Assembly: GCF_004116625.1 (NCBI RefSeq)
Contig: NZ_NXIE01000002.1
Span: 372,001-436,000, forward strand
Direction of reading: 5' to 3'
Length of the DNA stretch: 64,000 bases
Source of the DNA: Halarcobacter mediterraneus
GTDB taxonomy: Bacteria; Campylobacterota; Campylobacteria; Campylobacterales; Arcobacteraceae
Positions within the stretch are counted from its first letter, which is position 1. The number at the start of each line of letters is the position of its first letter. The notes under the pieces are model-generated. The model saw only the letters and a list, made by a program, of their open reading frames with translations. It ran no database searches and had not been told where the DNA came from. Both the position numbers and the translations under genes were made by a program. Of this stretch, positions 1-64,000 are shown in pieces.

Positions 1-91
1 ACTTACCCTTAGGAGCTACATCAAAAAACAAATCTCCTCTTCCATTATCTTCTATAATAGCATTTTTAACAAACTTCTTAATATTTATCAT
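1..91 (-). CDS. nadC: Quinolinate phosphoribosyltransferase, N-terminal part (cut by window edge)
   Basis: Only the first 30 codons are inside the window. The ATG (91..89) overlaps the nadA TGA stop by 4 bases (ATGA), which implies translational coupling. The visible start reads MINIKKFVKNAIIEDNGRGD followed by LFFDVAPKGK. The E-D-x-G-R-G-D-L pattern is characteristic of the NadC N-terminus. NadC converts quinolinate and PRPP to nicotinate mononucleotide, the step directly after NadA in de novo NAD synthesis, so the neighbour supports the call. The rest of the gene lies before base 1. Confidence 0.85.
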   Translation of the reverse strand, partial: MINIKKFVKNAIIEDNGRGDLFFDVAPKGK

Positions 92-1089
92 ACTTCAAGC
101 ATCCTCTCTAAAGCAACTCTTGCCCATTTTATTGTTTCATCATTTACTTTTATTAATGTTTCTTCATTTATATTATTGTCTTTTATAGATTTCAGTGTTT
201 TATAAACATCTTCTAAAGTTGTTTCATTCATTGTTGGACACTCTGGTTTTGTAGAACTTAAAATATAAGTATTTTTCTCTCTAAGTCTATTAACCATATT
301 AAATTCAGTTCCTACAACAACTTTTTGATCAATAGGTAAATCTTTTATATATTTTATAAGTTGAGAAGTAGAACCAACAAAATCCGCAGCATCACAAACA
401 CTTGGATCACACTCTGGGTGAACTGCAACTAAAATATCTGGATATTTTTCTCTATAAAACTCTACATCATCCACAGTAAATAGCTGATGTACAGAACAAA
501 AACCGTTATAACAAATAATATCTGCTTCTTTTAAATCACTTCCATCACCAACAACTGCTGATTTTAGACTCATCTGTTTTGCAAAATTTTGACCAAGGCA
601 TCTATCTGGTACAAAGAAAATCTTCTTTCCAGACTCTAAACCTTTTTCAATAATTTTATAAGCATTTGAAGAAGTACAAACCATACCTCCCATTTCACCA
701 ACTTTTGCTTTTACTGCTGCACTTGAGTTGATATAAGTAATTGGCAAGATATCTTCATTTGGTATTCCAGCTTCATTTATCTGTTTTAGGTTTTGCTCAT
801 AATAACCCTCATCAATCATTCTAGCCATAGCACAACAGGCTACTTTAGGCATCAAAACTGTTTTTTCTGGGCTTAATACTTTTACACTTTCTCCCATAAA
901 ACCAACACCACAGAAGACTACATACTTAGAATCAGTATTCTTAGCTTTTTTTGCAAGCTCTAAAGAATCTCCTGTGATATCAGCTAACTCAAAGACCTCA
1001 TCCCTTTGATAAAAGTGTGCAACTAAAGTTACATCTAATTGCTCTTTTAATCTTAAAATTTCTTTTTTATAATCTATTTTTAAATTCAA
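88..1089 (-). CDS. nadA: Quinolinate synthase NadA
   Basis: A 333-residue protein that condenses iminoaspartate with dihydroxyacetone phosphate to quinolinate, using a [4Fe-4S] cluster. Candidate cluster ligands by family pattern are a Cys in VACCAMARMID near residue 86, one in CYNGFCSVHQLF near residue 198, and one in ECPTMNETTLED near residue 287. The VGSTSQLI stretch near residue 240 is also family typical. The start codon is TTG (1089..1087) behind an AAAGG ribosome site. The gene overlaps the nadC start by 4 bp, giving a nadA-nadC operon. Length is normal for the family. Confidence 0.96.
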   Translation of the reverse strand: MNLKIDYKKEILRLKEQLDVTLVAHFYQRDEVFELADITGDSLELAKKAKNTDSKYVVFCGVGFMGESVKVLSPEKTVLMPKVACCAMARMIDEGYYEQNLKQINEAGIPNEDILPITYINSSAAVKAKVGEMGGMVCTSSNAYKIIEKGLESGKKIFFVPDRCLGQNFAKQMSLKSAVVGDGSDLKEADIICYNGFCSVHQLFTVDDVEFYREKYPDILVAVHPECDPSVCDAADFVGSTSQLIKYIKDLPIDQKVVVGTEFNMVNRLREKNTYILSSTKPECPTMNETTLEDVYKTLKSIKDNNINEETLIKVNDETIKWARVALERMLEV

Positions 1090-1216
1090 TTTAAACCTTT
1101 TATATGTCTCTTTTCATTTTTATATTTAAATCATATCTACTTTATAATATCTTTTGGAATATATCAAAATTTTTGTTATAACTTATTAAAAATAAAAGCA
1201 TTAAATAAAATTTAGC

Positions 1217-1222
1217 TATAAT
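1217..1222 (+). promoter_or_regulatory. Candidate -10 element for plsY-folB
   Basis: TATAAT 32 bases upstream of the plsY ATG, preceded by AT-rich sequence without a clear -35 element, as is usual for sigma-70 promoters in Campylobacterota. Position and match only; no transcript data. Confidence 0.45.
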
Positions 1223-1253
1223 TTTATCTTCAAAATAAATTTCAAGGTTTTAA

Positions 1254-1877
1254 ATGGATTATTTTTTAAATTTCAATATTCTTTTTTATATAGTGGCTTA
1301 TTTAGCAGGTTCTATTCCTTTTGGTCTTCTTCTTGCAAAAATATTTGCAGGTGTTAATATAAAAGAACAAGGTAGTCACTCAATAGGAGCAACAAATGTT
1401 CTTAGGGTAGTAAAAGAAACAAACCCTTCTTTAGCAAAGAAATTAAGTGTTGCAACTGTTATTTTAGATGCCCTAAAAGGAACAATTGTTATTTTAATTG
1501 CTATGGCATTAGATGCTTCACAGTCTACCTTATGGGCTATAGGAGTACTTGCAGTTTTAGGACACTGTTACTCTATTTTTTTGAGCCTAGAAGGTGGAAA
1601 AGGCGTAGCAACTGGACTTGGAGTATTCTTAGTTTTACTTCCTATACCTACATTAATAGGTGCTCTTGTTTGGATTATTTGTGCAAAAGTTTTAAAAGTA
1701 TCTTCTTTATCTTCTTTATTAGGTTTAACAGCAACTGTAATTGCTGCTTTATTTTTAAATAATGGTTTAGGAGTAAATAGCAATGCTCCAATGTATTTAA
1801 TTGCTTTTATAATTTATTATAAACACATCCCCAATATTGTTAGACTTATTAGAGGGGAAGAGAAAAAATTAGTTTAA
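1254..1877 (+). CDS. plsY: Glycerol-3-phosphate acyltransferase PlsY
   Basis: A 207-residue polytopic membrane protein that acylates glycerol-3-phosphate with acyl-phosphate, the first step of phospholipid synthesis. It shows the PlsY signatures: AGSIPFGLLLAK near residue 18, the GSHSIGATNVLR block near residue 40 and the GHCYSIFLSLEGGKGVATGL block near residue 105, which are family active-site regions. About five hydrophobic segments are visible. An AAGG ribosome site lies 6 bases before the ATG. The following folB-like gene begins 5 bases after the stop, so the two are probably one transcript. Confidence 0.96.
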   Translation: MDYFLNFNILFYIVAYLAGSIPFGLLLAKIFAGVNIKEQGSHSIGATNVLRVVKETNPSLAKKLSVATVILDALKGTIVILIAMALDASQSTLWAIGVLAVLGHCYSIFLSLEGGKGVATGLGVFLVLLPIPTLIGALVWIICAKVLKVSSLSSLLGLTATVIAALFLNNGLGVNSNAPMYLIAFIIYYKHIPNIVRLIRGEEKKLV

Positions 1878-1882
1878 ATTTT

Positions 1883-2194
1883 ATGAAAATAAATATTGAG
1901 AATTTAAGCTTTAAATGTATTATTGGTATACTTGACTTTGAAAGAATAAAAAAACAAAAAGTTAATATTAATATCTTTTTTGAATATGACTTTAAAAAAG
2001 ATTATTTTATAGATTATTCAGAAGTAGCATCAAGAGTCGAAAAAAAAATGAAAGAAAAAAAGTTTTTTTTACTTGAAGATGCTATTAAATACTTAGAAAA
2101 ATATTTAAATAAAAAGTACAAAATTTCAAATCTTTCAATAAAAATTTCTAAACCAGATATTCTTAAAAACTGCATTGTTTCTTTAGAAAACTAA
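1883..2194 (+). CDS. folB: Dihydroneopterin aldolase-like protein
   Basis: A 103-residue protein resembling FolB, which cleaves dihydroneopterin to 6-hydroxymethyl-dihydropterin in folate synthesis. The N-terminus (INIENLSFKCIIGILDFER) matches the FolB start, where the family has a conserved pattern around G-x-x-x-x-E-R. The C-terminal ISNLSIKISKPD matches the family's last strand and the K-P motif. It is slightly shorter than typical FolB (about 115-120 residues) and very lysine-rich. It lies 5 bases after plsY. The fold assignment is fairly secure; enzymatic activity is inferred. Confidence 0.8.
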   Translation: MKINIENLSFKCIIGILDFERIKKQKVNINIFFEYDFKKDYFIDYSEVASRVEKKMKEKKFFLLEDAIKYLEKYLNKKYKISNLSIKISKPDILKNCIVSLEN

Positions 2195-2268
2195 ACAAAC
2201 TGTATAAGAATAAATATTTCAATTATTATTTATATATAAAAAACTACTTAAAATTACCGTAAAAGGGT

Positions 2269-2407
2269 TATAGTTTAAGAAAACTTTTATTTTAGCTTAT
2301 GTAGAATTTGTCTAACGGTCATCCGGAAAGTATTTGGTTAGTTTACTATCTAAATGGTTCGCGCGTCCGGTTAACTGCTTACAAATTTGTAAAACTTAGG
2401 AGAAAAA
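2269..2407 (+). promoter_or_regulatory. Promoter and long leader of the first porin gene
   Basis: Two -10 candidates are visible, TATAGT at 2269-2274 and TAGAAT at 2302-2307, which would give a 5' leader of roughly 95-130 bases. The leader contains a stretch richer in G and C (2312-2375) than the intergenic DNA around it. It has short complementary pieces (CTAAC at 2312 with GTTAG at 2337; TAACGG with CCGGTTA using one bulge) and a perfect 14-bp palindrome TTACAAATTTGTAA at 2379-2392. A strong AGGAG ribosome site follows at 2398. This suggests a structured leader, but I recognise no riboswitch class. Confidence 0.35.
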
Positions 2408-3553
2408 ATGAAAAAATTCGCAAAAATGAGTTTAGTTGCTGCTGTTGCAGTTGCTGGTCTTTCAACAGTATCTTCTGCAAAACCTTTAGCAGAAGCAATT
2501 AAAGATGTAGATGTATCTGGTACAGTTGTATATAGATATAATGATTATAATGATGATATCGATGGTGGTCTAGGTTCAAGAACTTCAAATAACTACAAAA
2601 TCGGTTTAACTGCAAAAGCAAAAGTAAATGAAGATGTAACTGCTGTAACTAGATTTTTAGTTGCTGGTGCTGATGGTGGTTTTGCTGGATTAGATACTCA
2701 AAATGGTTCAGATGCAAATGTAGATGTTGAATTATCTAATGTATACTTCTCTTATACAGGACTTGCAAATACAACTGTTAATGTTGGTAAACAAGGGTTA
2801 ACTACTCCATGGACTGTAGCTGTTGATTCAGATGGTAATGAGCAAACTGGTACTGGTATCTTAGCTCTTTCAAATGTTGGACCAGTTACTTTAGCTGCTG
2901 CATACTTCAACCAAACTAACTTAAATACTTCAGGTCAAGGAACAGCATTATTTGATGGTTCTGAAAACTTAATTACTGTTGCTGCAATGGGTAACATTGG
3001 ACCAGTTGCTTTAGATGCATGGTATTTAGATGCAGAAGATTTATTTGATACATTTACTGTTGGAGCAAATGCTAAATTCGATTTAGATGCTGTTAACTTA
3101 GGTGTTGATGCAAGATATACTTCTTTAGATTTAGATAATGTTGATGCTGATAATGTATTATATAAAATCAAATTAACTGCAAAAGCAGGAATCTTTGATG
3201 CAACTGTAGGTTATGCAGGAACTGATGAAGAAGGTGGATTAGTAGCACTTGATAATGATTCAAAAACTGCATACCAAACTTGGAATATGAATCCAAATGG
3301 AAAAGCAGATGCAGATTTCTATAATGTTTCTTTAGGTGTACAAGCATTACCATCATTACATATTTCTGCTAACTTAAGTGATATGGATTATGCAAATGAC
3401 ATGGAAGAGCAAGAAATCTATGCACAAGTTGTATATAAAATGTCTAAAAACTTTAAAACATATGTTAGATATGGTACATATGAAAAAGAAAATAGTACAG
3501 GTAAAACTATTGATGACTTAAGAGGAAGATTACAAGTTCAATACTCTTTCTAA
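2408..3553 (+). CDS. Major outer-membrane porin, Campylobacter/Arcobacter type (paralog 1)
   Basis: A 381-residue protein with a signal peptide (MKKFAKMSLVAAVAVAGLST, cleavage likely after SSA) and a mature region of alternating short beta-strand-like segments ending in VQYSF. A terminal aromatic residue is the usual outer-membrane insertion signal. The opening A-I-K-D-V-D-V-S-G-T-V-x-Y-R-Y-N-D-Y is shared with the second porin at 5492 and is typical of the Campylobacterota MOMP-like family. It probably forms a trimeric general diffusion channel (inference). It is a single-gene unit with a long leader and a strong terminator at 3581-3612. A good RBS (AGGAG) precedes the ATG. Confidence 0.88.
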   Translation: MKKFAKMSLVAAVAVAGLSTVSSAKPLAEAIKDVDVSGTVVYRYNDYNDDIDGGLGSRTSNNYKIGLTAKAKVNEDVTAVTRFLVAGADGGFAGLDTQNGSDANVDVELSNVYFSYTGLANTTVNVGKQGLTTPWTVAVDSDGNEQTGTGILALSNVGPVTLAAAYFNQTNLNTSGQGTALFDGSENLITVAAMGNIGPVALDAWYLDAEDLFDTFTVGANAKFDLDAVNLGVDARYTSLDLDNVDADNVLYKIKLTAKAGIFDATVGYAGTDEEGGLVALDNDSKTAYQTWNMNPNGKADADFYNVSLGVQALPSLHISANLSDMDYANDMEEQEIYAQVVYKMSKNFKTYVRYGTYEKENSTGKTIDDLRGRLQVQYSF

Positions 3554-3580
3554 TAAGAAAAGACAACTTAAATCTACCAA

Positions 3581-3612
3581 AAGGCTAGGGTTTTACCCTG
3601 GCCTTTTTTTTT
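3581..3612 (+). terminator. Rho-independent terminator after porin 1
   Basis: Inverted repeat with AAGGC and AGGGT arms around a TT-rich loop, one mismatch in the stem, followed by a run of about nine T. It ends the porin transcript. Confidence 0.9.
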
Positions 3613-3673
3613 ACTAAAATATTATTTAATCTATTTATGATAAAATATCCTTGAATTAAAAAAAAGGATATAA

Positions 3674-4309
3674 ATGAAACTTCTTTCTACACTTACACTA
3701 ACTTCTATATTAAGCTTAAGTTTGGCAGCCGCACAAACAACTATGTGCTATAAAGAAAATCATAAAAGCATGGCAACTATAGAGCAAACTTCTTTAGATG
3801 GGGGAGAATGTAAGGGAACTAAGTCTGTACAAGATATGAAAAATGAAGGTTGGAATGTTGCAGATATAAATATAGAAAAAACTGAAAAAGGGAATAACTA
3901 TATTTATGTTTTAAAAAAAGAGGCTGAAATTTCATCTTTAAATCAACAAGAACTAGAAAACAAGATTCTACAAAGACTTGAAAAAAGAAAAGAACAAGAA
4001 ATTGCTATAAAAAAAGAAAGAATTTATGCTCAAAAAAGTAAATCTGGAGAAACACTTTATAAAAATAAATGTGCAACATGTCATGGAAAGAATGGAGAAG
4101 AGAAAGCTAGAGGAACTTCAAGACCTATTAAAGATTTAAACCTTCAAGACTTCACTTTATCTATTAGAGATTATAATCTAGGAACATATGATAGAGGTAT
4201 GGCATTGGTGATGAAACCTTATGCTACACTAATGGATAGTAATGACATAAAAAATGTTTATGTATACCTACAAAGTATAAATAAGAAAAAAGAGCAAGAA
4301 AAGAAATAA
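3674..4309 (+). CDS. Periplasmic monohaem c-type cytochrome
   Basis: A 211-residue protein with a signal peptide ([18 protein letters not shown]). A charged, probably helical middle (Gln/Lys/Glu-rich, residues about 85-120) is followed by a cytochrome c domain with one haem motif, C-A-T-C-H, near residue 133. A Met in MALVMKP near residue 175 could be the sixth ligand. The N-terminal part ([22 protein letters not shown]) carries two Cys that could form a disulfide. A -10-like TATGAT lies at 3636-3641. The stop overlaps the prfB ATG by one base (TAATG), so prfB is likely co-translated. Its redox partner is unknown. Confidence 0.85.
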
Positions 4310-5403
4310 TGGATAGTTATGAATACTCTGAACTTCTTAAGCTTTTAAATAAGAAGCTTGAGAATATTAAAAATATTTTAAAACCAGATGAATTAAATAC
4401 TCGATTAAAAGAGATTGAAGAACTTGAATCCAAACAAGACTTTTGGAATAATGTTGATACTGCCACTAAGATTGGAATAGAAAAAAATCGAATCTTGGCT
4501 AAACTAAGTAAATTTAATAAAGCAAATGAAGCATTAAGTGGTACAAATGAATTATACGAGTTAGCAAACCAAGAGAAAGATGAAGAAACTTTTGAGCTAC
4601 TTTTTGAAGAAGCAAAAGAATTAGAAGAACTTATTAAACAAACAGAAATTTCTGTAATGTTAAGCTCTCCTGATGATTCTTCAAATGCAATTATTTCAAT
4701 TCATCCTGGAGCTGGTGGAACAGAGTCACAAGATTGGGCATCTATGCTTTATAGAATGTATCTTAGATGGGCAGAAAGATATGATTATAAAATTGAAGTT
4801 TTAGATTATCAAGATGGAGAAGAAGCTGGAATAAAAGATGTATCTTTTTTAATTAAAGGGGAAAATGCTTATGGATATTTAAAAGCAGAAAATGGTATCC
4901 ATAGACTTGTTAGAATTTCTCCTTTTGATTCAAATGCTAAAAGACATACTTCTTTTGCTTCTGTAATGGTAAGCCCAGAAGTAGATGATAACATCGATAT
5001 AGAGATAGAAGATAAAGATATTAGAGTTGACACTTATAGAGCTAGTGGAGCTGGTGGTCAACATGTTAATAAAACAGAAAGTGCCATAAGAATCACACAT
5101 ATTCCTACTAATTTAGTAGTTCAATGTCAAAATGATAGATCTCAGCATAAAAATAAAGCAAGTGCCATGAAAATGTTAAAATCTAGACTATATGAATTAG
5201 AGCTTGAAAAACAACATGCAGAAAAAAATGGAACAGAAAAAAGTGAAATTGGATGGGGACATCAAATTCGTTCTTATGTATTACAACCTTATCAACAAGT
5301 AAAAGATACTAGATCAAATGTTGGTTATTCTAACGTAGAAGCAATTCTTGATGGGGATATTACAAAGATAATTGAAGATGTCTTAATATCACAACAAAAA
5401 TAG
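4309..5403 (+). CDS. prfB: Peptide chain release factor 2
   Basis: A 364-residue RF2 that reads UAA and UGA. The anticodon-mimic tripeptide SPF is in [14 protein letters not shown] near residue 204, and the catalytic GGQ is in [13 protein letters not shown] near residue 249. The frame is continuous from the ATG, so the programmed +1 frameshift found in many bacteria is absent; this is normal for Campylobacterota as far as I know. The start overlaps the upstream cytochrome stop by one base. Full length. Confidence 0.97.
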
Positions 5404-5455
5404 AATAATTGTATATTTTTTTTACAACAAATATATTTTTTTTTAATAATTTTCA

Positions 5456-5463
5456 TGTATAAT
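5456..5463 (+). promoter_or_regulatory. Extended -10 promoter of porin 2
   Basis: TGTATAAT, an extended -10, lies 28 bases before the porin ATG. Upstream are T-tracts at 5417-5424 and 5436-5444, spaced about a helical turn or two apart, which fits the periodic AT-rich upstream signal of Campylobacterota promoters. An AAAGGA ribosome site follows. Confidence 0.6.
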
Positions 5464-5491
5464 ACAAATTATTTACACACAAAGGATTGAA

Positions 5492-6628
5492 ATGACAAAA
5501 ATTACAAAATTAAGTTTAATTGCTGCTTTAACAGTAGCTGGAACTTCAGCATGTGCTCAACCACTTACAGAAGCAATTAAAAATGTAGATGTATCAGGAA
5601 CTGTTGCATACAGATATAATGATTATGAAGAAGCTTCAGATCATGCAAACAACAACTATAAAATTGGATTAAACCTATCATCTAAAGTAAATGATGATGT
5701 AACTGCTAATACAAGATTTATCATTGGAGCTGGAACTGGTGAAGCATCACTTGGTACTTCTACTGATTCTGATAGAAATGTAGATGTAACATTATCAGAA
5801 GTTAACTTTACATATACAGGTGTAAAAGGTCTTGCTGTAACTGTTGGTAAACAAGCAATTGATACTCCATGGACTGTTGCTAGAGATTCAATGGGTAATG
5901 AGCAAACTGGTACTGGTTTAGTTGCAGTATATAATGTTGGTCCTGCTACATTAGTTGGTGCATACTTTAACCAAACTAACTTTAATACTACTGAAGCATC
6001 ATCTGAATTAACAGATGCTGGGTTAACTGCATTAGATGGTTCTGAAGATATCTATGTTGTAGGTGCAATGGCTACATTTGCTGGTGTTACTCTTGATGCA
6101 TTTTATGCTGACTTAGATGACGTATTTGATTCTTATACTGTTGGTTTAGCTGCAAACTATGATGTAAGTGGTGTTAAATTATCTCCATTTGCAAGATATA
6201 CTTCTTTAGATTTAGATGCTGCTGATTTAGATAATAACTTATGGCAATTAGGTTTAACTGCAAAAGCAGGAATCTTTGAAGGATTTGTTGCTTATGGTGA
6301 AACTGATGATGAAGGTGGTGTAGTTTACTTCGATTCAGGTGCTAAAACAAATATGGATTACCACTGGAGAGTAACTGCAGAAGGTCAAGGTGATGCTGAA
6401 TACTTATATGTACATGCAACTGCAGATGTAACAGATAACATAAATGTAGGATTATTTTACTCAGAAGCTGATTATACAACAGATAATGATATAAATGAAG
6501 TTTATGCTCAAGTTAAATACCAAATGTCAAGTAACTTTGCTACTTACGTAAGATTTGGAGAATTAAGTGTTGATAACACTGATGAAGATGGAAGCATGGG
6601 AAGATTACACGTAGAATATTCTTTCTAA
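5492..6628 (+). CDS. Major outer-membrane porin, paralog 2
   Basis: A 378-residue paralog of the porin at 2408. Its signal peptide (ITKLSLIAALTVAGTSACA) could end at a Cys-Ala-Gln, which makes a simple signal-peptidase I site likely. It shares blocks with paralog 1, among them NEQTGTG, AYFNQTN, ARYTSLDLD and LTAKAGIF, while the intervening loop-like segments differ. It ends in VEYSF with a terminal Phe. It has its own promoter and a perfect terminator, so it can be expressed independently of paralog 1. Probable trimeric diffusion porin; substrate preference unknown. Confidence 0.88.
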   Translation: MTKITKLSLIAALTVAGTSACAQPLTEAIKNVDVSGTVAYRYNDYEEASDHANNNYKIGLNLSSKVNDDVTANTRFIIGAGTGEASLGTSTDSDRNVDVTLSEVNFTYTGVKGLAVTVGKQAIDTPWTVARDSMGNEQTGTGLVAVYNVGPATLVGAYFNQTNFNTTEASSELTDAGLTALDGSEDIYVVGAMATFAGVTLDAFYADLDDVFDSYTVGLAANYDVSGVKLSPFARYTSLDLDAADLDNNLWQLGLTAKAGIFEGFVAYGETDDEGGVVYFDSGAKTNMDYHWRVTAEGQGDAEYLYVHATADVTDNINVGLFYSEADYTTDNDINEVYAQVKYQMSSNFATYVRFGELSVDNTDEDGSMGRLHVEYSF

Positions 6629-6652
6629 TATAATAGAATAATCTATTAAACA

Positions 6653-6689
6653 AAAAAAAGGCTTTGGATTTGATCCAAAGCCTTTTTTT
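6653..6689 (+). terminator. Strong Rho-independent terminator after porin 2
   Basis: A perfect 17-bp inverted repeat (core GGCTTTGGAT / ATCCAAAGCC, A-rich and T-rich ends) around a 3-base loop TTG. The flanking A-run and T-run make it suitable for termination in both directions, although the ClC gene stop is 75 bases downstream. Confidence 0.93.
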
Positions 6690-6763
6690 ATTTGTAAAAC
6701 TTAAAAGATTAAAAATATTTTAGCAAGAATATATATCTTTTTCTAATAAAGACTGTATAAAAA

Positions 6764-8152
6764 TTACTCTTTTTTATTTTTTATTTTCATATAAATTAAA
6801 CTTAATATTCTTTTAATATTCGTAAAAAATCTTGTGGTATATGTTGCTTCTGTATTATCAATTTGCTCCCCTAGATTAACATCTAAAGCCTCTGATTTTT
6901 TCATAGATAATACTTGAGAAGGAAATACACTTCTATGTCCTGTCATTAAAAATGCTATTATTATTGAAAGAGCAGCATAATGAGCTACATCCATACCAAA
7001 TAGCTCAACCGCCATAATCATTGCTGCAATAGGTGCACTTGTTGCTCCTGCAAGAACACTAACAAAACCTAAAGCAGCAAATAAAGGAATATATCCATCT
7101 ACTAACCAACCAAAAAAATTACCACTTGTTGCACCAACATAAAATACTGGAGTAATAACTCCACCACTTCCACCAAAACCTAATGTTAAAGAAGTATAAA
7201 TTGTTTTTAGAATAAAAGCATACCAAGGAATATTTTCATGATACTCAAAACTAGAAGATAAAGACTCTTTTATAGTATTAAAACCTAGTCCTAAATACTC
7301 TTCTCCAACTATTAATGTCAATAAAACTATAAAAACTCCTCCTAAAAATGCTTTTAACATATAATGTAAATTTATTTTTTTTATATATTCATGACTTACT
7401 TTTAAAGTTGTAATTATAAAATCAGCAACTAAGCCAAAAAAGATTCCTGCTAAAATCACTTTAGAAATTAAAACATAATTAAAGTCAAAAGAAGTATAAA
7501 AAGCTATATCAAAATAAGTATAACTGATTCCAAACATTTTAGCTACAAAAAATGCTGAAAATCCTGCCACTATTGAAGGCAATAATATATCATACATTAA
7601 AGCACCAACAATAAGTATTTCTACTCCAAATATTGCACCAGCTAAAGGTGTACCAAAAACAGAAGCAAACCCTGCACTAATACCACAAATAACTATTTTC
7701 TTTCTATCTCTTTTTGAAAATCTTAATTTTGTAGCAATAAAAGAAGATGCAGCAGCTCCAATTTGAGCTCCAGGACCTTCTTTACCAACAGATCCTCCTG
7801 AAAAAATAGTAAGTACTGTAGCAAATAATTTTACTGGTATTACTTTTATATCAATTTTTCCGGAATTTTTATGAATAGCTTCAATAACTTTTTCTGTACC
7901 ATGTCCTTGTGCACTAGGAGCAAACTTTTTTACAATAAATACAGTGATAACAAGAGCAAAGGGTAATGTATAATAATAGTCAAAGGGTAAAACTTCTCTT
8001 GAATTCTCACAATATTCTAAAAACTTTAAGAATAAAGATACTATAGCTCCAATTATAGCTCCAATTAACGATGATAAGATAATCCATTTTGTAATACTTG
8101 CAAACATTATTGTTTGTTCAGTTAAGTGTGTGTGTAGTTTTTTATTATTCAT
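6764..8152 (-). CDS. ClC-family chloride channel/transporter
   Basis: A 462-residue membrane protein with the ClC hallmark motifs: GHGTEKV (position of the first selectivity motif) near residue 78, GGSVGKEGPGAQIG near residue 118 carrying the gating glutamate, and FGTPLAGAIFGVE near residue 165. About ten hydrophobic segments are visible. By hand alignment the internal proton-glutamate position of the E. coli antiporter (Glu203) is Ile here (GVEIL), so strict Cl-/H+ exchange is uncertain. No CBS domains follow. It is a monocistronic minus-strand gene with no obvious partner. Confidence 0.9.
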   Translation of the reverse strand: MNNKKLHTHLTEQTIMFASITKWIILSSLIGAIIGAIVSLFLKFLEYCENSREVLPFDYYYTLPFALVITVFIVKKFAPSAQGHGTEKVIEAIHKNSGKIDIKVIPVKLFATVLTIFSGGSVGKEGPGAQIGAAASSFIATKLRFSKRDRKKIVICGISAGFASVFGTPLAGAIFGVEILIVGALMYDILLPSIVAGFSAFFVAKMFGISYTYFDIAFYTSFDFNYVLISKVILAGIFFGLVADFIITTLKVSHEYIKKINLHYMLKAFLGGVFIVLLTLIVGEEYLGLGFNTIKESLSSSFEYHENIPWYAFILKTIYTSLTLGFGGSGGVITPVFYVGATSGNFFGWLVDGYIPLFAALGFVSVLAGATSAPIAAMIMAVELFGMDVAHYAALSIIIAFLMTGHRSVFPSQVLSMKKSEALDVNLGEQIDNTEATYTTRFFTNIKRILSLIYMKIKNKKE

Positions 8153-8243
8153 TTATCTACTTTTGAATATTTTTGTATATGAAAGAATAACATAACTTTA
8201 TTTACTATTTATGTAACTATAAAGCAATTAATAGATAAATTTC

Positions 8244-10601
8244 CTAATCTTTATTACAAACTGTTTTATAAATACAATATTGACAAGTCTGTGTATCATC
8301 ACATTTTATAAAGTTAACACTTTTTGTCTTGAAAGTTTCAAAAATCTCTTTTAATAAATTTAATTTATTATCTAAAACAGTCTCTTCTAAAAGCTTCATA
8401 TTAAATAAATCATAATAAAAACTTTTAATTTTATCAGTTTTAAATAAATTTTCTACAGCTAAGTAATAAAACTCTAATTGGAAATCAACCGCTTTTTCAT
8501 ATGTTCTTTTAGTACTTACTTTTAAATTACTTGAAGTTTTATAATCAAGTACATAGTATTCATCTTTTAATCTATCAATTCTATCAATTTTTCCTTGAAG
8601 CTTTATTCCTTCAAAATCAAAAATAAAAGCTTTTTCCAAAGCAATAATTTCAAAGCCTTCTTTAAATCTTTCTTCTTCATAAGAAATAAAATCTTGAAGT
8701 TTTCTTTTCCAAATTTCCAAGTCTAAATTTAAGAAAGGATTTTCACTTCTGTATTCATTAAATATTTCTAATAATTTTCCATAATTTCTATCTTCTTGCT
8801 TATAAAACTTTTCTAAAGTATTATGAACAATATTTCCTAACTCATATCCTTTTGGTTTTAAAGAGATATCATGCTCTTTTATTTTTAATATGTGATTTAA
8901 ATAAAATTTTCGTTTACATTCAAGAAATTCTTTTAAACTACTTGCACTCCAAACAATCTTTGATAAATCAATATCTAAAATAATTTCTTCATCAAAATGT
9001 TTTAAAGAATGATTATGATAGAGAATATGTTTATATTCATTATCATAAAGTTTATCTTCAATTTCATATTTGTCAAAAATCTTACTTGCAAATCTAGAAA
9101 TCTGGTCACTATCATTTTTTACATAAGATACTGCAATATTCTTTGAGTTTGAAATTAACCTTTTATAATAATACTTTTGAAGATTTTCTCTATCAGTTAT
9201 GGTAGGTAAGTTAACTTTTTGTTTTAAAGCAGTTGATAAGAACTTATCTTTTAGACTTCTTTTAGGAATTAAAGATTCATTAAAATCACATATTATTAAT
9301 GCATCAAATTCAATTAATCTACTTTCCAATAGACCCATTACAGTAATTTTTCCTGAGTTTACATCATCAAGGGTAATAGAAGAAACTTTTTGATGAAAAA
9401 TTTTAAAAGCATCTTTAAAAAGTATAACTTCATCTTGAGAAAAGATTAATTTCTCAAACTTAAAACATATATCATCAAACTTTTCTAGTAAGTCTTTATT
9501 ACTTTCTAAAGATTTAAAATATTTTATTATTTCAGCGTAATTTTCTTTTCTTATTGGTTTATTCCATGCTTTTTTAAATAATTCAGTATAAAAAGATTTA
9601 TCAATATTTAAATACTCAATATTTTTAATTAGTTTTATTTCTTCGTCCACTAAGCTTGAATATATTGCATCTAAAACTTTATATAATTTACTGTTTTCAA
9701 TGCCTATTCCCATCGCATAATTAAAATAAGATTCTTCATCAAAAAGTCTAAGAATATTTGCAAATTTCTCATCAGGTAAAATTAATGCAATTTTTGAAGG
9801 ATCTATACCTTTATCTACAAATTCAGATATTTTTGTTTTAATAAAAGCTATCTGGTTTATTCTAGATGAAAATCCTTTTATCTCTAGGCTCTGAATATTT
9901 TGTTTATCTTCTTTTTGGGAAACTATTTTTTTATTACTAAAGTTTATTCTATATCTATTAAAATTATCAATTTTTAAACCATAATCAATAAACTTTTGAA
10001 TAGATTTTTTATTATATTCATTATAAATAAATTCAATTTCTAAATTTACACATTTAGAAACTTCTTTTATAAGTTCAAACTCAAACTGTGTAAAATAACC
10101 TTCAAAATAAATTTCAATAGCCTCATATCTATTTACAAAATCTTTATTTATATTAAAATATTTATAAAAGTTTATTCTATCAACAGCATTATTTTTATCT
10201 AGTATTTTTAAATAATTATTGTATATACTTCTTAAAATACTCAAATGTTCTTCATAATAAGAATATGTATCTACAAGAGTAATTGAATCAATAGAAATAT
10301 TTTCACTTGCTATCTCTAAAAAAAATCTATATATATAATCACTTTGTTTTAAAAAGGAACTAAAAGAAGAAGAAATACCTAGACTTTTTAAATTTACATT
10401 TTTCACTGCTTCTGTAAGATATAAAAATCTTTGTTCTTCATCAATTAATTTTTTGTTTTCAAAAAAAAGTACTCGTTTAAAAAATTCATCAATTGTTATA
10501 AGAGAGGGTAAGAGAGTATTTTCAAAAGTTGAATTACTTAAATACTCTCTTATAGACCTAGAAGTAGGTTTAACTATAAGTTTTTTACTGCTCAATTGCA
10601 T
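8244..10601 (-). CDS. addB: AddB-like PD-(D/E)XK nuclease of the double-strand-break repair complex
   Basis: A 785-residue protein. The first two thirds resemble an inactivated helicase. The C-terminal third carries the RecB-family nuclease motif (KIDRIDRLKDEYYVLDYKTSS near residue 680). Four Cys can hold a [4Fe-4S] cluster: one in FLECKRKFY near residue 555 and three in CQYCIYKTVC at the C-terminus, an AddB signature. In Helicobacter and Campylobacter AddB works with AddA to resect DNA ends. No addA is in the window. The ATG (10601) lies 17 bases inside the FixH-like gene, so it is the last gene of the cco transcript. The exact symbol is inferred from motifs and context. Confidence 0.8.
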   Translation of the reverse strand: MQLSSKKLIVKPTSRSIREYLSNSTFENTLLPSLITIDEFFKRVLFFENKKLIDEEQRFLYLTEAVKNVNLKSLGISSSFSSFLKQSDYIYRFFLEIASENISIDSITLVDTYSYYEEHLSILRSIYNNYLKILDKNNAVDRINFYKYFNINKDFVNRYEAIEIYFEGYFTQFEFELIKEVSKCVNLEIEFIYNEYNKKSIQKFIDYGLKIDNFNRYRINFSNKKIVSQKEDKQNIQSLEIKGFSSRINQIAFIKTKISEFVDKGIDPSKIALILPDEKFANILRLFDEESYFNYAMGIGIENSKLYKVLDAIYSSLVDEEIKLIKNIEYLNIDKSFYTELFKKAWNKPIRKENYAEIIKYFKSLESNKDLLEKFDDICFKFEKLIFSQDEVILFKDAFKIFHQKVSSITLDDVNSGKITVMGLLESRLIEFDALIICDFNESLIPKRSLKDKFLSTALKQKVNLPTITDRENLQKYYYKRLISNSKNIAVSYVKNDSDQISRFASKIFDKYEIEDKLYDNEYKHILYHNHSLKHFDEEIILDIDLSKIVWSASSLKEFLECKRKFYLNHILKIKEHDISLKPKGYELGNIVHNTLEKFYKQEDRNYGKLLEIFNEYRSENPFLNLDLEIWKRKLQDFISYEEERFKEGFEIIALEKAFIFDFEGIKLQGKIDRIDRLKDEYYVLDYKTSSNLKVSTKRTYEKAVDFQLEFYYLAVENLFKTDKIKSFYYDLFNMKLLEETVLDNKLNLLKEIFETFKTKSVNFIKCDDTQTCQYCIYKTVCNKD

Positions 10602-11151
10602 CAGATTTTAAATAAAAATATCCTATATCATTGCCAATTGAGAAATTTCCAGTAACATTCCAATTTCCTTTTAATGGTAAAGACACCAATTTAGTATATT
10701 TTCCATTTTCTAAGGAAAAATCTTCTTCTGTGAAATCCATTGTATTATTATGGTTAGTTGGCCTCGAAATTCTTAGTTTAATTTTTATATTATCTATTAA
10801 ATTCCCTGATTTATCTGTAATCAAAATAGAAACAGTATTGTTACCTTTAAAAAACACTTTCTTATGTTTCGACTCTTTTTCAATAACCCTTTGAGCTTTA
10901 AACATATCATCAATAATAAGTGCAAACTTTTTATCATTAAAAAGTATTTCAAAATTATATTTTGATTTAAAAGTTCTATTTGATTCTACAACTTCATTAA
11001 AATGTTTATCAAGATCCTGATAAGACTTTAAAAATGTTTCATCTTCATAAACAGGTGTGTTTACAGCTGAATATATAGTCCAAATGATTAATGTAAAAGC
11101 AAATGAGAATAAACCAATAAAAAGTAAAGGCCAATAATTTCTTTTTTTCAT
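10585..11151 (-). CDS. FixH-like membrane protein of cbb3 oxidase biogenesis
   Basis: A 188-residue protein with one N-terminal membrane helix (YWPLLFIGLFSFAFTLIIW) and a periplasmic domain with the FixH/YtkA-like immunoglobulin-type strand pattern (VSILITDKSGNLI, ending KGNWNVTGNFSIGND). FixH-family proteins are accessory factors for cbb3 oxidase assembly or copper delivery. Its place downstream of ccoNOQP supports that. It overlaps addB by 17 bases. The family assignment rests on topology, length and neighbours, so it is moderate. Confidence 0.7.
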   Translation of the reverse strand: MKKRNYWPLLFIGLFSFAFTLIIWTIYSAVNTPVYEDETFLKSYQDLDKHFNEVVESNRTFKSKYNFEILFNDKKFALIIDDMFKAQRVIEKESKHKKVFFKGNNTVSILITDKSGNLIDNIKIKLRISRPTNHNNTMDFTEEDFSLENGKYTKLVSLPLKGNWNVTGNFSIGNDIGYFYLKSDAIEQ

Positions 11152-11164
11152 ATTAAATGTTTTC

Positions 11165-11791
11165 CTATTTTTTTCTTTTCAAAACTGCATACATATACAA
11201 TAAAATACCTAAAATAATCAAAGTATACATAAAAACTCTCCAAATAGTACCAGCTACTTTTCCTGAGCTTCCTATACTACTTTCTAGTTCTATTCCCTTT
11301 GATTCAGCTATAGTATCAGCAATTGCCGCATATCCATTTAAAATAGCTGCACTTGCCTTTGCAAAAGTTGAGTTTTTGTCTTTTGATGCTAGCAATGGTA
11401 CAACATATCCATTTAATATTTCATTTTTTTCTACAACATCTTTTAAACTTGAAGATACAATTAAATTTACATGAGTATCCTCTACTGACATAGTTAACAG
11501 TACATAAGGTTTTTTCAAAGAATCTAAAATTTGAGATTCATGATCTTTTATATATTTAATTTTATCTTTTGTTGAAATATTAGAATCTAATCCTAAAGAA
11601 GACTTTGCATAAACATATATATTTACATTAAGTTTAGCAGAGGTTTCATTTCCAATTTCTTCTATTTTTCCAATAGCTCTTTTATCAATCAGACCATCAT
11701 CACTTAATACATATTTACTTGCATACAAATTTGAAGATAAAAAAAGTAGCAGTGTAATCACTACTACTTTTAAAAATTTTAAACTAGCCAT
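11165..11791 (-). CDS. TPM-domain membrane-anchored periplasmic protein
   Basis: A 208-residue protein with a signal peptide or anchor (FLKVVVITLLLFLSSNLYA), a TPM-like domain (YVLSDDGLIDKRAIGKIEEI near residue 27, then KLNVNIYVYAKSSLG) and a C-terminal membrane helix followed by KRKK. The topology is therefore periplasmic domain with cytoplasmic tail. TPM domains occur in photosystem and respiratory assembly proteins; the function here is not known. Its start overlaps the stop of the 30-codon gene by one base (TAATG), so it belongs to the cco operon. The same position in Campylobacter carries a putative membrane protein, as far as I recall. Confidence 0.65.
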   Translation of the reverse strand: MASLKFLKVVVITLLLFLSSNLYASKYVLSDDGLIDKRAIGKIEEIGNETSAKLNVNIYVYAKSSLGLDSNISTKDKIKYIKDHESQILDSLKKPYVLLTMSVEDTHVNLIVSSSLKDVVEKNEILNGYVVPLLASKDKNSTFAKASAAILNGYAAIADTIAESKGIELESSIGSSGKVAGTIWRVFMYTLIILGILLYMYAVLKRKK

Positions 11792-11883
11792 TAACCTACA
11801 AACACTCTTGTTGAATCAAAAAAAGATAAATATAATGATAAACCAGCTGCTATTACTAATAGTACACCAATAATTTTTTCCAT
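11791..11883 (-). CDS. 30-residue single-helix membrane peptide in the cco operon
   Basis: A complete 30-codon gene: ATG at 11883..11881, TAA at 11793..11791. The peptide begins MEKIIGVLLVIAAGLSLYLS and ends FFDSTRVFVG, which is one transmembrane helix with a short polar tail. A strong AAGGAG ribosome site lies 8 bases upstream, inside the end of the DUF4006 gene, and the stop overlaps the TPM-protein ATG by one base. Spacing and RBS make it very probably translated. Small single-helix subunits are known for cbb3 oxidases (CcoQ, CcoM) and for bd oxidases (CydX), so an accessory subunit is a fair inference. No homologue is recognised by eye. Confidence 0.72.
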   Translation of the reverse strand: MEKIIGVLLVIAAGLSLYLSFFDSTRVFVG

Positions 11884-11884
11884 T

Positions 11885-12127
11885 TTATTTCTCCTTACCA
11901 ACAAGCTCATATTGCTTGATATTGTCAGGGCTAATTGCTTTTAGTCCATTAAGATCTTGGTTTATTTTATAATAATTTGTAGATTCATTTTGTTGAACTA
12001 CAATTGCATTATAAGTTAATACACCTAAAATAGTTAATAGTAAAACTGTTGCAATTAACATTCCAACAATTCCATTAAGAGCAAATAATCCTCTTTCGTT
12101 ATCATTCATTTGTGTATTTCCAGCCAT
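11885..12127 (-). CDS. DUF4006 family small membrane protein
   Basis: An 80-residue protein with a short polar N-terminus (MAGNTQMNDNERGLFALNGI), one membrane helix (GMLIATVLLLTILGVLTYNAI) and a polar C-terminal tail. This matches the DUF4006 family, which in Campylobacterota sits directly after ccoP. It starts 1 base after the ccoP stop (on the minus strand), so it is co-transcribed. A role in cbb3 oxidase assembly or stability is inferred from this constant position only. Confidence 0.75.
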   Translation of the reverse strand: MAGNTQMNDNERGLFALNGIVGMLIATVLLLTILGVLTYNAIVVQQNESTNYYKINQDLNGLKAISPDNIKQYELVGKEK

Positions 12128-12128
12128 C

Positions 12129-13022
12129 TTATTCTCCTAAACTTCTAATATAAGCAGCAACTGCTTTTTCTTGAGTAGGATTAAGTCTTCCTTTGAAGTT
12201 TGGCATCATTCCAATAGAACCTTTTTTCCCATTCTCTAAAACAGTAGTTACAATTGCATCGTCATATTCTACAATATTTGGACCAACGTAAGGCATACCT
12301 TTACCATCTGCACCATGACAAGAAGCACATACTGCATATGCTGCTGGTTGTTCACCTTTAAATCCACCTGCAACATATGAAGAAACTGCATCAATATCAG
12401 CTTGTTCAGTTAACATCATAGGAGGCATACCTGCTGGATAAGCATTAGCAAAGTTGTTTGCACCATTTTTAATGATATATTCAACTTGATCTTTAGCCAT
12501 TCTATTTGTTAAGTTATGAGCCTTACCATTAATACCTTCAGCATCAACACCATGACAAGGTGCACATTGAACTAAATATGTTGACTCACCCATTGCAACT
12601 AAAGTATCTTCTGATGGATTTTCAAATTTTGAAGCAAATCTAGTATTATAATCATTTACTTCTTCATTCCATTGACCAATTTGTGAGAATCCATTTGTAG
12701 GATAACCAATAGTCCAGTACCAAAATAACCAGATAATTGTTCCTATAAAAGCTAATCCCCAACCTGTAGGAATTGGATTTTTATACTCTCCAATACCATC
12801 CCAGTTTTCATCAGCTAATTCACCACTAGCTGTATCATTTTTGATTTGGTTAACATATTTTAAAGCTACAAATACTGTAATAGTAATAATTGCAATAGCA
12901 CCTAAAAATGTTAAACTATTCTCAACTGAAATATCGCTACTTAACGCATCACCCGCAACAATGTAAGTTCCTGCGATTAGAGCAACGATAAGAATAATTC
13001 CACCTATTACCATAGATTTCAT
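12129..13022 (-). CDS. ccoP: cbb3-type cytochrome c oxidase dihaem subunit III
   Basis: A 297-residue protein with three hydrophobic segments (residues about 3-23, 35-57, 88-106) and two cytochrome c domains with haem motifs C-A-P-C-H near residue 156 and C-A-S-C-H near residue 232. Met-containing loops (GMPPMML, SIGMMPNFKGR) are candidate axial ligands. CcoP feeds electrons from soluble cytochrome c to CcoO and CcoN. The N-terminus with a pair of helices before the usual NPxPxxW-type third helix is the Campylobacterota form. It follows ccoQ with 1 base between them. Confidence 0.96.
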   Translation of the reverse strand: MKSMVIGGIILIVALIAGTYIVAGDALSSDISVENSLTFLGAIAIITITVFVALKYVNQIKNDTASGELADENWDGIGEYKNPIPTGWGLAFIGTIIWLFWYWTIGYPTNGFSQIGQWNEEVNDYNTRFASKFENPSEDTLVAMGESTYLVQCAPCHGVDAEGINGKAHNLTNRMAKDQVEYIIKNGANNFANAYPAGMPPMMLTEQADIDAVSSYVAGGFKGEQPAAYAVCASCHGADGKGMPYVGPNIVEYDDAIVTTVLENGKKGSIGMMPNFKGRLNPTQEKAVAAYIRSLGE

Positions 13023-13023
13023 C

Positions 13024-13248
13024 TTATTTCTCCTTCTCTATATTCTCTTTATCTTTCTTTCTATCTTCGAGAGGATCAGATTCTATTGCATCATCATGAA
13101 CTAAATTTGAATATTTTTCAAAATCTCTTTCACCCTTTTTTTGCCTTTTATACATTGAATAAGCATAAGAATAAAATACAATGAATACTATCAAGATTAA
13201 AAAAAACTTTGCATAACCTTGAATTGTCAATAGAGTTTCTTGATCCAT
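13024..13248 (-). CDS. ccoQ: cbb3-type oxidase small subunit CcoQ
   Basis: A 74-residue protein with one membrane helix (FFLILIVFIVFYSYAYSMY) and a charged C-terminal tail (KRQKKGERDFEKYSN and onward). Length, helix position, the Y-x-x-x-K-R-x-K-x-G-E-R-D-x-E-x-Y signature and place between ccoO and ccoP identify it. CcoQ stabilises the interaction of CcoP with the core. Confidence 0.92.
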   Translation of the reverse strand: MDQETLLTIQGYAKFFLILIVFIVFYSYAYSMYKRQKKGERDFEKYSNLVHDDAIESDPLEDRKKDKENIEKEK

Positions 13249-13257
13249 TTTAACCTC

Positions 13258-13941
13258 TTATTTTAAAGAATTTAAATATGCAATTAATGCAACAATTTCA
13301 GGAACTTGACCGTTTGCTACGGCATCTTTAACAGCTTGGTTTTTCATATCAGCAGCAATAGCTTTTGCATCTTCTTTTGCTTTTGCAATTGCAGTTTCAT
13401 AATCACCTAGCTCAACATCAATTTTCCCATCACCATCAATATCTACATCATATGGAGTTTTAAATACTGTTTTAACAGTATACGCTTCAGCATATGCAGT
13501 ATCTAAATCAGCAATATTTGTAAACTGATGAGGATATGCTGGCATAATTGAACCTGGTACTACTGACTCAGGATCCATCATATGATTTTCATGCCAATCA
13601 GTTGTTCTATAATTTCCAACTCTCATTAAATCTGGACCTGTTCTTTTTGATCCCCATAAAAATGGTCTATCATAAGCATATTCACCAGATAATGAGTACA
13701 TACCATATCTATCTGTTTCAGATTTAAATGGTCTAATTAACTGTGAGTGACAAGCATTACAAGAATCTTTAATATAAACTTGTCTACCTGCTAACTCAAG
13801 TAAAGTGTACGGTTTCGTACCAACAGTAGGTCTTGATTGTTTAGCAAAATCAGGAATTACTTCAATAATACCTGCGAATGCAACAAATATAAATACTAAT
13901 ACCGCAAAGAAAAACGGTCTTTGTTCAAACCAATGAAACAT
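13258..13941 (-). CDS. ccoO: cbb3-type cytochrome c oxidase monohaem subunit II
   Basis: A 227-residue protein with one N-terminal membrane helix (FFFAVLVFIFVAFAGIIEVI) and one haem motif C-N-A-C-H near residue 62. Conserved CcoO features include GRQVYIKDSCNACHSQ, DRPFLWGSKRTGPDLMRVG and GSIMPAYPH, whose Met is the likely axial ligand. An insertion rich in Ala, Lys and Asp (residues about 155-215), including D-I-D-G-D-G-K-I-D, resembles an acidic loop seen in related bacteria. It sits 14 bases after ccoN. Confidence 0.97.
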   Translation of the reverse strand: MFHWFEQRPFFFAVLVFIFVAFAGIIEVIPDFAKQSRPTVGTKPYTLLELAGRQVYIKDSCNACHSQLIRPFKSETDRYGMYSLSGEYAYDRPFLWGSKRTGPDLMRVGNYRTTDWHENHMMDPESVVPGSIMPAYPHQFTNIADLDTAYAEAYTVKTVFKTPYDVDIDGDGKIDVELGDYETAIAKAKEDAKAIAADMKNQAVKDAVANGQVPEIVALIAYLNSLK

Positions 13942-13955
13942 TATTACCCTCCTTC

Positions 13956-15425
13956 TTAAGCAGCTACCGGTGTAGCATTTGTAGGTTCTTTATCAAGAAT
14001 TCTTCCTGCAGTTGCAGTTTTATACATATTGTATGCAAACATAAAGAAACCAATTAGGTATAATAACCCACCAACTGCTCTAATTGTATAGTATGGATGT
14101 AATACTGTTACAGTATCAATAAATGAATAAACTAATGAACCATATTCATCATAAGCTCTCCACATCATACCTTGAGTAATACCTGCAATCCACATTGATG
14201 TGAAGTATAAAACAATACCAGTTGTTTGTAACCAGAATTGAGTATCCATTAATGATTTAGAATAAATTTCTCTACCATACATTCTTGGAGCCATATGGAA
14301 TAGTGCAGCCATAACCATAAATACAACCCATCCTAAAACACCATCATGAACGTGTCCTGGAATCCAATCTGTAAAGTGAGCAATTGCATTAACAGATTTG
14401 ATTGATTGAATTGGTCCTTCTATTGTCGATAACATATAGAATGTAGAAGCTAATACCATAAACTTAATTAACGTATTTGTTTGTAATTGTTGCCACTCAC
14501 CTTTCATAGTTAAAAGCATATTAATAGCTGATCCCCATGATGGTAAAATTAATACAATTGACATAACAGAACCCATAGTTTGCATCCAATCAGGAACTGT
14601 AGAATAAATTAAGTGGTGTCCACCAGCCCAAAGGTAAACAAACATTAAACCCCAGAAAGCTAAGATTGATAACTTATAAGAGTAAACATTTTGTCCTGAC
14701 TCTTTTGGTAAGAAATAGTAAATCATAGCAATAATTGGTGTAGTAAATACGAATGCAACAGCATTGTGTCCATACCACCATTGTACTAAGGCATCATTTG
14801 TTCCAGAATACATAGATACTGAGTGAATCCATGAACCATACCCAGATACAAAGTATGTTGGAACTTCCATATTGTTGAATAAGTATAACATAGCAATAGC
14901 AATAAATGTAGCAATGAAGTACCAAATAGAGATATATAATGTTCTTTCTCTTCTAATACCCATTAATCCAAAAATTGATATTCCCCATAATACCCACCAA
15001 ACAACTACTAAAATATCTAAAGGCCATTCTAATTCAGCATACTCTTTTGAAGTTGTAATACCCATAAATAAAGTTACAACTGCTAAAAGAATTGTGATGA
15101 AGTAAAGTGCAAAATGTAATTTTCCAACACCCATTAAAAATGGAGACTCTTTTAAAGATACTTTTAAAACTCTTTGCCCGATATAATACCAACATGCAAA
15201 GATACCACTAAGAGTAAAACCAAAAGCAACACCATTTGTGTGTAAAGGTCTTAATCTACTGAAAGTACCATATTCCCCTGCAAGATTATTTAATCCAGGG
15301 AATGCAAGTTGAAACGCTAGTATAACACCAACTGTCATACCAATGATACCAAACAGAATTGTTGCAAATGTAAAGGCTTTTGCAATTGAGTAATCATACT
15401 CGATTTGTGAACCGTTTTGCATCAA
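13956..15425 (-). CDS. ccoN: cbb3-type cytochrome c oxidase catalytic subunit I
   Basis: A 489-residue, twelve-helix haem-copper oxidase subunit that reduces O2 with high affinity. The His ligands are in recognisable blocks: RPLHTNGVAFGF (low-spin haem), WWYGHNAVAF with the Tyr next to CuB, WAGGHHLIYS (CuB pair) and DWIPGHVHDGVLGW (haem pair). A strong RBS (AGGAGGAG) precedes the ATG. It is the first gene of the ccoNOQP operon that runs down to addB. This is the main microaerobic terminal oxidase of Campylobacterota. Confidence 0.98.
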   Translation of the reverse strand: MMQNGSQIEYDYSIAKAFTFATILFGIIGMTVGVILAFQLAFPGLNNLAGEYGTFSRLRPLHTNGVAFGFTLSGIFACWYYIGQRVLKVSLKESPFLMGVGKLHFALYFITILLAVVTLFMGITTSKEYAELEWPLDILVVVWWVLWGISIFGLMGIRRERTLYISIWYFIATFIAIAMLYLFNNMEVPTYFVSGYGSWIHSVSMYSGTNDALVQWWYGHNAVAFVFTTPIIAMIYYFLPKESGQNVYSYKLSILAFWGLMFVYLWAGGHHLIYSTVPDWMQTMGSVMSIVLILPSWGSAINMLLTMKGEWQQLQTNTLIKFMVLASTFYMLSTIEGPIQSIKSVNAIAHFTDWIPGHVHDGVLGWVVFMVMAALFHMAPRMYGREIYSKSLMDTQFWLQTTGIVLYFTSMWIAGITQGMMWRAYDEYGSLVYSFIDTVTVLHPYYTIRAVGGLLYLIGFFMFAYNMYKTATAGRILDKEPTNATPVAA

Positions 15426-15442
15426 TCTCCTCCTACTAATTT

Positions 15443-15484
15443 TTTATACAAGTCACTTTTCTGTCACTTATCAAGCTAATCATA
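15443..15484 (-). promoter_or_regulatory. Promoter region of the cco operon with an 11-bp direct repeat
   Basis: Reading toward ccoN, AAGTGAC occurs twice with an 11-base start-to-start distance (15469..15463 and 15458..15452), 4 bases before a TATAAA (15448..15443). A second possible -10, TATGAT, lies further upstream (15484..15479). The repeat geometry is typical of OmpR/PhoB-family sites, but its half-site differs from the GCGAAT boxes of the aromatic region. The regulator is unknown. Confidence 0.45.
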
Positions 15485-15590
15485 GCTAAGAGAACCTTAA
15501 ATTTAACAAAAAATTAACAATTTTTTTTTAAGTTTAGTTTAATATTTTATTTTTTTAATAGCTATTTTGATAGTGATTCTAAGAGTAAAA

Positions 15591-16061
15591 TTAGAAGTGA
15601 TTTTTTAAAGCTTGTAAAGCTTCTTTTTTCAAAGTTTTTTGCTTTAAATCTTCTCTCTTATCATGTAGTTTTTTACCCTTTGCAATAGCTACTTGAACTT
15701 TAACCATATTTTTAGAATTAAAATATAATTTTGTAGGAATTAAAGTTACTCCATCTTTTGTCACTTTATTATATAGTTTATCAATTTCTTTTCTATGTAA
15801 AAGTAACTTTCTATCTCTTTTTTCATTTGGTCTATATGTCGAGTGTGCAGTACTTAGATGTGTAATATGAATATTTAAAGCATATATTTCATTTTTAATA
15901 ATTCTTACATGACTATCTTTTAAATTCACTCTACCTTCTCTCATAGATTTTACTTCACTTCCTTCAAGAACAATTCCTGCTTCAAGTGTTTCTAAAATAT
16001 GATAATCATGGTATGCTTTTTTATTTTTAAATGATAAATTTTTTTCTTTATTTTTTGCCAT
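15591..16061 (-). CDS. smpB: SsrA-binding protein SmpB
   Basis: A 156-residue protein that binds tmRNA and takes it to stalled ribosomes. Signatures include [20 protein letters not shown] near residue 13, [20 protein letters not shown] and [13 protein letters not shown] basic C-terminal tail ([20 protein letters not shown]) becomes helical on the ribosome. The start overlaps the ispE stop by one base. The tmRNA gene itself was not seen in the window. Confidence 0.97.
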
Positions 16062-16822
16062 TATTTAACCTTAAAAAATGTACTTCCAGTTCCACTAAAA
16101 AACCACTGTTTTTTTTCATAATTTTTTAAATCTTTATATATTATTTTCGCAGGCTTATATAAATCATTTGCTACGCTTATGCTACTCTTACTTAAAAAAT
16201 CTTTTGATTTTTCCTTAAAAAGCTTAAAGACTTTTTCTTGATTAATTTCTGTATAAAACTCATCTCTAAACTTTTTAAATATTTCACCTGTATCACACTT
16301 AATATTTGGTGTAATAAGTTCAATATCTAAAATTTCTTCTTCAAATTTTTCTACAATTTCACCAATTCCTGATACATTTGCACTATTATATTCATATATA
16401 AAGAAAGGAACATCAGCTCCAATTTTTAGTGCTATTTTACACAAATCCTCTTTAGACATTTTTAAGTTGCACTCTTCATTCACCATTAAAATGAATGTTG
16501 CAGCATTTGAGCTTCCTCCACCTAATCCAGCAAATTCTGGAATATTTTTTTCAATTATGACTTTGTGATTATTAAAATATTCATCTACTTTTGAAGAGTA
16601 TTCTTTTAAAAGTTCATATGCTTTATAAACAGTATTTCTTTTAATATCACAAGAAAAATTTCCCTCTAAAGTAAATTTAGTGCATTTTTCTTTTTTAAAC
16701 TCAATAATATCGTATAAGGAATATACTCTTACAAATCTTGATGCTAATTCATGATAATTATCTCTTTTACCAACAATTTTTAAAAAAATATTTACTTTTG
16801 CATAAGATTTTCTTATTGGCAT
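16061..16822 (-). CDS. ispE: 4-diphosphocytidyl-2-C-methyl-D-erythritol kinase IspE
   Basis: A 253-residue GHMP kinase of the MEP isoprenoid pathway. The N-terminal [21 protein letters not shown] carries the family Lys and Asp region. The ATP loop [15 protein letters not shown] is near residue 95, and the C-terminal GTGST motif is near residue 245. It overlaps truB and smpB by one base on each side, a tight three-gene unit. dxs of the same pathway is found at 58051 in another unit. Confidence 0.95.
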
Positions 16823-17670
16823 TAAAAATTAACCTTGTTTAATAGATACTTAACTTCATTATTTTGAATTTGAATTATACTAAAAAACTCTTCAAATTTA
16901 ACTATATACTTTCCATCATCTTTATTTTCTAAAAACTCTAAAGATATTTTTTTACCATTTTCAAAAAAACTTTTTTCTCCGGTATAAGTATTTTCTTTCA
17001 AGTCTAAAAAATCAATGGGATTTAAATCTTTTTCATTTTCATAAAAAAACATTCCCTCATTTATCCTATTTAGATAAGAAAGTGTTCCTTTAACATCTAA
17101 CTTTTTTAAAAGAATTTGAGCTAAACTTCTTATATATGAGCCTTCACTAACAGTAGCCTCAAAAGTTATGAAAGGATGCTTATAGGAAATAAATCTTGTA
17201 TCAAATACTTCCATAAAAGTTTTTTTCATATCTATACTTTTGCCTTCTCTTGCTAAGTCATATGCTCTTTTACCATCTATTTTTTTTGCTGAAAACTTTG
17301 GAGGATAATATTCATGTACTTTTACTAAGTTTTTAATTTCTTCTTTAATATGAGCTTTACTTAATACTTTTTCATTTTTTATAGTAATTATATTTTCAAT
17401 ATCTAAAGACTCTGATGTAGTTCCCAACCAAATCACAGCTCTATACGTTTTAGGAGTTTTTTTTAGATAATTAAAAAGCTTGGAATATTGTCCAAAAGCA
17501 ACAATTAGACATCCACAAGCAAAGGGGTCTAAAGTACCTGAAAAACCTGCTTTTTTATTTTTATATTTTCTTTTTATTTCATTTAAATATGAATTCGAAC
17601 TTCTAAATATTGGTTTGTTAACAACAATTAATTTATTTAATGGTTTATTGTCATAAAGTCTTTTCTGCAT
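16822..17670 (-). CDS. truB: tRNA pseudouridine-55 synthase TruB
   Basis: A 282-residue enzyme that makes pseudouridine 55 in the T-loop of tRNAs. The catalytic Asp is in GFSGTLDPFACGCLIVAFG near residue 47. The KTYRAVIWLG strand and the EGSYIRSLAQ motif near residue 170 are also typical. It lies 6 bases after uvrD and overlaps ispE by one base. Length is normal for the shorter epsilonproteobacterial form. Confidence 0.95.
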   Translation of the reverse strand: MQKRLYDNKPLNKLIVVNKPIFRSSNSYLNEIKRKYKNKKAGFSGTLDPFACGCLIVAFGQYSKLFNYLKKTPKTYRAVIWLGTTSESLDIENIITIKNEKVLSKAHIKEEIKNLVKVHEYYPPKFSAKKIDGKRAYDLAREGKSIDMKKTFMEVFDTRFISYKHPFITFEATVSEGSYIRSLAQILLKKLDVKGTLSYLNRINEGMFFYENEKDLNPIDFLDLKENTYTGEKSFFENGKKISLEFLENKDDGKYIVKFEEFFSIIQIQNNEVKYLLNKVNF

Positions 17671-17676
17671 AATTAT

Positions 17677-19731
17677 TTATATCTTCTCAACAAAACTTGA
17701 AAGGATATCTCTTCTTTGACCACCAAAATTTATTGTAAGTTTATAATCTTTTCCAGCTTTAGTAGCTTTTTGTACTCTTCCCATCCCAAAAATTTTATGT
17801 TGTACTAAATCACCTTTTTTGTATGCTGAAGTCTTTTCTATAGTTAAACTTCCTTTTATTAAGCCACTTTCACTTAAAAACCTACTTTTTAATAAAGATG
17901 CTCTTTTCCCTTTATAAAATCTTGAATGAACAAAAGATAAGGTCAAGTTATCCATAGCTCTAGTAATTGCAACATACCCCAATCTTCTTTCTTCTTCAAT
18001 ATCACTTCCATCTCCAATAATTGGGAAGAAACCTTCTTCCAGACCAATTATAAATAAATGTTTATACTCTAAACCTTTTGATGAATGTATACTCATCATA
18101 GAAACTGCTTGTTCAGTAAGTTCACTTTGCTCTGATTCTAAAGCAATTTCATTTAAAAAATCATCCAAGTCTAAATGAGGATTTTGAATAAAAAAATCTC
18201 TTATATATCCATAAAACTCATCAACATTCGCTTGTCTATCAAAACCATCAGGAACATTATCATATGAGGCCCTATAATCAAAAGTTTCTTCGAACATATC
18301 TAAAAATTTCATTTTTGATTCATCTAAAATTTCTTTTAAGTCCATTATTGAAGCCATAAAAACTTTTAGAGTTCTTGAATTTTTCTTTCCAACAATTTTT
18401 GCTAAATCATCAGGCTCTAGTTCTTCAATCAATGAAAAAATAGGTTTTTTTGTTTCAATTGATTTTGCATCTAGTTTTTCAATAGTTGTTTTTCCAATAC
18501 CTCTTTTAGGCTTGTTCACTATTCTTTTAAAAGAAAAGTTATCTGTAGTATTTGTTAAAATTCTAAAATAAGCAATTAAATCTTTAATTTCTGCTCTTTC
18601 ATAGAATTTCATTCCACCAATTAGTCTATAATTTAGTCCGGCTTTGTTAAAGCCTTCTTCTAAGGATCTTGAAAGTGCATTTACTCTAAATAAAATTGCC
18701 ATATCTTTTGCACTTTCACCTTGAGCTAAAAGTTTATTAATATCATCTATAATTTTTCTTGTTTCTTCATTTTCATCTGAAGATTCATAAACTTTTATTT
18801 TATCGCCTTCTTTTCTAGTTCCTATTAATTTTTTACCTAATCTATCTCTATTATGTTCTATTAGTTGATTAGCATGATTTAAAATAGTATTTGTTGAACG
18901 ATAGTTTTCTTCTAATTTTACAACTTTTGTTCCCTTGAAATAATCTGCAAAATTTAAAATATTTTTTATGGTTGCACCTCTCCATCCATAAATAGATTGG
19001 TCGTCATCACCTACAACACACAAATTATTATGAGTTGTACATAGTTTTTTTAAAAGTTTATATTGAAGCTCATTTGTATCTTGATACTCATCAACCATAA
19101 CATATTGATATTTTTGACTTATTTGTTCTGCTAAATTTTCATTCTTTTCTAATATTTTATAAGGTAACAGTAATAAGTCATCAAAGTCAACTAAATTATT
19201 TTTAAGTAAGTATGCTTCATATTTTTCATAAACATCTGCAATTTGTTGATATATTTTAAGTTGAGCACTTTGCTTAGCTTCACTAGGACTTATTAAGGTA
19301 TTTTTATATTTTGAAATTTCACCTACTAAAAGTGAAGTAGTAATTTCTTTGTCTATATTTTTTAGTATTCTTTTTTTATCATCAGTATCTATAATTATAA
19401 AGTTATTCCTTCTATCTAATTCACTCATATGAAATTTTAAAAATAATAATCCAAACTTATGAAAAGTACAAAGTAGTGGAGGAGTATTTACAATACTTGT
19501 ATCTATCATTGAGTATGCTCTTTCTCTCATCTCTGTTGCAGCTTTATTTGTAAATGTTAATGTAAGGATTGAACTAGGGTCAATTCCTATAGATATCAAA
19601 TAAGCAAGCCTTGTTGTAATTGTTTTTGTTTTACCAGAACCTGCACCTGCTAGAATCAGTAAAGAACCATCAATATGCTGGGCAGCTTCCTTTTGAGATT
19701 CATTTAGAGATGACAAAGAATTTTCTAACAT
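17677..19731 (-). CDS. uvrD: UvrD/PcrA/Rep-family DNA helicase
   Basis: A 684-residue superfamily 1A helicase. Motifs seen in order are the Q motif LNESQKEAAQ, Walker A AGAGSGKTKTI near residue 30, motif Ia TLTFTNKAATEM, motif II VDEYQDTN near residue 220, motif III VGDDDQSIYGWRGA, motif IV LEENYRST, motif V MSIHSSKGLEYKHLF near residue 550, and motif VI YVAITRAMDNL. The C-terminal tail has a small Tudor-like segment (YKKGDLVQHKIFGMGRV) seen in UvrD/PcrA. It acts in nucleotide excision repair and clearing of RecA filaments. It lacks a nuclease domain, so it is not AddA. Confidence 0.95.
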   Translation of the reverse strand: MLENSLSSLNESQKEAAQHIDGSLLILAGAGSGKTKTITTRLAYLISIGIDPSSILTLTFTNKAATEMRERAYSMIDTSIVNTPPLLCTFHKFGLLFLKFHMSELDRRNNFIIIDTDDKKRILKNIDKEITTSLLVGEISKYKNTLISPSEAKQSAQLKIYQQIADVYEKYEAYLLKNNLVDFDDLLLLPYKILEKNENLAEQISQKYQYVMVDEYQDTNELQYKLLKKLCTTHNNLCVVGDDDQSIYGWRGATIKNILNFADYFKGTKVVKLEENYRSTNTILNHANQLIEHNRDRLGKKLIGTRKEGDKIKVYESSDENEETRKIIDDINKLLAQGESAKDMAILFRVNALSRSLEEGFNKAGLNYRLIGGMKFYERAEIKDLIAYFRILTNTTDNFSFKRIVNKPKRGIGKTTIEKLDAKSIETKKPIFSLIEELEPDDLAKIVGKKNSRTLKVFMASIMDLKEILDESKMKFLDMFEETFDYRASYDNVPDGFDRQANVDEFYGYIRDFFIQNPHLDLDDFLNEIALESEQSELTEQAVSMMSIHSSKGLEYKHLFIIGLEEGFFPIIGDGSDIEEERRLGYVAITRAMDNLTLSFVHSRFYKGKRASLLKSRFLSESGLIKGSLTIEKTSAYKKGDLVQHKIFGMGRVQKATKAGKDYKLTINFGGQRRDILSSFVEKI

Positions 19732-19836
19732 TTCTACTCCATAATTACACTAAATTTTATAGTATTAATATATAGTATAGCATATTTTGTATAAAACCTG
19801 CTGTTCTTAATTTTTTTATTTATAAATAAATGTTAT

Positions 19837-19842
19837 TATAAT
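19837..19842 (+). promoter_or_regulatory. Candidate -10 element of the LysR gene
   Basis: TATAAT 26 bases upstream of the ATG, with T-rich tracts before it. The divergent uvrD gene probably uses one of the TATACT/TATAAA-like elements near 19760-19785. Confidence 0.4.
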
Positions 19843-19868
19843 CATTAATTTTTTTAAAGGCTAAAATA

Positions 19869-20768
19869 ATGTTAACAGATTTTGCAAAACTAGAAACTTT
19901 TTTAACAGTCGTCAGAGAAAAGTCTTTTTCAAAAGCCTCTGCAAAATTGGGTATTTCTCAACCAGCTGTTACTCAACAAATGAAATATATAGAAGAATAC
20001 CTTGATGTTCAAGTAGTAGATAGAAAGAAAAATGGGATTAGACTTACAAAAGAAGGTCAAATGCTTTATAGTATTGCACAAAAGATAGAAAGATGTGTAA
20101 ACAATGGAGAAAAAGAGTTATTAAAAATAATGAACAAAGATGTAACTTTCCTTTTTGGAGCATCTTTTATTATAGGAAATTATATTCTTCCAAGATTTTT
20201 AAATAATTTAAAAGAAAATATTAACAATGATGTATCAATTAATGTTTCGGTTTCACATAAAGCAATAGAAGATTTATTAGATAAAAAGATTGATATGGCA
20301 TTAGTTGAAAATCATATACCAGATGATGATATTATATATAGAGAATGGATGGATGATGAAATTGTAATATTTTCAAATCAGCCATTACCTTCAAAAGCAA
20401 AAGCAAGTGATTTATTATCATATAAATGGGTATGTAGAAATCCAGATTCACATACAAGACTAATTTTTAAAGAATCTTTGGATAAGGCAAACTATCCTGA
20501 CTGTGATACTTTTGATGTTACAAGTGAAGTTACAAGTGCAACAACTATAGTTCAAACTGTTTTACATTCAAATAAAGAAGAAAGACCTACTGTTTCTATT
20601 GTATCAAGAAATGCTATTGAATCATTACTTAAAGCTGGAGCTTTATATGAATCAAGAATAGGAAATCATAAAATGTCTAGAAAATTATATATTGCATATA
20701 GAAAAGATAGAAAACATGATGCTTTTATAGAAAATGTTGTTGATTATCTTCTTAAGATAAAAGGATAA
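19869..20768 (+). CDS. LysR-family transcriptional regulator
   Basis: A 299-residue protein with the LysR winged helix-turn-helix at the N-terminus (SFSKASAKLGISQPAVTQQM near residue 19) and a periplasmic-binding-like effector domain from residue 90. The HTH is in canonical register, so DNA binding is likely. It is divergent from uvrD, with a 137-bp intergenic region, and is followed by a terminator and a convergent gene. The regulated genes cannot be inferred from the neighbourhood. It is not adjacent to the aromatic cluster. Confidence 0.9.
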   Translation: MLTDFAKLETFLTVVREKSFSKASAKLGISQPAVTQQMKYIEEYLDVQVVDRKKNGIRLTKEGQMLYSIAQKIERCVNNGEKELLKIMNKDVTFLFGASFIIGNYILPRFLNNLKENINNDVSINVSVSHKAIEDLLDKKIDMALVENHIPDDDIIYREWMDDEIVIFSNQPLPSKAKASDLLSYKWVCRNPDSHTRLIFKESLDKANYPDCDTFDVTSEVTSATTIVQTVLHSNKEERPTVSIVSRNAIESLLKAGALYESRIGNHKMSRKLYIAYRKDRKHDAFIENVVDYLLKIKG

Positions 20769-20797
20769 GACTAAGAATAACTTAGCTTATCTTTTTT
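20764..20797 (+). terminator. Terminator between the LysR gene and the radical SAM gene
   Basis: Left arm GATAAGACTAAG (20764-20775), loop AATAA, right arm CTTAGCTTATC (20781-20791) with one bulged A, then six T. The LysR stop codon is inside the left arm. It separates convergent genes. Confidence 0.85.
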
Positions 20798-21794
20798 AGT
20801 ATTTTAAACCCTCTTTTAATAAAGCTTTTCTTATTTTAAAAATTTGTTCATGTTTATTTTTACACCACATTGGTGCTAATAAAGAACTATCTTCTATTCC
20901 AGCAGTTATTCTTTGAACAGAAATATTTTCAGGAAGTTTCTTTATTGATTTAACAACTGTATCAATATATAAATCTTCACTAATTGGAGTAAAAAGACCT
21001 TTTTTATATTGTTTTGTTAAAAGAGTATTTTTTACTACATATAAAGGATGAAATTTTATTGAATCCACTTTTAGCTTTACTGTTTCTTCAAAAGTTTTAA
21101 GCATCATTTCTTGATTTTCATCAGGAAGTCCATAAATTAAATGTCCACAAACATTTAAGCCTTTTTCTTTTGTTCTTTTTATCCAATACCTCATATTGGA
21201 AGCATCATCTCCACGATTTATTTTTTCTAAAGTTTCATCATAAAAAGATTGAATTCCATATTCAACCCAAATTTCTTTATCTTTGGATAAATCAACTAAA
21301 AAATCTAAAATTTCATCAGTCATACAATCTGTTCTAGTACCAATTGATAATCCCATAACATTTTCAAAAGATAATGCCTTTGTATATAAAGCTTTTAAAG
21401 TTTCAATTGGAGCATAAGTATTTGTAAAGGATTGAAAATATACAAGATATTTTTTTACACCAAACTTATTTGACAACCTATCTTTTGTAGCATTAAATTG
21501 CATTTCTAATTGTTTTAATTGATTTTCTAAAAAAGGATTCTCTTTTATATTTGGATTCAATTTAAACTTAGGTTTCTTTTCTTGAAGATTAGGAGAAAAA
21601 GAATCATTTTCACAAAAGGTACAACCACCTTTTGCCACTGTCCCATCAATATTTGGACAGGTGAAACCACCTATTGAAATTGGAACTTTATATACTTTAT
21701 GTCCAAATTTATTTTTAAAGTATCTTCCTATAGTAAGTACATTCTTTGTTTTTTGTCTTTTTAAATTTTTATTTTGTAACGAAATAGTCACCAT
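20796..21794 (-). CDS. TIGR01212/YhcC-family radical SAM protein
   Basis: A protein of about 332 residues. The radical SAM cluster is in GFTCPNIDGTVAKGGCTFCE near residue 46. The first Cys is separated by a longer than usual spacer from the C-x-x-C pair, as in the YhcC family. Other conserved parts are KYLVYFQSFTNTYAP and GLSIGTRTDCMTDE. An elongator-protein-like function is assumed for the family but its substrate is unknown. I chose the ATG at 21794. A TTG at 21797 is also possible, and either way the start lies inside the last codons of purF, which suggests translational coupling. Confidence 0.85.
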   Translation of the reverse strand: MVTISLQNKNLKRQKTKNVLTIGRYFKNKFGHKVYKVPISIGGFTCPNIDGTVAKGGCTFCENDSFSPNLQEKKPKFKLNPNIKENPFLENQLKQLEMQFNATKDRLSNKFGVKKYLVYFQSFTNTYAPIETLKALYTKALSFENVMGLSIGTRTDCMTDEILDFLVDLSKDKEIWVEYGIQSFYDETLEKINRGDDASNMRYWIKRTKEKGLNVCGHLIYGLPDENQEMMLKTFEETVKLKVDSIKFHPLYVVKNTLLTKQYKKGLFTPISEDLYIDTVVKSIKKLPENISVQRITAGIEDSSLLAPMWCKNKHEQIFKIRKALLKEGLKY

Positions 21795-23118
21795 CAAAAC
21801 TTTCTAAAGCATAATTTGTATCATTACCTATTGAATTCTTTAAATCATCAATAGATAAGTATTCTAAAGTATCAGCTTCTATATATTCACATATTTCATC
21901 TTTTGTCATTCTATGAGAAATTAATTCATCTTGATTTGGAGTATCTATTCCATAATAACAAGGAAATTTGATTTCTGGGCTAGCTACTCTAAAATGAACC
22001 TCTTTTGCCCCTGCTTCTTTTAGCATTTTAACAATTCTTTTAGAAGTTGTTCCTCTAACTACTGAATCATCAATTACCAACAAAGATTTACCAGTAATAA
22101 GTGATTTCATAGGAGAAAGTTTCATCTTAACTTTCATATTTCTCATTTCTTGTGTCGGTTCAATAAATGTTCTTCCAACATAATGATTTCTAATAATTCC
22201 ATACTCAAAAGGTATTCCACTTTGAGCAGCATATCCAAGAGCAGCTGGAACACCAGAATCAGGAACAGGAATAACCATATCTGCTTTAATTGAATTATTT
22301 ACATCATTTTTAGCAAGGGTTTTCCCCATATCTTCTCTTGTTCTATATACATTTTTTCCATTTATTACAGAATCTGGTCTTGCAAAATAAACATATTCAA
22401 AAGCACAAGGTCTATACTCTGGTTCAAATAATTGAATTGACTCAGGCTCATCATGCCCTTCAGCAAATATTAGCATCTCTCCAGGCTTTACATCTCTTAT
22501 AAAATCAGCATCAACCAAATCAAAAGCACAAGTCTCACTTGCAACAATGTATCCACCAGACTTTAATCTACCTAAAGATAAAGGTCTAATTCCATACCTA
22601 TCTCTAATAACAAACTGCTTTGATCTTGATTGAATTATAAAGCAATAAGCTCCAATAGTTTTATCTAGAGCTTCCCTTATTCTATCTCTTAATCTGTCTT
22701 TTGTATTTTTTGCTATTAAGTGTATTAAATTTTCAGTATCCATTCCTGTTTGAAAAATAGCACCTTGCTCTATAAGTTCATTTCTAACTTGATCTTTATT
22801 TATAAGATTTCCATTATGAACTATAGAAATTTCTCCAAGTTTATATTTTGCAAAAACAGGCTGAGCGTCTAAAATTGAATCTCCACCAGCAGTAGAATAT
22901 CGATTATGACCAATTGCCATATTACCTTTTAAGTACTCTAAAGCTTCATTATTAAAAACTTCAGAAACTAATCCTCTATCTTTTTTAGTATATATCTTTC
23001 CACCACATGAAGAAGAGATACCAGTTGCTTCCTGACCTCTATGTTGCATTGAAAATAAAGCTAAAGAAGCTAATCTTGCTGCATTATCATTTCCATAAAT
23101 CCCAACAATTGCACACAT
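21769..23118 (-). CDS. purF: Amidophosphoribosyltransferase PurF
   Basis: A 449-residue enzyme for the first step of purine synthesis, converting PRPP and glutamine to phosphoribosylamine. The sequence starts M-C-A-I-V-G-I, so after Met removal Cys is the N-terminal nucleophile of the glutaminase and no long propeptide is present. The PRPP-binding loop is VIDDSVVRGTTSKR near residue 350. Conserved glutaminase blocks include MQHRGQEATGI and GHNRYSTAG. It overlaps the radical SAM gene by about 26 bases. Confidence 0.97.
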   Translation of the reverse strand: MCAIVGIYGNDNAARLASLALFSMQHRGQEATGISSSCGGKIYTKKDRGLVSEVFNNEALEYLKGNMAIGHNRYSTAGGDSILDAQPVFAKYKLGEISIVHNGNLINKDQVRNELIEQGAIFQTGMDTENLIHLIAKNTKDRLRDRIREALDKTIGAYCFIIQSRSKQFVIRDRYGIRPLSLGRLKSGGYIVASETCAFDLVDADFIRDVKPGEMLIFAEGHDEPESIQLFEPEYRPCAFEYVYFARPDSVINGKNVYRTREDMGKTLAKNDVNNSIKADMVIPVPDSGVPAALGYAAQSGIPFEYGIIRNHYVGRTFIEPTQEMRNMKVKMKLSPMKSLITGKSLLVIDDSVVRGTTSKRIVKMLKEAGAKEVHFRVASPEIKFPCYYGIDTPNQDELISHRMTKDEICEYIEADTLEYLSIDDLKNSIGNDTNYALESFDGDYFVTK

Positions 23119-23140
23119 TTATTTTAACCTTTTAGAAAAA

Positions 23141-23175
23141 AAGAAGTGAACTTTATGCGCATAAATCTCTTCTTT
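23141..23175 (-). terminator. Probable terminator between dapB and purF
   Basis: Contains the perfect 14-bp palindrome TTTATGCGCATAAA (23152-23165) within a longer imperfect inverted repeat (AAGAAG / CTTCTT ends), followed on the minus strand by a run of seven T. It fits a terminator for trxB-dapB, but the central palindrome could equally be a protein-binding site before purF. Confidence 0.55.
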
Positions 23176-23199
23176 TCTTCTTAATATAAATTTAATTTT

Positions 23200-23973
23200 T
23201 TATAGACCTAAACAGTCATTAATAGAATAAAGTCCTGGCTCTTGATTTACAAGCCATTTTGCTGCTTTGATAGCACCTTTTGAGAAAGTATTTCTTGCAG
23301 TTGCTGTATGATGAAGCTCTATAAATTCACCATCATTATATAATCCAACTGTATGTCTTCCAACTATATCTCCACCTCTTAGACTCATTACACCAATTTC
23401 ATCTTTTGTTCTTGCACCAATTTCACCATCTCTACCAGAAACTCTAACTTTATCCAAGTCTAAGTCTCTAGCACGAGCTGCATGTTCTGCTAAAGTTAAA
23501 GCTGTCCCTGAAGGAGAATCAATTTTATGTCTATGATGTTGTTCAACAATTTCACAATCAAACTCTTTTAATGCTTTACTTGCTAAAGTTACAAGTTTAT
23601 TTAAAACTGCAACTCCTAAACTCATATTTGTTGCATAAAGAATTGGTACTTTTTTAGATGCTTCAATAAGTAAATTTTGTTGATGCTTATTAAAACCTGT
23701 AGTTGCAATAACTAAAGGTTTATTTCCACCATTTTCAACAACTTCTTCAAGTAGGCTTTGAGTAGCAACAGGAACAGAAAAATCAATAACAACATCACAA
23801 GAATCTAATAATATTTTCATCTCATTTGTAACAACTGTATTTTCAGGAATACTTTTAGTCAATTTACTAGAAACATAACAAGCTGATAACTTTGCTTCAT
23901 TATCAAGTTCTAAATCATCTATTAAAAGAGAACCTACTCTACCTGTACTACCTAAAATACCTACATTTAACAT
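23200..23973 (-). CDS. dapB: 4-hydroxy-tetrahydrodipicolinate reductase DapB
   Basis: A 257-residue NAD(P)H-dependent reductase of lysine and diaminopimelate synthesis. The nucleotide loop GILGSTGRVGSLL is at the N-terminus, the catalytic/substrate block EQHHRHKIDSPSGTAL is near residue 147, and the hydride-side motif ATTGFNKHQ is near residue 95. It lies 20 bases after trxB and is likely co-transcribed with it. lysA at 62077 acts later in the same pathway. Confidence 0.97.
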   Translation of the reverse strand: MLNVGILGSTGRVGSLLIDDLELDNEAKLSACYVSSKLTKSIPENTVVTNEMKILLDSCDVVIDFSVPVATQSLLEEVVENGGNKPLVIATTGFNKHQQNLLIEASKKVPILYATNMSLGVAVLNKLVTLASKALKEFDCEIVEQHHRHKIDSPSGTALTLAEHAARARDLDLDKVRVSGRDGEIGARTKDEIGVMSLRGGDIVGRHTVGLYNDGEFIELHHTATARNTFSKGAIKAAKWLVNQEPGLYSINDCLGL

Positions 23974-23993
23974 CTAATTTATCCTTTTTAAGA

Positions 23994-24923
23994 TTATCCA
24001 ATATATTCAATAATATTAACAGCTGCTGTTGCACCATCACCTGCTGCACATACAACTTGTTTTGCTGCATCTATTCTTACATCTCCTGCAGCATAAAGAC
24101 CTGGAACTGAAGTTTTCATTTTAAGATCAACAATTACTTCTCCTTGTTCATTTACATCACAAAGAAAAGAACCATCTTCTTGTTTTAAAGGATCATTAAG
24201 TACATCTCTACCAACAAAAACAAATACACCTGGAACATCAAGTTGTCTTGTTTCATCAGATTCTTTTGATTTTACAATTAAACCTGTTACCCCTGTATTA
24301 TCACCAATAACTTCTTCAACTGTAACATTAGTAACTTCTTCAATATTCTCACAAGCTTTCATATGTTCAATTGTACTTGGAGCTGCTCTATAAGTATCTC
24401 TTCTATGTACTAAATATACTTTTGAACAAATTTTAGAAAGGTACACTGCTTCTTCTAATGCTGAATCTCCACCACCAATTAAAGCAACTTCTTTATTTTT
24501 ATAGAAAAATCCATCACAAGTAGCACAAGTAGAAATACCTTTTCCAAAAAATTCATCTTCACCTTTAAATCCAGCTCTTCTTGGTACTGAACCTGTAGCT
24601 AATAAAACACTTTTTGCTTCTTGAGTTTTACCATCTCCTGTAGTTATAGTAAAGATATCACCTTCTTTTGTAACATTTGTAACTTGATTCATTTCATGTT
24701 TTAAACCAAATTTCATTGCTTGAGCAGGCCAGTTTTCCATAAGTTCCATCCCTGTAACTACTTCAGCTTGACCTGGATAATTTTCTATTTCACTACTTCC
24801 TGTAATTTGTCCTCCTGGCATTCCCATTTCGAACATTGTTACATTATTTAAACCACCTCTAGTTGCATATAAACCTGCTGTTAAGCCAGCTGGTCCTCCA
24901 CCAATAATTGCTAAATCTAACAT
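23994..24923 (-). CDS. trxB: Thioredoxin-disulfide reductase
   Basis: A 309-residue flavoprotein. The FAD-binding [18 protein letters not shown] is at the N-terminus, the redox pair C-A-T-C-D is near residue 135, the NADPH-binding [14 protein letters not shown] near residue 152, and the second FAD motif GVFVFVG with YAAGDVR near the C-terminus. It reduces thioredoxin with NADPH. A standard low-molecular-weight bacterial TrxB. Confidence 0.96.
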
Positions 24924-25014
24924 AGTATAATCCTTTCTATCATTTAATATACTAAAATGAAAATAAATACCTTCAGTGTTCTAAGGGCATAATAATACTA
25001 AACTTTTATTAAGT

Positions 25015-25133
25015 CTTAGTTTAACTAAGTAAATGATAATCTTTTTCTTTTAGTAATTTTTATCGTATTAAACAATAATATATCTGAATTATAGCTTTGA
25101 ATAAAATAGGTGTTGATTTTTTTTTAACTAAGT
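25015..25133. repeat. Palindrome and repeated TTAACTAAGT motif between trxB and the AGCS gene
   Basis: A 15-bp palindrome with 7-bp arms (CTTAGTT-T-AACTAAG) sits at 25015-25029. TTAACTAAGT from it occurs again at 25124-25133, 39 bases before the AGCS start. This could be an operator pair or chance in AT-rich DNA. No -10 element stands out for the downstream gene. Confidence 0.3.
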
Positions 25134-25171
25134 CTAAGATAAGATAAAAGGTTTATGTTTAGGAGAAAAAA

Positions 25172-26500
25172 TTGGAAACATTAGAAAAAATTATATCTGT
25201 AAGTTCAAACTTTGTTTGGGGAGTACCGATGTTAATATTACTTGTTGGTACAGGTCTTTTTTTAACTATTAGATTAAAAGGTATGCAATTTTGGGCTTTA
25301 GGTCATGCCTTAAAATTAATTTTCACAAAAGAAAAAGATGCAAAAGGAGATATTTCTCACTTTCAAGCATTAATGACAGCACTTGCAGCAACTGTAGGAA
25401 TTGGAAATATTGTTGGTGTTGCAACTGCAATTACTTTTGGAGGTCCTGGAGCCGTATTCTGGATGTGGGTAACAGGTTTAGTTGGGATGGCAACAAAATA
25501 TTCTGAAGCAATCTTAGCTGTAAAGTATAGAGAAAAAGGTAAAAACGGTTATAAAGGTGGTCCCATGTATTACCTTTCAAAAGGTTTAAATATGCCAAGA
25601 CTTGCTTTTGCCTTTGCTTTATTTACTATACTTGCTTCATTTGGTATTGGAAATATGACTCAATCAAACGCTATTTCTAATGCATTAAGTGCACAATTTG
25701 ATACACCAACATGGTTAACAGGGATAGTTCTTTTAACAATTACTTCTTTTGTTGTTATTGGAGGAATTAAATCTATTGGAAAAACTACTTCTTTTCTAAT
25801 TCCTTTTATGATAATAGTATATTTAGGAACTTCATTTATAGTTATATTTACAAATCTAGATAAAGTTGCTGATGCTTTTGGATTAATATTTTATCATGCC
25901 TTTAATCCTATTGCAGCAGGAGGAGGATTTGCTGGAGTTGCTGTTGCTGCTGCCATTAGATATGGTATAGCAAGAGGTGTGTTTTCAAATGAATCAGGAC
26001 TTGGTTCTGCACCAATTGCAGCAGCTGCTGCAAAAACAAATGATCCTGCAAAACAAGCTTTAGTATCAATGACACAAACCTTTATTGATACTCTTGTTGT
26101 TTGTACAATGACAGCTTTAATTATTTTAATGGCTCCACTTTGGACGCAAGGAATAAATGCAGGAGAATTAACACTAAAAAGTTTTCAATATTTTTTAGGT
26201 GATTATGGAGCTTTAGTTATAGTTATTGCAACTGTTTTATTTGGATATTCTACTATTTTAGGTTGGTCTTATTATGGAGAAAGAGCTTTTGAATATATTT
26301 TTGGAGACAAATCAGTAAAATTATATAGAATTGTATTTGTAAGTTTTATTGTTGTTGGAGCAATGACAGAATTAAAAGTAGTATGGAACTTTTCAGATTT
26401 AGCAAATGGACTTATGGCTATACCAAACTTAATTGCATTACTATTGCTATCTAAAATAGTTTCAGAAGAAACAAATAAATATTTTAAAGAAAGAAAATAA
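25172..26500 (+). CDS. AGCS-family sodium:alanine/glycine symporter
   Basis: A 442-residue membrane protein of the alanine or glycine:cation symporter family. Family motifs are ALAATVGIGNIVGVATAI near residue 70, GPGAVFWMWVTGLVGMATKYSEA near residue 90, and SNESGLGSAPIAAAAAK near residue 275. About ten to eleven helices. The start is TTG at 25172 behind an AGGAG site with 6 bases spacing. It probably takes up an amino acid with Na+; substrate within the family is unknown. Confidence 0.93.
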   Translation: METLEKIISVSSNFVWGVPMLILLVGTGLFLTIRLKGMQFWALGHALKLIFTKEKDAKGDISHFQALMTALAATVGIGNIVGVATAITFGGPGAVFWMWVTGLVGMATKYSEAILAVKYREKGKNGYKGGPMYYLSKGLNMPRLAFAFALFTILASFGIGNMTQSNAISNALSAQFDTPTWLTGIVLLTITSFVVIGGIKSIGKTTSFLIPFMIIVYLGTSFIVIFTNLDKVADAFGLIFYHAFNPIAAGGGFAGVAVAAAIRYGIARGVFSNESGLGSAPIAAAAAKTNDPAKQALVSMTQTFIDTLVVCTMTALIILMAPLWTQGINAGELTLKSFQYFLGDYGALVIVIATVLFGYSTILGWSYYGERAFEYIFGDKSVKLYRIVFVSFIVVGAMTELKVVWNFSDLANGLMAIPNLIALLLLSKIVSEETNKYFKERK

Positions 26501-26516
26501 GAAAATAAAAAAATAA

Positions 26517-26543
26517 AAAAGAGGTTTATCTCTTTCCTCTTTT
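26517..26543 (+). terminator. Possible terminator after the AGCS gene
   Basis: AAAAGAGG (26517-26524) pairs with CCTCTTTT (26536-26543), or AAAGAG with CTCTTT in an alternative shorter hairpin. The downstream T-run is modest. Confidence 0.5.
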
Positions 26544-26628
26544 AATTTTATAGGAGTATAAACTTTAAATAAACTTGGCTAAATGAACTTTACGTTAAAA
26601 TAAAATTAAATTTAATACGGATGTTTAT

Positions 26629-29196
26629 ATGGATATTAGAAAAGAATATTTAGAATTTTTTAAAAGTAAAGGACATGATGTAATTTCATCTATGCCTTTA
26701 GTACCAGATGACCCAACATTGATGTTTACAAATGCTGGAATGGTTCAATTTAAAGATATATTTACTGGTGCAGTTCCAAAACCACAAAACCCTACTGCAA
26801 CTTCTTGCCAACTTTGTGTAAGAGCAGGAGGAAAACATAATGACTTGGAAAATGTAGGTTATACTGCAAGACACCACACTTTATTTGAAATGTTAGGTAA
26901 TTTTTCATTTGGTGATTATTTCAAAGAAGATGCTATTGCTTATGCTTGGGAATTTATTACAAAGAACCTTGCTTTACCTATTGAAAAATTATGGGTAACT
27001 ATTCATGATAGTGATGATGAAGCTTTTGAAATTTGGCAAAAACATATTGATGTTTCAAGAATAAAAAGATTTGGAGATAAAGATAACTTCTGGTCAATGG
27101 GTGATACAGGACCTTGTGGACCATGTTCTGAAATTTTTTATGATCAAGGAGAAGAAAACTTCTCTTCATCAGAAGATTACCTAGGTGGAGAAGGCGATAG
27201 ATTTTTAGAAATCTGGAATCTTGTATTCATGCAGTATGAACAAAGTAAAAATGAAGATGGTACTATTACAAGAGCAGAACTTCCTAAACCGTCAATTGAT
27301 ACAGGAATGGGACTTGAAAGAGTTATTGCAATAAAAGAAGGTGTTTTTAATAACTTTGATTCATCAAACTTTCAACCAATTATAAAAAAACTTGAAAAAT
27401 TAGCAAATAAAGAAGCAACAAAAGAAACACTTGGCTCATTTAGAGTAATTGCAGACCATTTAAGAGCAAACTCATTTATGCTTTCTCAAGGAATTTTATT
27501 TGGTAATGAGGGAAGACCTTATGTAAATAGAAGAATTATGAGAAGAGCTGTAAGACATGGCTATCTTCTTGGTTTTAGAAAACCTTTTATGGCAAAATTA
27601 TATGATACTTTATGCGATATTATGGGTTCTCATTATTCAGAACTTATAGAACAAAAAGATTATGTAAAAGAACAACTAACTTTAGAAGAAGAAAGATTTT
27701 TCAAAACAATTGAATCTGGAATGACTTTATTTAATGAAGAGTTAGAGAATACTAAAGATAAATTTAGTGGAGAAATTGCTTTTAAACTTTATGATGAAAA
27801 AGGTTTTCCTCTAGACTTAACTCAAGATATGCTTAGAGATAAAAATCTTGATGTTGATATTGAAAAATTTGATAAATTGATGAATGAACAAAAAAAGAAA
27901 GCAAAAGCTTCTTGGAAAGGAAGTGGAGATAGTGCTACAGAAGGTGATTTCAAAACATTAATTGAAAAATATGGATTAAATGAATTTATAGGTTATTCAA
28001 ATACTACCTCAAGAAGTAAAATAGTAGCTATTTTAGATGAAAACTTTAAAGAAGTAAACTCTTTAAAAGCAGGACAAAATGGTTGGGTAATGCTTGATAA
28101 AACTCCTTTTTATGCTACAAGTGGGGGTCAAAATGGAGATATTGGAGCATTAGAAGATAATGAACATATTGCTATTGTTGAAGAGACTTCTAAATTTCAT
28201 GGAATTAATTTATCAAAAGTAAAAGTTGAAAACTCTACTTTAAGTGTACAAGAAGAAGTTGATGCTGTAGTTGTAGATAGAGGGGAAGTTGCTAAACATC
28301 ATTCTGCTACACACTTACTTCAAAGTGCTTTAAAAATGGTTTTAGGAGAAACTGTTTCTCAGGCAGGGTCTTTAAATGATGCCTCAAGATTAAGATTTGA
28401 CTTTACATATCCTAAAGCAATGACGCAAGAACAACTTGAAGAAGTTGAAGATTTAGTAAACTCAATGATTGCAAGAGGACTAGAAGGAAGTGTTGAAGAA
28501 CTACCAATTGAAGAAGCTAAACAAAAAGGTGCTATTGCAATGTTTGGTGAAAAATATGGAGATGTTGTAAGAGTTGTTAGCTTTGGAGATGTATCAGTTG
28601 AATTTTGTGGGGGAACTCACGTAAAAGATGCTCATGATATAGGTTCTTTTTATATCACAAAAGAAACAGGAGTTAGTGCAGGAGTTAGAAGAATTGAAGC
28701 AGTATGTGGGCTTTCTGCTATTAAATATAGTAAAGAAAACATTAAACAACTTAATAACATTCAAGCTGAAGTTAAAAACAATGATGCACTAACTGGAATT
28801 AAGAAATTAAAAGAACAAATTAAAGAATTAAAAAAAGAGTTAGAAGAAGCACATAATTCTATACAAACTCCTATTTCTGAAGAGACAATAAATAATACAA
28901 AAGTAGTTGTTGATATTGTTGAAAATGGTGATATTAAAAAACTTGTTGATGACTACAAAAATGGAAATGAAAAAGTAGCTATCTTACTTATTCAAGCAAA
29001 AGGTGAAAAAGTTATGCTTGTTGCAGGTAGTAAAAATACAAATGTTAAAGCAGGAGATTGGATTAAAGCTGTAGCTCCTATTGTTGGTGGTGGAGGTGGT
29101 GGAAGACCAGACTTCGCACAAGCAGGTGGAAAAGATGTTTCAAAGGTAAATGAAGCAAAAGAAGTGGCATTAAACTTCGTAAAGGAAAATTTATAA
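26629..29196 (+). CDS. alaS: Alanyl-tRNA synthetase
   Basis: An 855-residue class II synthetase. The N-terminus has the class II aminoacylation motifs (TFTNAGM-like [15 protein letters not shown] near residue 30 and [20 protein letters not shown] near residue 80). The editing domain zinc-type ligands are [12 protein letters not shown] near residue 560 and [13 protein letters not shown] near residue 660. The C-terminal Gly-rich [15 protein letters not shown] is also typical. Full length. Confidence 0.98.
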
Positions 29197-29197
29197 A

Positions 29198-29677
29198 ATG
29201 CAATCTTTGTTTAACAATTTTTCTAGCATTATAATTTTTTTGCATGTTTTCTCTGCAATAATTTGGGTAGGAGGAATGATTGCAATTAGATTTGCAGTTC
29301 ATTACTCTATGCAAAAAGTAGAAGAACCAAAAATAAAATTAGGAAGAACTTTAGAAAATTTACAAAGATTTTTTTCTATGGTTATTCCTTCAATTGTAGT
29401 TTTACTAATAACTGCAATTATTATGATTATTGCTTTAGGATTTAAAGGTACAAGTCTTTATTCTTTTGTTATTGCAAAAGAAGTTATTTGGACTATAATG
29501 ACTTTAGTATTTATTTATATTTATATCAGAAGAAATCAAGCACAAAAAGCTTTTGACAATCTTGATTTCCCCCTTGCAAAACAAAAACTTGAACCAATAG
29601 CAAAAATTTTAATTCCTCTAAATATAGTTTTAGGACTGATTGCCGTTTATCTAGGTGTAACTTTAAGAGGATTCTAA
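29198..29677 (+). CDS. CopD-like four-helix membrane protein
   Basis: A 159-residue integral membrane protein with four predicted helices. The opening helix (IIIFLHVFSAIIWVGGMIAI) has the H-x(7)-W-x-G-G pattern seen in CopD/YkuD-like and related putative haem or copper membrane proteins. It starts 1 base after alaS and precedes an NlpC/P60 lipoprotein gene by 15 bases, so the three may form one transcript. The specific function is unknown. Confidence 0.6.
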   Translation: MQSLFNNFSSIIIFLHVFSAIIWVGGMIAIRFAVHYSMQKVEEPKIKLGRTLENLQRFFSMVIPSIVVLLITAIIMIIALGFKGTSLYSFVIAKEVIWTIMTLVFIYIYIRRNQAQKAFDNLDFPLAKQKLEPIAKILIPLNIVLGLIAVYLGVTLRGF

Positions 29678-29692
29678 AATGAGAGTTTCAAA

Positions 29693-30196
29693 ATGAAAAA
29701 CACAAAACTACTTTTTCTAGTTATATTTTTCATTTTGTTCTTTACAGGCTGTTTTTCTAGCAGCTCTGTAGTTTCTAACCCTAAACCAAATCCAAATTTA
29801 GAATTTAGAGATTATGAAGAGAATCAAAGACTCTATGACCAACTTATAACTTATTATTATCAGTGGAAAGGTGTAAAATACAAATATGGTGGAAATACAA
29901 AAAGAGGCATAGATTGTTCTGCTTTTGTTCAAAACACCTTTAGAACAGCACTTCAAGTAAAAATACCAAGAACAACAAAACTACAATCTCAAGTAGGTCA
30001 AGAAATTGGTATGGCTGATTTACAAATTGGAGATTTGGTTTTTTTTAAAACTGGCTATAAGTCTAGGCATGTTGGTATTTACATAGGAGGAGGAGAATTT
30101 TTACATGCTTCTACTAGAAAAGGTGTAACTATCTCACGACTTGATAATCCTTATTATTCTAAACATCTTTGGAAAATTCAAAGAATACTAAATTAA
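29693..30196 (+). CDS. NlpC/P60-family lipoprotein peptidase
   Basis: A 167-residue lipoprotein with a lipobox (LFFTGCFSS; lipidated Cys near residue 20) and an NlpC/P60 domain. The catalytic Cys is in RGIDCSAFVQNTF near residue 77 and the His in RHVGIYIGGGEFLH near residue 125. It probably cleaves cell-wall stem peptides (D-gamma-Glu to meso-DAP bond) in the periplasm. Its 3' end overlaps the convergent AEC transporter gene by 4 bases. Confidence 0.92.
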   Translation: MKNTKLLFLVIFFILFFTGCFSSSSVVSNPKPNPNLEFRDYEENQRLYDQLITYYYQWKGVKYKYGGNTKRGIDCSAFVQNTFRTALQVKIPRTTKLQSQVGQEIGMADLQIGDLVFFKTGYKSRHVGIYIGGGEFLHASTRKGVTISRLDNPYYSKHLWKIQRILN

Positions 30197-31119
30197 AATC
30201 CTCCATACAATGCTAATACCACAGGAATATAAACAACTGAAACAAGCGTTGATAATAATACTGTAAAGGAAGCTTTCTCTGGTTTTGCTTTTAATAAAAC
30301 TGCTAAAGTTACCGTATTTCCAGCTAAAGGAACAATAGAAAATAAAAACATTACTTTATATATATCTTCATTTAAAAAATTGACAAATGATTTATCAATA
30401 AAAATTATTGCCAAAATTACCCCTGGCCAAAAAACAAATTTAAAAAAGTATGAGATTTTTATATATTTCTTATCAAAGTCTTCATGTAAATTAAAACCTT
30501 TCATTCCCATACCTAACATCATCATTCCTAAAATTCCATATGCCCATTTAAAATTTTCAAAATAAGGTACTATGAATTCAGGAGTTTTAACTCCTATAAG
30601 ATTAAAAGAAAGTCCTAAAATAAATGCGTATAATAAAGGTAATTTAAGCACCTTTATTATTGATTGTCTTGCGGTAAAACTTCCCTTTGCAGTAACAAAA
30701 AAACCAGTTGTATTTTCATATAATAAAGAAGCTAAAGTCCCAAAAATAAAAATATTTGCAACACTAGGTTCAAGTAAAATCATTGCTAAAGGTATTCCAA
30801 AAAAACCAGTATTTCCTGTACCACAGGTAAAAGCTAAAGTATTTACACTAGCATCATTCCAATCATTTTTATACTTTTTTAAAATATAAAAAGCTATAAA
30901 ACTTCCAAAGAAAAAAATAAAAAGAGGTAAAAAAACTAACTGAACTGTTATTTCAATAGATAATACTGCAAAAAATATAACAATAGGTCCTAAAATATAA
31001 ACCAATAAAAAAGCAATATATTCTCTTTTTACTTTAAAGTATTTTGTTAAGATGTAACCAAAAGCTATATTCAAATATAATGGTGCAATTTTTCCTAAAA
31101 TAATAAAAAATATATTCAA
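30193..31119 (-). CDS. AEC-family (auxin efflux carrier-like) transporter
   Basis: A 308-residue protein with ten hydrophobic segments in a five-plus-five pattern. Features include CGTGNTGFFGIPLAM near residue 95 and the paired VPLAGNTVTLAVLL near residue 265, matching the AEC family permease fold. AEC members export or import organic anions such as malate or malonate in bacteria. It is the second gene of a two-gene unit with the unknown membrane protein (31121-32404). Distinct from the second AEC gene at 34979. Confidence 0.85.
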   Translation of the reverse strand: MNIFFIILGKIAPLYLNIAFGYILTKYFKVKREYIAFLLVYILGPIVIFFAVLSIEITVQLVFLPLFIFFFGSFIAFYILKKYKNDWNDASVNTLAFTCGTGNTGFFGIPLAMILLEPSVANIFIFGTLASLLYENTTGFFVTAKGSFTARQSIIKVLKLPLLYAFILGLSFNLIGVKTPEFIVPYFENFKWAYGILGMMMLGMGMKGFNLHEDFDKKYIKISYFFKFVFWPGVILAIIFIDKSFVNFLNEDIYKVMFLFSIVPLAGNTVTLAVLLKAKPEKASFTVLLSTLVSVVYIPVVLALYGGF

Positions 31120-31120
31120 A

Positions 31121-32404
31121 TTATAATCCTAAATATTCTGAGATAAGAATTAACATAATAACACAAACTATGTACATCTTTATAGAATAAGGTAAATTTG
31201 TTTTGAAAATCTCTTTTGCACTAAGTTTATATCTTGCTTGCATTGTAAGATTTAAGCCACTAAAAGGTGATGTAGAAACAGCTATTGCCCATGACATTAA
31301 AAAAGCTATTGCTAAAAGTGTATGGTTTAACTGATCTACCCAATTTCCTAATACTGCAATAGAAATAATAGGATGAATTCCTACAAAAGATAAAAGTACA
31401 AAAAACAATAAAAGAAGTGAAGCATAAAAAGCGTTTAATTGCTCAAAAGGTAAAGATAAATTAAAACCTAATAAAACACTACTAATACTTACACCAAACA
31501 TTCCTGCAACTAAAAAAAGTGCAATTTCATTTTTCATTTTAGGAAGTTCAACTACAATGTGATTTCTTAATTGCCCTACACTTTTCTTTACTCCAAATTT
31601 AAAGGGTAATATAAAAACTGCAAGAAAAAAAGAAAATAAGGAAATTAATAAAATCACTTTTAATTGGGGGAAGTAATGATTTGTAAATAAAACTAAAAAG
31701 GCCAAAGAAAAAGGTAAATATAAAGTTTCAAACTCTATAGGGTAACCTTTAAACTCCTTTAAAGCTGTTTCATCTTTTTTTACTTCTATAAAAGTTACAA
31801 AAAAAGCGATTAATGCTAAACACAAACCACTTGATAAAATAGTAAGCATTGATAAGTTAGGAGCATAAGTTAAAGCAGCAGCAAAAGCTACAAAAAAAGG
31901 AGACCAATAAGCATCAGAAGAGAAAGCTCTTGTTAATACTATAATTTGATATTTTGTTAAATTAGCTTTTTTATAAAGTTTGTCTGCAACTAAAATCAAG
32001 GCTGATAAATTTATTACTGAACCGAATAAATGTACTCCTAAATAAGTTTTAAAAAAACTTGCTTTTCCAGAGGGTAAAGATTTTACTGTTTTTACTTTAG
32101 GACTTGCCACTAATCTTAGAAAACCAACACCTATTAAAAGTGTTAAAAGATATTGATTTACAGATATTGCTTTTACAAAATCTATATTAAAATCATTTAG
32201 TATAGAATAAGAAAAAAATATTATTGATAGAAAAAATAGACTCAAAAGAAGTTTCATATTAGAACTTTTTCTTATTAATAAAAAAAGAGCCAACCAAGCT
32301 AATATTCCTGCATAAACAAAAAAACTCTCATCAATAAAATAACTATAATTTGTTAATAAAAAAGATATAAAAATAATTATACCTGCAAAATACTCTTTTG
32401 TCAT
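31121..32404 (-). CDS. Polytopic membrane protein, possible ion-transporter superfamily member
   Basis: A 427-residue protein with about 11-12 hydrophobic segments. Two re-entrant-like stretches (DAYWSPFFVAFAAALTYAP near residue 170 and AIAVSTSPFSGLNLTMQARY near residue 385) resemble the duplicated S/T-P or N-P loops of the ArsB/DASS/CitT ion transporter superfamily. I do not recognise a specific family. It is divergent from the porin at 32613 and co-directional with the AEC gene 1 base downstream. The GCGATT box at 32479 is oriented away from it. A transport role is inferred from topology only. Confidence 0.55.
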   Translation of the reverse strand: MTKEYFAGIIIFISFLLTNYSYFIDESFFVYAGILAWLALFLLIRKSSNMKLLLSLFFLSIIFFSYSILNDFNIDFVKAISVNQYLLTLLIGVGFLRLVASPKVKTVKSLPSGKASFFKTYLGVHLFGSVINLSALILVADKLYKKANLTKYQIIVLTRAFSSDAYWSPFFVAFAAALTYAPNLSMLTILSSGLCLALIAFFVTFIEVKKDETALKEFKGYPIEFETLYLPFSLAFLVLFTNHYFPQLKVILLISLFSFFLAVFILPFKFGVKKSVGQLRNHIVVELPKMKNEIALFLVAGMFGVSISSVLLGFNLSLPFEQLNAFYASLLLLFFVLLSFVGIHPIISIAVLGNWVDQLNHTLLAIAFLMSWAIAVSTSPFSGLNLTMQARYKLSAKEIFKTNLPYSIKMYIVCVIMLILISEYLGL

Positions 32405-32478
32405 AATATAACCTTACATAGTTTTAATCTGGAATAATAGCACAAAGCAATAAAGATTTCCATTTTACTTTTAATTTT

Positions 32479-32510
32479 GCGATTAAAGTGCGATTTCATT
32501 TAAATATAGT
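32479..32510 (+). promoter_or_regulatory. Response-regulator-type box and -10 of the porin gene (box a)
   Basis: GCGATT (32479-32484), 5 bases, GCGATT (32490-32495), 9 bases, TATAGT (32505-32510). The half-sites are identical and 11 bases apart start to start. The same layout occurs at five other promoters in the window. A single extra half-site GCGAAT lies at 32550-32555, downstream of the presumed start. Confidence 0.75.
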
Positions 32511-32612
32511 ATTGCAATTCAATATAAGTCTTTTCTTTAATAGTTTTTTGCGAATTTAAAATTAAAGAAAGGTTCTTTATCTTGAAAATTTATTCTAACA
32601 AAGGCAAACAAA

Positions 32613-33833
32613 ATGAAAAAATTCTCATGTTTAAGTTTAATTGCTTCAATGGCAATAGCAACACCTCTTTTAGCTGACAAAGTTTCAGAAGCATTTGAAA
32701 ATATGGAGGTTAAAGGGGAGATAAAAACTGCTTATGTAAATTCAAATTTTTTAGGGGCAAGTGAATCTGATAGTGTATTAGCTATTGGTGGAAATATAGG
32801 AATAGTAACAGGGGATTTCTATGGATTTAAAGCTGGAATAACTTTTCAAGCTTCTTCTGTATTAAGTGATGATGTAGATAATAACAATAGTTCGCCTTTT
32901 AATGTAAATGGTGTTAGTAAAAGGGCCCACTACTTTGATGCATCGGGAGCAGTTTTATCAGAAGCATATTTACAATATACCCTTTCAAATACTTCACTAA
33001 AAGTTGGAAGACAGTTTATTTATACTCCTTTAGTTAGTACAGGATTAGAAAATAAATCTTCTGAAGCTATTATAAAAGATTCATTTGAAGCTTATCTTTT
33101 AACAAATACTGATTTACCAGATACTAAAATTGTTGCTGGATATATTAATAAATGGCAAGCTCAAAGTGATGGACTTGGAGATGTTGCAGACTTTGAAGAT
33201 GTAGAAGATGGAGCATATACTATTTATGCAAAAAATAATTCTATTGAAAATCTAACACTTCAAGCACAATTTTTAAATATTGATGGAAAAACAAGCACAG
33301 GAGATAAAGATGCCTTTTATTTTCAAGCAGATTATAAATTAGGACATCATACAGTATCGGCACAATATCTAAACTCTACAGATAAATCTCAAGCTTCAAA
33401 TGCACAAGATGGAGAACTTTTTGGACTTAAAGCTACAGGTCCATTAGGTTTAGGAAAATTAGGATATTTACTTGCTTATAACTCATCTACTGATAACAAT
33501 GGCGCAGTATTTACAGGTGCAGGAGAAGGTGCAACAGATACACCATTTACTGCTATGCCTGTACATGATGGAGGAGTACCAACAAGAGCTGACACAGATA
33601 CTATTGTTGGAGCAATTGTTGTTCCTGCTTTCGGTGCTACATTTATACCTTATGCAGGAAAATCATTTTCTGACTCCCATGCTTTAGGTGATGTAACAGC
33701 TATGGGTGCAATGGCTATTTATCCTATAAATAAAAATTTACTAGTAAAAGTAGACTTTGAACATGTAAAAGTTCAAAAACTAATTTCTGAAAATACTGAT
33801 ACTACAAGAGTATATTTATCTTATAAATTTTAG
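32613..33833 (+). CDS. Outer-membrane porin of the Campylobacterota Opr type, in the aromatic regulon
   Basis: A 406-residue protein with a signal peptide (KKFSCLSLIASMAIATPLLA), many short amphipathic beta segments and a C-terminal Phe (RVYLSYKF). It is different from the two MOMP-like porins and resembles the Opr-type porins, with YLQYTLSNTSLKVGRQFI as a recognisable strand pair. A GCGATT direct-repeat promoter (box a) drives it, as for the phenol genes, so a role in uptake of aromatic compounds across the outer membrane is a reasonable inference. The leader from the proposed start is about 95 bases. Two tandem hairpins follow. Confidence 0.85.
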   Translation: MKKFSCLSLIASMAIATPLLADKVSEAFENMEVKGEIKTAYVNSNFLGASESDSVLAIGGNIGIVTGDFYGFKAGITFQASSVLSDDVDNNNSSPFNVNGVSKRAHYFDASGAVLSEAYLQYTLSNTSLKVGRQFIYTPLVSTGLENKSSEAIIKDSFEAYLLTNTDLPDTKIVAGYINKWQAQSDGLGDVADFEDVEDGAYTIYAKNNSIENLTLQAQFLNIDGKTSTGDKDAFYFQADYKLGHHTVSAQYLNSTDKSQASNAQDGELFGLKATGPLGLGKLGYLLAYNSSTDNNGAVFTGAGEGATDTPFTAMPVHDGGVPTRADTDTIVGAIVVPAFGATFIPYAGKSFSDSHALGDVTAMGAMAIYPINKNLLVKVDFEHVKVQKLISENTDTTRVYLSYKF

Positions 33834-33841
33834 TTTAATTA

Positions 33842-33874
33842 GTGCTCTTTTTTACTCCTCCAAAAAAAGGGCAC
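33842..33874 (+). terminator. First hairpin after the aromatic-region porin
   Basis: GTGCTCTTTTTT (33842-33853) pairs with AAAAAAAGGGCAC (33862-33874) across the loop ACTCCTCC, with one G-T pair and one unpaired A. It lacks a T-run directly after it, so it could be part of a two-step terminator or an RNA-stabilising 3' structure. Confidence 0.6.
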
Positions 33875-33878
33875 GACC

Positions 33879-33918
33879 ACCATGTTTTCAAAACTATTTT
33901 AAGAAAACATGGTTTTAT
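33879..33918 (+). terminator. Second hairpin after the porin, terminator-like
   Basis: A perfect 11-bp inverted repeat, ACCATGTTTTC (33879-33889) with GAAAACATGGT (33903-33913), 13-base loop, then TTTAT. It follows the first hairpin by 4 bases. Confidence 0.7.
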
Positions 33919-33921
33919 CTG

Positions 33922-34008
33922 TCAAACCTTTAAATACAAATGATACAAAATAAGTACAAATAATGTTAAATTAACTAAAACAAAGTGTAAGGCTAAATAA
34001 TTTTTCAT
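33922..34008 (-). CDS. 28-residue membrane peptide with a GCGAAT-box promoter
   Basis: A complete 28-codon gene, ATG at 34008..34006 and TGA at 33924..33922. The peptide starts MKNYLALHFVLVNLTLFVLI and ends LYHLYLKV, which is one hydrophobic helix with basic residues at both ends. An AAAGGTG ribosome site lies 5 bases upstream. The promoter, box b with a TACTAT -10, places a transcription start about 20 bases before the ATG. A correctly spaced box, -10, RBS and ORF in this order argue for a real gene. Its role may be as a small membrane regulator, an accessory peptide or a toxin-like peptide. No homologue is recognised. Confidence 0.5.
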   Translation of the reverse strand: MKNYLALHFVLVNLTLFVLILYHLYLKV

Positions 34009-34035
34009 AACTACACCTTTATATATTTTAAAACT

Positions 34036-34067
34036 ATAGTACAAAAAATAATTCGTTTATTCCTCGC
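34036..34067 (-). promoter_or_regulatory. Response-regulator-type box and -10 of the 28-codon gene (box b)
   Basis: On the minus strand: GCGAGG, 5 bases, ACGAAT, 9 bases, TACTAT. The first half-site is the most divergent of the six, but spacing is identical to the others. It lies between the stop of the EamA gene and the 28-codon gene. Confidence 0.6.
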
Positions 34068-34086
34068 AAAAAAAGGAATTATTAAT

Positions 34087-34968
34087 TTAATTCCTTTTTA
34101 AAAAAGTTGAAAGATATATTCCTGTTGCAATTAAAACAATTCCTATAAAATGATATCCTTCAAGGACTTCTCCTAAGAAATAATAAGCTAATATAGCACC
34201 AAATATTGGCATAATATGTGCAAATTGTCCTGTTACATTTGCACTTAGTTGAGCTGTTGAGATATTCCAAAAATAAAATGATAAAATGGATGGAAAGATT
34301 ACTATATAAGATAAAGCTATGAAAACCTCACCTTTATTTATAAACTCTAAACTAAACTGTTGATCTGAAAATAAAAATACAAAAAACAATATAATAGTTC
34401 CTATTAAAGTAGTTATCCCAAAAAACTCGAAAGCATTTAAATCTTTAGGTTTATATTTTAAAAGAACAGAATATAAAGCCCAATCAGTACAAGCAGCTAT
34501 TATCCAAAAGTCGCCTTTTGTAAACTCAAATTCAACTATATTTAAAAGTTCGCCTTTTAATACTAAATATACTACTCCCAAAGTAGATAAAATGATTCCT
34601 GTAAATTGCAACTTTGTAATATGTTTTTTTAAGATAAACATTGACATTACTATGATTATTATAGGAGTACTTGAATTGATTAATAAAGCATTTGTTGCTG
34701 TCGTTGTTTGTAAACCATAGTATAAAAAAGTATTAAAAGCTGAGATTCCCAAAGCTGATTGAAGAATCAACATTCCATAATGTTTTTTAAATTGCAATAA
34801 AAGGTTTTTATACCTCATTATAATATAAGGCATTAATAAAAGTAAAACAAAAAACCATCTATAAAATGCTAATTGTAAAGGATGAATATCTGAAGAGATA
34901 TATCGTCCAAATATAAAATTTCCAGACCAAAATAATACGGCTAAAATTACTAAAACATAATATTTCAT
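34087..34968 (-). CDS. EamA/DMT-superfamily transporter
   Basis: A 293-residue membrane protein with ten helices formed by two EamA repeats. Repeat one ends near residue 135 (LQFTGIILSTLGVVYLVLKG) and repeat two near residue 285 (YHFIGIVLIATGIYL). This is the typical drug/metabolite transporter layout. It is third in a unit after the PanE-like gene and the AEC gene. Metabolite export is likely; the substrate is unknown. Confidence 0.88.
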   Translation of the reverse strand: MKYYVLVILAVLFWSGNFIFGRYISSDIHPLQLAFYRWFFVLLLLMPYIIMRYKNLLLQFKKHYGMLILQSALGISAFNTFLYYGLQTTTATNALLINSSTPIIIIVMSMFILKKHITKLQFTGIILSTLGVVYLVLKGELLNIVEFEFTKGDFWIIAACTDWALYSVLLKYKPKDLNAFEFFGITTLIGTIILFFVFLFSDQQFSLEFINKGEVFIALSYIVIFPSILSFYFWNISTAQLSANVTGQFAHIMPIFGAILAYYFLGEVLEGYHFIGIVLIATGIYLSTFLKRN

Positions 34969-34978
34969 AAAAAACCTT

Positions 34979-35857
34979 TTAATTTAAAAATAAAAAATAT
35001 AATACTATAGGTATATAAAAAATACTAAATATATTTCCTAAAGCCACAACAGAAGCTACTAAATGAGAATCATTTTTATACTGTTCAGCTAAAATTGCAT
35101 TTAAAACTGCTGGCGGTAAAACACTAAAAAGTATTAATAAATTTTTTTGAACTTGAGTATATTCAAAAATATTAATAGCTAAGTATGCCATTATCAAACC
35201 AGATAATGGACAAAGAAAAGCTCCTATAATTCCAATTTTCCAATGTTTAAACTCTACATTTGAAAGTCTAACTCCAAGAGAAAATATTATTAAAGGTATT
35301 GCTACTTTAGATAACATTTCAATAGAAGGAATTAAAATATTAGGTAAATGATACTCAAAATAATTAAAATATAAACCTACAATAGTGGCAATAATAACAG
35401 GGTTTTTTAAAAGTTTTATTAAATCAAACCTTCCTCCATACATAATAACAGCAATGGTAAATTGTCCTATTACTTGGACTAAAGACAAGGCTATAAACAT
35501 AGCCATTGCTTCTTCTCCAAAAGCTAAAAGAGCTAAAGGAAGCCCCAAATTTATTGAATTATTAAACATCATTGTAGGAAGAAATGTTCTTGGATTTATT
35601 TTTAATAATTTCATAAAAGGATATAAAATAAGTCCTGAACCAAAAACAACAATCACCGTACCCAAAGAGAAATACCCCAAAATAGAAATAGAAGGAAGTT
35701 TCTCACTTATAGCATAAAATATAAGTATAGGAATAAAAATATCAAGATTTATTTTATTAGGTATTTCCATACTTATTTTTTGAAATTTAGCATATATAAA
35801 ACCTATAGAACTAATAAATAAAATAGGAAAAACTATAGTTAAAACCTGAAAAATCAT
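34979..35857 (-). CDS. AEC-family transporter, second copy
   Basis: A 292-residue permease with ten hydrophobic segments. It has FNNSINLGLPLALLAFGEEA near residue 95 and a second-half VLPPAVLNAILAEQY near residue 245, the AEC crossing motifs. It begins 1 base after the PanE-like gene and ends 10 bases before the EamA gene. It shares the fold with the copy at 30193 but not much sequence by eye. It may transport an organic acid. Confidence 0.85.
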   Translation of the reverse strand: MIFQVLTIVFPILFISSIGFIYAKFQKISMEIPNKINLDIFIPILIFYAISEKLPSISILGYFSLGTVIVVFGSGLILYPFMKLLKINPRTFLPTMMFNNSINLGLPLALLAFGEEAMAMFIALSLVQVIGQFTIAVIMYGGRFDLIKLLKNPVIIATIVGLYFNYFEYHLPNILIPSIEMLSKVAIPLIIFSLGVRLSNVEFKHWKIGIIGAFLCPLSGLIMAYLAINIFEYTQVQKNLLILFSVLPPAVLNAILAEQYKNDSHLVASVVALGNIFSIFYIPIVLYFLFLN

Positions 35858-35858
35858 T

Positions 35859-36809
35859 TTATAATTCTTTTTTATTTTCTATATATGTATATTCTAAAAG
35901 TGTTGATACTGTTCTAGTATAAGGAGAATCAAGATTTTGTTTTTCATTGTTTTTTATTACAATTTCACATATTTCTTCAAGTTCTATTTTTCTATTATTT
36001 TCAACATCAACTAACATTGAAGGTTTAATTGAATCAAACTTTTTAATTAGTTCATACATTTGATTTATATCTTCATCAAAAAAAAGTACTCCATCTACTT
36101 TTGCAGCACTTGCTGTTTCTTTCATAAGATTTAAAACTATTTTTGAAAGTTTTTTATGATGCATTAAAATACCAGTTTCTATTTTCAAAAGTGCACAAAT
36201 AGCATTTACACCATTATTTATAATTAATTTTTTCCATAATTCAAATTTTATATTATCAGTTATCATACATAAAGTATTAGCTTTAGTTAAAATATTTGTA
36301 AAATCAAGTAAAAAAGCTTTACTTTTATTTGTTAATTTCATTGCACCGATTATTGTCTCTACATCTCCTGTTGCTTCAATTAACCCAGGTTTTAAAATAT
36401 GTGCGCCTATTTTTCTACAAAGTCCACCAATAACTTTTTCTTTAGGAAAATATTTACAAAGTATCTCTTCATTTTCAACTCCATTTTGTAAAGAAACAAT
36501 AAAAGGAATTTCTTCTATAAAATTAAGTTTAGAAGCTAATTGTTCTGCAATTGAATTTGTAGTAGTAGATTTAGTTGTAATAATTATAGCATCAACTTTT
36601 TGTAAAAATAAAGTATTTAATTCAGACAATTCCAAGGCATTAACTTTTTTGTTAAAGTTAAATCTTGGATGTTTTAACTTCAAAGTATTTTCTTGCAGTG
36701 CAATTAAATGTTTTCCTCTTGCTATAAATAAAACATTATGTCCAGAGTTTATAAGTTTTGCACCATAAAATGAACCTATTCCACCAGCACCTAAAATTAT
36801 AAAATTCAT
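35859..36809 (-). CDS. Ketopantoate reductase (PanE/ApbA) family protein
   Basis: A 316-residue oxidoreductase with an N-terminal Rossmann loop (ILGAGGIGSFYGAKLINSG), the catalytic Lys region (IKFELWKKLIINNGVNAICAL near residue 190) and the C-terminal helical domain (MLVDVENNRKIELEEI near residue 265). PanE reduces 2-dehydropantoate to pantoate. Many genomes have paralogs with other 2-oxoacid substrates, and the two transporter neighbours leave that open. It starts 12 bases after the T-run of the terminator that ends the catabolic operon. Confidence 0.82.
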   Translation of the reverse strand: MNFIILGAGGIGSFYGAKLINSGHNVLFIARGKHLIALQENTLKLKHPRFNFNKKVNALELSELNTLFLQKVDAIIITTKSTTTNSIAEQLASKLNFIEEIPFIVSLQNGVENEEILCKYFPKEKVIGGLCRKIGAHILKPGLIEATGDVETIIGAMKLTNKSKAFLLDFTNILTKANTLCMITDNIKFELWKKLIINNGVNAICALLKIETGILMHHKKLSKIVLNLMKETASAAKVDGVLFFDEDINQMYELIKKFDSIKPSMLVDVENNRKIELEEICEIVIKNNEKQNLDSPYTRTVSTLLEYTYIENKKEL

Positions 36810-36820
36810 TTTACTTCCTT

Positions 36821-36847
36821 AAAAAAAAGCCCCTTTTTAAAGGAACT
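36821..36847 (-). terminator. Terminator at the end of the meta-cleavage operon
   Basis: On the minus strand AGTTCCTT (36847..36840), loop TAAA, AAGGGGCT with two G-T pairs, then eight T. It lies directly after dmpD and only a dozen bases before the PanE-like ATG, so it could also act as an attenuator. Confidence 0.8.
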
Positions 36848-36850
36848 TTC

Positions 36851-37672
36851 TTATTGTTCGATAAAAAAATCTAATAATAATTTATTAAATCTATCTTTAT
36901 GTTCAATCTGTGTCCAGTGACCACATTGTCCAAATACATGAAGTTGAGATTTTAATATAAGTTGATTTAATCTAATAGAGTTTTGTAAAGGAATTACTTT
37001 ATCTTCTCTACCATGAATTATTAAAACCTCTTTATCAATCTTTTTAATATCATTTTCATCACTTTCCATTAAATCAACACCATTTTGTCTTGGTGCTGGA
37101 AACATAGATGAAAAAGATTCTTGAAAACCAGGTCTTATACTAGCCTCATATCTCATTTTTGCTAAATCATCTGTCACAAGTTCTCTACTATATGCAAAAA
37201 TATCAAGTAATTCTTTCATATTTTCAAAACTCGGTGTGTATCCCCAAGCTTTATCTAAACCATATGTTAAATCAAAAGGTACACCAACTGCACCCATTAA
37301 AACAACTCTATCAAACTTTTCAGGATATTTTATAACTAAAGCTAAAGCTAAAGCCCCACCAAATGAGTTTCCTACTAATTTTACTTTTTGTAAATTTAAA
37401 GCATCCATTAAATCAATAATTTGCTGAACCCAAATATCCATACCATAAGTAATTCCTTCAGGTCTATCACTATAACCAAAACCTACCATATCTGGAGCAA
37501 TAACTCTAAATTTTTTTGCTAATTCAGGCATAGCTAATCTCCAATTTGCATAAGCTGAAACTCCTGGACCTGAACCATGAATGAAAATTATAGCTTCCCC
37601 CTCACCTACATCATGATAGTTAGTATTAAAGTTGCCTGTTTTTATATTTTTTGCTATTTCTGAATTTGACAT
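36851..37672 (-). CDS. dmpD: 2-hydroxymuconate semialdehyde hydrolase (alpha/beta hydrolase)
   Basis: A 273-residue alpha/beta hydrolase. HGSGPGVSAYANW near residue 33 is the oxyanion-side loop, typical of C-C bond hydrolases. The nucleophile elbow GNSFGG is near residue 102, the acid in IIHGREDKVIPL near residue 220, and the His in GQCGHWTQIEH near residue 250. DmpD/XylF splits 2-hydroxymuconic semialdehyde to formate and 2-hydroxypenta-2,4-dienoate. It is last in the eleven-gene operon, unlike the Pseudomonas order where it follows dmpC. Confidence 0.92.
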   Translation of the reverse strand: MSNSEIAKNIKTGNFNTNYHDVGEGEAIIFIHGSGPGVSAYANWRLAMPELAKKFRVIAPDMVGFGYSDRPEGITYGMDIWVQQIIDLMDALNLQKVKLVGNSFGGALALALVIKYPEKFDRVVLMGAVGVPFDLTYGLDKAWGYTPSFENMKELLDIFAYSRELVTDDLAKMRYEASIRPGFQESFSSMFPAPRQNGVDLMESDENDIKKIDKEVLIIHGREDKVIPLQNSIRLNQLILKSQLHVFGQCGHWTQIEHKDRFNKLLLDFFIEQ

Positions 37673-37674
37673 TT

Positions 37675-38691
37675 TTATCTTCCTTTATCTAAATTAAACT
37701 CTTGAGCTAAGAGTTTATATGAATTTAATCTATCCTCAAAAGAGTAAGTTACATTTACAATCATAACCTCATCAACTTCGTACTCTTTTGCTAATCTTTC
37801 TATTTGTTTTTTACACTCTTTTGGTGTTCCTAAAATCATTGTTTCCATAGTTTCATGATAATAAAGTTTATCTTCATAAGACAACTCTTCATAAAGTTTT
37901 TCTACATCTTTTGGAGAAAATAGTCCATCTCTTACACTATGTCTAAAAGCTTGCACTTTCCAATAAGTATGAGTTGTGGCAATTTCTATTGCTTTTTCTT
38001 TTGTTTGGGCACAAATACAAGCTACAGCTATCATTGCTTTAGGTTTTAAAAAATTCTTTGATGGTCTAAATTGTTTTTTATAAGTGTCTATTATTTGCTT
38101 TGGTCTATCATGAGTTCCTATAAATAAAGCCAAACAAAACCCTGCTCCCACTTGAGCAGCTAAAGATGAACTTCCATCACTAGAACCCAATAAATATACA
38201 GGAACAAAACTATCTTGTTTTGGAGAAACTCCAACTTCATGAAAACATTCATCTTCGGCAATAGTATCATCTAAAAACCCTATTAAATCATAAGTTTTTT
38301 TTGTATATGAATCACTATTTTTATTATGTAAAGCTCTTGCACTTAAAAAATTTGCACCATTTGCTCTACCAATTCCTAAATCAATTCTATCTCCATAAAG
38401 TGCATTTAAAGCATTAAATGTTTCTGCTACTTTATATGCACTATAATGATTTAGCATAACTCCACCACTTCCAACTTTTATTTTAGAAGTTACACTTGCA
38501 ACTGCACCAACCATAATTTCTGGACTAGCACTTGCATATCCTGGTGTATCATGATGTTCTGCACACCAATATCTATAAAAACCAAATTCTTCACAAGCCT
38601 TTGCTAATTTTAAAGTATCATGTAAACCTTCTTTAGGCTCTTTATTATCATGAATTGGTGACTGATCTAATACACTAAGTTTTAATTGCAT
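37675..38691 (-). CDS. LLM-class (luciferase-like) flavin-dependent oxidoreductase
   Basis: A 338-residue protein of the bacterial luciferase-like monooxygenase class. The N-terminal LSVLDQSPIHDNKEP and the blocks YRYWCAEHHDTPGYASASPE near residue 39 and VGSGGVMLNHYSAYKVAE near residue 73 match the MsnO8/YhbW-like subgroup. It needs reduced flavin from elsewhere. No step of the standard phenol route requires it, so its presence in the operon between dmpI and dmpD suggests an extra substrate or an unknown side reaction. It begins directly after the dmpI stop. Confidence 0.9.
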   Translation of the reverse strand: MQLKLSVLDQSPIHDNKEPKEGLHDTLKLAKACEEFGFYRYWCAEHHDTPGYASASPEIMVGAVASVTSKIKVGSGGVMLNHYSAYKVAETFNALNALYGDRIDLGIGRANGANFLSARALHNKNSDSYTKKTYDLIGFLDDTIAEDECFHEVGVSPKQDSFVPVYLLGSSDGSSSLAAQVGAGFCLALFIGTHDRPKQIIDTYKKQFRPSKNFLKPKAMIAVACICAQTKEKAIEIATTHTYWKVQAFRHSVRDGLFSPKDVEKLYEELSYEDKLYYHETMETMILGTPKECKKQIERLAKEYEVDEVMIVNVTYSFEDRLNSYKLLAQEFNLDKGR

Positions 38692-38883
38692 TTATCTTCC
38701 TAGTTTTTTTGCACTTTGTCCTGCTATACCAAAATGTTGTTTTGGCATTTCATTTAACATAACTCTTATATTTGGAATAGGAGCATCTATTGCTTCATGA
38801 ATTGCTTGAGTTACTTTTTCAATCAGCTTCTCTTTTTGCTCATCTGTTCGACCTTCAATAATGTTTATTGTTGCTATTGGCAT
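38692..38883 (-). CDS. dmpI: 4-oxalocrotonate tautomerase
   Basis: A 63-residue enzyme that isomerises 2-hydroxymuconate to 2-oxo-3-hexenedioate. After Met removal Pro1 is the catalytic base. Arg11 (IIEGRTDEQ), Arg39 (NIRVML) and Phe50 (KQHFGI) are all in the canonical numbering. It forms a hexamer. It stands between the decarboxylase and the LLM protein in the operon. Confidence 0.96.
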   Translation of the reverse strand: MPIATINIIEGRTDEQKEKLIEKVTQAIHEAIDAPIPNIRVMLNEMPKQHFGIAGQSAKKLGR

Positions 38884-38911
38884 GGATTCTCCTTAAAAAT
38901 TGTCCCTACTT

Positions 38912-39700
38912 CTACACAAATCTAAATGATACTGTACCTAAATCTTGAAACTTCACTGTTACATTATCACCTTTTTTTACACTTGTTGCAGCTGTAATTG
39001 CTCCTGAAAGGATATACTCTCCAGCTCTTAATTTTTCGCCACGTTCTGCTAACATATTTGCAAGCATAGCAATTGCAGTGGCTGGATGTCCAAGAACAGC
39101 AGCTCCTGCTCCTAATTCCACAATTTCACCATTGATTTCCATAACAACTCCAAGAGTTTTCAAATCAAGTCCATCAATACTTCTTGCTTGTCCACCTGTT
39201 ACATATCTTGAAGATGATGAATTATCAGCAATAACAGATTTTAAATCAAATTTAAAATCTTTATATCTTGAATCAATAATCTCAACAGCAGGCATAACAA
39301 AATCAGTTGCAGCTAAAACATCTCCAATATGACAACCAGGTCCACTTAAATCACTTTTTAAAACAAATGCAATTTCTGCTTCAACTTTTGGATGAATTAA
39401 TTCATCAATCTTAATTTCTGCTCCATCACCATATGAAAAATAATCAGCTAAATATCCATAACAAGGATTTGGTACACCCATTTGCTTCATTTTTGCTTGT
39501 GAGGTAAGACCCATTTTCATACCTACAATTTTATGACCTTTAGCTTCTTTATTTGCTCTTGCAGTCCATTGAATATCATAAGCATCTTCATAGGTCATAT
39601 CTGGATAATCATCTGTAATTTTAGTTATCTCATATGCTTGTAATTCAGCATCTTCACAATGATGTGCAAGTTTTTCTATAGTTGCTTTATCTAAACTCAT
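38912..39700 (-). CDS. dmpH: 2-oxo-3-hexenedioate (4-oxalocrotonate) decarboxylase
   Basis: A 262-residue member of the hydratase/decarboxylase family. Family motifs are YDIQWTARANKEAKGHKIVG near residue 43, PKVEAEIAFVLKSDLSGPG near residue 105 (metal ligands Glu) and EIIDSRYKDFKFDLKSVIADN near residue 138. It is a paralog of the protein at 41629. I assign it as DmpH because it lies between the aldolase and tautomerase genes, as in Pseudomonas dmpG-dmpH-dmpI. The order supports the split, while the sequence alone does not decide. Confidence 0.85.
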   Translation of the reverse strand: MSLDKATIEKLAHHCEDAELQAYEITKITDDYPDMTYEDAYDIQWTARANKEAKGHKIVGMKMGLTSQAKMKQMGVPNPCYGYLADYFSYGDGAEIKIDELIHPKVEAEIAFVLKSDLSGPGCHIGDVLAATDFVMPAVEIIDSRYKDFKFDLKSVIADNSSSSRYVTGGQARSIDGLDLKTLGVVMEINGEIVELGAGAAVLGHPATAIAMLANMLAERGEKLRAGEYILSGAITAATSVKKGDNVTVKFQDLGTVSFRFV

Positions 39701-39704
39701 TATA

Positions 39705-40727
39705 TTATCCTCTCTCTTTTGCCATATCTAATGCTAAATCTTCAATCATATCTTCTTGACCACCTACCATTCCTCTTCTTCCAAGTTCTAATAAAAGTGT
39801 TCTTGCATCAATTCCATATTTTTCTTGAGCTCTTCTTGCAAATAATAAGAATGAAGAATAAACTCCTGCATACCCAAGTGTAATAGAGTCTCTTGAAATT
39901 CTTGTTGGTTTCCCCATAATAGGAAGAGCAATATCTTCTGCTGCATCTTCTATTTTATGTAAATCAATTCCAGTTTCTACCCCCATTCTATTTAATACAG
40001 CAACTAAAACTTCAGTTGCTGTATTTCCAGAACCAGCTCCAAAACCTGCTAAAGAAGCATCTATTCTAGTAGCTCCTGCTTCAATTGCCGCTAAAGAGTT
40101 TGCAACGCCCATTGACATATTATTATGTCCATGAAAACCTATTTCAATATCATCTCCAAACTCTTTTTTAAGTATTGCTATTCTTTCACTTACATCATCA
40201 GGTAACATATATCCAGCTGAATCTGTAGCATAGATACAATTCGCACCATAAGAAACCATTTTAGAAGCCTCTTCTAATAACTTCTCAGGAGTTACCATAT
40301 GTGCCATCATTAAAAATCCAACTGTATCAAGTCCCATTTCAACTGCTGCTTTTATATGCTGTGCTGATACATCAGCTTCAGTACAATGAGTTGCTACTCT
40401 AACTGTTGATATTCCTTTTTCTACAGCTCTTTCCAAATCTTTTACAATTCCAATTCCAGGAAGTAATAAAGCAGAAACTTTTGCATTTTTTACACTTGAT
40501 ACTGCTGTTTCAATCCACTCTTCATCTGTATGTTTTCCATATCCATAGTTAAGAGAACTTCCACCTAAACCATCTCCATGTGTTACTTCAATCATAGGAA
40601 CACCTGCTTCATCCATAGCTTTAGACATAGAAGCCATTTCTTCTAATGTAAATTGATGTCTAATAGAGTGCATACCATCTCTTAAAGACATGTCATGAAT
40701 TGTTACTTTCTTACCTTTTAAATTCAT
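39705..40727 (-). CDS. dmpG: 4-hydroxy-2-oxovalerate aldolase
   Basis: A 340-residue metal-dependent aldolase that splits 4-hydroxy-2-oxovalerate into pyruvate and acetaldehyde. The metal and active-site blocks are [20 protein letters not shown] near residue 10 and [17 protein letters not shown] near residue 195. The C-terminal [11 protein letters not shown] stretch belongs to the communication domain with DmpF. It channels acetaldehyde to DmpF, encoded just upstream, with 1 base between the genes. Confidence 0.97.
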
Positions 40728-40728
40728 G

Positions 40729-41613
40729 TTATGCTCCTTTAATTTTTTCAGCCATTTTTTCTGCTATGTTTGTTGCAGCTGCTGTAATAATGTCTAAGTT
40801 TCCAGCATATTTTGGTAAATAATCTCCTAATCCTTCCACTTCAAGGAAGATAGAAACTTTATTACCATCAAATACTGGTCCATTTTTTAACTTATATCCA
40901 GGTACAAACTGCTGAATTTTTTTTACCATTTCTTGAACAGATTTTGTAATTTCTTCTTTATTTGGCTCATCAACTGTTTGACAATGAACTGTATCTCTCA
41001 TCATAAGTGGAGGTTCCGCTGGATTTAAAATAATAATTGCTTTACCTTTTTTTACATTTCCAACTTTTTCAATTCCAAGGGCTGTTGTTTCTGTAAATTC
41101 ATCAATATTAGCCCTTGTTCCAGGACCTGCTGATTTTGAAGCAACAGTTGCAATGATTTCAGCATAATCAACTTCTTGAACAGAAGAAACAGCTGCAACC
41201 ATAGGAATAGTTGCTTGTCCACCACAAGTTACCATATTTACATTTTGTGTATTTTGAGCTAATAATTCATCAATATTAACAGAAGGTACACAAAATGGTC
41301 CAATAGCAGCAGGAGTTAAGTCAATAACCATAACTCCTTGTTCAGCTAATTTTCTATTATTTTCTCCATGAACATAAGCAGATGTTGCATCAAAAGCAAT
41401 TTTTACTCCATCTTCTTTTATGAAGGGAAGTAAACCATCAACACCTTCATGGGTTATTTTCATTCCAGCATCTTTTGCTTTTTTTAATCCATCAGACTCA
41501 GGATCAATACCTACCATCCATAAAGGATTTAAAATCTCACTTCTTTGAAGTTTATACATCAAGTCTGTTCCAATATTTCCAGACCCAATTAAAGCACAAT
41601 TAATTTTTTCCAT
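40729..41613 (-). CDS. dmpF: Acetaldehyde dehydrogenase (acetylating)
   Basis: A 294-residue enzyme that turns acetaldehyde, CoA and NAD+ into acetyl-CoA. The Rossmann loop is [13 protein letters not shown] at the N-terminus. The catalytic Cys is in [16 protein letters not shown] near residue 128. [15 protein letters not shown] near residue 198 is another conserved block. It is the physical partner of DmpG. Confidence 0.97.
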
Positions 41614-41628
41614 TTCTAATCCTTTACC

Positions 41629-42423
41629 TTATACGAATCTACACGAAGCAGAACCGATTCCACCAATATTAATTGTCATATTATCTCCTGCTTCAATGGT
41701 TACCATTGCACATAAAGCTCCTGATAAAATAACCTCTCCAGCTTTTAATCCAACACCATAAGAACCTAGAGTATTTGCAAGCCAAGCTACTGCATTTACA
41801 GGACTTCCAAGAGCTGCTGCCCCTGCACCTGTATGTAGTAGTTCACCATTTCTTTCTAAAGTTATTCCACAAGTAGTTAAATCAACATCTCTTGGGTCAA
41901 CACCTTTACCACCAAATACCATATAACCACAAGAAGCATTATCTGCAACTGTATCTTGAATTTTGATTTTCCAATCTTTAATTCTAGAATCAACTATTTC
42001 AAAACAAGGCATAACAAACTTTGTAGCTTTTAAAACATCTGCTGTTGTTACACCTGGCCCCATTAAATCTTCTTTTAAAACAAAAGCTATTTCACCTTCT
42101 GCCTTTGGTTGAATCATTTTATTTGTTACATCAATTACATCACCATCATTAAAAATCATATCTGATAAAAGATATCCAAAATCTGGCTGATGAACACCTA
42201 GCATATTCATAACTACTTTTGATGTTACACCTATTTTTTTACCAATGACTTTTGATTTATCATCTTCTAATCTTCTAGTTAAAAAATGGTGTTGAATTGC
42301 ATAAGCATCTTCTATAGTTGAGTCTGGCTCTCTATTAGAGATTGGCTCAATTGTATAGTTTCCTTTTAATGCTTCATATAATTCATTTCCATACTTTTCA
42401 ATTTTTTCAGTATTCATTGCCAT
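41629..42423 (-). CDS. dmpE: 2-oxopent-4-enoate (2-hydroxypentadienoate) hydratase
   Basis: A 264-residue member of the same family as DmpH, with AYAIQHHFLTRRLEDDKSKVIG near residue 42, PKAEGEIAFVLKEDLMGPG near residue 106 and IVDSRIKDWKIKIQDTVADN near residue 140. It hydrates 2-hydroxypenta-2,4-dienoate to 4-hydroxy-2-oxovalerate. It is assigned as DmpE by position directly before dmpF, as in the Pseudomonas operon. The alternative, that this one is the decarboxylase, cannot be excluded by motif. Confidence 0.85.
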   Translation of the reverse strand: MAMNTEKIEKYGNELYEALKGNYTIEPISNREPDSTIEDAYAIQHHFLTRRLEDDKSKVIGKKIGVTSKVVMNMLGVHQPDFGYLLSDMIFNDGDVIDVTNKMIQPKAEGEIAFVLKEDLMGPGVTTADVLKATKFVMPCFEIVDSRIKDWKIKIQDTVADNASCGYMVFGGKGVDPRDVDLTTCGITLERNGELLHTGAGAAALGSPVNAVAWLANTLGSYGVGLKAGEVILSGALCAMVTIEAGDNMTINIGGIGSASCRFV

Positions 42424-42433
42424 AACTTAACCC

Positions 42434-43891
42434 TTACATCTTTATACATACATTTTTTAATTCTGTATAGAATTCAAGTGAATAATGTCCACCTTCTCTA
42501 CCAATACCAGAACCTTTCATTCCACCAAATGGTGTTCTTAAATCTCTTAAGAACCAAGAATTAATCCATACAATACCAGATTCTATTTCACTTGCAACCC
42601 TATGGGCTCTATCTAAATTTTCTGTGAAAATTGTAGACGCTAAACCGTAATTTGTATCATTTGCCATTTTAATCACCTCTTCTTCAGTATCAAAAGGTGC
42701 AATATGACAACAAGGTCCAAAAACCTCTTCTTTTACTACAGTTGCATCTTCAGGTAAACCTGTCCAAATAGTTGGTTCAACAAAAAAACCATTTGCTAAT
42801 TCACCTTCCATTTTAGGAGCTCCGCCACCAAGAATTATATTTGCACCCTCTTTTTTTGCAATATCATAAAATTCTAATACTTTATCTCTATGAGCTGCAC
42901 TTACTACTGGTCCCATATCTACAGATTCATCATTGTGTTGCCCAAGTTTTAATTTTGAAGCTGATTCTTTAAGTTTTTCAACAAATTCATCAAAGATAGG
43001 TCTTTGTACATAAACTCTTTCTGTTCCTAAACATACTTGTCCTGAATTTGCAAAACAAGATCTTGTAGTTTCACGAATAGCTTTTTCCATATCACAATCA
43101 GCAAATACAATAGCTGGGTTTTTACCACCAAGTTCTAATGATACATCTCTAACTCCATGAGAACAAGCTTGCATAATCATTTCACCAGTTTTTGTTTCAC
43201 CCGTAAAAGTAATTGCATCTACATCTTTATGAGAAGTTAGTAAATTTCCAGTAACACTTCCTTTACCTTGAACAACATTATAGGCACCAGCAGGTACTCC
43301 AACTTTACTCATAACTTCACCAAGAAGTGATGTAGTAGTTGGTGTAACTTGTGATGGTTTTACAACTACTGTATTACCACAAGCCATTGCTGGACCAACT
43401 TTCCAAGTCATAAGAAGTAAAGGTAGATTCCAAGGAGAGATTACTCCTATTACACCTTTTGGTTTTCTAACACTATAATTGAGCATATTTCTTCCATCAG
43501 GAGTATCTGCTTTATATACTTCTTCTGCATGAGATTTCATAGTATCTGCAAATACTTTGAAGTTTGCAGCACCTCTTGGAATATCAATATGTCTAGCAAT
43601 TGAGTATGGTTTACCAGTATCCAAACACTCAGCTTCTAAAAAATCATCAAATCTTCTATCGATTTCATTTGCTATTTCATACATCATAGCTATTCTATCG
43701 TTTAACTTCATTTGGCCCCATTCGCCAGTTAGTGCAGCTTTAGCAGCAGCAACTGCTGCATTAACTTCATCTTCTCTACCTAATGCCACTTGAGATAAAA
43801 TTTTTCCATTCATTGGATTTATATTTTCAAAGAATTCACCACAAGATGAATCCATAAATTGTCCATTTATATAGTGTTGTACTTTATTCAT
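42434..43891 (-). CDS. dmpC: 2-hydroxymuconic semialdehyde dehydrogenase
   Basis: A 485-residue aldehyde dehydrogenase. The NAD-binding ISPWNLPLLLMTWKVGPAMA is near residue 150, TFTGETKTG near residue 228, the catalytic Glu in LELGGKNPA near residue 253 and the catalytic Cys in FANSGQVCLGTERV near residue 285. It oxidises the ring-cleavage product to 2-hydroxymuconate, the dehydrogenase branch of the pathway. The start overlaps the preceding GlcG-like gene by 8 bases. Confidence 0.95.
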   Translation of the reverse strand: MNKVQHYINGQFMDSSCGEFFENINPMNGKILSQVALGREDEVNAAVAAAKAALTGEWGQMKLNDRIAMMYEIANEIDRRFDDFLEAECLDTGKPYSIARHIDIPRGAANFKVFADTMKSHAEEVYKADTPDGRNMLNYSVRKPKGVIGVISPWNLPLLLMTWKVGPAMACGNTVVVKPSQVTPTTTSLLGEVMSKVGVPAGAYNVVQGKGSVTGNLLTSHKDVDAITFTGETKTGEMIMQACSHGVRDVSLELGGKNPAIVFADCDMEKAIRETTRSCFANSGQVCLGTERVYVQRPIFDEFVEKLKESASKLKLGQHNDESVDMGPVVSAAHRDKVLEFYDIAKKEGANIILGGGAPKMEGELANGFFVEPTIWTGLPEDATVVKEEVFGPCCHIAPFDTEEEVIKMANDTNYGLASTIFTENLDRAHRVASEIESGIVWINSWFLRDLRTPFGGMKGSGIGREGGHYSLEFYTELKNVCIKM

Positions 43892-44312
43892 TTTCTAATC
43901 CTATTTTTGTAATTGCGTATTTTGCGCAAATAATATCTTCTTCTTCTGTTCCACCTGAAACACCAATTGCACCTATTTTTATACCTTTTTCAAAAATCGG
44001 CATCCCTCCTCCAAAAGGAATTAATCGTTCCCTATTTGAAAATCCTTGTTCCAAATGAGGCATACTTTTGAAAATTGTAGTCCATTGAGCTGTTGGAAAA
44101 CCAAAACTTGAACTGGTATAAGCCTTGTCTTTAGCAATTTCTATAGAATGAATAAAAGAGTTTTCCATTCTTAAAAATGCCATCTCTAAGCCTTTATTAT
44201 CAGTAACAGATACATTAATTGCTATTTTTAACTCTTCTGCTTTTTCAACTGCACAAAGACAAGCTTCCATTGCCGCTTGTCTTGATATAGTTTTTTCAAC
44301 TATAGTATTCAT
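43884..44312 (-). CDS. GlcG/HbpS-family protein
   Basis: A 142-residue protein with the GlcG/HbpS (DUF336) pattern: AINVSVTDNKGLEMAFLRME near residue 32, RLIPFGGGMPIFEKG near residue 97 and GAIGVSGGTEEED near residue 115. There is no signal peptide, so it is cytoplasmic, unlike secreted HbpS. HbpS binds haem, while other family members have unknown roles next to catabolic genes. It lies between the dioxygenase and the dehydrogenase genes and is translationally coupled to dmpC. A role in keeping the Fe(II) dioxygenase active is only a guess. Confidence 0.85.
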   Translation of the reverse strand: MNTIVEKTISRQAAMEACLCAVEKAEELKIAINVSVTDNKGLEMAFLRMENSFIHSIEIAKDKAYTSSSFGFPTAQWTTIFKSMPHLEQGFSNRERLIPFGGGMPIFEKGIKIGAIGVSGGTEEEDIICAKYAITKIGLENE

Positions 44313-44320
44313 AAAAAAAC

Positions 44321-45268
44321 CTATTTATATGCAGAGAGAGTATATGCTGTTGTAAATGCACCATTTTCAATACCTGTATGGTAGAAAATCCCTCTCCATA
44401 ATTCATCTTCTGTCCAGGTAACTGTTGGCATATCTGGTTGCATTAAATAACCTAATCCTGCAAAGGTTTCTAATCTATGTCCAGATGGATCAAAGAAATA
44501 AATTGTTTCTCCTCTTGTTATTCCATGTCTTTGAGGGGTTACATCTATTTTTACATCATGCATAGCCATAACATCAGCAGCTCTTAAAATATCATTCCAC
44601 CCATCTAGAAAGAATGCAAAATGATGCATACCAGTTTTAGGTCCTGCAACAAAAGCAATATCATGAGGAGTAGAAGTTCTTGCTAACCATGTTGCAGCTT
44701 GTAAAGAACCTTCTGGACCTACACATACTTGTTCTGCTAAATTAAATTCTAAAACTTCTTGAAAAAACTTTGTTCCCGCCATAACGTTCTCAGGACCTTC
44801 GCACATTAATAAAACATGGTCAATCCAATGGGCTTTTATTCCTTTTCCTTCAAAAGGCCAAGGTCTTGGGTTTGTATCACCTACATCTTTTCCAACAAAA
44901 GTTTTTTCTGCGTATAAATGAAAAATATGACCACTTGGTGCAGTAAACTTTAATGATCTTCCACACTCAGCTAAAACACCTGCTTCTAAAAGTTCTGTTG
45001 AAACTCCATAGGCTTCTATTTTTTCTTTTAAATCATCAATATCAGAATCTTTTTCAACTTTATATGCTGCTGTATTAAAAGTAGCTTCTTCACTTGGTCT
45101 AAGAATTAAACTATATTTATCCCACTCATCCCAACACTTAAGATATAATGTTCCATTATCATCTTCCCTTACTACGTTCATACCCATAATGTTTTCATAA
45201 TAAGTTCTTGACTTATCTATGTCTAAAACATTTAAGTCAATATGTCCAAGTCTCATAACTCCACTCAT
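44321..45268 (-). CDS. dmpB: Catechol 2,3-dioxygenase
   Basis: A 315-residue extradiol dioxygenase of the vicinal oxygen chelate fold in two tandem modules. Fe(II) ligands by family position are the His in HWIDHVLLM near residue 155, His in [12 protein letters not shown] near residue 217 and Glu in [13 protein letters not shown] near residue 267. It cleaves catechol to 2-hydroxymuconic semialdehyde. It follows the ferredoxin gene by 15 bases. Length and motifs match the DmpB/XylE group. Confidence 0.97.
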
Positions 45269-45283
45269 TTTTTCTCCTTAAAA

Positions 45284-45604
45284 TTAGTTTCCTAAGATAT
45301 ATACATTTTTATCAATATTTGATATGGTTTTAGGAAGGAATTCTATTTTCATATCTGTTTTTGGTAAAACCTTACAAGCTAAAACAATGTTATTGTTTTC
45401 ATCTTCTTCAGAGATATGTTTTCTATTCATTTTTAATTTTGAATAATCTCCATTTGAAATATGAATTTTACATACACCACAGGCACCATTATGACAGCCT
45501 TTAGGAACTAGATTTTCATAGATGCTTAATCCATCCATCAAGTTTTTGTTTTCATTACAAGTATGGTTTCTAGCTTTATCTTTAACCAAAATATTATATT
45601 TCAT
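45284..45604 (-). CDS. dmpQ: Plant-type [2Fe-2S] ferredoxin, reactivator of catechol dioxygenase
   Basis: A 106-residue ferredoxin with the chloroplast-type cluster motif C-H-N-G-A-C-G-V-C near residue 37 and a fourth Cys in LACKV near residue 78. XylT/DmpQ-type ferredoxins reduce the oxidised iron of catechol 2,3-dioxygenase, and the gene precedes dmpB in the Pseudomonas operon too. It is the first gene of the eleven-gene operon. A strong AGGAGG site precedes the ATG, and a GCGAAT box promoter (box c) lies upstream. Confidence 0.93.
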   Translation of the reverse strand: MKYNILVKDKARNHTCNENKNLMDGLSIYENLVPKGCHNGACGVCKIHISNGDYSKLKMNRKHISEEDENNNIVLACKVLPKTDMKIEFLPKTISNIDKNVYILGN

Positions 45605-45660
45605 AGTATGCCCTCCTAACTAGTACTCTTAAAAAGTCAATCAACTTTTTAACTATGAGA

Positions 45661-45692
45661 ACTTTACTTTAAAAAATTCGCAGATTAATCGC
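45661..45692 (-). promoter_or_regulatory. Response-regulator-type box and -10 of the meta-cleavage operon (box c)
   Basis: On the minus strand: GCGATT, 5 bases, GCGAAT, 9 bases, TAAAGT. The presumed transcript starts about 50 bases before the dmpQ ATG. The same arrangement occurs before the phenol hydroxylase operon. Confidence 0.75.
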
Positions 45693-45736
45693 AATAGGAA
45701 AGATTTCATAAAAATTTGAAAATTAAAAGGCAAAGG

Positions 45737-45761
45737 GCTTATAAAAGCTCCTTTTTATAGC
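45737..45761 (-). terminator. Possible terminator of mdh
   Basis: GCTTATAAAA pairs with TTTTATAGC (one bulged base) across a short loop, overlapping the mdh stop codon. The following T-run on the minus strand is interrupted, so it is a weak candidate. Confidence 0.4.
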
Positions 45762-46699
45762 TAATTTGAACTATTCTCTTCTAATTTATCTATTAAAGTT
45801 TTTACAGAAGATATAGAGCTGGAAAACTGTTCTTTTTCTTTTTTTGTTAGTTGTTTTTCTATAATTTTCTTTGCTCCACTTTTACCTAAAATAATAGGTA
45901 CACCAGTAACTACATTTTCATAACCAAATTCACCTTCTAATTTAACAGCACAAGGTAAAATTACTTCTTTATTTTCTAGTATTGCTTCTAACATTAAAAT
46001 AACACCTTGAGCTGGAGCATAATAAGCTGAACCATTTTTTAATAGTTTTACTATTTCTAAACCACCATTTTTTGTTTTTTCTAAAACATCATTTATTTCA
46101 TTTTCATTTAAAACTTCATCCAAAGAAACACCTTCAACTTTTGTTTCTTTAATAAGTGGAACCATTTCATCCCCATGCCCACCTAAAACCATAGCTTCAA
46201 CTTTTTTATTTCCTATTTTCTTTTTTATAAAATGTGCCATTCTTGAACTATCTAAGATTCCTGCCATTCCTATTACTCTATTTCTAGTCCATTTAGAAAC
46301 TTTTAATGCGGTATAAACCATTGCATCTAAAGGATTTGAAACTATTATTAAAATGGCATCTTCATTATATTTAACAATATTTTGAACAATTGTATTCATT
46401 ATTTTTGCATTTGTATATAATAGATCATCTCTACTCATTCCTGGTTTTCTTGGAACTCCTGCTGTAATAACAACAATATCACAAGCTTTAAACTCTTCAT
46501 CTTTCGTTATGTCTTGAATTAAAGTTTTTGAGTTAACCGAACTTGCTGCTTGTGAAATATCAAGGGCCATTGCTTTTGTAAAATCTTCTCTTAAATCTTT
46601 TAATAAAATTTCATCACATATATTCTTCAATGCTAAATTATATGCAATCGTAGAACCAACGTTACCAACACCTACTATTCCAACTTTTTTATATCTCAA
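45761..46699 (-). CDS. mdh: Malate dehydrogenase (LDH/MDH superfamily)
   Basis: A 312-residue NAD-dependent 2-hydroxyacid dehydrogenase. The Rossmann loop is VGIVGVGNVGSTIAYNLA, the substrate loop AGVPRKPGMSRDDLL near residue 80 with the Arg typical of malate rather than the Gln of lactate enzymes, and the catalytic His in GGHGDEMVPL near residue 178. The start codon is TTG with AGGAG 9 bases upstream. A perfect GCGAAT repeat promoter (box d) with TATAAT precedes it, so it is probably induced with the aromatic genes to handle increased flow into the TCA cycle. Confidence 0.9.
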   Translation of the reverse strand: MRYKKVGIVGVGNVGSTIAYNLALKNICDEILLKDLREDFTKAMALDISQAASSVNSKTLIQDITKDEEFKACDIVVITAGVPRKPGMSRDDLLYTNAKIMNTIVQNIVKYNEDAILIIVSNPLDAMVYTALKVSKWTRNRVIGMAGILDSSRMAHFIKKKIGNKKVEAMVLGGHGDEMVPLIKETKVEGVSLDEVLNENEINDVLEKTKNGGLEIVKLLKNGSAYYAPAQGVILMLEAILENKEVILPCAVKLEGEFGYENVVTGVPIILGKSGAKKIIEKQLTKKEKEQFSSSISSVKTLIDKLEENSSN

Positions 46700-46728
46700 T
46701 ATCTAACTCCTAAAAAAAATTCTCAAAC

Positions 46729-46760
46729 ATTATATAAAATATTATTCGCAAATTATTCGC
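46729..46760 (-). promoter_or_regulatory. Response-regulator-type box and -10 of mdh (box d)
   Basis: On the minus strand: GCGAAT, 5 bases, GCGAAT, 9 bases, TATAAT. This is the best match of the six, with two identical half-sites and a consensus -10. It lies in the intergenic region shared with the divergent histidine kinase gene, which has its own TATAAT at 46789. Confidence 0.8.
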
Positions 46761-46788
46761 TTCATTTAACAAAGATTTTTTTCTATGA

Positions 46789-46794
46789 TATAAT
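46789..46794 (+). promoter_or_regulatory. -10 element of the first two-component operon
   Basis: TATAAT in an extended TGATATAAT context, 17 bases before the histidine kinase ATG. No GCGAAT box lies at the right distance for this direction, which suggests constitutive expression of the regulator. Confidence 0.5.
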
Positions 46795-46810
46795 TAAAAA
46801 AAGGTGAAAA

Positions 46811-48100
46811 ATGCTTAAAAATACTTTCTTTTTAAATACAAATAAAATTGCAAAAAGATTTTCAATAACCTATATTTTGGTAGGTTTAACTGGTATATTT
46901 TTTTTAGATAAAATTATAAATCTTATTTTAGAGAATAATACTATTTCAACAAACAGTATCTTGACTTTTAATATTTTATTTATTATTTCTACTGGTATTA
47001 TAATTTATTTAACCATTAATCATATGCAAAAAGTTATAAGAAATGTAGAAAAAGCTTATAATGACTTAAAACAAAAAGAAAAAGATAGATTAGCTCCTTA
47101 TGAGTTTTCCCTTGACCACTCTGTAGATGCTATTCATTGGTTTACTTTAGATGGAAAATTTATTTATGTAAATGAAGCTACCTGTAAAATGTCTGGATAT
47201 ACAAAAGAAGAGTTTGAACATATGTACTTAGAAGATGTAGACCCAAATTTTACAAGAGAAACCTCACCTAATTGTATGCAAGATATAAAAAATACTCCAA
47301 ATTGGCGTCTTGAATCAACACATAGAAGAAAAGATGGAAGTTCTTATCCTGTTGAAGTTTCTGGTCATGCCTTTACCTACAATGACAAAGAGTATATTTG
47401 TGCCTTTGCTAGAGATATGACACAAAGAATAAAAAATAGAAATAAAATTACAACTATAAATAAAGAACTAGAAAACTCTTTAAAAGAAAAAGAAATCTTA
47501 TTAAAAGAGATACACCATAGGGTTAAAAATAATATGGAAATCATATCTTCTTTACTTAATATGCAAGCATACAAATCAGATGATAAAAAGTTTAAAGATG
47601 CAATGAAAGAAAGCCGTAGTAAGATTCATTCAATGGCATTAGTTCATGAGTTTTTATACCTTGGAGAAAACCTTGCCTTTATAAATGTAAATGAATATAT
47701 AGAAAGATTGCTTGAAGACATTAAAGAGTTATATATTTCACAAAACACTCATATTCAAATTGATTTAAATCTTGATGTTATGGAGTTTTCAATAAATAGA
47801 TGTATTCAAGTTGGAATGTTACTACATGAATTATGTGTAAATGCTTTAAAATATGCCTTTAAAGAAAATAGAGAAAATCTCTTATGCGTACATATGAGAT
47901 TGATAGAAGATAAAATTCATATAAAAATAAGAGATAATGGAGAAGGTCTTAAAGATATAAAAGAACTTGAAAAATCTGAATCTATAGGAATGCAATTAGT
48001 TCATTCAATAGTAGATTTTCAACTTCATGGAACAATAGAGTTTAAAAATAATAATGGTTTAGAATGTAATATTATTTTCCCAAAAAAGGAGATTAAATGA
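46811..48100 (+). CDS. Membrane PAS-domain sensor histidine kinase, HisKA_2 type (copy 1)
   Basis: A 429-residue kinase. Two membrane helices (residues about 17-40 and 55-76) enclose a very short periplasmic loop. A PAS domain (about 98-205) carries HSVDAIHWFTLDGKFIYVNE, followed by a coiled stretch. The phospho-acceptor His is in LLKEIHHRVKNNMEI near residue 235. An ATPase domain has the N box (ELCVNALKYAF) and G box (IRDNGEGLKD). The tiny periplasmic loop means the signal is likely sensed in the membrane or by the cytoplasmic PAS. The stop overlaps the response regulator ATG by 4 bases. A close paralog lies at 54469. Confidence 0.9.
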   Translation: MLKNTFFLNTNKIAKRFSITYILVGLTGIFFLDKIINLILENNTISTNSILTFNILFIISTGIIIYLTINHMQKVIRNVEKAYNDLKQKEKDRLAPYEFSLDHSVDAIHWFTLDGKFIYVNEATCKMSGYTKEEFEHMYLEDVDPNFTRETSPNCMQDIKNTPNWRLESTHRRKDGSSYPVEVSGHAFTYNDKEYICAFARDMTQRIKNRNKITTINKELENSLKEKEILLKEIHHRVKNNMEIISSLLNMQAYKSDDKKFKDAMKESRSKIHSMALVHEFLYLGENLAFINVNEYIERLLEDIKELYISQNTHIQIDLNLDVMEFSINRCIQVGMLLHELCVNALKYAFKENRENLLCVHMRLIEDKIHIKIRDNGEGLKDIKELEKSESIGMQLVHSIVDFQLHGTIEFKNNNGLECNIIFPKKEIK

Positions 48101-48858
48101 ATAAAATAAAAATTTTAATAGTTGAAGATGAACCAATAATTGCACTAAATTTAAAACAAGTACTAATAGAGTTAGGATATGAAGCTTTTGGAATAGCAAA
48201 TAACAGATGTAATACATTAAAGCTTTTAGATGAAAATAAAAAAACTCCTGATTTGATATTAATGGACATTTATCTTCAAGGTCCCACTACAGGAATTATG
48301 CTTGCCAAAGAGCTAAAAGATACATTAAAAAATGTGCCTATTATATTTTTAACTGCAAATTCAGAACTTGCAACTATAAAAGAAGCTTCAGAAACATTAG
48401 CTTATGGTTATTTAATAAAGCCATATAAGAAAAATCATCTTCAAGCAACAATTGAAGTAACAATGAAAAAAGCTTATGAAGATAGAAAAGCTTCATTAGA
48501 TCTAAACTCAATAAAAAATATAAATAAATCTTTAGAACAACAATTACAATTAGATTTAGAAAGTAAATCAAGAACAGTAAAATTGAAATATGGATATCTT
48601 TTTGATAAAGAGAAACAAAACTTATACTTTGGAGATGAATTAGTTAAGTTAACAACAAAAGAATTAGCTATTATTTCAATACTTTGTAAAAGTCCAGGTC
48701 AAATAATTTCCCAAGAACAAATTGAATATGCAATTTGGCAAAATGAACCTGCTGGGTATGCAGCTTTTAGATCTGTCTTATTTCGACTAAGGAATAAAAT
48801 ACATAAAGATTTAATAATAAACCAAAATAATTCAGGGTATAAAATACAAATGTTGTAA
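48097..48858 (+). CDS. OmpR/PhoB-type response regulator (copy 1)
   Basis: A 253-residue regulator. The receiver domain has acidic pocket VEDEP, phospho-acceptor Asp in LILMDIYLQG near residue 57, Thr in IIFLTANSE and Lys in YLIKPYKK. After a linker of about 35 residues comes a winged-helix DNA-binding domain, with KLTTKELAIISILCKSPGQ and the recognition helix region GYAAFRSVLFRLRNKIHKD. OmpR-family domains bind tandem direct repeats with an 11-bp period, which is exactly the geometry of the GCGAAT boxes. It is co-translated with the kinase and nearly identical in the recognition helix to copy 2. Confidence 0.93.
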   Translation: MNKIKILIVEDEPIIALNLKQVLIELGYEAFGIANNRCNTLKLLDENKKTPDLILMDIYLQGPTTGIMLAKELKDTLKNVPIIFLTANSELATIKEASETLAYGYLIKPYKKNHLQATIEVTMKKAYEDRKASLDLNSIKNINKSLEQQLQLDLESKSRTVKLKYGYLFDKEKQNLYFGDELVKLTTKELAIISILCKSPGQIISQEQIEYAIWQNEPAGYAAFRSVLFRLRNKIHKDLIINQNNSGYKIQML

Positions 48859-48884
48859 AATCATAAATAATTATGATTTTACAA
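48853..48884. terminator. Bidirectional terminator between response regulator 1 and the TSUP gene
   Basis: A perfect 14-bp inverted repeat, TTGTAAAATCATAA and TTATGATTTTACAA, with loop ATAA, between convergent genes. The regulator stop codon is inside the left arm. Confidence 0.8.
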
Positions 48885-48889
48885 TATAA

Positions 48890-49696
48890 TTAAATTAATG
48901 AAAACAACATTTTTATACTTAAAACTAAAGGAATAAAAGAAAATAGTTTTTTCATTAAATCTACGTTTATTTTATGAACTAACATAACTCCTATAGGAGC
49001 AGTTAGATAACTTGCACTTGCTACACAAAGTAAGGCAGGGAGTGAAACAAAACCTAAAGTATAAGTATCCATAGAAGTATGAGCCCAACCATTAATAATA
49101 TACCCTAAAGTACCAGAAATAGCTATAGGAAAACCTATAGCAGAAGAAGTTGCAATAGCTTTTTTTATATCAATATTTTGAACTAGCAAATATGGAACAC
49201 TCATAATTCCACCACCAATAGATACTAAAGAAGATAAAGCCCCAATTAATCCACCTGAAATAATATGTGTTTTTGCACTAAAGATTTTACTTTCAGGTTT
49301 AGGTTTTTTCCCTATAAACATTACAATTGAAGAATACAACATAAAACAAGCAAAAATTATAGATAAGTAAAAAGAATCCAATTTAGAAGCTATAAATGTA
49401 GCTATAAATGTTCCTATTATAATTCCAGGAACCATCATTTTGACAACTTCCCAAATAATTGCTTTTTTCTTTTGTTGAGCTTTAATACTAGAAATAGAAG
49501 TAATAATTATAATAGCCATTGAAGTTCCCAAGGCTAAGTGAACAACATTACTTTCATCAATTGTCTCATGACTTAAAAATATAACAGTTAAAATAGGAAC
49601 TATAATTCCTCCTCCACCTATTCCAAAAAGACCTGATATAATACCAACAAAAGAACCTAATAATAAGAAATATATTATTGTTTGCATATCTAACAT
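48890..49696 (-). CDS. TauE/SafE-family (TSUP) membrane permease
   Basis: A 268-residue membrane protein with about eight helices and the duplicated glycine-rich TSUP motif (GIISGLFGIGGGGIIVPIL near residue 18 and GALSSLVSIGGGIMSVPYL near residue 150). The family exports sulfite, sulfonates or organic anions. It lies between response regulator 1 and the phenol hydroxylase operon but has its own upstream region with hairpins and no GCGAAT box. A link to aromatic metabolism is therefore only positional. Confidence 0.88.
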   Translation of the reverse strand: MLDMQTIIYFLLLGSFVGIISGLFGIGGGGIIVPILTVIFLSHETIDESNVVHLALGTSMAIIIITSISSIKAQQKKKAIIWEVVKMMVPGIIIGTFIATFIASKLDSFYLSIIFACFMLYSSIVMFIGKKPKPESKIFSAKTHIISGGLIGALSSLVSIGGGIMSVPYLLVQNIDIKKAIATSSAIGFPIAISGTLGYIINGWAHTSMDTYTLGFVSLPALLCVASASYLTAPIGVMLVHKINVDLMKKLFSFIPLVLSIKMLFSLI

Positions 49697-49747
49697 AAGT
49701 TATCCTTTTAAATAGTTCCTATTTTAAAGGAACCTCGTATTCTATAA

Positions 49748-49784
49748 CTACTTTTACGGTATTTATAAAAAATACCTAAAGTAG
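49748..49784. repeat. 37-bp imperfect palindrome upstream of the TSUP gene
   Basis: CTACTTT(TAC)GGTATTT, loop ATAAA, AAATACC(T)AAAGTAG, with an internal mismatch. On the minus strand it stands directly before a TATAGA/ATAGAAT sequence, so it may be an operator overlapping the promoter of the TSUP gene. A second small hairpin, GTTCC/GGAAC, lies at 49720-49738. Confidence 0.4.
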
Positions 49785-49825
49785 CAAATTCTAAAGGACT
49801 TTAAGAATAAAGTCTATTATTAAAG

Positions 49826-49854
49826 AAAAGATACAATTAAAAATTGTATCTTTT
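49826..49854 (-). terminator. Terminator of the phenol hydroxylase operon
   Basis: A perfect 13-bp stem, AAAAGATACAATT and AATTGTATCTTTT, with a 3-base AAA loop, overlapping the last bases of dmpP. Confidence 0.85.
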
Positions 49855-50911
49855 AAATAGATTTAAAAAGAGGACTTCTTATTGCATCAGAATGTAAATC
49901 AGCTTTTGAAAAAAACTTTTCAGTATGAATATCTTTTTCAAATAATCTTCCTTGCATTAAAACTTTAATACATGCATCACTCATCATAGGAGGTCCACAT
50001 AAATAAGCTTTATTACCATCAAATTTTCCTTCATACATTTTTTTAGCCACATCATTTGTAAATCCAACTTCACCTTTCCAAGAGGAATCCTTATTGTCAG
50101 ATAAAACTGGAATATATCTAAAATTTTTATGCTTTTTTTCTAAATCTCTAAACATATCAGCATAATAAAGTTCTTCTTCATTTCTAGCCCCATGAAATAA
50201 AGTAATATCTTGAGTACATCCATTTTCTAACTCATCTAAAATCATAGATTTAGGACTTGATAAACCTGAACCACCTGCAAAGAAAATCATAGGTTTATTT
50301 GCTGATTTTTTAACAAAAAATCTTCCAAATGGTCCGGTTATTTTCCTTCTATCTCCAACTTTTACATTTTGATGAATCCATGGTGTTGCTTCTCCATCAG
50401 GTATTATTCCAATATTTAATTCAATTACTTTTCCACTACTTGGTTCATTTGCCAAAGAAAATGCTCTTGGTTCTTCAAAACCTGGTACATGATAATTTAT
50501 ATATTGTCCAGCTTGAAAATCTAACTCTTCATCAAGTTCTAACCAAAGACCTAAAATTCTTGGAGTTAACATTTCTCTTTTTATAACAGTACCCCAAACA
50601 TCTTTTACAGGAATACTTCTTGCATCAACATCAACATCAATATCTGCTTCTATAACAACATCTTCTTCTACTGTTGCTGTACAAGCTAAACAATAACCAT
50701 CTTCTCTTTCAGCATCCATTAAAGCAAAAGAAGATGCAGCACCATAATCAACTTCTCCTTCAAGAATTTCAACCTTACAAGTGCCACATAAACCATGATT
50801 ACAAGCATGGGGTAAATATACCCCTTGTCTTAATGCTGCATCAAGTAAAGTTTGATTTTCTTGAACATCAACAATATCACCAGTTGGTTCTATCTCTAAT
50901 TTACAAGCCAT
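49853..50911 (-). CDS. dmpP: Phenol hydroxylase reductase component P5
   Basis: A 352-residue NADH-dependent reductase. An N-terminal plant-type [2Fe-2S] domain has CNHGLCGTC near residue 37 and a fourth Cys in GYCLACTA near residue 75. Next is a flavin domain with RAFSLANEP near residue 170 and an NADH domain with MIFFAGGSGLSSPKSMI near residue 215 and AYLCGPPMM near residue 310. It passes electrons from NADH to the DmpN di-iron site. It is the last gene of the operon, 1 base after dmpO. Confidence 0.97.
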   Translation of the reverse strand: MACKLEIEPTGDIVDVQENQTLLDAALRQGVYLPHACNHGLCGTCKVEILEGEVDYGAASSFALMDAEREDGYCLACTATVEEDVVIEADIDVDVDARSIPVKDVWGTVIKREMLTPRILGLWLELDEELDFQAGQYINYHVPGFEEPRAFSLANEPSSGKVIELNIGIIPDGEATPWIHQNVKVGDRRKITGPFGRFFVKKSANKPMIFFAGGSGLSSPKSMILDELENGCTQDITLFHGARNEEELYYADMFRDLEKKHKNFRYIPVLSDNKDSSWKGEVGFTNDVAKKMYEGKFDGNKAYLCGPPMMSDACIKVLMQGRLFEKDIHTEKFFSKADLHSDAIRSPLFKSI

Positions 50912-50912
50912 T

Positions 50913-51272
50913 TTATGCTCCTACTTTTCCTGTTAAAGTTGGTGTTGTAAATTGAATAAAAGACTTATGACCAACACCATTTTCTTTTAAACTTTTTGAA
51001 AAATCTGGTTCAATAACTTTTCCATCTACTTCCCAAATCACTTCTAGATTTTCAAAATCTAAATCCTCATAATCTGGTTCAACTTTATATGTAATTGGTA
51101 TCAAATCTGAAATAATTGCTCCAAAAGGCATTTCTGGAGGTAAAGGAAATGCTCTTGGCGAAGAGACAACTCTATGTCCATACCAATATAAATATACTAC
51201 TTGATTCCCATTAAAGTTTTCAACTGAATCTTTCATTATGATTGGATATTCTCCGATTGATTTTATTGACAT
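50913..51272 (-). CDS. dmpO: Phenol hydroxylase component P4
   Basis: A 119-residue subunit of the (alpha-beta-gamma)2 oxygenase. It carries the P4 family block GDRVVSSPRAFPLPPE-like VVSSPRAFPLPPEMPFGAI near residue 35. P4 forms the small gamma subunit. It follows dmpN by 9 bases. Confidence 0.93.
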   Translation of the reverse strand: MSIKSIGEYPIIMKDSVENFNGNQVVYLYWYGHRVVSSPRAFPLPPEMPFGAIISDLIPITYKVEPDYEDLDFENLEVIWEVDGKVIEPDFSKSLKENGVGHKSFIQFTTPTLTGKVGA

Positions 51273-51281
51273 TTTATCTCC

Positions 51282-52796
51282 TTAATTATTTTTTAGTTTA
51301 TTCCACATAGCTTCATCAGGAGAACCTACGTAATCTAAATTATCTACACCATTTTCAATTTTATACCATTTTAATACCTCAGGGATAGTTGCTCCACCAC
51401 AATTCCCTTGGAAAATCTGATGAGGAGGTAACCAAGCTTGAGTATATTTTTCAGGTTGTTTCTCAAATACATGCTTACAACCTTTTGAACAAAAATGAAA
51501 CTTCTCACCATTAAACTCTGAGGTTTCATGGGTATAAACATGAGGGTTTCCACCTTCTATATCCGTAAAACCTAAAGGAATTTGACAAGTTTGACAAATA
51601 ATAGGTAAAGTCTCAGAGTAAAATCTTTCACCTTTTTTTTCTAATTCAATATATCTTTCAAACATTGGTCTATAATATTTATCAAAAGTATCTGGATACT
51701 TTTCACTTAGCCAATTCATTTTCTCTTCATCAGGCATCCATGTATGAAAAGCAGCTGCATTTGTATGGTTATAGAAAATATTCCATACTTGGTGAGATAA
51801 GTGACCTTTTTCTGCAATAATTGTATTTATTGTATCTGTTGGTAATTCAATTCCATATCTCTCTAAATCTTTATATAAAGCAATACAGTTTTGTTCAATA
51901 TACAACTCAACTGACTCTGCCCATGAAGTTGGAGAATTTGGTAACATATAATCCATCATCATTGCTACAAGGCCTAATAATCTATATCCTCTCCATAACC
52001 ATTTATCCATCCACTCTTGAACAATTGGAACATTATCTGGATCTTGCTCTAAGATAAATTTAATTGCAGATAAACCTAAAGTCATATGTCTTGATTCATC
52101 ACTTTGAGCAGAGAACCCAAATGTAACAGTTGCCATATCTCCATTATATGCAGCTCCACTCATAAATGGAACAAATAATAAACTTGTTAAAACAAATTCA
52201 AAAGAGAATGAGATTGCTGTTAAAAACTCAAATGGTCCTGCTGTACTTGCATCATCACCAAAAGATTTTGGAACAGAAAGATACCAAACTCTATCATGTG
52301 CTTTAGCATAATCATGGAAACCATCAAAATATTTATTATAATGACTCATTGTATGAACTTGAGTTTGAAAGTGTCTTAATTCATCAATAGCTTGCATTTG
52401 ACAAGCAATAGAAGCACCCTCTCCTCTAAAAGCTCTTGCAACATGAGAAAAACCTTGTACAACTTTATATTCTAAAGGTGTTACTCCTGTTAAAAATAGT
52501 TTTAAGGCATTTACATATCTCGCATCTGAAATATTTTTTTGTGCATTATTTTGAGCAAAAGCATCAATAATAGAATAAAGTTTTTTATCTTTTTCAGCTT
52601 GTAATTTCCAATACGAATCCATAGTCATTCTAAAAGGATCTTCCCAAGCTTCCCAATCATGTATTTTAATACCTTCCATTTTTAAATATGGATAAACATC
52701 TTCAGACTTTTGATAAGTTGGATCCCAACCAAGTCTTGTCATATATTTATATTGTTCTTTTTTATTTAATCTTTTTTTTCTCTGATTTATACTCAT
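51282..52796 (-). CDS. dmpN: Phenol hydroxylase oxygenase alpha subunit P3
   Basis: A 504-residue catalytic subunit of a bacterial multicomponent monooxygenase. The di-iron ligands are in the two E-x-x-H motifs, AIDELRHFQTQ near residue 138 and QSDESRHMTLG near residue 233, with the further Glu in FRGEGASIACQ near residue 110. The C-terminal part (from about residue 400) holds a YHS-type Cys-rich zinc-binding module: CQTCQIPLGF and HFCSKGCKHVFE. Hydroxylates phenol to catechol. Confidence 0.97.
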   Translation of the reverse strand: MSINQRKKRLNKKEQYKYMTRLGWDPTYQKSEDVYPYLKMEGIKIHDWEAWEDPFRMTMDSYWKLQAEKDKKLYSIIDAFAQNNAQKNISDARYVNALKLFLTGVTPLEYKVVQGFSHVARAFRGEGASIACQMQAIDELRHFQTQVHTMSHYNKYFDGFHDYAKAHDRVWYLSVPKSFGDDASTAGPFEFLTAISFSFEFVLTSLLFVPFMSGAAYNGDMATVTFGFSAQSDESRHMTLGLSAIKFILEQDPDNVPIVQEWMDKWLWRGYRLLGLVAMMMDYMLPNSPTSWAESVELYIEQNCIALYKDLERYGIELPTDTINTIIAEKGHLSHQVWNIFYNHTNAAAFHTWMPDEEKMNWLSEKYPDTFDKYYRPMFERYIELEKKGERFYSETLPIICQTCQIPLGFTDIEGGNPHVYTHETSEFNGEKFHFCSKGCKHVFEKQPEKYTQAWLPPHQIFQGNCGGATIPEVLKWYKIENGVDNLDYVGSPDEAMWNKLKNN

Positions 52797-52808
52797 AATA
52801 TCTCCTTT

Positions 52809-53084
52809 TTAGTTATCCCAGTAAACTACAAATTGTTCATCATCTTCTTCAACTTGACCACCTAAAGAAATCAATACTAATTGCAACTCTTCAGGATCCC
52901 ATTCTCTACCTAAAACTTCTGATACTGTTGATGCATTTACTTCGATTCTACCTTCTCTTTCAATTTGAATCATGGCAGGTTTATTAGTAATTATTACACC
53001 CTCATTATCTTCTTTTATAGCTTGGGCAATAGCTCTTCCATCTTCTGTTGCCTGTAAACATAATAATGCTACACTTGATGACAT
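52809..53084 (-). CDS. dmpM: Phenol hydroxylase effector component P2
   Basis: A 91-residue cofactorless effector of the MmoB/DmpM family. SSVALLCLQATEDGRAIAQA at the N-terminus and an acidic C-terminal half (GREWDPEELQLVLISLGGQV) are family typical. It binds the oxygenase and tunes the active site. It lies between dmpL and dmpN as in Pseudomonas. Confidence 0.94.
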   Translation of the reverse strand: MSSSVALLCLQATEDGRAIAQAIKEDNEGVIITNKPAMIQIEREGRIEVNASTVSEVLGREWDPEELQLVLISLGGQVEEDDEQFVVYWDN

Positions 53085-53096
53085 ATTTTTTCCTTT

Positions 53097-54089
53097 TTAT
53101 AAATTTATTCCTGATTTAGCCAATCTTTGTAATAAAGACTCTTTAACTTCTAAAATCAAGTTTTCTTTACTTTCACTAAATGTTGTTAAGTCTTCCATAA
53201 CCTTTTCTATAATAGAAATATCTTCTTCTATCCAAGTTTTTAATAACTCTTTATTTTCATCAGATTCTTTAGCCATCACTTGAATAACATTATCTATCCA
53301 CTTTATTGTTTCTTCATACCATGAAGTAATAAATTCTGTTAGCATTGCAACCGTGGATTCATTTTCTTTAAATAACTCTTTTGAGAATTCATTAACCATT
53401 AAAGGAATAACAAAACTATCAAATACAACATTTTGTTTTACAAATAGTCTAATTGGGTCTTTAACAATAAATGAATCCTCAACTGCTTTTCTTAAACCTT
53501 GCCATTTAGAAGAAGAAAGCCAATTTTCTTTACCCTCATCAAGTTTTGATACTTCATTATTTGAAAGTAATAAAATCATCTTAGTTATATGTTGAGCCAT
53601 TCCTAATCTATCTTCTGCATGGAAAAGGCAAGCAGACATCATAGCCGTACCATAAACTCTATCTACAATTGCTAGATTATTCATATTTGCACCATATTCA
53701 TAATGTCTTAATGGTGTTAAATACTCAAAAACTTTATTTAAATGTTCTGGTTGTATAAATTGAGCTAATTCTCTTTTTCCTACGAAATCAAAACTCTGTT
53801 CATTTGCACTATTTTGACTCGCTCTTGTAGAAACATAAGACATATAATGAAACTTTCTAGGGTCTAATAAATCATACCAATCTTCCATTTTTATCTGAGT
53901 TCTATTTTTATCATAAATTTCAAACTCTGGTTCCCACTGAGGTCTGTAATGAAAACTTTCTGTTGGTTGAGCATCATACATTGCTTCTTCATATCTTGAA
54001 GCAGGTCTATCTTCTCCAAATCTCTCAATAATATGACCAAAAGTATGTCTTTTTGGTTCAATCTCAATATTTGCAATATTTAATTCCAT
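53097..54089 (-). CDS. dmpL: Phenol hydroxylase oxygenase beta subunit P1
   Basis: A 330-residue beta subunit with the family landmarks TFGHIIERFGEDRPASRYEEA near residue 16, QPTESFHYRPQWEPE near residue 40 and MSYVSTRASQN near residue 78. It lacks di-iron ligands and supports the DmpN fold. It starts 13 bases after dmpK. Confidence 0.95.
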   Translation of the reverse strand: MELNIANIEIEPKRHTFGHIIERFGEDRPASRYEEAMYDAQPTESFHYRPQWEPEFEIYDKNRTQIKMEDWYDLLDPRKFHYMSYVSTRASQNSANEQSFDFVGKRELAQFIQPEHLNKVFEYLTPLRHYEYGANMNNLAIVDRVYGTAMMSACLFHAEDRLGMAQHITKMILLLSNNEVSKLDEGKENWLSSSKWQGLRKAVEDSFIVKDPIRLFVKQNVVFDSFVIPLMVNEFSKELFKENESTVAMLTEFITSWYEETIKWIDNVIQVMAKESDENKELLKTWIEEDISIIEKVMEDLTTFSESKENLILEVKESLLQRLAKSGINL

Positions 54090-54102
54090 TTTTTCTCCTT
54101 AA

Positions 54103-54336
54103 TTAATTTAAGCCATATTTCCAGTTTTGATTATCAATTAAAAGTTCTCTTTCTTGTTCTTTTGAAAAAAAAGAGACTCTATTATTGCTACAAAATTGGA
54201 TAAATGCTTTAAATGGTAAAAGTAATTCAACATACATTGAAGCTTCACCAATTGCAAAATAAAACTCTACAAATCCATCTTCTTTTATTTCGATAATTTG
54301 TACAAATTTCTTTTTGTTTGGCATCAATTCATACAT
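54103..54336 (-). CDS. dmpK: Phenol hydroxylase assembly protein P0
   Basis: A 77-residue protein of the DmpK/PhhK family, needed for iron insertion into the oxygenase but not for turnover. Family features are VEFYFAIGEASMYVELLLPF near residue 24 and the FIQFCSNNRV block. It is the first gene of the operon. A GAGGAGG site precedes the ATG and box e lies further upstream. Confidence 0.9.
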   Translation of the reverse strand: MYELMPNKKKFVQIIEIKEDGFVEFYFAIGEASMYVELLLPFKAFIQFCSNNRVSFFSKEQERELLIDNQNWKYGLN

Positions 54337-54379
54337 ACAACCTCCTCATAAGTTTGTTTTACTTTTTTTGAACAAGTGA

Positions 54380-54411
54380 ATGCTAAAAGAATAAAATCGC
54401 ATTTTTGTCGC
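54380..54411 (-). promoter_or_regulatory. Response-regulator-type box and -10 of the phenol hydroxylase operon (box e)
   Basis: On the minus strand: GCGACA, 5 bases, GCGATT with the preceding T, 9 bases, TAGCAT. It stands about 60 bases before the dmpK ATG. Spacing equals that of box c before the meta-cleavage operon. Confidence 0.72.
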
Positions 54412-54468
54412 GAAAAAAAATTAAATATGAAAATTTTGTTAAAATGTCATAAATTAAAAAGGATTTAT

Positions 54469-55752
54469 ATGAATAATTTTTTTAAATCAATTTTCAAACT
54501 AAAAGTATTACCCTTATTTTTACTTTTTAGTATATTCATTATATTTATAACCCAAGGACTTGATATTTATTTTGAGCATAACCCTTCGGAAGATGAAGAG
54601 TTATTTACTTATATATTTATCTTTTTTCTATTTACAATTACTATTCTTTTTTTAATAATTAATCATCTACAAAAAGTAATTAATACTATTGATAAATCCT
54701 ATAAGGAACTTAAGATAAAAGACAAGGAGAGATTAATGCCCTATGAATTTGCTTTAAATAATTCTGTTGATGCAATATATTGGTTTACCCTTGATGCAAA
54801 AATAATATATATAAATGACGCAGCTTGTGAGATGTTAGGATATACAAAAGAGGAGTTAATAGGTCATCCTTTAGAAAAATTTGAACCAAATTTTAATCGC
54901 CAAACTGCAATAGAAATAATGCATAAAATAAAAAATACTCCAAATTGGTTCTTAGAAACAACACAAAGAAGAAAAAATGGAGAGGTTTTTCCCGTTGAAG
55001 TTTCTGGTCATGGATTTGAATATATGAATAATAAATATATCTGTGCTTTTGGAAGAGATATTAGCCAAAGGATTGAAAATAGAAATAAAATCACAAATAT
55101 GAATATAGCTCTTCAAAAATCCCTTGATGAAAAAGAAATTTTACTAAAAGAGATTCACCATAGAGTTAAAAATAATATGGAAATAATATCATCTTTACTT
55201 GCTATGCAACTTAGACGAGCTAGAGATGATGAAGTTAAATATATTTTAAAACAAAGTAAAAGTAGAATAGGTACAATGGCTTTAGTTCATGAGTTTTTAT
55301 ATTTAGGAGAAAATCTTGCACATATAAATTTAAAAAATTATATAAAAAGATTAATTGAAGACATTAAAGAATTATATATTTCAAATAATACAAAATTAGA
55401 TGTTGATTTAAATATAGACCAATTAATATTTTCTACAAATAGATGTATTCAAATTGGAATGTTAATTCATGAACTCTCTGTTAATTCGTTAAAACATGCC
55501 TTTAAGGAGAGTAGAAATAATTTACTTTGTATTCATATTAGAAATTATGATAACAACATTTATATGACAATAAGAGATAATGGTGAAGGTATTCAAAATA
55601 TTAAATCTTTATATAGAACAGACTCTATAGGAATGCAACTTATTCATTCAATTGTAGAAGATCAACTTGATGGAACTATTGAATTTAGAAATAATAGAGG
55701 CTTAGAATGTAATATAATTTTCCCAAATGAAGAAGAGGAGGAAGAACTATGA
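54469..55752 (+). CDS. Membrane PAS-domain sensor histidine kinase, HisKA_2 type (copy 2)
   Basis: A kinase of 427 residues when started at the ATG 54469 (MNNFFKSIFK), which has an AAGGAT site 5 bases upstream. An in-frame GTG at 54376 would add 31 charged residues inside the promoter region of the divergent operon and is unlikely. Layout equals copy 1: two helices (about 15-37, 52-75) with a short acidic loop, a PAS domain (NNSVDAIYWFTLDAKIIYIN), the His in LLKEIHHRVKNNMEI near residue 229, and an ATPase domain (ELSVNSLKHAF, IRDNGEGIQN). It ends 4 bases inside the next gene. Confidence 0.9.
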   Translation: MNNFFKSIFKLKVLPLFLLFSIFIIFITQGLDIYFEHNPSEDEELFTYIFIFFLFTITILFLIINHLQKVINTIDKSYKELKIKDKERLMPYEFALNNSVDAIYWFTLDAKIIYINDAACEMLGYTKEELIGHPLEKFEPNFNRQTAIEIMHKIKNTPNWFLETTQRRKNGEVFPVEVSGHGFEYMNNKYICAFGRDISQRIENRNKITNMNIALQKSLDEKEILLKEIHHRVKNNMEIISSLLAMQLRRARDDEVKYILKQSKSRIGTMALVHEFLYLGENLAHINLKNYIKRLIEDIKELYISNNTKLDVDLNIDQLIFSTNRCIQIGMLIHELSVNSLKHAFKESRNNLLCIHIRNYDNNIYMTIRDNGEGIQNIKSLYRTDSIGMQLIHSIVEDQLDGTIEFRNNRGLECNIIFPNEEEEEEL

Positions 55753-56513
55753 AAAAAATAAAAATTTTAATTGTTGAAGATGAATCAATTATAGCATTAA
55801 ATCTAAAAGAAACATTGCTTGATTTTGGATATGAGCCTTGTGGTATAGCACCTAATAAATGTAAGACTATGAAACTTTTAGAAAAAGGTATTAAACCTGA
55901 TTTAATTTTAATGGATATTTATTTAAAAGGTCCTACAACAGGCATTGAATTAGCAAAAGAATTAAAAGCGATTCTTCCTGAAACTCCTGTTATTTTCTTG
56001 ACAGCTAATTCAGAATTAACAACTATTCAAAAAGCTTCAGAGGCTTTAGCATATGGGTATATAATTAAACCTTTTAAAAAAGATGCCCTTAGAGCCTCTA
56101 TTGAAATTGCATTAAAAAAAGCATCTAATGACTCTTCAACTTCTACAAAACTAGGTGCAATTGAAAATGTAAATAAGACATTAATTCATCAATTAAATAT
56201 GTCTACAGAAAAAAGGTATAGAACGATACAATTAAAATATGGCTACCTTTATGATAGAGAAAAAAATATACTCTATTATGGAGATGAACCTGTAAAATTA
56301 ACCCATAAAGAGTTAAAGATTATTGAGCTTTTATGTAAAAGTCCTGGACATTTAGTATCCCAAGAACAAATTGAATATGCAATTTGGCAAGATGAACCAG
56401 CTGGATATGCTGCTTTTAGGTCAGTTTTATTTAGACTTAGAAATAAAATACATAAAGATTTAATATTAAATCAAAATAATACAGGATATAAAATCCAATT
56501 ATTAAATCATTAA
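55749..56513 (+). CDS. OmpR/PhoB-type response regulator (copy 2)
   Basis: A 254-residue regulator paralogous to the one at 48097. The receiver domain has VEDES, Asp in LILMDIYLKG near residue 56 and Lys in YIIKPFKK. The winged-helix domain has KLTHKELKIIELLCKSPGH and GYAAFRSVLFRLRNKIHKD, the latter identical to copy 1. The shared recognition region predicts that both proteins bind the same DNA sequence, here proposed to be the GCGAAT direct repeat. Confidence 0.93.
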   Translation: MKKIKILIVEDESIIALNLKETLLDFGYEPCGIAPNKCKTMKLLEKGIKPDLILMDIYLKGPTTGIELAKELKAILPETPVIFLTANSELTTIQKASEALAYGYIIKPFKKDALRASIEIALKKASNDSSTSTKLGAIENVNKTLIHQLNMSTEKRYRTIQLKYGYLYDREKNILYYGDEPVKLTHKELKIIELLCKSPGHLVSQEQIEYAIWQDEPAGYAAFRSVLFRLRNKIHKDLILNQNNTGYKIQLLNH

Positions 56514-56535
56514 AGAGTATCATTCAAAGAATATT

Positions 56536-56567
56536 GCGAATTAAAAACGAATATTTTTAAATAGAAT
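56536..56567 (+). promoter_or_regulatory. Response-regulator-type box and -10 of the SDR gene (box f)
   Basis: GCGAAT, 5 bases, ACGAAT, 9 bases, TAGAAT (56562-56567). It lies 23 bases after response regulator 2 and 43 bases before the SDR start, so the SDR gene has its own regulated promoter. Confidence 0.75.
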
Positions 56568-56594
56568 AATTAAAATTATATAGGAGTAATAAAT

Positions 56595-57389
56595 ATGGAT
56601 TTAAAAATCAAAGGGAAAATTGCTTTAGTTACAGGTTCAACACAAGGAGTAGGATTTTCAACTGCAAAAAAATTATGTGAAGAAGGTGTTAATGTATATA
56701 TAAATGGAAGAACAGAATCTAAAGTAAGTACAGCTGTTCAAAAATTAAAAAATAAATTCCCTGAAGTAGAAATAAAAGGAATTGTTGCAAACCTAAAAGA
56801 TATTCAAGGCTGCAACTATTTAATTTCTAAAATACCTCATCTGGATATATTAATAAATAATCTTGGTGTATTTGAACCAAAAAACTTTGAAGATATCACA
56901 GAAAATGAATGGCTTGATATGTTTAATATAAATGTAATGAGTGGAATAAGACTTTCTCAACATTATTTATCAAATATGATAGAACAAGATTGGGGGAGAA
57001 TTATCTTTATTTCAAGTGAATCAGCATTACAGATTCCAAAAGAAATGATTCATTATGGTATGAGTAAAACTGCTCAAATTTCTGTTGCAAGAGGTATTGC
57101 AGAACTTACAAAAGGAACAAATGTTACTTCAAATTCAATTATACTAGGACCTTCAAAATCAGAAGGTGTTGCACAATTTATGGAAAATTTAGGGAAACAA
57201 AACAATCAAACTTTTGAAGAAGTAGAAAAAGACTTTTTCAAAAATGTAAGACCTACTTCACTTTTACAACGATTTGCTCAAGTTGAGGAAGATGCCAACA
57301 TGATTGTATATATTGCAAGTGCTTTATCAAGTGCAACAAATGGAGCTATTTTAAGAGCTGATGGAGGAGTTGTACAATCAGCATTTTAA
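56595..57389 (+). CDS. Short-chain dehydrogenase/reductase (SDR)
   Basis: A 264-residue classical SDR. The nucleotide loop is VTGSTQGVGFSTA near residue 12, the structural NNLGVFEP near residue 90, the catalytic Ser in FISSESALQ near residue 140, and Tyr/Lys in HYGMSKTAQ near residue 155. The N-G-R-T-E-S segment after the second strand suggests NADP preference (inference). Box f upstream places it in the proposed aromatic regulon. It could act on a cis-diol, a hydroxylated side chain or another carbonyl compound, and it is not a standard enzyme of the phenol route. Confidence 0.9.
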   Translation: MDLKIKGKIALVTGSTQGVGFSTAKKLCEEGVNVYINGRTESKVSTAVQKLKNKFPEVEIKGIVANLKDIQGCNYLISKIPHLDILINNLGVFEPKNFEDITENEWLDMFNINVMSGIRLSQHYLSNMIEQDWGRIIFISSESALQIPKEMIHYGMSKTAQISVARGIAELTKGTNVTSNSIILGPSKSEGVAQFMENLGKQNNQTFEEVEKDFFKNVRPTSLLQRFAQVEEDANMIVYIASALSSATNGAILRADGGVVQSAF

Positions 57390-57443
57390 ATCAAAAAGAT
57401 TTATGAAAAAATGTAATATAATACGAGCAAAAAGGAATTTAGA

Positions 57444-57989
57444 TTGCTTAGACTTGGTTCAAACTCTCCTACAAGAGCACTTATCTTAAAAAAATTTGGG
57501 ATTGATTTTATTCAAAATGGTGGAAATTTTGATGAAGATTTAATAAAAACTACAAATCCCAAATCTTTTTGCTATGAAGCTACTAAGGGTAAATTTAACG
57601 AATTATATAAGAAATATGGAGTAAATGATATGCCATTACTTGTATCAGATTCAGTTGTAACTTCAAGTGGTGAGCTTCTTAGAAAAGCAAAAGATAAAGC
57701 AGATGCAAAAAGAATGTTAGAACTTCAAAGTGAAAGTGAAACATCAGTCATCACTTGTATGATTTACAAATCAATGAAAAAAGAAGTAATTGATATTTCT
57801 ATTACGACATATGAGTTTGGAAAGTTTGATGAAAAACATATGGACGAATATATTAACTCTGGGGAATGTTTTGGGAAAGCAGGGGCAATTATGGTTGAAG
57901 GCTTTTGCAAACCTTATATAAAAAGTGTTAAGGGATATGAAAGCACAGCTATGGGCTTATGTGCCGAAAAGTTACTACAATTTATATAG
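57444..57989 (+). CDS. Maf-like nucleoside triphosphate pyrophosphatase
   Basis: A 181-residue protein of the Maf/YhdE family, which hydrolyses non-canonical or modified nucleoside triphosphates and is linked to septum control. The N-terminal LRLGSNSPTRALILKKFGI is the family phosphate-binding start, and VSDSVVTSSGELLRKAKDKADAKRML near residue 70 the metal/substrate block. The start codon is TTG at 57444 behind AAAGGA. It is convergent with dxs. Confidence 0.85.
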   Translation: MLRLGSNSPTRALILKKFGIDFIQNGGNFDEDLIKTTNPKSFCYEATKGKFNELYKKYGVNDMPLLVSDSVVTSSGELLRKAKDKADAKRMLELQSESETSVITCMIYKSMKKEVIDISITTYEFGKFDEKHMDEYINSGECFGKAGAIMVEGFCKPYIKSVKGYESTAMGLCAEKLLQFI

Positions 57990-58050
57990 TAGAAAACTTA
58001 GGTTCTTGAAAAAAGGAAGGAAATACCCTTTTGTATAAATAGAATTAAAA

Positions 58051-59853
58051 CTATTTAACCTTTTCTACTAATTGCTTAGGATGAAGGCCTAATCCCTCTT
58101 CTACAAGTTTTGTATCTCCATGTTGGATAAAATCATCTTCATACTCAAAAGAGATAAGATTTATACAAAGTTTTTCCCTATTTGCAAATTCCAAAATTGC
58201 GCTTCCTACGCCACCTTGTTTTTGAGAATCTGAGAAAACATACCACTTTTCATACTTTAAAGCAAGTTCTTTTAATAAATCTTCATCAAGAGGTTTTACA
58301 AATCTTAAATCTAAGATTGCAATATTTTCATCATGTAATTCTTCAGTTTGACAGGCTCTTGAAACTCCTGCTCCATAACCAATAAATAATTTATTTGAAG
58401 TTCCTTCTTTTAATAATTGAGCTTTCCCTAATTCAAATTTAGATGAAGGAAAATCAACTTTTCCAAAAGCACCCCTTGGATATCTTATTGCGCAAGGACT
58501 TGTGGCTTTATATGCAAACTCTAAAGAATAATTTAAAGTTTCATTATCTCTTGGAGCACATAAAATCATATTTGGAATAAATCTTAAAAATGAAATATCA
58601 AAAGCACCTTGGTGTGTTTCTCCATCATTTCCAACAATTCCAGCTCTGTCTATAGCAAAAACAACTGGAAGGTTCATTAATGATACATCATGAATAATTT
58701 GATCAAATCCTCTTTGTAAAAATGTTGAATAAATAGTAATAAAAGGTTTAAAACCTTCCTTTGCCATTGCAGCCATTGAAGTAACTGCATGCTGTTCAGC
58801 AATTGCAACATCCCAAAATCTTTCAGGAAATTTTTCAATAAGCTTGTCAATACCTGTTCCACTTGGCATTGCAGCTGTTACACCAACTACATTTTCATTT
58901 TTTGAGGCTAAATCAATTAAAGCATCTGCAAATACAGCTGTTGCAGATTTAGCTGATGATTTTTTAGTAAATTCTCCATCTTCAACATTAAATGGACCTA
59001 CTCCATGCCAATGTTCATGTTGTCCTTCAGCTATTTTATAACCTTTTCCTTTTACTGTTCTTGCATGTACAATAACAGGTTTATTCATGTTTTTTGCAAT
59101 TTCTAAAGTTTCAATTACTTCTTCTAAATTATGTCCATCTATTGGACCAATATAATCAATTCCCATTTCCTCGAAAATAATCCCAGGAGTGATTAGTTTC
59201 ATTGCTTCTTCCATTCTTTTTGCAATATATGTAGTACCTTCTGGCATATTTTTTCTAATAAAAGAATCAACTTTCCCTTTAAAGTTCTGATAATATTTTC
59301 CAGCAAGAAGTTTTGATAAATATTTTGAAATTGCTCCAATTGGTTTAGCAATAGACATTTCATTATCATTCAATATTATTACAACAGGAAGTTTTAAATC
59401 ACCTAATTCATTTAAAGCTTCATAAACCATACCTGCAGTCATAGAACCATCACCAATCATAACTACAGGCATTCTATCTTCATTTTTTAATTTTATTGAT
59501 TTTGCAGCTCCAACAGCTAAAGAAATAGAGGTTGAACTATGTCCTGCAACAAAGTAGTCAGCATCATTTTCTTTAGGCTTTGTAAATCCACTTAAGCCTT
59601 TATACTGTCTAATTGTTTCAAACTCTTCCCATCTTCCATTTAAAAGTTTATGAGCATAACATTGATGAGATACATCATAAATGAAAGGGTCTTTTTTTAC
59701 ATCAAAAACTTTATGCATAGCTACAGTTAATTCTACTGCACCTAAAGTTGATGAAAAATGTCCACCCTTTCTTGATACGACATCTATAATTCGTTCTCTA
59801 ATATCAGAACAAACTTCTTCTAATTCCTCTAAACTTTTATCTTCTAATTCCAT
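58051..59853 (-). CDS. dxs: 1-deoxy-D-xylulose-5-phosphate synthase
   Basis: A 600-residue thiamine diphosphate enzyme for the first step of the MEP pathway. The ThDP motif is VMIGDGSMTAGMVYEALNELG near residue 130, ending in LNDNEMS. The second half has the transketolase-type blocks AIAEQHAVTSMAAM near residue 345 and HQGAFDISFLRFIPNM near residue 410. It starts 6 bases after hisC, so it is in the lysA-pheA-hisC-dxs unit. Confidence 0.97.
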   Translation of the reverse strand: MELEDKSLEELEEVCSDIRERIIDVVSRKGGHFSSTLGAVELTVAMHKVFDVKKDPFIYDVSHQCYAHKLLNGRWEEFETIRQYKGLSGFTKPKENDADYFVAGHSSTSISLAVGAAKSIKLKNEDRMPVVMIGDGSMTAGMVYEALNELGDLKLPVVIILNDNEMSIAKPIGAISKYLSKLLAGKYYQNFKGKVDSFIRKNMPEGTTYIAKRMEEAMKLITPGIIFEEMGIDYIGPIDGHNLEEVIETLEIAKNMNKPVIVHARTVKGKGYKIAEGQHEHWHGVGPFNVEDGEFTKKSSAKSATAVFADALIDLASKNENVVGVTAAMPSGTGIDKLIEKFPERFWDVAIAEQHAVTSMAAMAKEGFKPFITIYSTFLQRGFDQIIHDVSLMNLPVVFAIDRAGIVGNDGETHQGAFDISFLRFIPNMILCAPRDNETLNYSLEFAYKATSPCAIRYPRGAFGKVDFPSSKFELGKAQLLKEGTSNKLFIGYGAGVSRACQTEELHDENIAILDLRFVKPLDEDLLKELALKYEKWYVFSDSQKQGGVGSAILEFANREKLCINLISFEYEDDFIQHGDTKLVEEGLGLHPKQLVEKVK

Positions 59854-59859
59854 AATATT

Positions 59860-60981
59860 TTATATATTCTCTTGCTTTTGTAAATCTTTAAAAACCTCAT
59901 CTAAAGTATTAAATACTTTTGTATTTTGTTCTCTTGAACCTATAGTTATTCTTATAGCATTTAATCCATATCCTGTCAAGTCTCTAACAATAATACCTTT
60001 TTCAAGAAGTTTTTGAGCAACCTCCGATGAGATATAATCACTATCAAACTTAATAGTGATAAAATTTGTAAAACTTTCAATATAAGAAAAACCTCTTTTT
60101 TTAGCATACTCTTCATATCTTTTCATTTCACTAAAATTTAAAGCTATACATTCTTGAACAAATTCTTCATCTTTTAAAGCTTCAATTGCTGCTGCTAAAG
60201 ATAAAGTACTAATATTAAAAGGAGGTCTTAGTTTATACATAGTTTTAATAATATTTATTTGCCCTATTCCATATCCAACTCTCATTCCACCCAAAGCATA
60301 AGCTTTTGAAAATGTTCCTAGATATACCGTATTTGGAAAGTGTTCTATTAAATCTGCTGGATCAATTGCTTTTTTAACATCTTTATATTTTGCATACTCT
60401 TGATATGCACCATCAACTATTACTAAAGTTTCTTTATCAATTTTTGCTAAAAATTTATATACTTCATCTTTATCTAAACATTCACCTAAAGGATTATTAG
60501 GTAAACATAAAAAGATAATATCAGCACCTTCTTTTTTATATAGTTCTTCAAACTGTGAAAGATTATGTTCATCATCTTTAGTTTTTAAAATTGTAGCACC
60601 TGCTTGTCTTCCATATATTTCATACATAGCAAATGTTGTTTTAGAAACAAGTATTTTAGAATTTTCATCACATTTTGCTTTTACTAAAAAATCAATTACT
60701 TGGTCACTACCTGAACCAATAATAAAATTTTCACTTGTTAAATTAAATTTTTTAGCTAATGCTTCTTTTAATTCATACATTGAATCATCTGGATACATAA
60801 ACATATTTTTAGATAAGTTAGCAATTTTTTCAACTACTTTAGGTGATGTTCCATAAGGGTTTTCATTTGAAGCTAATTTTATAATATCTTTTGGATCAAC
60901 CCCATAATCTCTTACTACTAATTCAATTGGTTTTCCTGCTTCATATATTTTACAATTATCTAATACTTTATTAAATTTCAT
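59860..60981 (-). CDS. hisC: Histidinol-phosphate / aromatic aminotransferase
   Basis: A 373-residue class I/II PLP aminotransferase. LASNENPYGTSPKV near residue 37 is the HisC start motif, NNPLGECLDKDEV near residue 155, and the PLP Lys is in LGTFSKAYALGGMRVGYG near residue 218. Its position directly after pheA suggests that it may also transaminate phenylpyruvate, a dual role known for some HisC proteins. Confidence 0.92.
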   Translation of the reverse strand: MKFNKVLDNCKIYEAGKPIELVVRDYGVDPKDIIKLASNENPYGTSPKVVEKIANLSKNMFMYPDDSMYELKEALAKKFNLTSENFIIGSGSDQVIDFLVKAKCDENSKILVSKTTFAMYEIYGRQAGATILKTKDDEHNLSQFEELYKKEGADIIFLCLPNNPLGECLDKDEVYKFLAKIDKETLVIVDGAYQEYAKYKDVKKAIDPADLIEHFPNTVYLGTFSKAYALGGMRVGYGIGQINIIKTMYKLRPPFNISTLSLAAAIEALKDEEFVQECIALNFSEMKRYEEYAKKRGFSYIESFTNFITIKFDSDYISSEVAQKLLEKGIIVRDLTGYGLNAIRITIGSREQNTKVFNTLDEVFKDLQKQENI

Positions 60982-60997
60982 TCTATTTTTCCTATAA

Positions 60998-62065
60998 TTA
61001 TATATCTTTTATCTCTTTTACATAAGAACCTAATACTTTTACAGTTTCTTTGTGTTTTTCAAGAACATCTTTAACATTATCATCTTTTTGGTGTCCATCA
61101 AAATCTATAAAAAAGATTGAATTACCTTCTACTATATGTGACTTAATTTTTGTTAAATTGATTCCTGCATTATTAAAATCTGTTAAAAATTCTACTAAAG
61201 AACCTTGCTTATCAGGAAGTTCTACTAATACTGAAGTTTTATCATTTCCACTTTGAGCATTCTCAAAATCACTAATTATAAAGAATCTAGTTTTGTTATT
61301 ATCTTTATCTTCAATATTTTCAAAAAGAATTGGCAAATTATGTAATTTTGCTCCAACATGAGGACAAATTGCTGCACTAAAAGGTTCTTTCGAAGCTATT
61401 TTTGCAGCTTTTGTTGTAGATTCAATTGGTATTAATTCTACTTCATTAAGTCCAAAGTTTGTTAAAAACTTTCTACATTGTTCAAATGCAATATCTTTTG
61501 AATATATTCTTTTAATATTTTCTATTTTATCGCAAGTTGAAGCTAAAGTGTGATGAATATCTAAAACCACTTCTGCAACTATTTTTAAATTATACTCTTT
61601 TAAAGAATTTATTGTATCTGTTACAATACCATTTGAAGAGTTTTCAATAGGAACAACACCAAATTTTGCTTTTTTAGTATCAACTTCTCTAAAAATTCCT
61701 TTGATGGAAGATATTGAAATATATGAACTCATTGCACCAAATCTTCCTTCTGCTGCTTGATGAGTAAAACTTCCTTCAGGTCCTAAATAAGCTATATTTT
61801 CTGGTAATTCAAGATTTCTTGAAATTGCAAATATTTCTAAAAATAGTGCTTCTATAGCTGTTCTATTTAATTTTCCTTTATTTAAAGATTCAAGTCTATC
61901 TATAATAGCTTTTTCTCTTTCAGGTCTATAAATTGCTCCACCACTTTGAGCTTTTAAAAGTCCTACTTGATGAACTATTTCCATTCTTTCATTTACTAAT
62001 TCTAATAATTTATTATCAATAGAATCTAATTTATCTCTTAATTCTTCTAAACCAGCTTCACTCAT
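60998..62065 (-). CDS. pheA: Bifunctional chorismate mutase / prephenate dehydratase
   Basis: A 355-residue fusion. The N-terminal AroQ chorismate mutase (residues about 5-85) contains LRDKLDSIDNKLLELVNERM. The prephenate dehydratase domain (about 95-270) has AYLGPEGSFTHQAA and, near residue 175, the HHTLAS-type IHHTLASTCDKI. A C-terminal ACT domain (about 280-355, DKQGSLVEFLTDFNNAGINLTKI and ESHI-like KSHIVEG) should give phenylalanine feedback inhibition. It is 12 bases after lysA. Confidence 0.96.
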   Translation of the reverse strand: MSEAGLEELRDKLDSIDNKLLELVNERMEIVHQVGLLKAQSGGAIYRPEREKAIIDRLESLNKGKLNRTAIEALFLEIFAISRNLELPENIAYLGPEGSFTHQAAEGRFGAMSSYISISSIKGIFREVDTKKAKFGVVPIENSSNGIVTDTINSLKEYNLKIVAEVVLDIHHTLASTCDKIENIKRIYSKDIAFEQCRKFLTNFGLNEVELIPIESTTKAAKIASKEPFSAAICPHVGAKLHNLPILFENIEDKDNNKTRFFIISDFENAQSGNDKTSVLVELPDKQGSLVEFLTDFNNAGINLTKIKSHIVEGNSIFFIDFDGHQKDDNVKDVLEKHKETVKVLGSYVKEIKDI

Positions 62066-62076
62066 ATTTTTCCTTT

Positions 62077-63285
62077 TTACTTTAGGTAATCTTCTTCTAA
62101 AGCAATAATATCTTCGAAAGTTTCTCTTTTTCTTATTAATCTATCTTGTCCATTTTCAACAGCAATTTCGGCAACTTTTCCTCTTGTATTATAGTTACTA
62201 GCCATTGTAAAACAGTATGCACCTGCTGAATAAATAGCAACTAAATCATTATGTTCTGTTTTTGGTAATTCAATATTTTTTGCAAAGAAATCTCCACTTT
62301 CACACACAGGACCAACTAAGTTGCAATCACTAAACTCTTTATTATCATTTAATACTTCAATTTTATGATAAGCATTATATAAAGCAGGTCTAATTAAATC
62401 ATTCATTGCCCCATCTACAATTACAAACCTTTTTTCTCCATTTACTTTTTCATAAAGTACTTTTGTAATAAATACCCCTGAATTTCCAACTAAAAATCTT
62501 CCAGGCTCACAAACAACAGTAATATCAAGTCCAAATAAACACTCTAAAATAGCTTGGGCATATTCATTTGTATCAATTAACTTTTCATCATCATAAACAA
62601 TTCCTAAGCCTCCACCAACATCAAAGAAAGATAATTCTATTTTGATTGCATTTAAATTTCTAACTAAATCAGCAACAATTTGAACTGACTCTTTTATAGG
62701 CTCAAGTTGTGTTAACTGAGAACCAATATGACAATGTATTCCAGTAGGTTCAAGATTTTCCGAGTTTTTACATTGAATATACATTCTTTTTGCTGTATCT
62801 ATATCTACACCAAATTTATTTTCATGTAATCCAGTTGAAATATATGGATGTGTTTGAGGATCAATATTTGGATTAACTCTAATTGAAATTCTTGCAATTT
62901 TTCCTAATTCTTTTGCAATAAGTTCTACTCTATCAAGTTCTGCAGCACTTTCTACATTTATCATTAAAATACCAAGTTCTAAAGCTTCTTTTATTTCAGA
63001 ATCAATTTTTCCAACACCTGAAAAAATAATCTTATATGGTTCAATTCCAACTTTTAAAGCTCTTTTAACTTCTCCTATAGAAACACAGTCTGCACCTGCA
63101 CCAAGAGTTGCTAAATGCTTTATAACGCTTAAATTTGAGTTTGCTTTTACTGCATATGCAAGTAAAGATTTTCTTGCTTTAAATGCACTTTTTAATTCAT
63201 TGTATTGCCCTGAAATATAATCAAAATCATACACATAATAAGGTGTTTGATATTTATTTGCTAACTCTTTGAAATTTATACTCAT
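62077..63285 (-). CDS. lysA: Diaminopimelate decarboxylase
   Basis: A 402-residue PLP enzyme of the last lysine step. The PLP Lys is in LLAYAVKANSNLSV near residue 45, the glycine loop in SFFDVGGGLGIVYDD near residue 220, EPGRFLVGNSG near residue 265, and the active-site Cys in GPVCESGDFFAK near residue 330. It is the first gene of a four-gene unit leading to dxs. Confidence 0.97.
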   Translation of the reverse strand: MSINFKELANKYQTPYYVYDFDYISGQYNELKSAFKARKSLLAYAVKANSNLSVIKHLATLGAGADCVSIGEVKRALKVGIEPYKIIFSGVGKIDSEIKEALELGILMINVESAAELDRVELIAKELGKIARISIRVNPNIDPQTHPYISTGLHENKFGVDIDTAKRMYIQCKNSENLEPTGIHCHIGSQLTQLEPIKESVQIVADLVRNLNAIKIELSFFDVGGGLGIVYDDEKLIDTNEYAQAILECLFGLDITVVCEPGRFLVGNSGVFITKVLYEKVNGEKRFVIVDGAMNDLIRPALYNAYHKIEVLNDNKEFSDCNLVGPVCESGDFFAKNIELPKTEHNDLVAIYSAGAYCFTMASNYNTRGKVAEIAVENGQDRLIRKRETFEDIIALEEDYLK

Positions 63286-63383
63286 AATTTTCCTATACTT
63301 TTTTAAAATTTTAAATCTAAATTCTTAGGAATTTAAATTTAAAATTTTGTTTATTTTCACATAAGTAAGTTAGAAGTGTTAGA

Positions 63384-63482
63384 TTTTATTCTGGACCAAG
63401 GCGGAAAGTAAATTTTAAGGAGGAGCTTACTTCTGTAAGTGAGTCTTTAAAATTTACTTGACAACGCAGGTATTGAGTAAAA
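63384..63482. repeat. 99-bp nested palindromic element between fabI and lysA
   Basis: Outer arms TTTTATTC (63384-63391) and GAGTAAAA (63475-63482), inner perfect 13-bp arms AAGTAAATTTTAA (63406-63418) and TTAAAATTTACTT (63447-63459), and an innermost CTTAC-TTCT-GTAAG hairpin (63426-63439). It is not a simple terminator because no T-run follows. It may be a dispersed palindromic unit, a cruciform or an RNA structure. Only one copy was seen in the window. Confidence 0.6.
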
Positions 63483-63497
63483 GCTGACGCTTATAAG

Positions 63498-64000
<503 letters not shown>

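Follow-up and report, generated by a model that had tools for sequence, protein, structure and literature searches.

The 30-codon frame after ccoX in Halarcobacter mediterraneus is ccoY, a probable small cbb3 oxidase subunit gene followed by an RNA hairpin

The short open reading frame behind ccoX (DUF4006) in the cbb3 oxidase operon of Halarcobacter mediterraneus is ccoY, the orthologue of Campylobacter jejuni cj1485c, and stands last in the structural block ccoN-O-Q-P-X-Y. We analyzed it in a 64,000-nt stretch of contig NZ_NXIE01000002.1 (positions 372,001 to 436,000, hereafter the window) and in relatives across the phylum. Taken as a whole, the observations are probably best explained by a ccoY orthologue that encodes a small oxidase subunit and ends a block closed by an RNA hairpin, which would limit ccoZ and ccoH. 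The features of the operon in the window are as follows.

13956..15425, minus strand: ccoN (Pfam COX1; TIGR00780 over cut-off in its own genome)
13258..13941, minus strand: ccoO (Pfam FixO)
13024..13248, minus strand: ccoQ (TIGR02736 over cut-off)
12129..13022, minus strand: ccoP (Pfam FixP_N and Cytochrome_CBB3)
11885..12127, minus strand: ccoX, DUF4006 (Pfam PF13179, E 2.5e-28)
11891..11896, minus strand: AAGGAG ribosome-binding site of ccoY, within the 3′ end of ccoX (sequence)
11791..11883, minus strand: ccoY, membrane peptide of 30 aa with one helix, orthologue of C. jejuni Cj1485 (sequence, alignment, primer match, model)
11165..11791, minus strand: ccoZ, protein with a TPM domain, a hydrophobic N-terminus, and a helix at the C-terminus (model pLDDT 89, fold matches, weak Pfam match)
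11742..11771, minus strand: terminator-like hairpin, 13-bp stem and 4-nt loop, in ccoZ codons 7-17 (scan, statistics)
11739..11745, minus strand: run of seven T at the 3′ base of the stem, to which the first four belong (sequence)
10585..11151, minus strand: ccoH-like gene, FixH (Pfam FixH, 2.1e-8)

These genes are closely packed on the minus strand in the order ccoN-O-Q-P-X-Y-Z-H, with ccoY downstream of ccoNOQP and between ccoX (DUF4006) and ccoZ (TPM), as in C. jejuni. Read from the sequence, ccoY starts with ATG at 11883-11881 and stops with TAA at 11793-11791 on the minus strand, giving 30 codons and the peptide MEKIIGVLLVIAAGLSLYLSFFDSTRVFVG. A preliminary description of this DNA had pointed to an AAGGAG site, a start 1 base past the DUF4006 stop, and an end that overlaps the following gene by one base, and all are present: AAGGAG stands 7 nt from the ATG, the ccoX stop TAA occupies 11887-11885 with 1 base between it and the ccoY ATG, and the ccoY stop and ccoZ start form TAATG, sharing base 11791. 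An alternative in-frame ATG at 11910 would yield 39 aa, but the conserved CcoY start of relatives (M-E/D-K) aligns with the ATG at 11883. The structural model contains one helix at residues 2-27 (mean pLDDT 81), making the peptide almost wholly helical and agreeing with the single transmembrane helix that had been proposed.

Behind ccoNOQP, C. jejuni carries cj1486c (ccoX, DUF4006), cj1485c (ccoY), cj1484c (ccoZ, TPM), and cj1483c (ccoH), and CcoY (Cj1485) has 33 residues and one central helix (PMC8267372). As a probe, we used a 30-nt primer at the cj1485c/cj1484c junction from the same source (PMC8267372). The primer matched exactly in 3/49 genomes of one genus and, among our 207 loci, only in L047 and L049, where a 33-aa peptide lies between CcoX and CcoZ (two of the three primer-matched genomes were translated). 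This primer-tied peptide between CcoX and CcoZ in C. jejuni-type loci identifies the frame in the window as ccoY. Identity between the window peptide and that of a locus in the same genus as the C. jejuni-type ones (L046) is 24%, too little on its own, and intermediates in a 121-row alignment tie the window CcoY to Cj1485.

Because the frame is ccoY, the term "overlooked" used in the preliminary description does not suit the family, whose C. jejuni member already carries a locus tag (cj1485c) and a name and shows a phenotype on deletion (PMC8267372). Oxidase activity in C. jejuni is abolished without ccoX or ccoH and lowered without ccoY or ccoZ; in the cj1485c deletion, Cco activity is reduced, not abolished, and copper gives no rescue (PMC8267372). 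The blue-native bands described in the accessible text contained nine proteins (CcoN, CcoO, CcoP, CcoH, CcoZ, CcoX, QcrA, QcrB, and QcrC) and not CcoY, a small hydrophobic peptide that is easily missed (PMC8267372). CcoY itself is already known, and the phylum-wide distribution, the gene-partition argument, and the hairpin are apparently undescribed additions. We found no report of the hairpin, of the partition argument, or of ccoY beyond C. jejuni in the open-access literature; in the accessible main text, a C. jejuni Ribo-seq paper (PMC11955535) does not mention cj1485, and a C. jejuni term-seq paper (PMC11187230), whose public data are GSE230837, does not mention cj1484.

CcoX (PF13179) is present in 98/104 genomes of the family and 380/397 of the phylum. 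From these we assembled 127 CcoX loci, comprising the best-scoring matches and regions picked for genus spread and thus not a random sample, and a small open reading frame directly follows CcoX in 121 of them. In five others (L060, L073, L077, L118, L119), ccoG follows CcoX and CcoY lies beside CcoZ behind ccoG, with L118 presumably in the order X-ccoG-Y-Z across a contig break; in the last (L125), CcoY begins clearly before the contig end cuts the locus. Among named loci, CcoY is present in 79/80 (78 by script and one by eye), and a contig end truncates the remaining one. Start, stop, and hydrophobic core are conserved at the same place in relatives, the comparison on which the preliminary description had staked its gene. 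Lengths are mostly 29-36 aa, longer versions reflecting upstream in-frame starts.

The mode of substitution points to a translated gene. Across 48 distinct Arcobacter-type sequences, entropy averages 0.80/0.40/1.13 at the three codon positions, and stops interrupt the two alternative sense frames in 47/48 and 45/48. Mean pN/pS in the same set is 0.43, a value that serves only as a guide since synonymous sites are near saturation. By codon-position entropy and pN/pS, ccoY reads as a translated gene under purifying selection, and the proposal of a real and conserved 30-codon gene is borne out.

The C-terminal tail comes in three types. Most Arcobacter-type loci have FDSTRVFVG, most others have TPNHLFVG, and the f2 family has an FIPN.FL type. 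As a separate observation, the tail is at odds with the family in four loci (L011 and L013 in G040 and G038, L028 in G076, and L086 in G455): three Arcobacter-family genomes carry the TPNHLFVG type and one f4 genome a DPTRVFVG type, which suggests operon exchange between lineages. Weak matches of the peptide or a 25-row profile in Pfam, NCBIfam, and PDB were set aside as chance matches of one-helix peptides; they were scattered (KdpF, E 0.049; MgrB, E 0.1; PsbN, E 0.0058), with a pilin-like model at E 0.0022 for one family member.

About 20 nt past the ccoY stop in the window, inside the first codons of ccoZ, lies the hairpin, which reads on the coding strand AAAAGTAGTAGTG-ATTA-CACTGCTACTTTT followed by TTTATC. 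It fits the form of an intrinsic terminator, with a stable GC-containing stem and a T-run immediately after, and is the strongest (11771-11742) of five terminator-like sites in the operon region, where 1.4 are expected. To place it in a wider set, we assessed 184 loci, leaving 174 distinct regions after removal of duplicates; loci with the ccoZ start beyond -8 to +20 of the ccoY stop and those cut by contig ends were left out. Under a contiguous-stem rule, a hairpin is present in 103/174 regions, compared to expectations of 9.2 (sd 2.8) from synonymous redraws of the ccoZ codons and 24.6 (sd 4.0) from synonymous permutation of those codons. By an energy threshold (at most -10 kcal/mol ahead of the T-run), the hairpin is found in 98/174 regions and in 5.0% of redraws, and the stem alone occurs in 111/174 loci, compared to 4.2 (sd 2.0) expected from synonymous recoding. 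When sites are counted in 100-nt bins within 1.3 kb on either side, the hairpin bin holds 100 and every other bin at most 11.

Random windows (20/1871, compared to 116/199 after ccoY) were dropped as a control in favor of synonymous redraw and permutation; they were judged too lenient, as a stretch of Lys-rich codons ahead of Leu/Phe-rich ones can pair on its own. A control on window genes with a hydrophobic N-terminus gave 2/12, one of them ccoZ itself, and was too small to use.

The arms vary by clade while pairing is kept. Two-sided changes occur in 29 sequences of family f1, with G-C replaced by A-T at one position (17 and 12 of 29) and T-A, A-T, and C-G found at another. Pairs were counted from each sequence's own hairpin, as the MAFFT alignment placed some right arms out of register; this count covers 29/35 hairpin-bearing f1 loci and, with the best stem chosen per sequence, leans towards pairing. 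The C. jejuni-type loci L047 and L049 carry the hairpin at -12.8 and -12.4 kcal/mol. Most f7 loci (1/19 with it) and most f2 loci (5/14 with it) lack the hairpin, which occurs in 1/12 named Sulfurovum loci and 0/5 named Sulfuricurvum/Sulfurimonas loci, and is missing from most Sulfurimonas-type loci. Outside the 174 regions, 5/15 displaced or extra Y-Z regions (L211-L225) reach -10 kcal/mol. Rfam returned no match in the ccoY-ccoZ region.

Judged from these comparisons, the stem is clearly selected beyond the protein sequence, and we infer that transcription terminates at it. Selection on the stem is clearer than the case for a terminator as such, since the T-run barely exceeds what the amino acids impose (5.27 T in 8 bases compared to 5.06, a slight enrichment). 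That contrast, a stem far beyond expectation beside a T-run nearly explained by the encoded amino acids, is what would be expected if the hairpin were a processing or stability element at the 3′ end of a ccoNOQPXY mRNA instead of a terminator. The tract is nevertheless T-rich and slightly enriched, and operons from which Z-H has moved elsewhere carry a strong hairpin directly behind ccoY; we consider a processing or stability element possible but doubtful.

The link to the cbb3 oxidase, made in the preliminary description from position, was followed through gene content. Of 18 tested genomes without a CcoX match, 15 lack CcoN and three have it whole or in part: in two the contig breaks off at this position (G061 and G322), and the third has a partial CcoN (G452). 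Four further CcoX-less genomes (G071, G073, G095, and G097) fall outside the 18 tested. A CcoY profile search of 30 genomes found 17 places in 13 genomes and none in the 15 genomes without CcoN, which together with the deletion phenotype in C. jejuni (PMC8267372) supports the link.

Six operons close the oxidase block with CcoY and have no ccoZ-ccoH beside it. Three are second operons (G026, with N-O-Q-P-X-Y; G030 and G091, both with N-O-P-X-Y), in genomes that have one clear Z each, plus a further weak match in G030; in the G030 and G091 operons no ccoQ was found, and ccoO and ccoP are separated by ~15-20 nt. In the other three (G037, G039, and G072), the operon is the only one found, Z-H lies elsewhere, and a strong hairpin follows ccoY immediately. 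A seventh locus (L124) is cut too early to judge the presence of Z-H. The converse, an N-O-P-X cluster from which CcoY has gone, was not found in any genome examined. Since CcoY is kept with N-O-P-X where Z-H is missing, a structural subunit is favored over an assembly factor tied to CcoZ. CcoY travels with ccoN, as expected of a small subunit and less of a CcoZ-bound assembly factor, and this partition favors CcoY as a subunit of the oxidase.

Among the second operons, L237 (G030:C1:993000-999000) and L238 (G091:C1:2688000-2695000) are without ccoQ, ccoZ, and ccoH and keep ccoX and ccoY. The gene that follows each of them is presumably a nitrite/sulfite reductase, judging by its sequence.

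Another reading has CcoY as a membrane partner of CcoZ that joins the bc (Qcr) complex to the oxidase and is not part of the oxidase. Y stands directly before Z in most genomes, including 15/15 CcoZ-centred regions (displaced or extra), in which the gene ahead of CcoY is ccoG in eight, CcoX in five, and nothing visible in two; an inserted ccoG leaves Y next to Z in 8/8 of the regions that have one (the eighth being L215). Loss of either ccoY or ccoZ lowers activity in C. jejuni (PMC8267372), and the CcoZ model matches TPM domains, including a subunit of the mycobacterial III2-IV2 supercomplex. In the fold search, CcoZ matched 6hwh_O (Z 11.7, rmsd 2.5 Å over 112) and 8hcr_J (Z 11.9, rmsd 2.4 Å over 108), the supercomplex chains 6hwh_O, 8hcr_J, and 6adq_J together spanning Z 11.3-11.9 and rmsd 2.4-2.6 Å over 108-112 residues. 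PG_0361, BA41, and Psb32 scored higher Z than these chains, and a CcoZ sequence profile returned nothing credible from PDB (best E 0.52). The modeled CcoZ fold agrees with the MSMEG_4692 likeness claimed for C. jejuni, but TPM folds are widespread, with Psb32 and TLP18.3 also among the matches, and a supercomplex role does not follow from the fold by itself. Set against the six operons that have Y and no Z beside it, three of them second oxidase copies, a role for CcoY as a partner of CcoZ in place of one within the oxidase seems unlikely to us.

Some further arrangements bear mention. The ccoG gene, identified by sequence only, lies between ccoX and ccoY-ccoZ in part of the phylum, namely in L211-L214, L216, L221, L222, and L215 with L246. 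We dropped an earlier idea that CcoY is always paired with CcoZ, as six operons carry Y without Z, and another that CcoY in G456 had left the oxidase block for another contig: the CcoG C-terminus lies directly before Y near the contig end, and the order, with the two contigs presumably joined, fits the X-ccoG-Y-Z of other genomes. One CcoZ frame in family f6 (L112, G216) has 354 aa and apparently two TPM-like repeats compared to one.

The hairpin also raises the idea that ccoY serves mainly as a leader whose translation, ending 20 nt before the hairpin, sets read-through into ccoZ-ccoH. By the size of its footprint, a ribosome on the stop codon would leave a hairpin at 20 nt just clear, and the median distance from the ccoY stop to the 5′ base of the hairpin is 20 nt (n = 98). 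Yet the amino-acid sequence of CcoY is conserved, and CcoY is kept both where no ccoZ follows and where the hairpin is absent, which makes a mainly regulatory role for ccoY very improbable. That the frame is a chance one between two genes, as its shortness in an AT-rich genome might allow, is refuted by phylum-wide conservation with coding-type substitution and by the deletion phenotype in C. jejuni (PMC8267372).

Returning to CcoY as an oxidase subunit encoded ahead of a hairpin, we propose the following mechanism. As a small stoichiometric subunit, CcoY would pack its helix against the edge of the oxidase and stabilize the enzyme, like CcoM or CydX. The hairpin in the first ccoZ codons would close the block N-O-Q-P-X-Y: once the ribosome has reached the ccoY stop, polymerases would pause or stop there, and the hairpin would probably end or trim many transcripts just behind ccoY. 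Expression of the helper genes ccoZ and ccoH would depend on read-through and stay below the level of N-O-Q-P-X-Y, and a ribosome that restarts at the ccoZ start, which overlaps ccoY, would open the hairpin. We give an even chance to the joint proposal that an attenuator present across much of the phylum splits highly expressed N, O, Q, P, X, and Y from weakly expressed Z and H, that ccoX and ccoY encode constitutive small subunits, and that passage into Z-H may need a ribosome restart at ccoZ.

The cbb3 oxidase supports microaerobic life in Campylobacterota, and ccoY, known from one species, is extended here to a phylum-wide component. By natural partition, X and Y group as subunit-like genes and Z and H as helper-like ones, and a selected RNA element could set the ratio between the two.

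A CcoY profile had no match at E 1 or better among PDB chains, CcoM presumably included, though a peptide this short could escape such a search. The likeness to CcoM and CydX suggested in the preliminary description is one of size and position; no match in sequence was found. The window CcoZ shares the TPM fold with a chain of the mycobacterial supercomplex, MSMEG_4692 (PMC8267372); CcoY has no sequence link to any PDB chain of that complex or others, and the adjacent locus numbers of MSMEG_4692 and MSMEG_4693 (CtaJ) suggest a TPM protein beside another subunit. CcoM of the Pseudomonas stutzeri cbb3 oxidase (36 aa, PMC10433244) is of the same size class and illustrates the small-subunit idea. 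In the same phylum, CioY (34 aa) of C. jejuni CioAB is a small helix encoded beside its oxidase that binds CioA by co-immunoprecipitation (PMC11955535); CioY and CydX are encoded with a bd-type oxidase, whereas the neighbors of the window CcoY are ccoNOQP. Closest is CcoY of C. jejuni (PMC8267372), which is alignable and has the same position between ccoX and ccoZ, ~30 residues, and one central helix; the window peptide differs in length (30 compared to 33 aa) and in its C-terminal tail, FFDSTRVFVG compared to the VLT.NHL.IG type.
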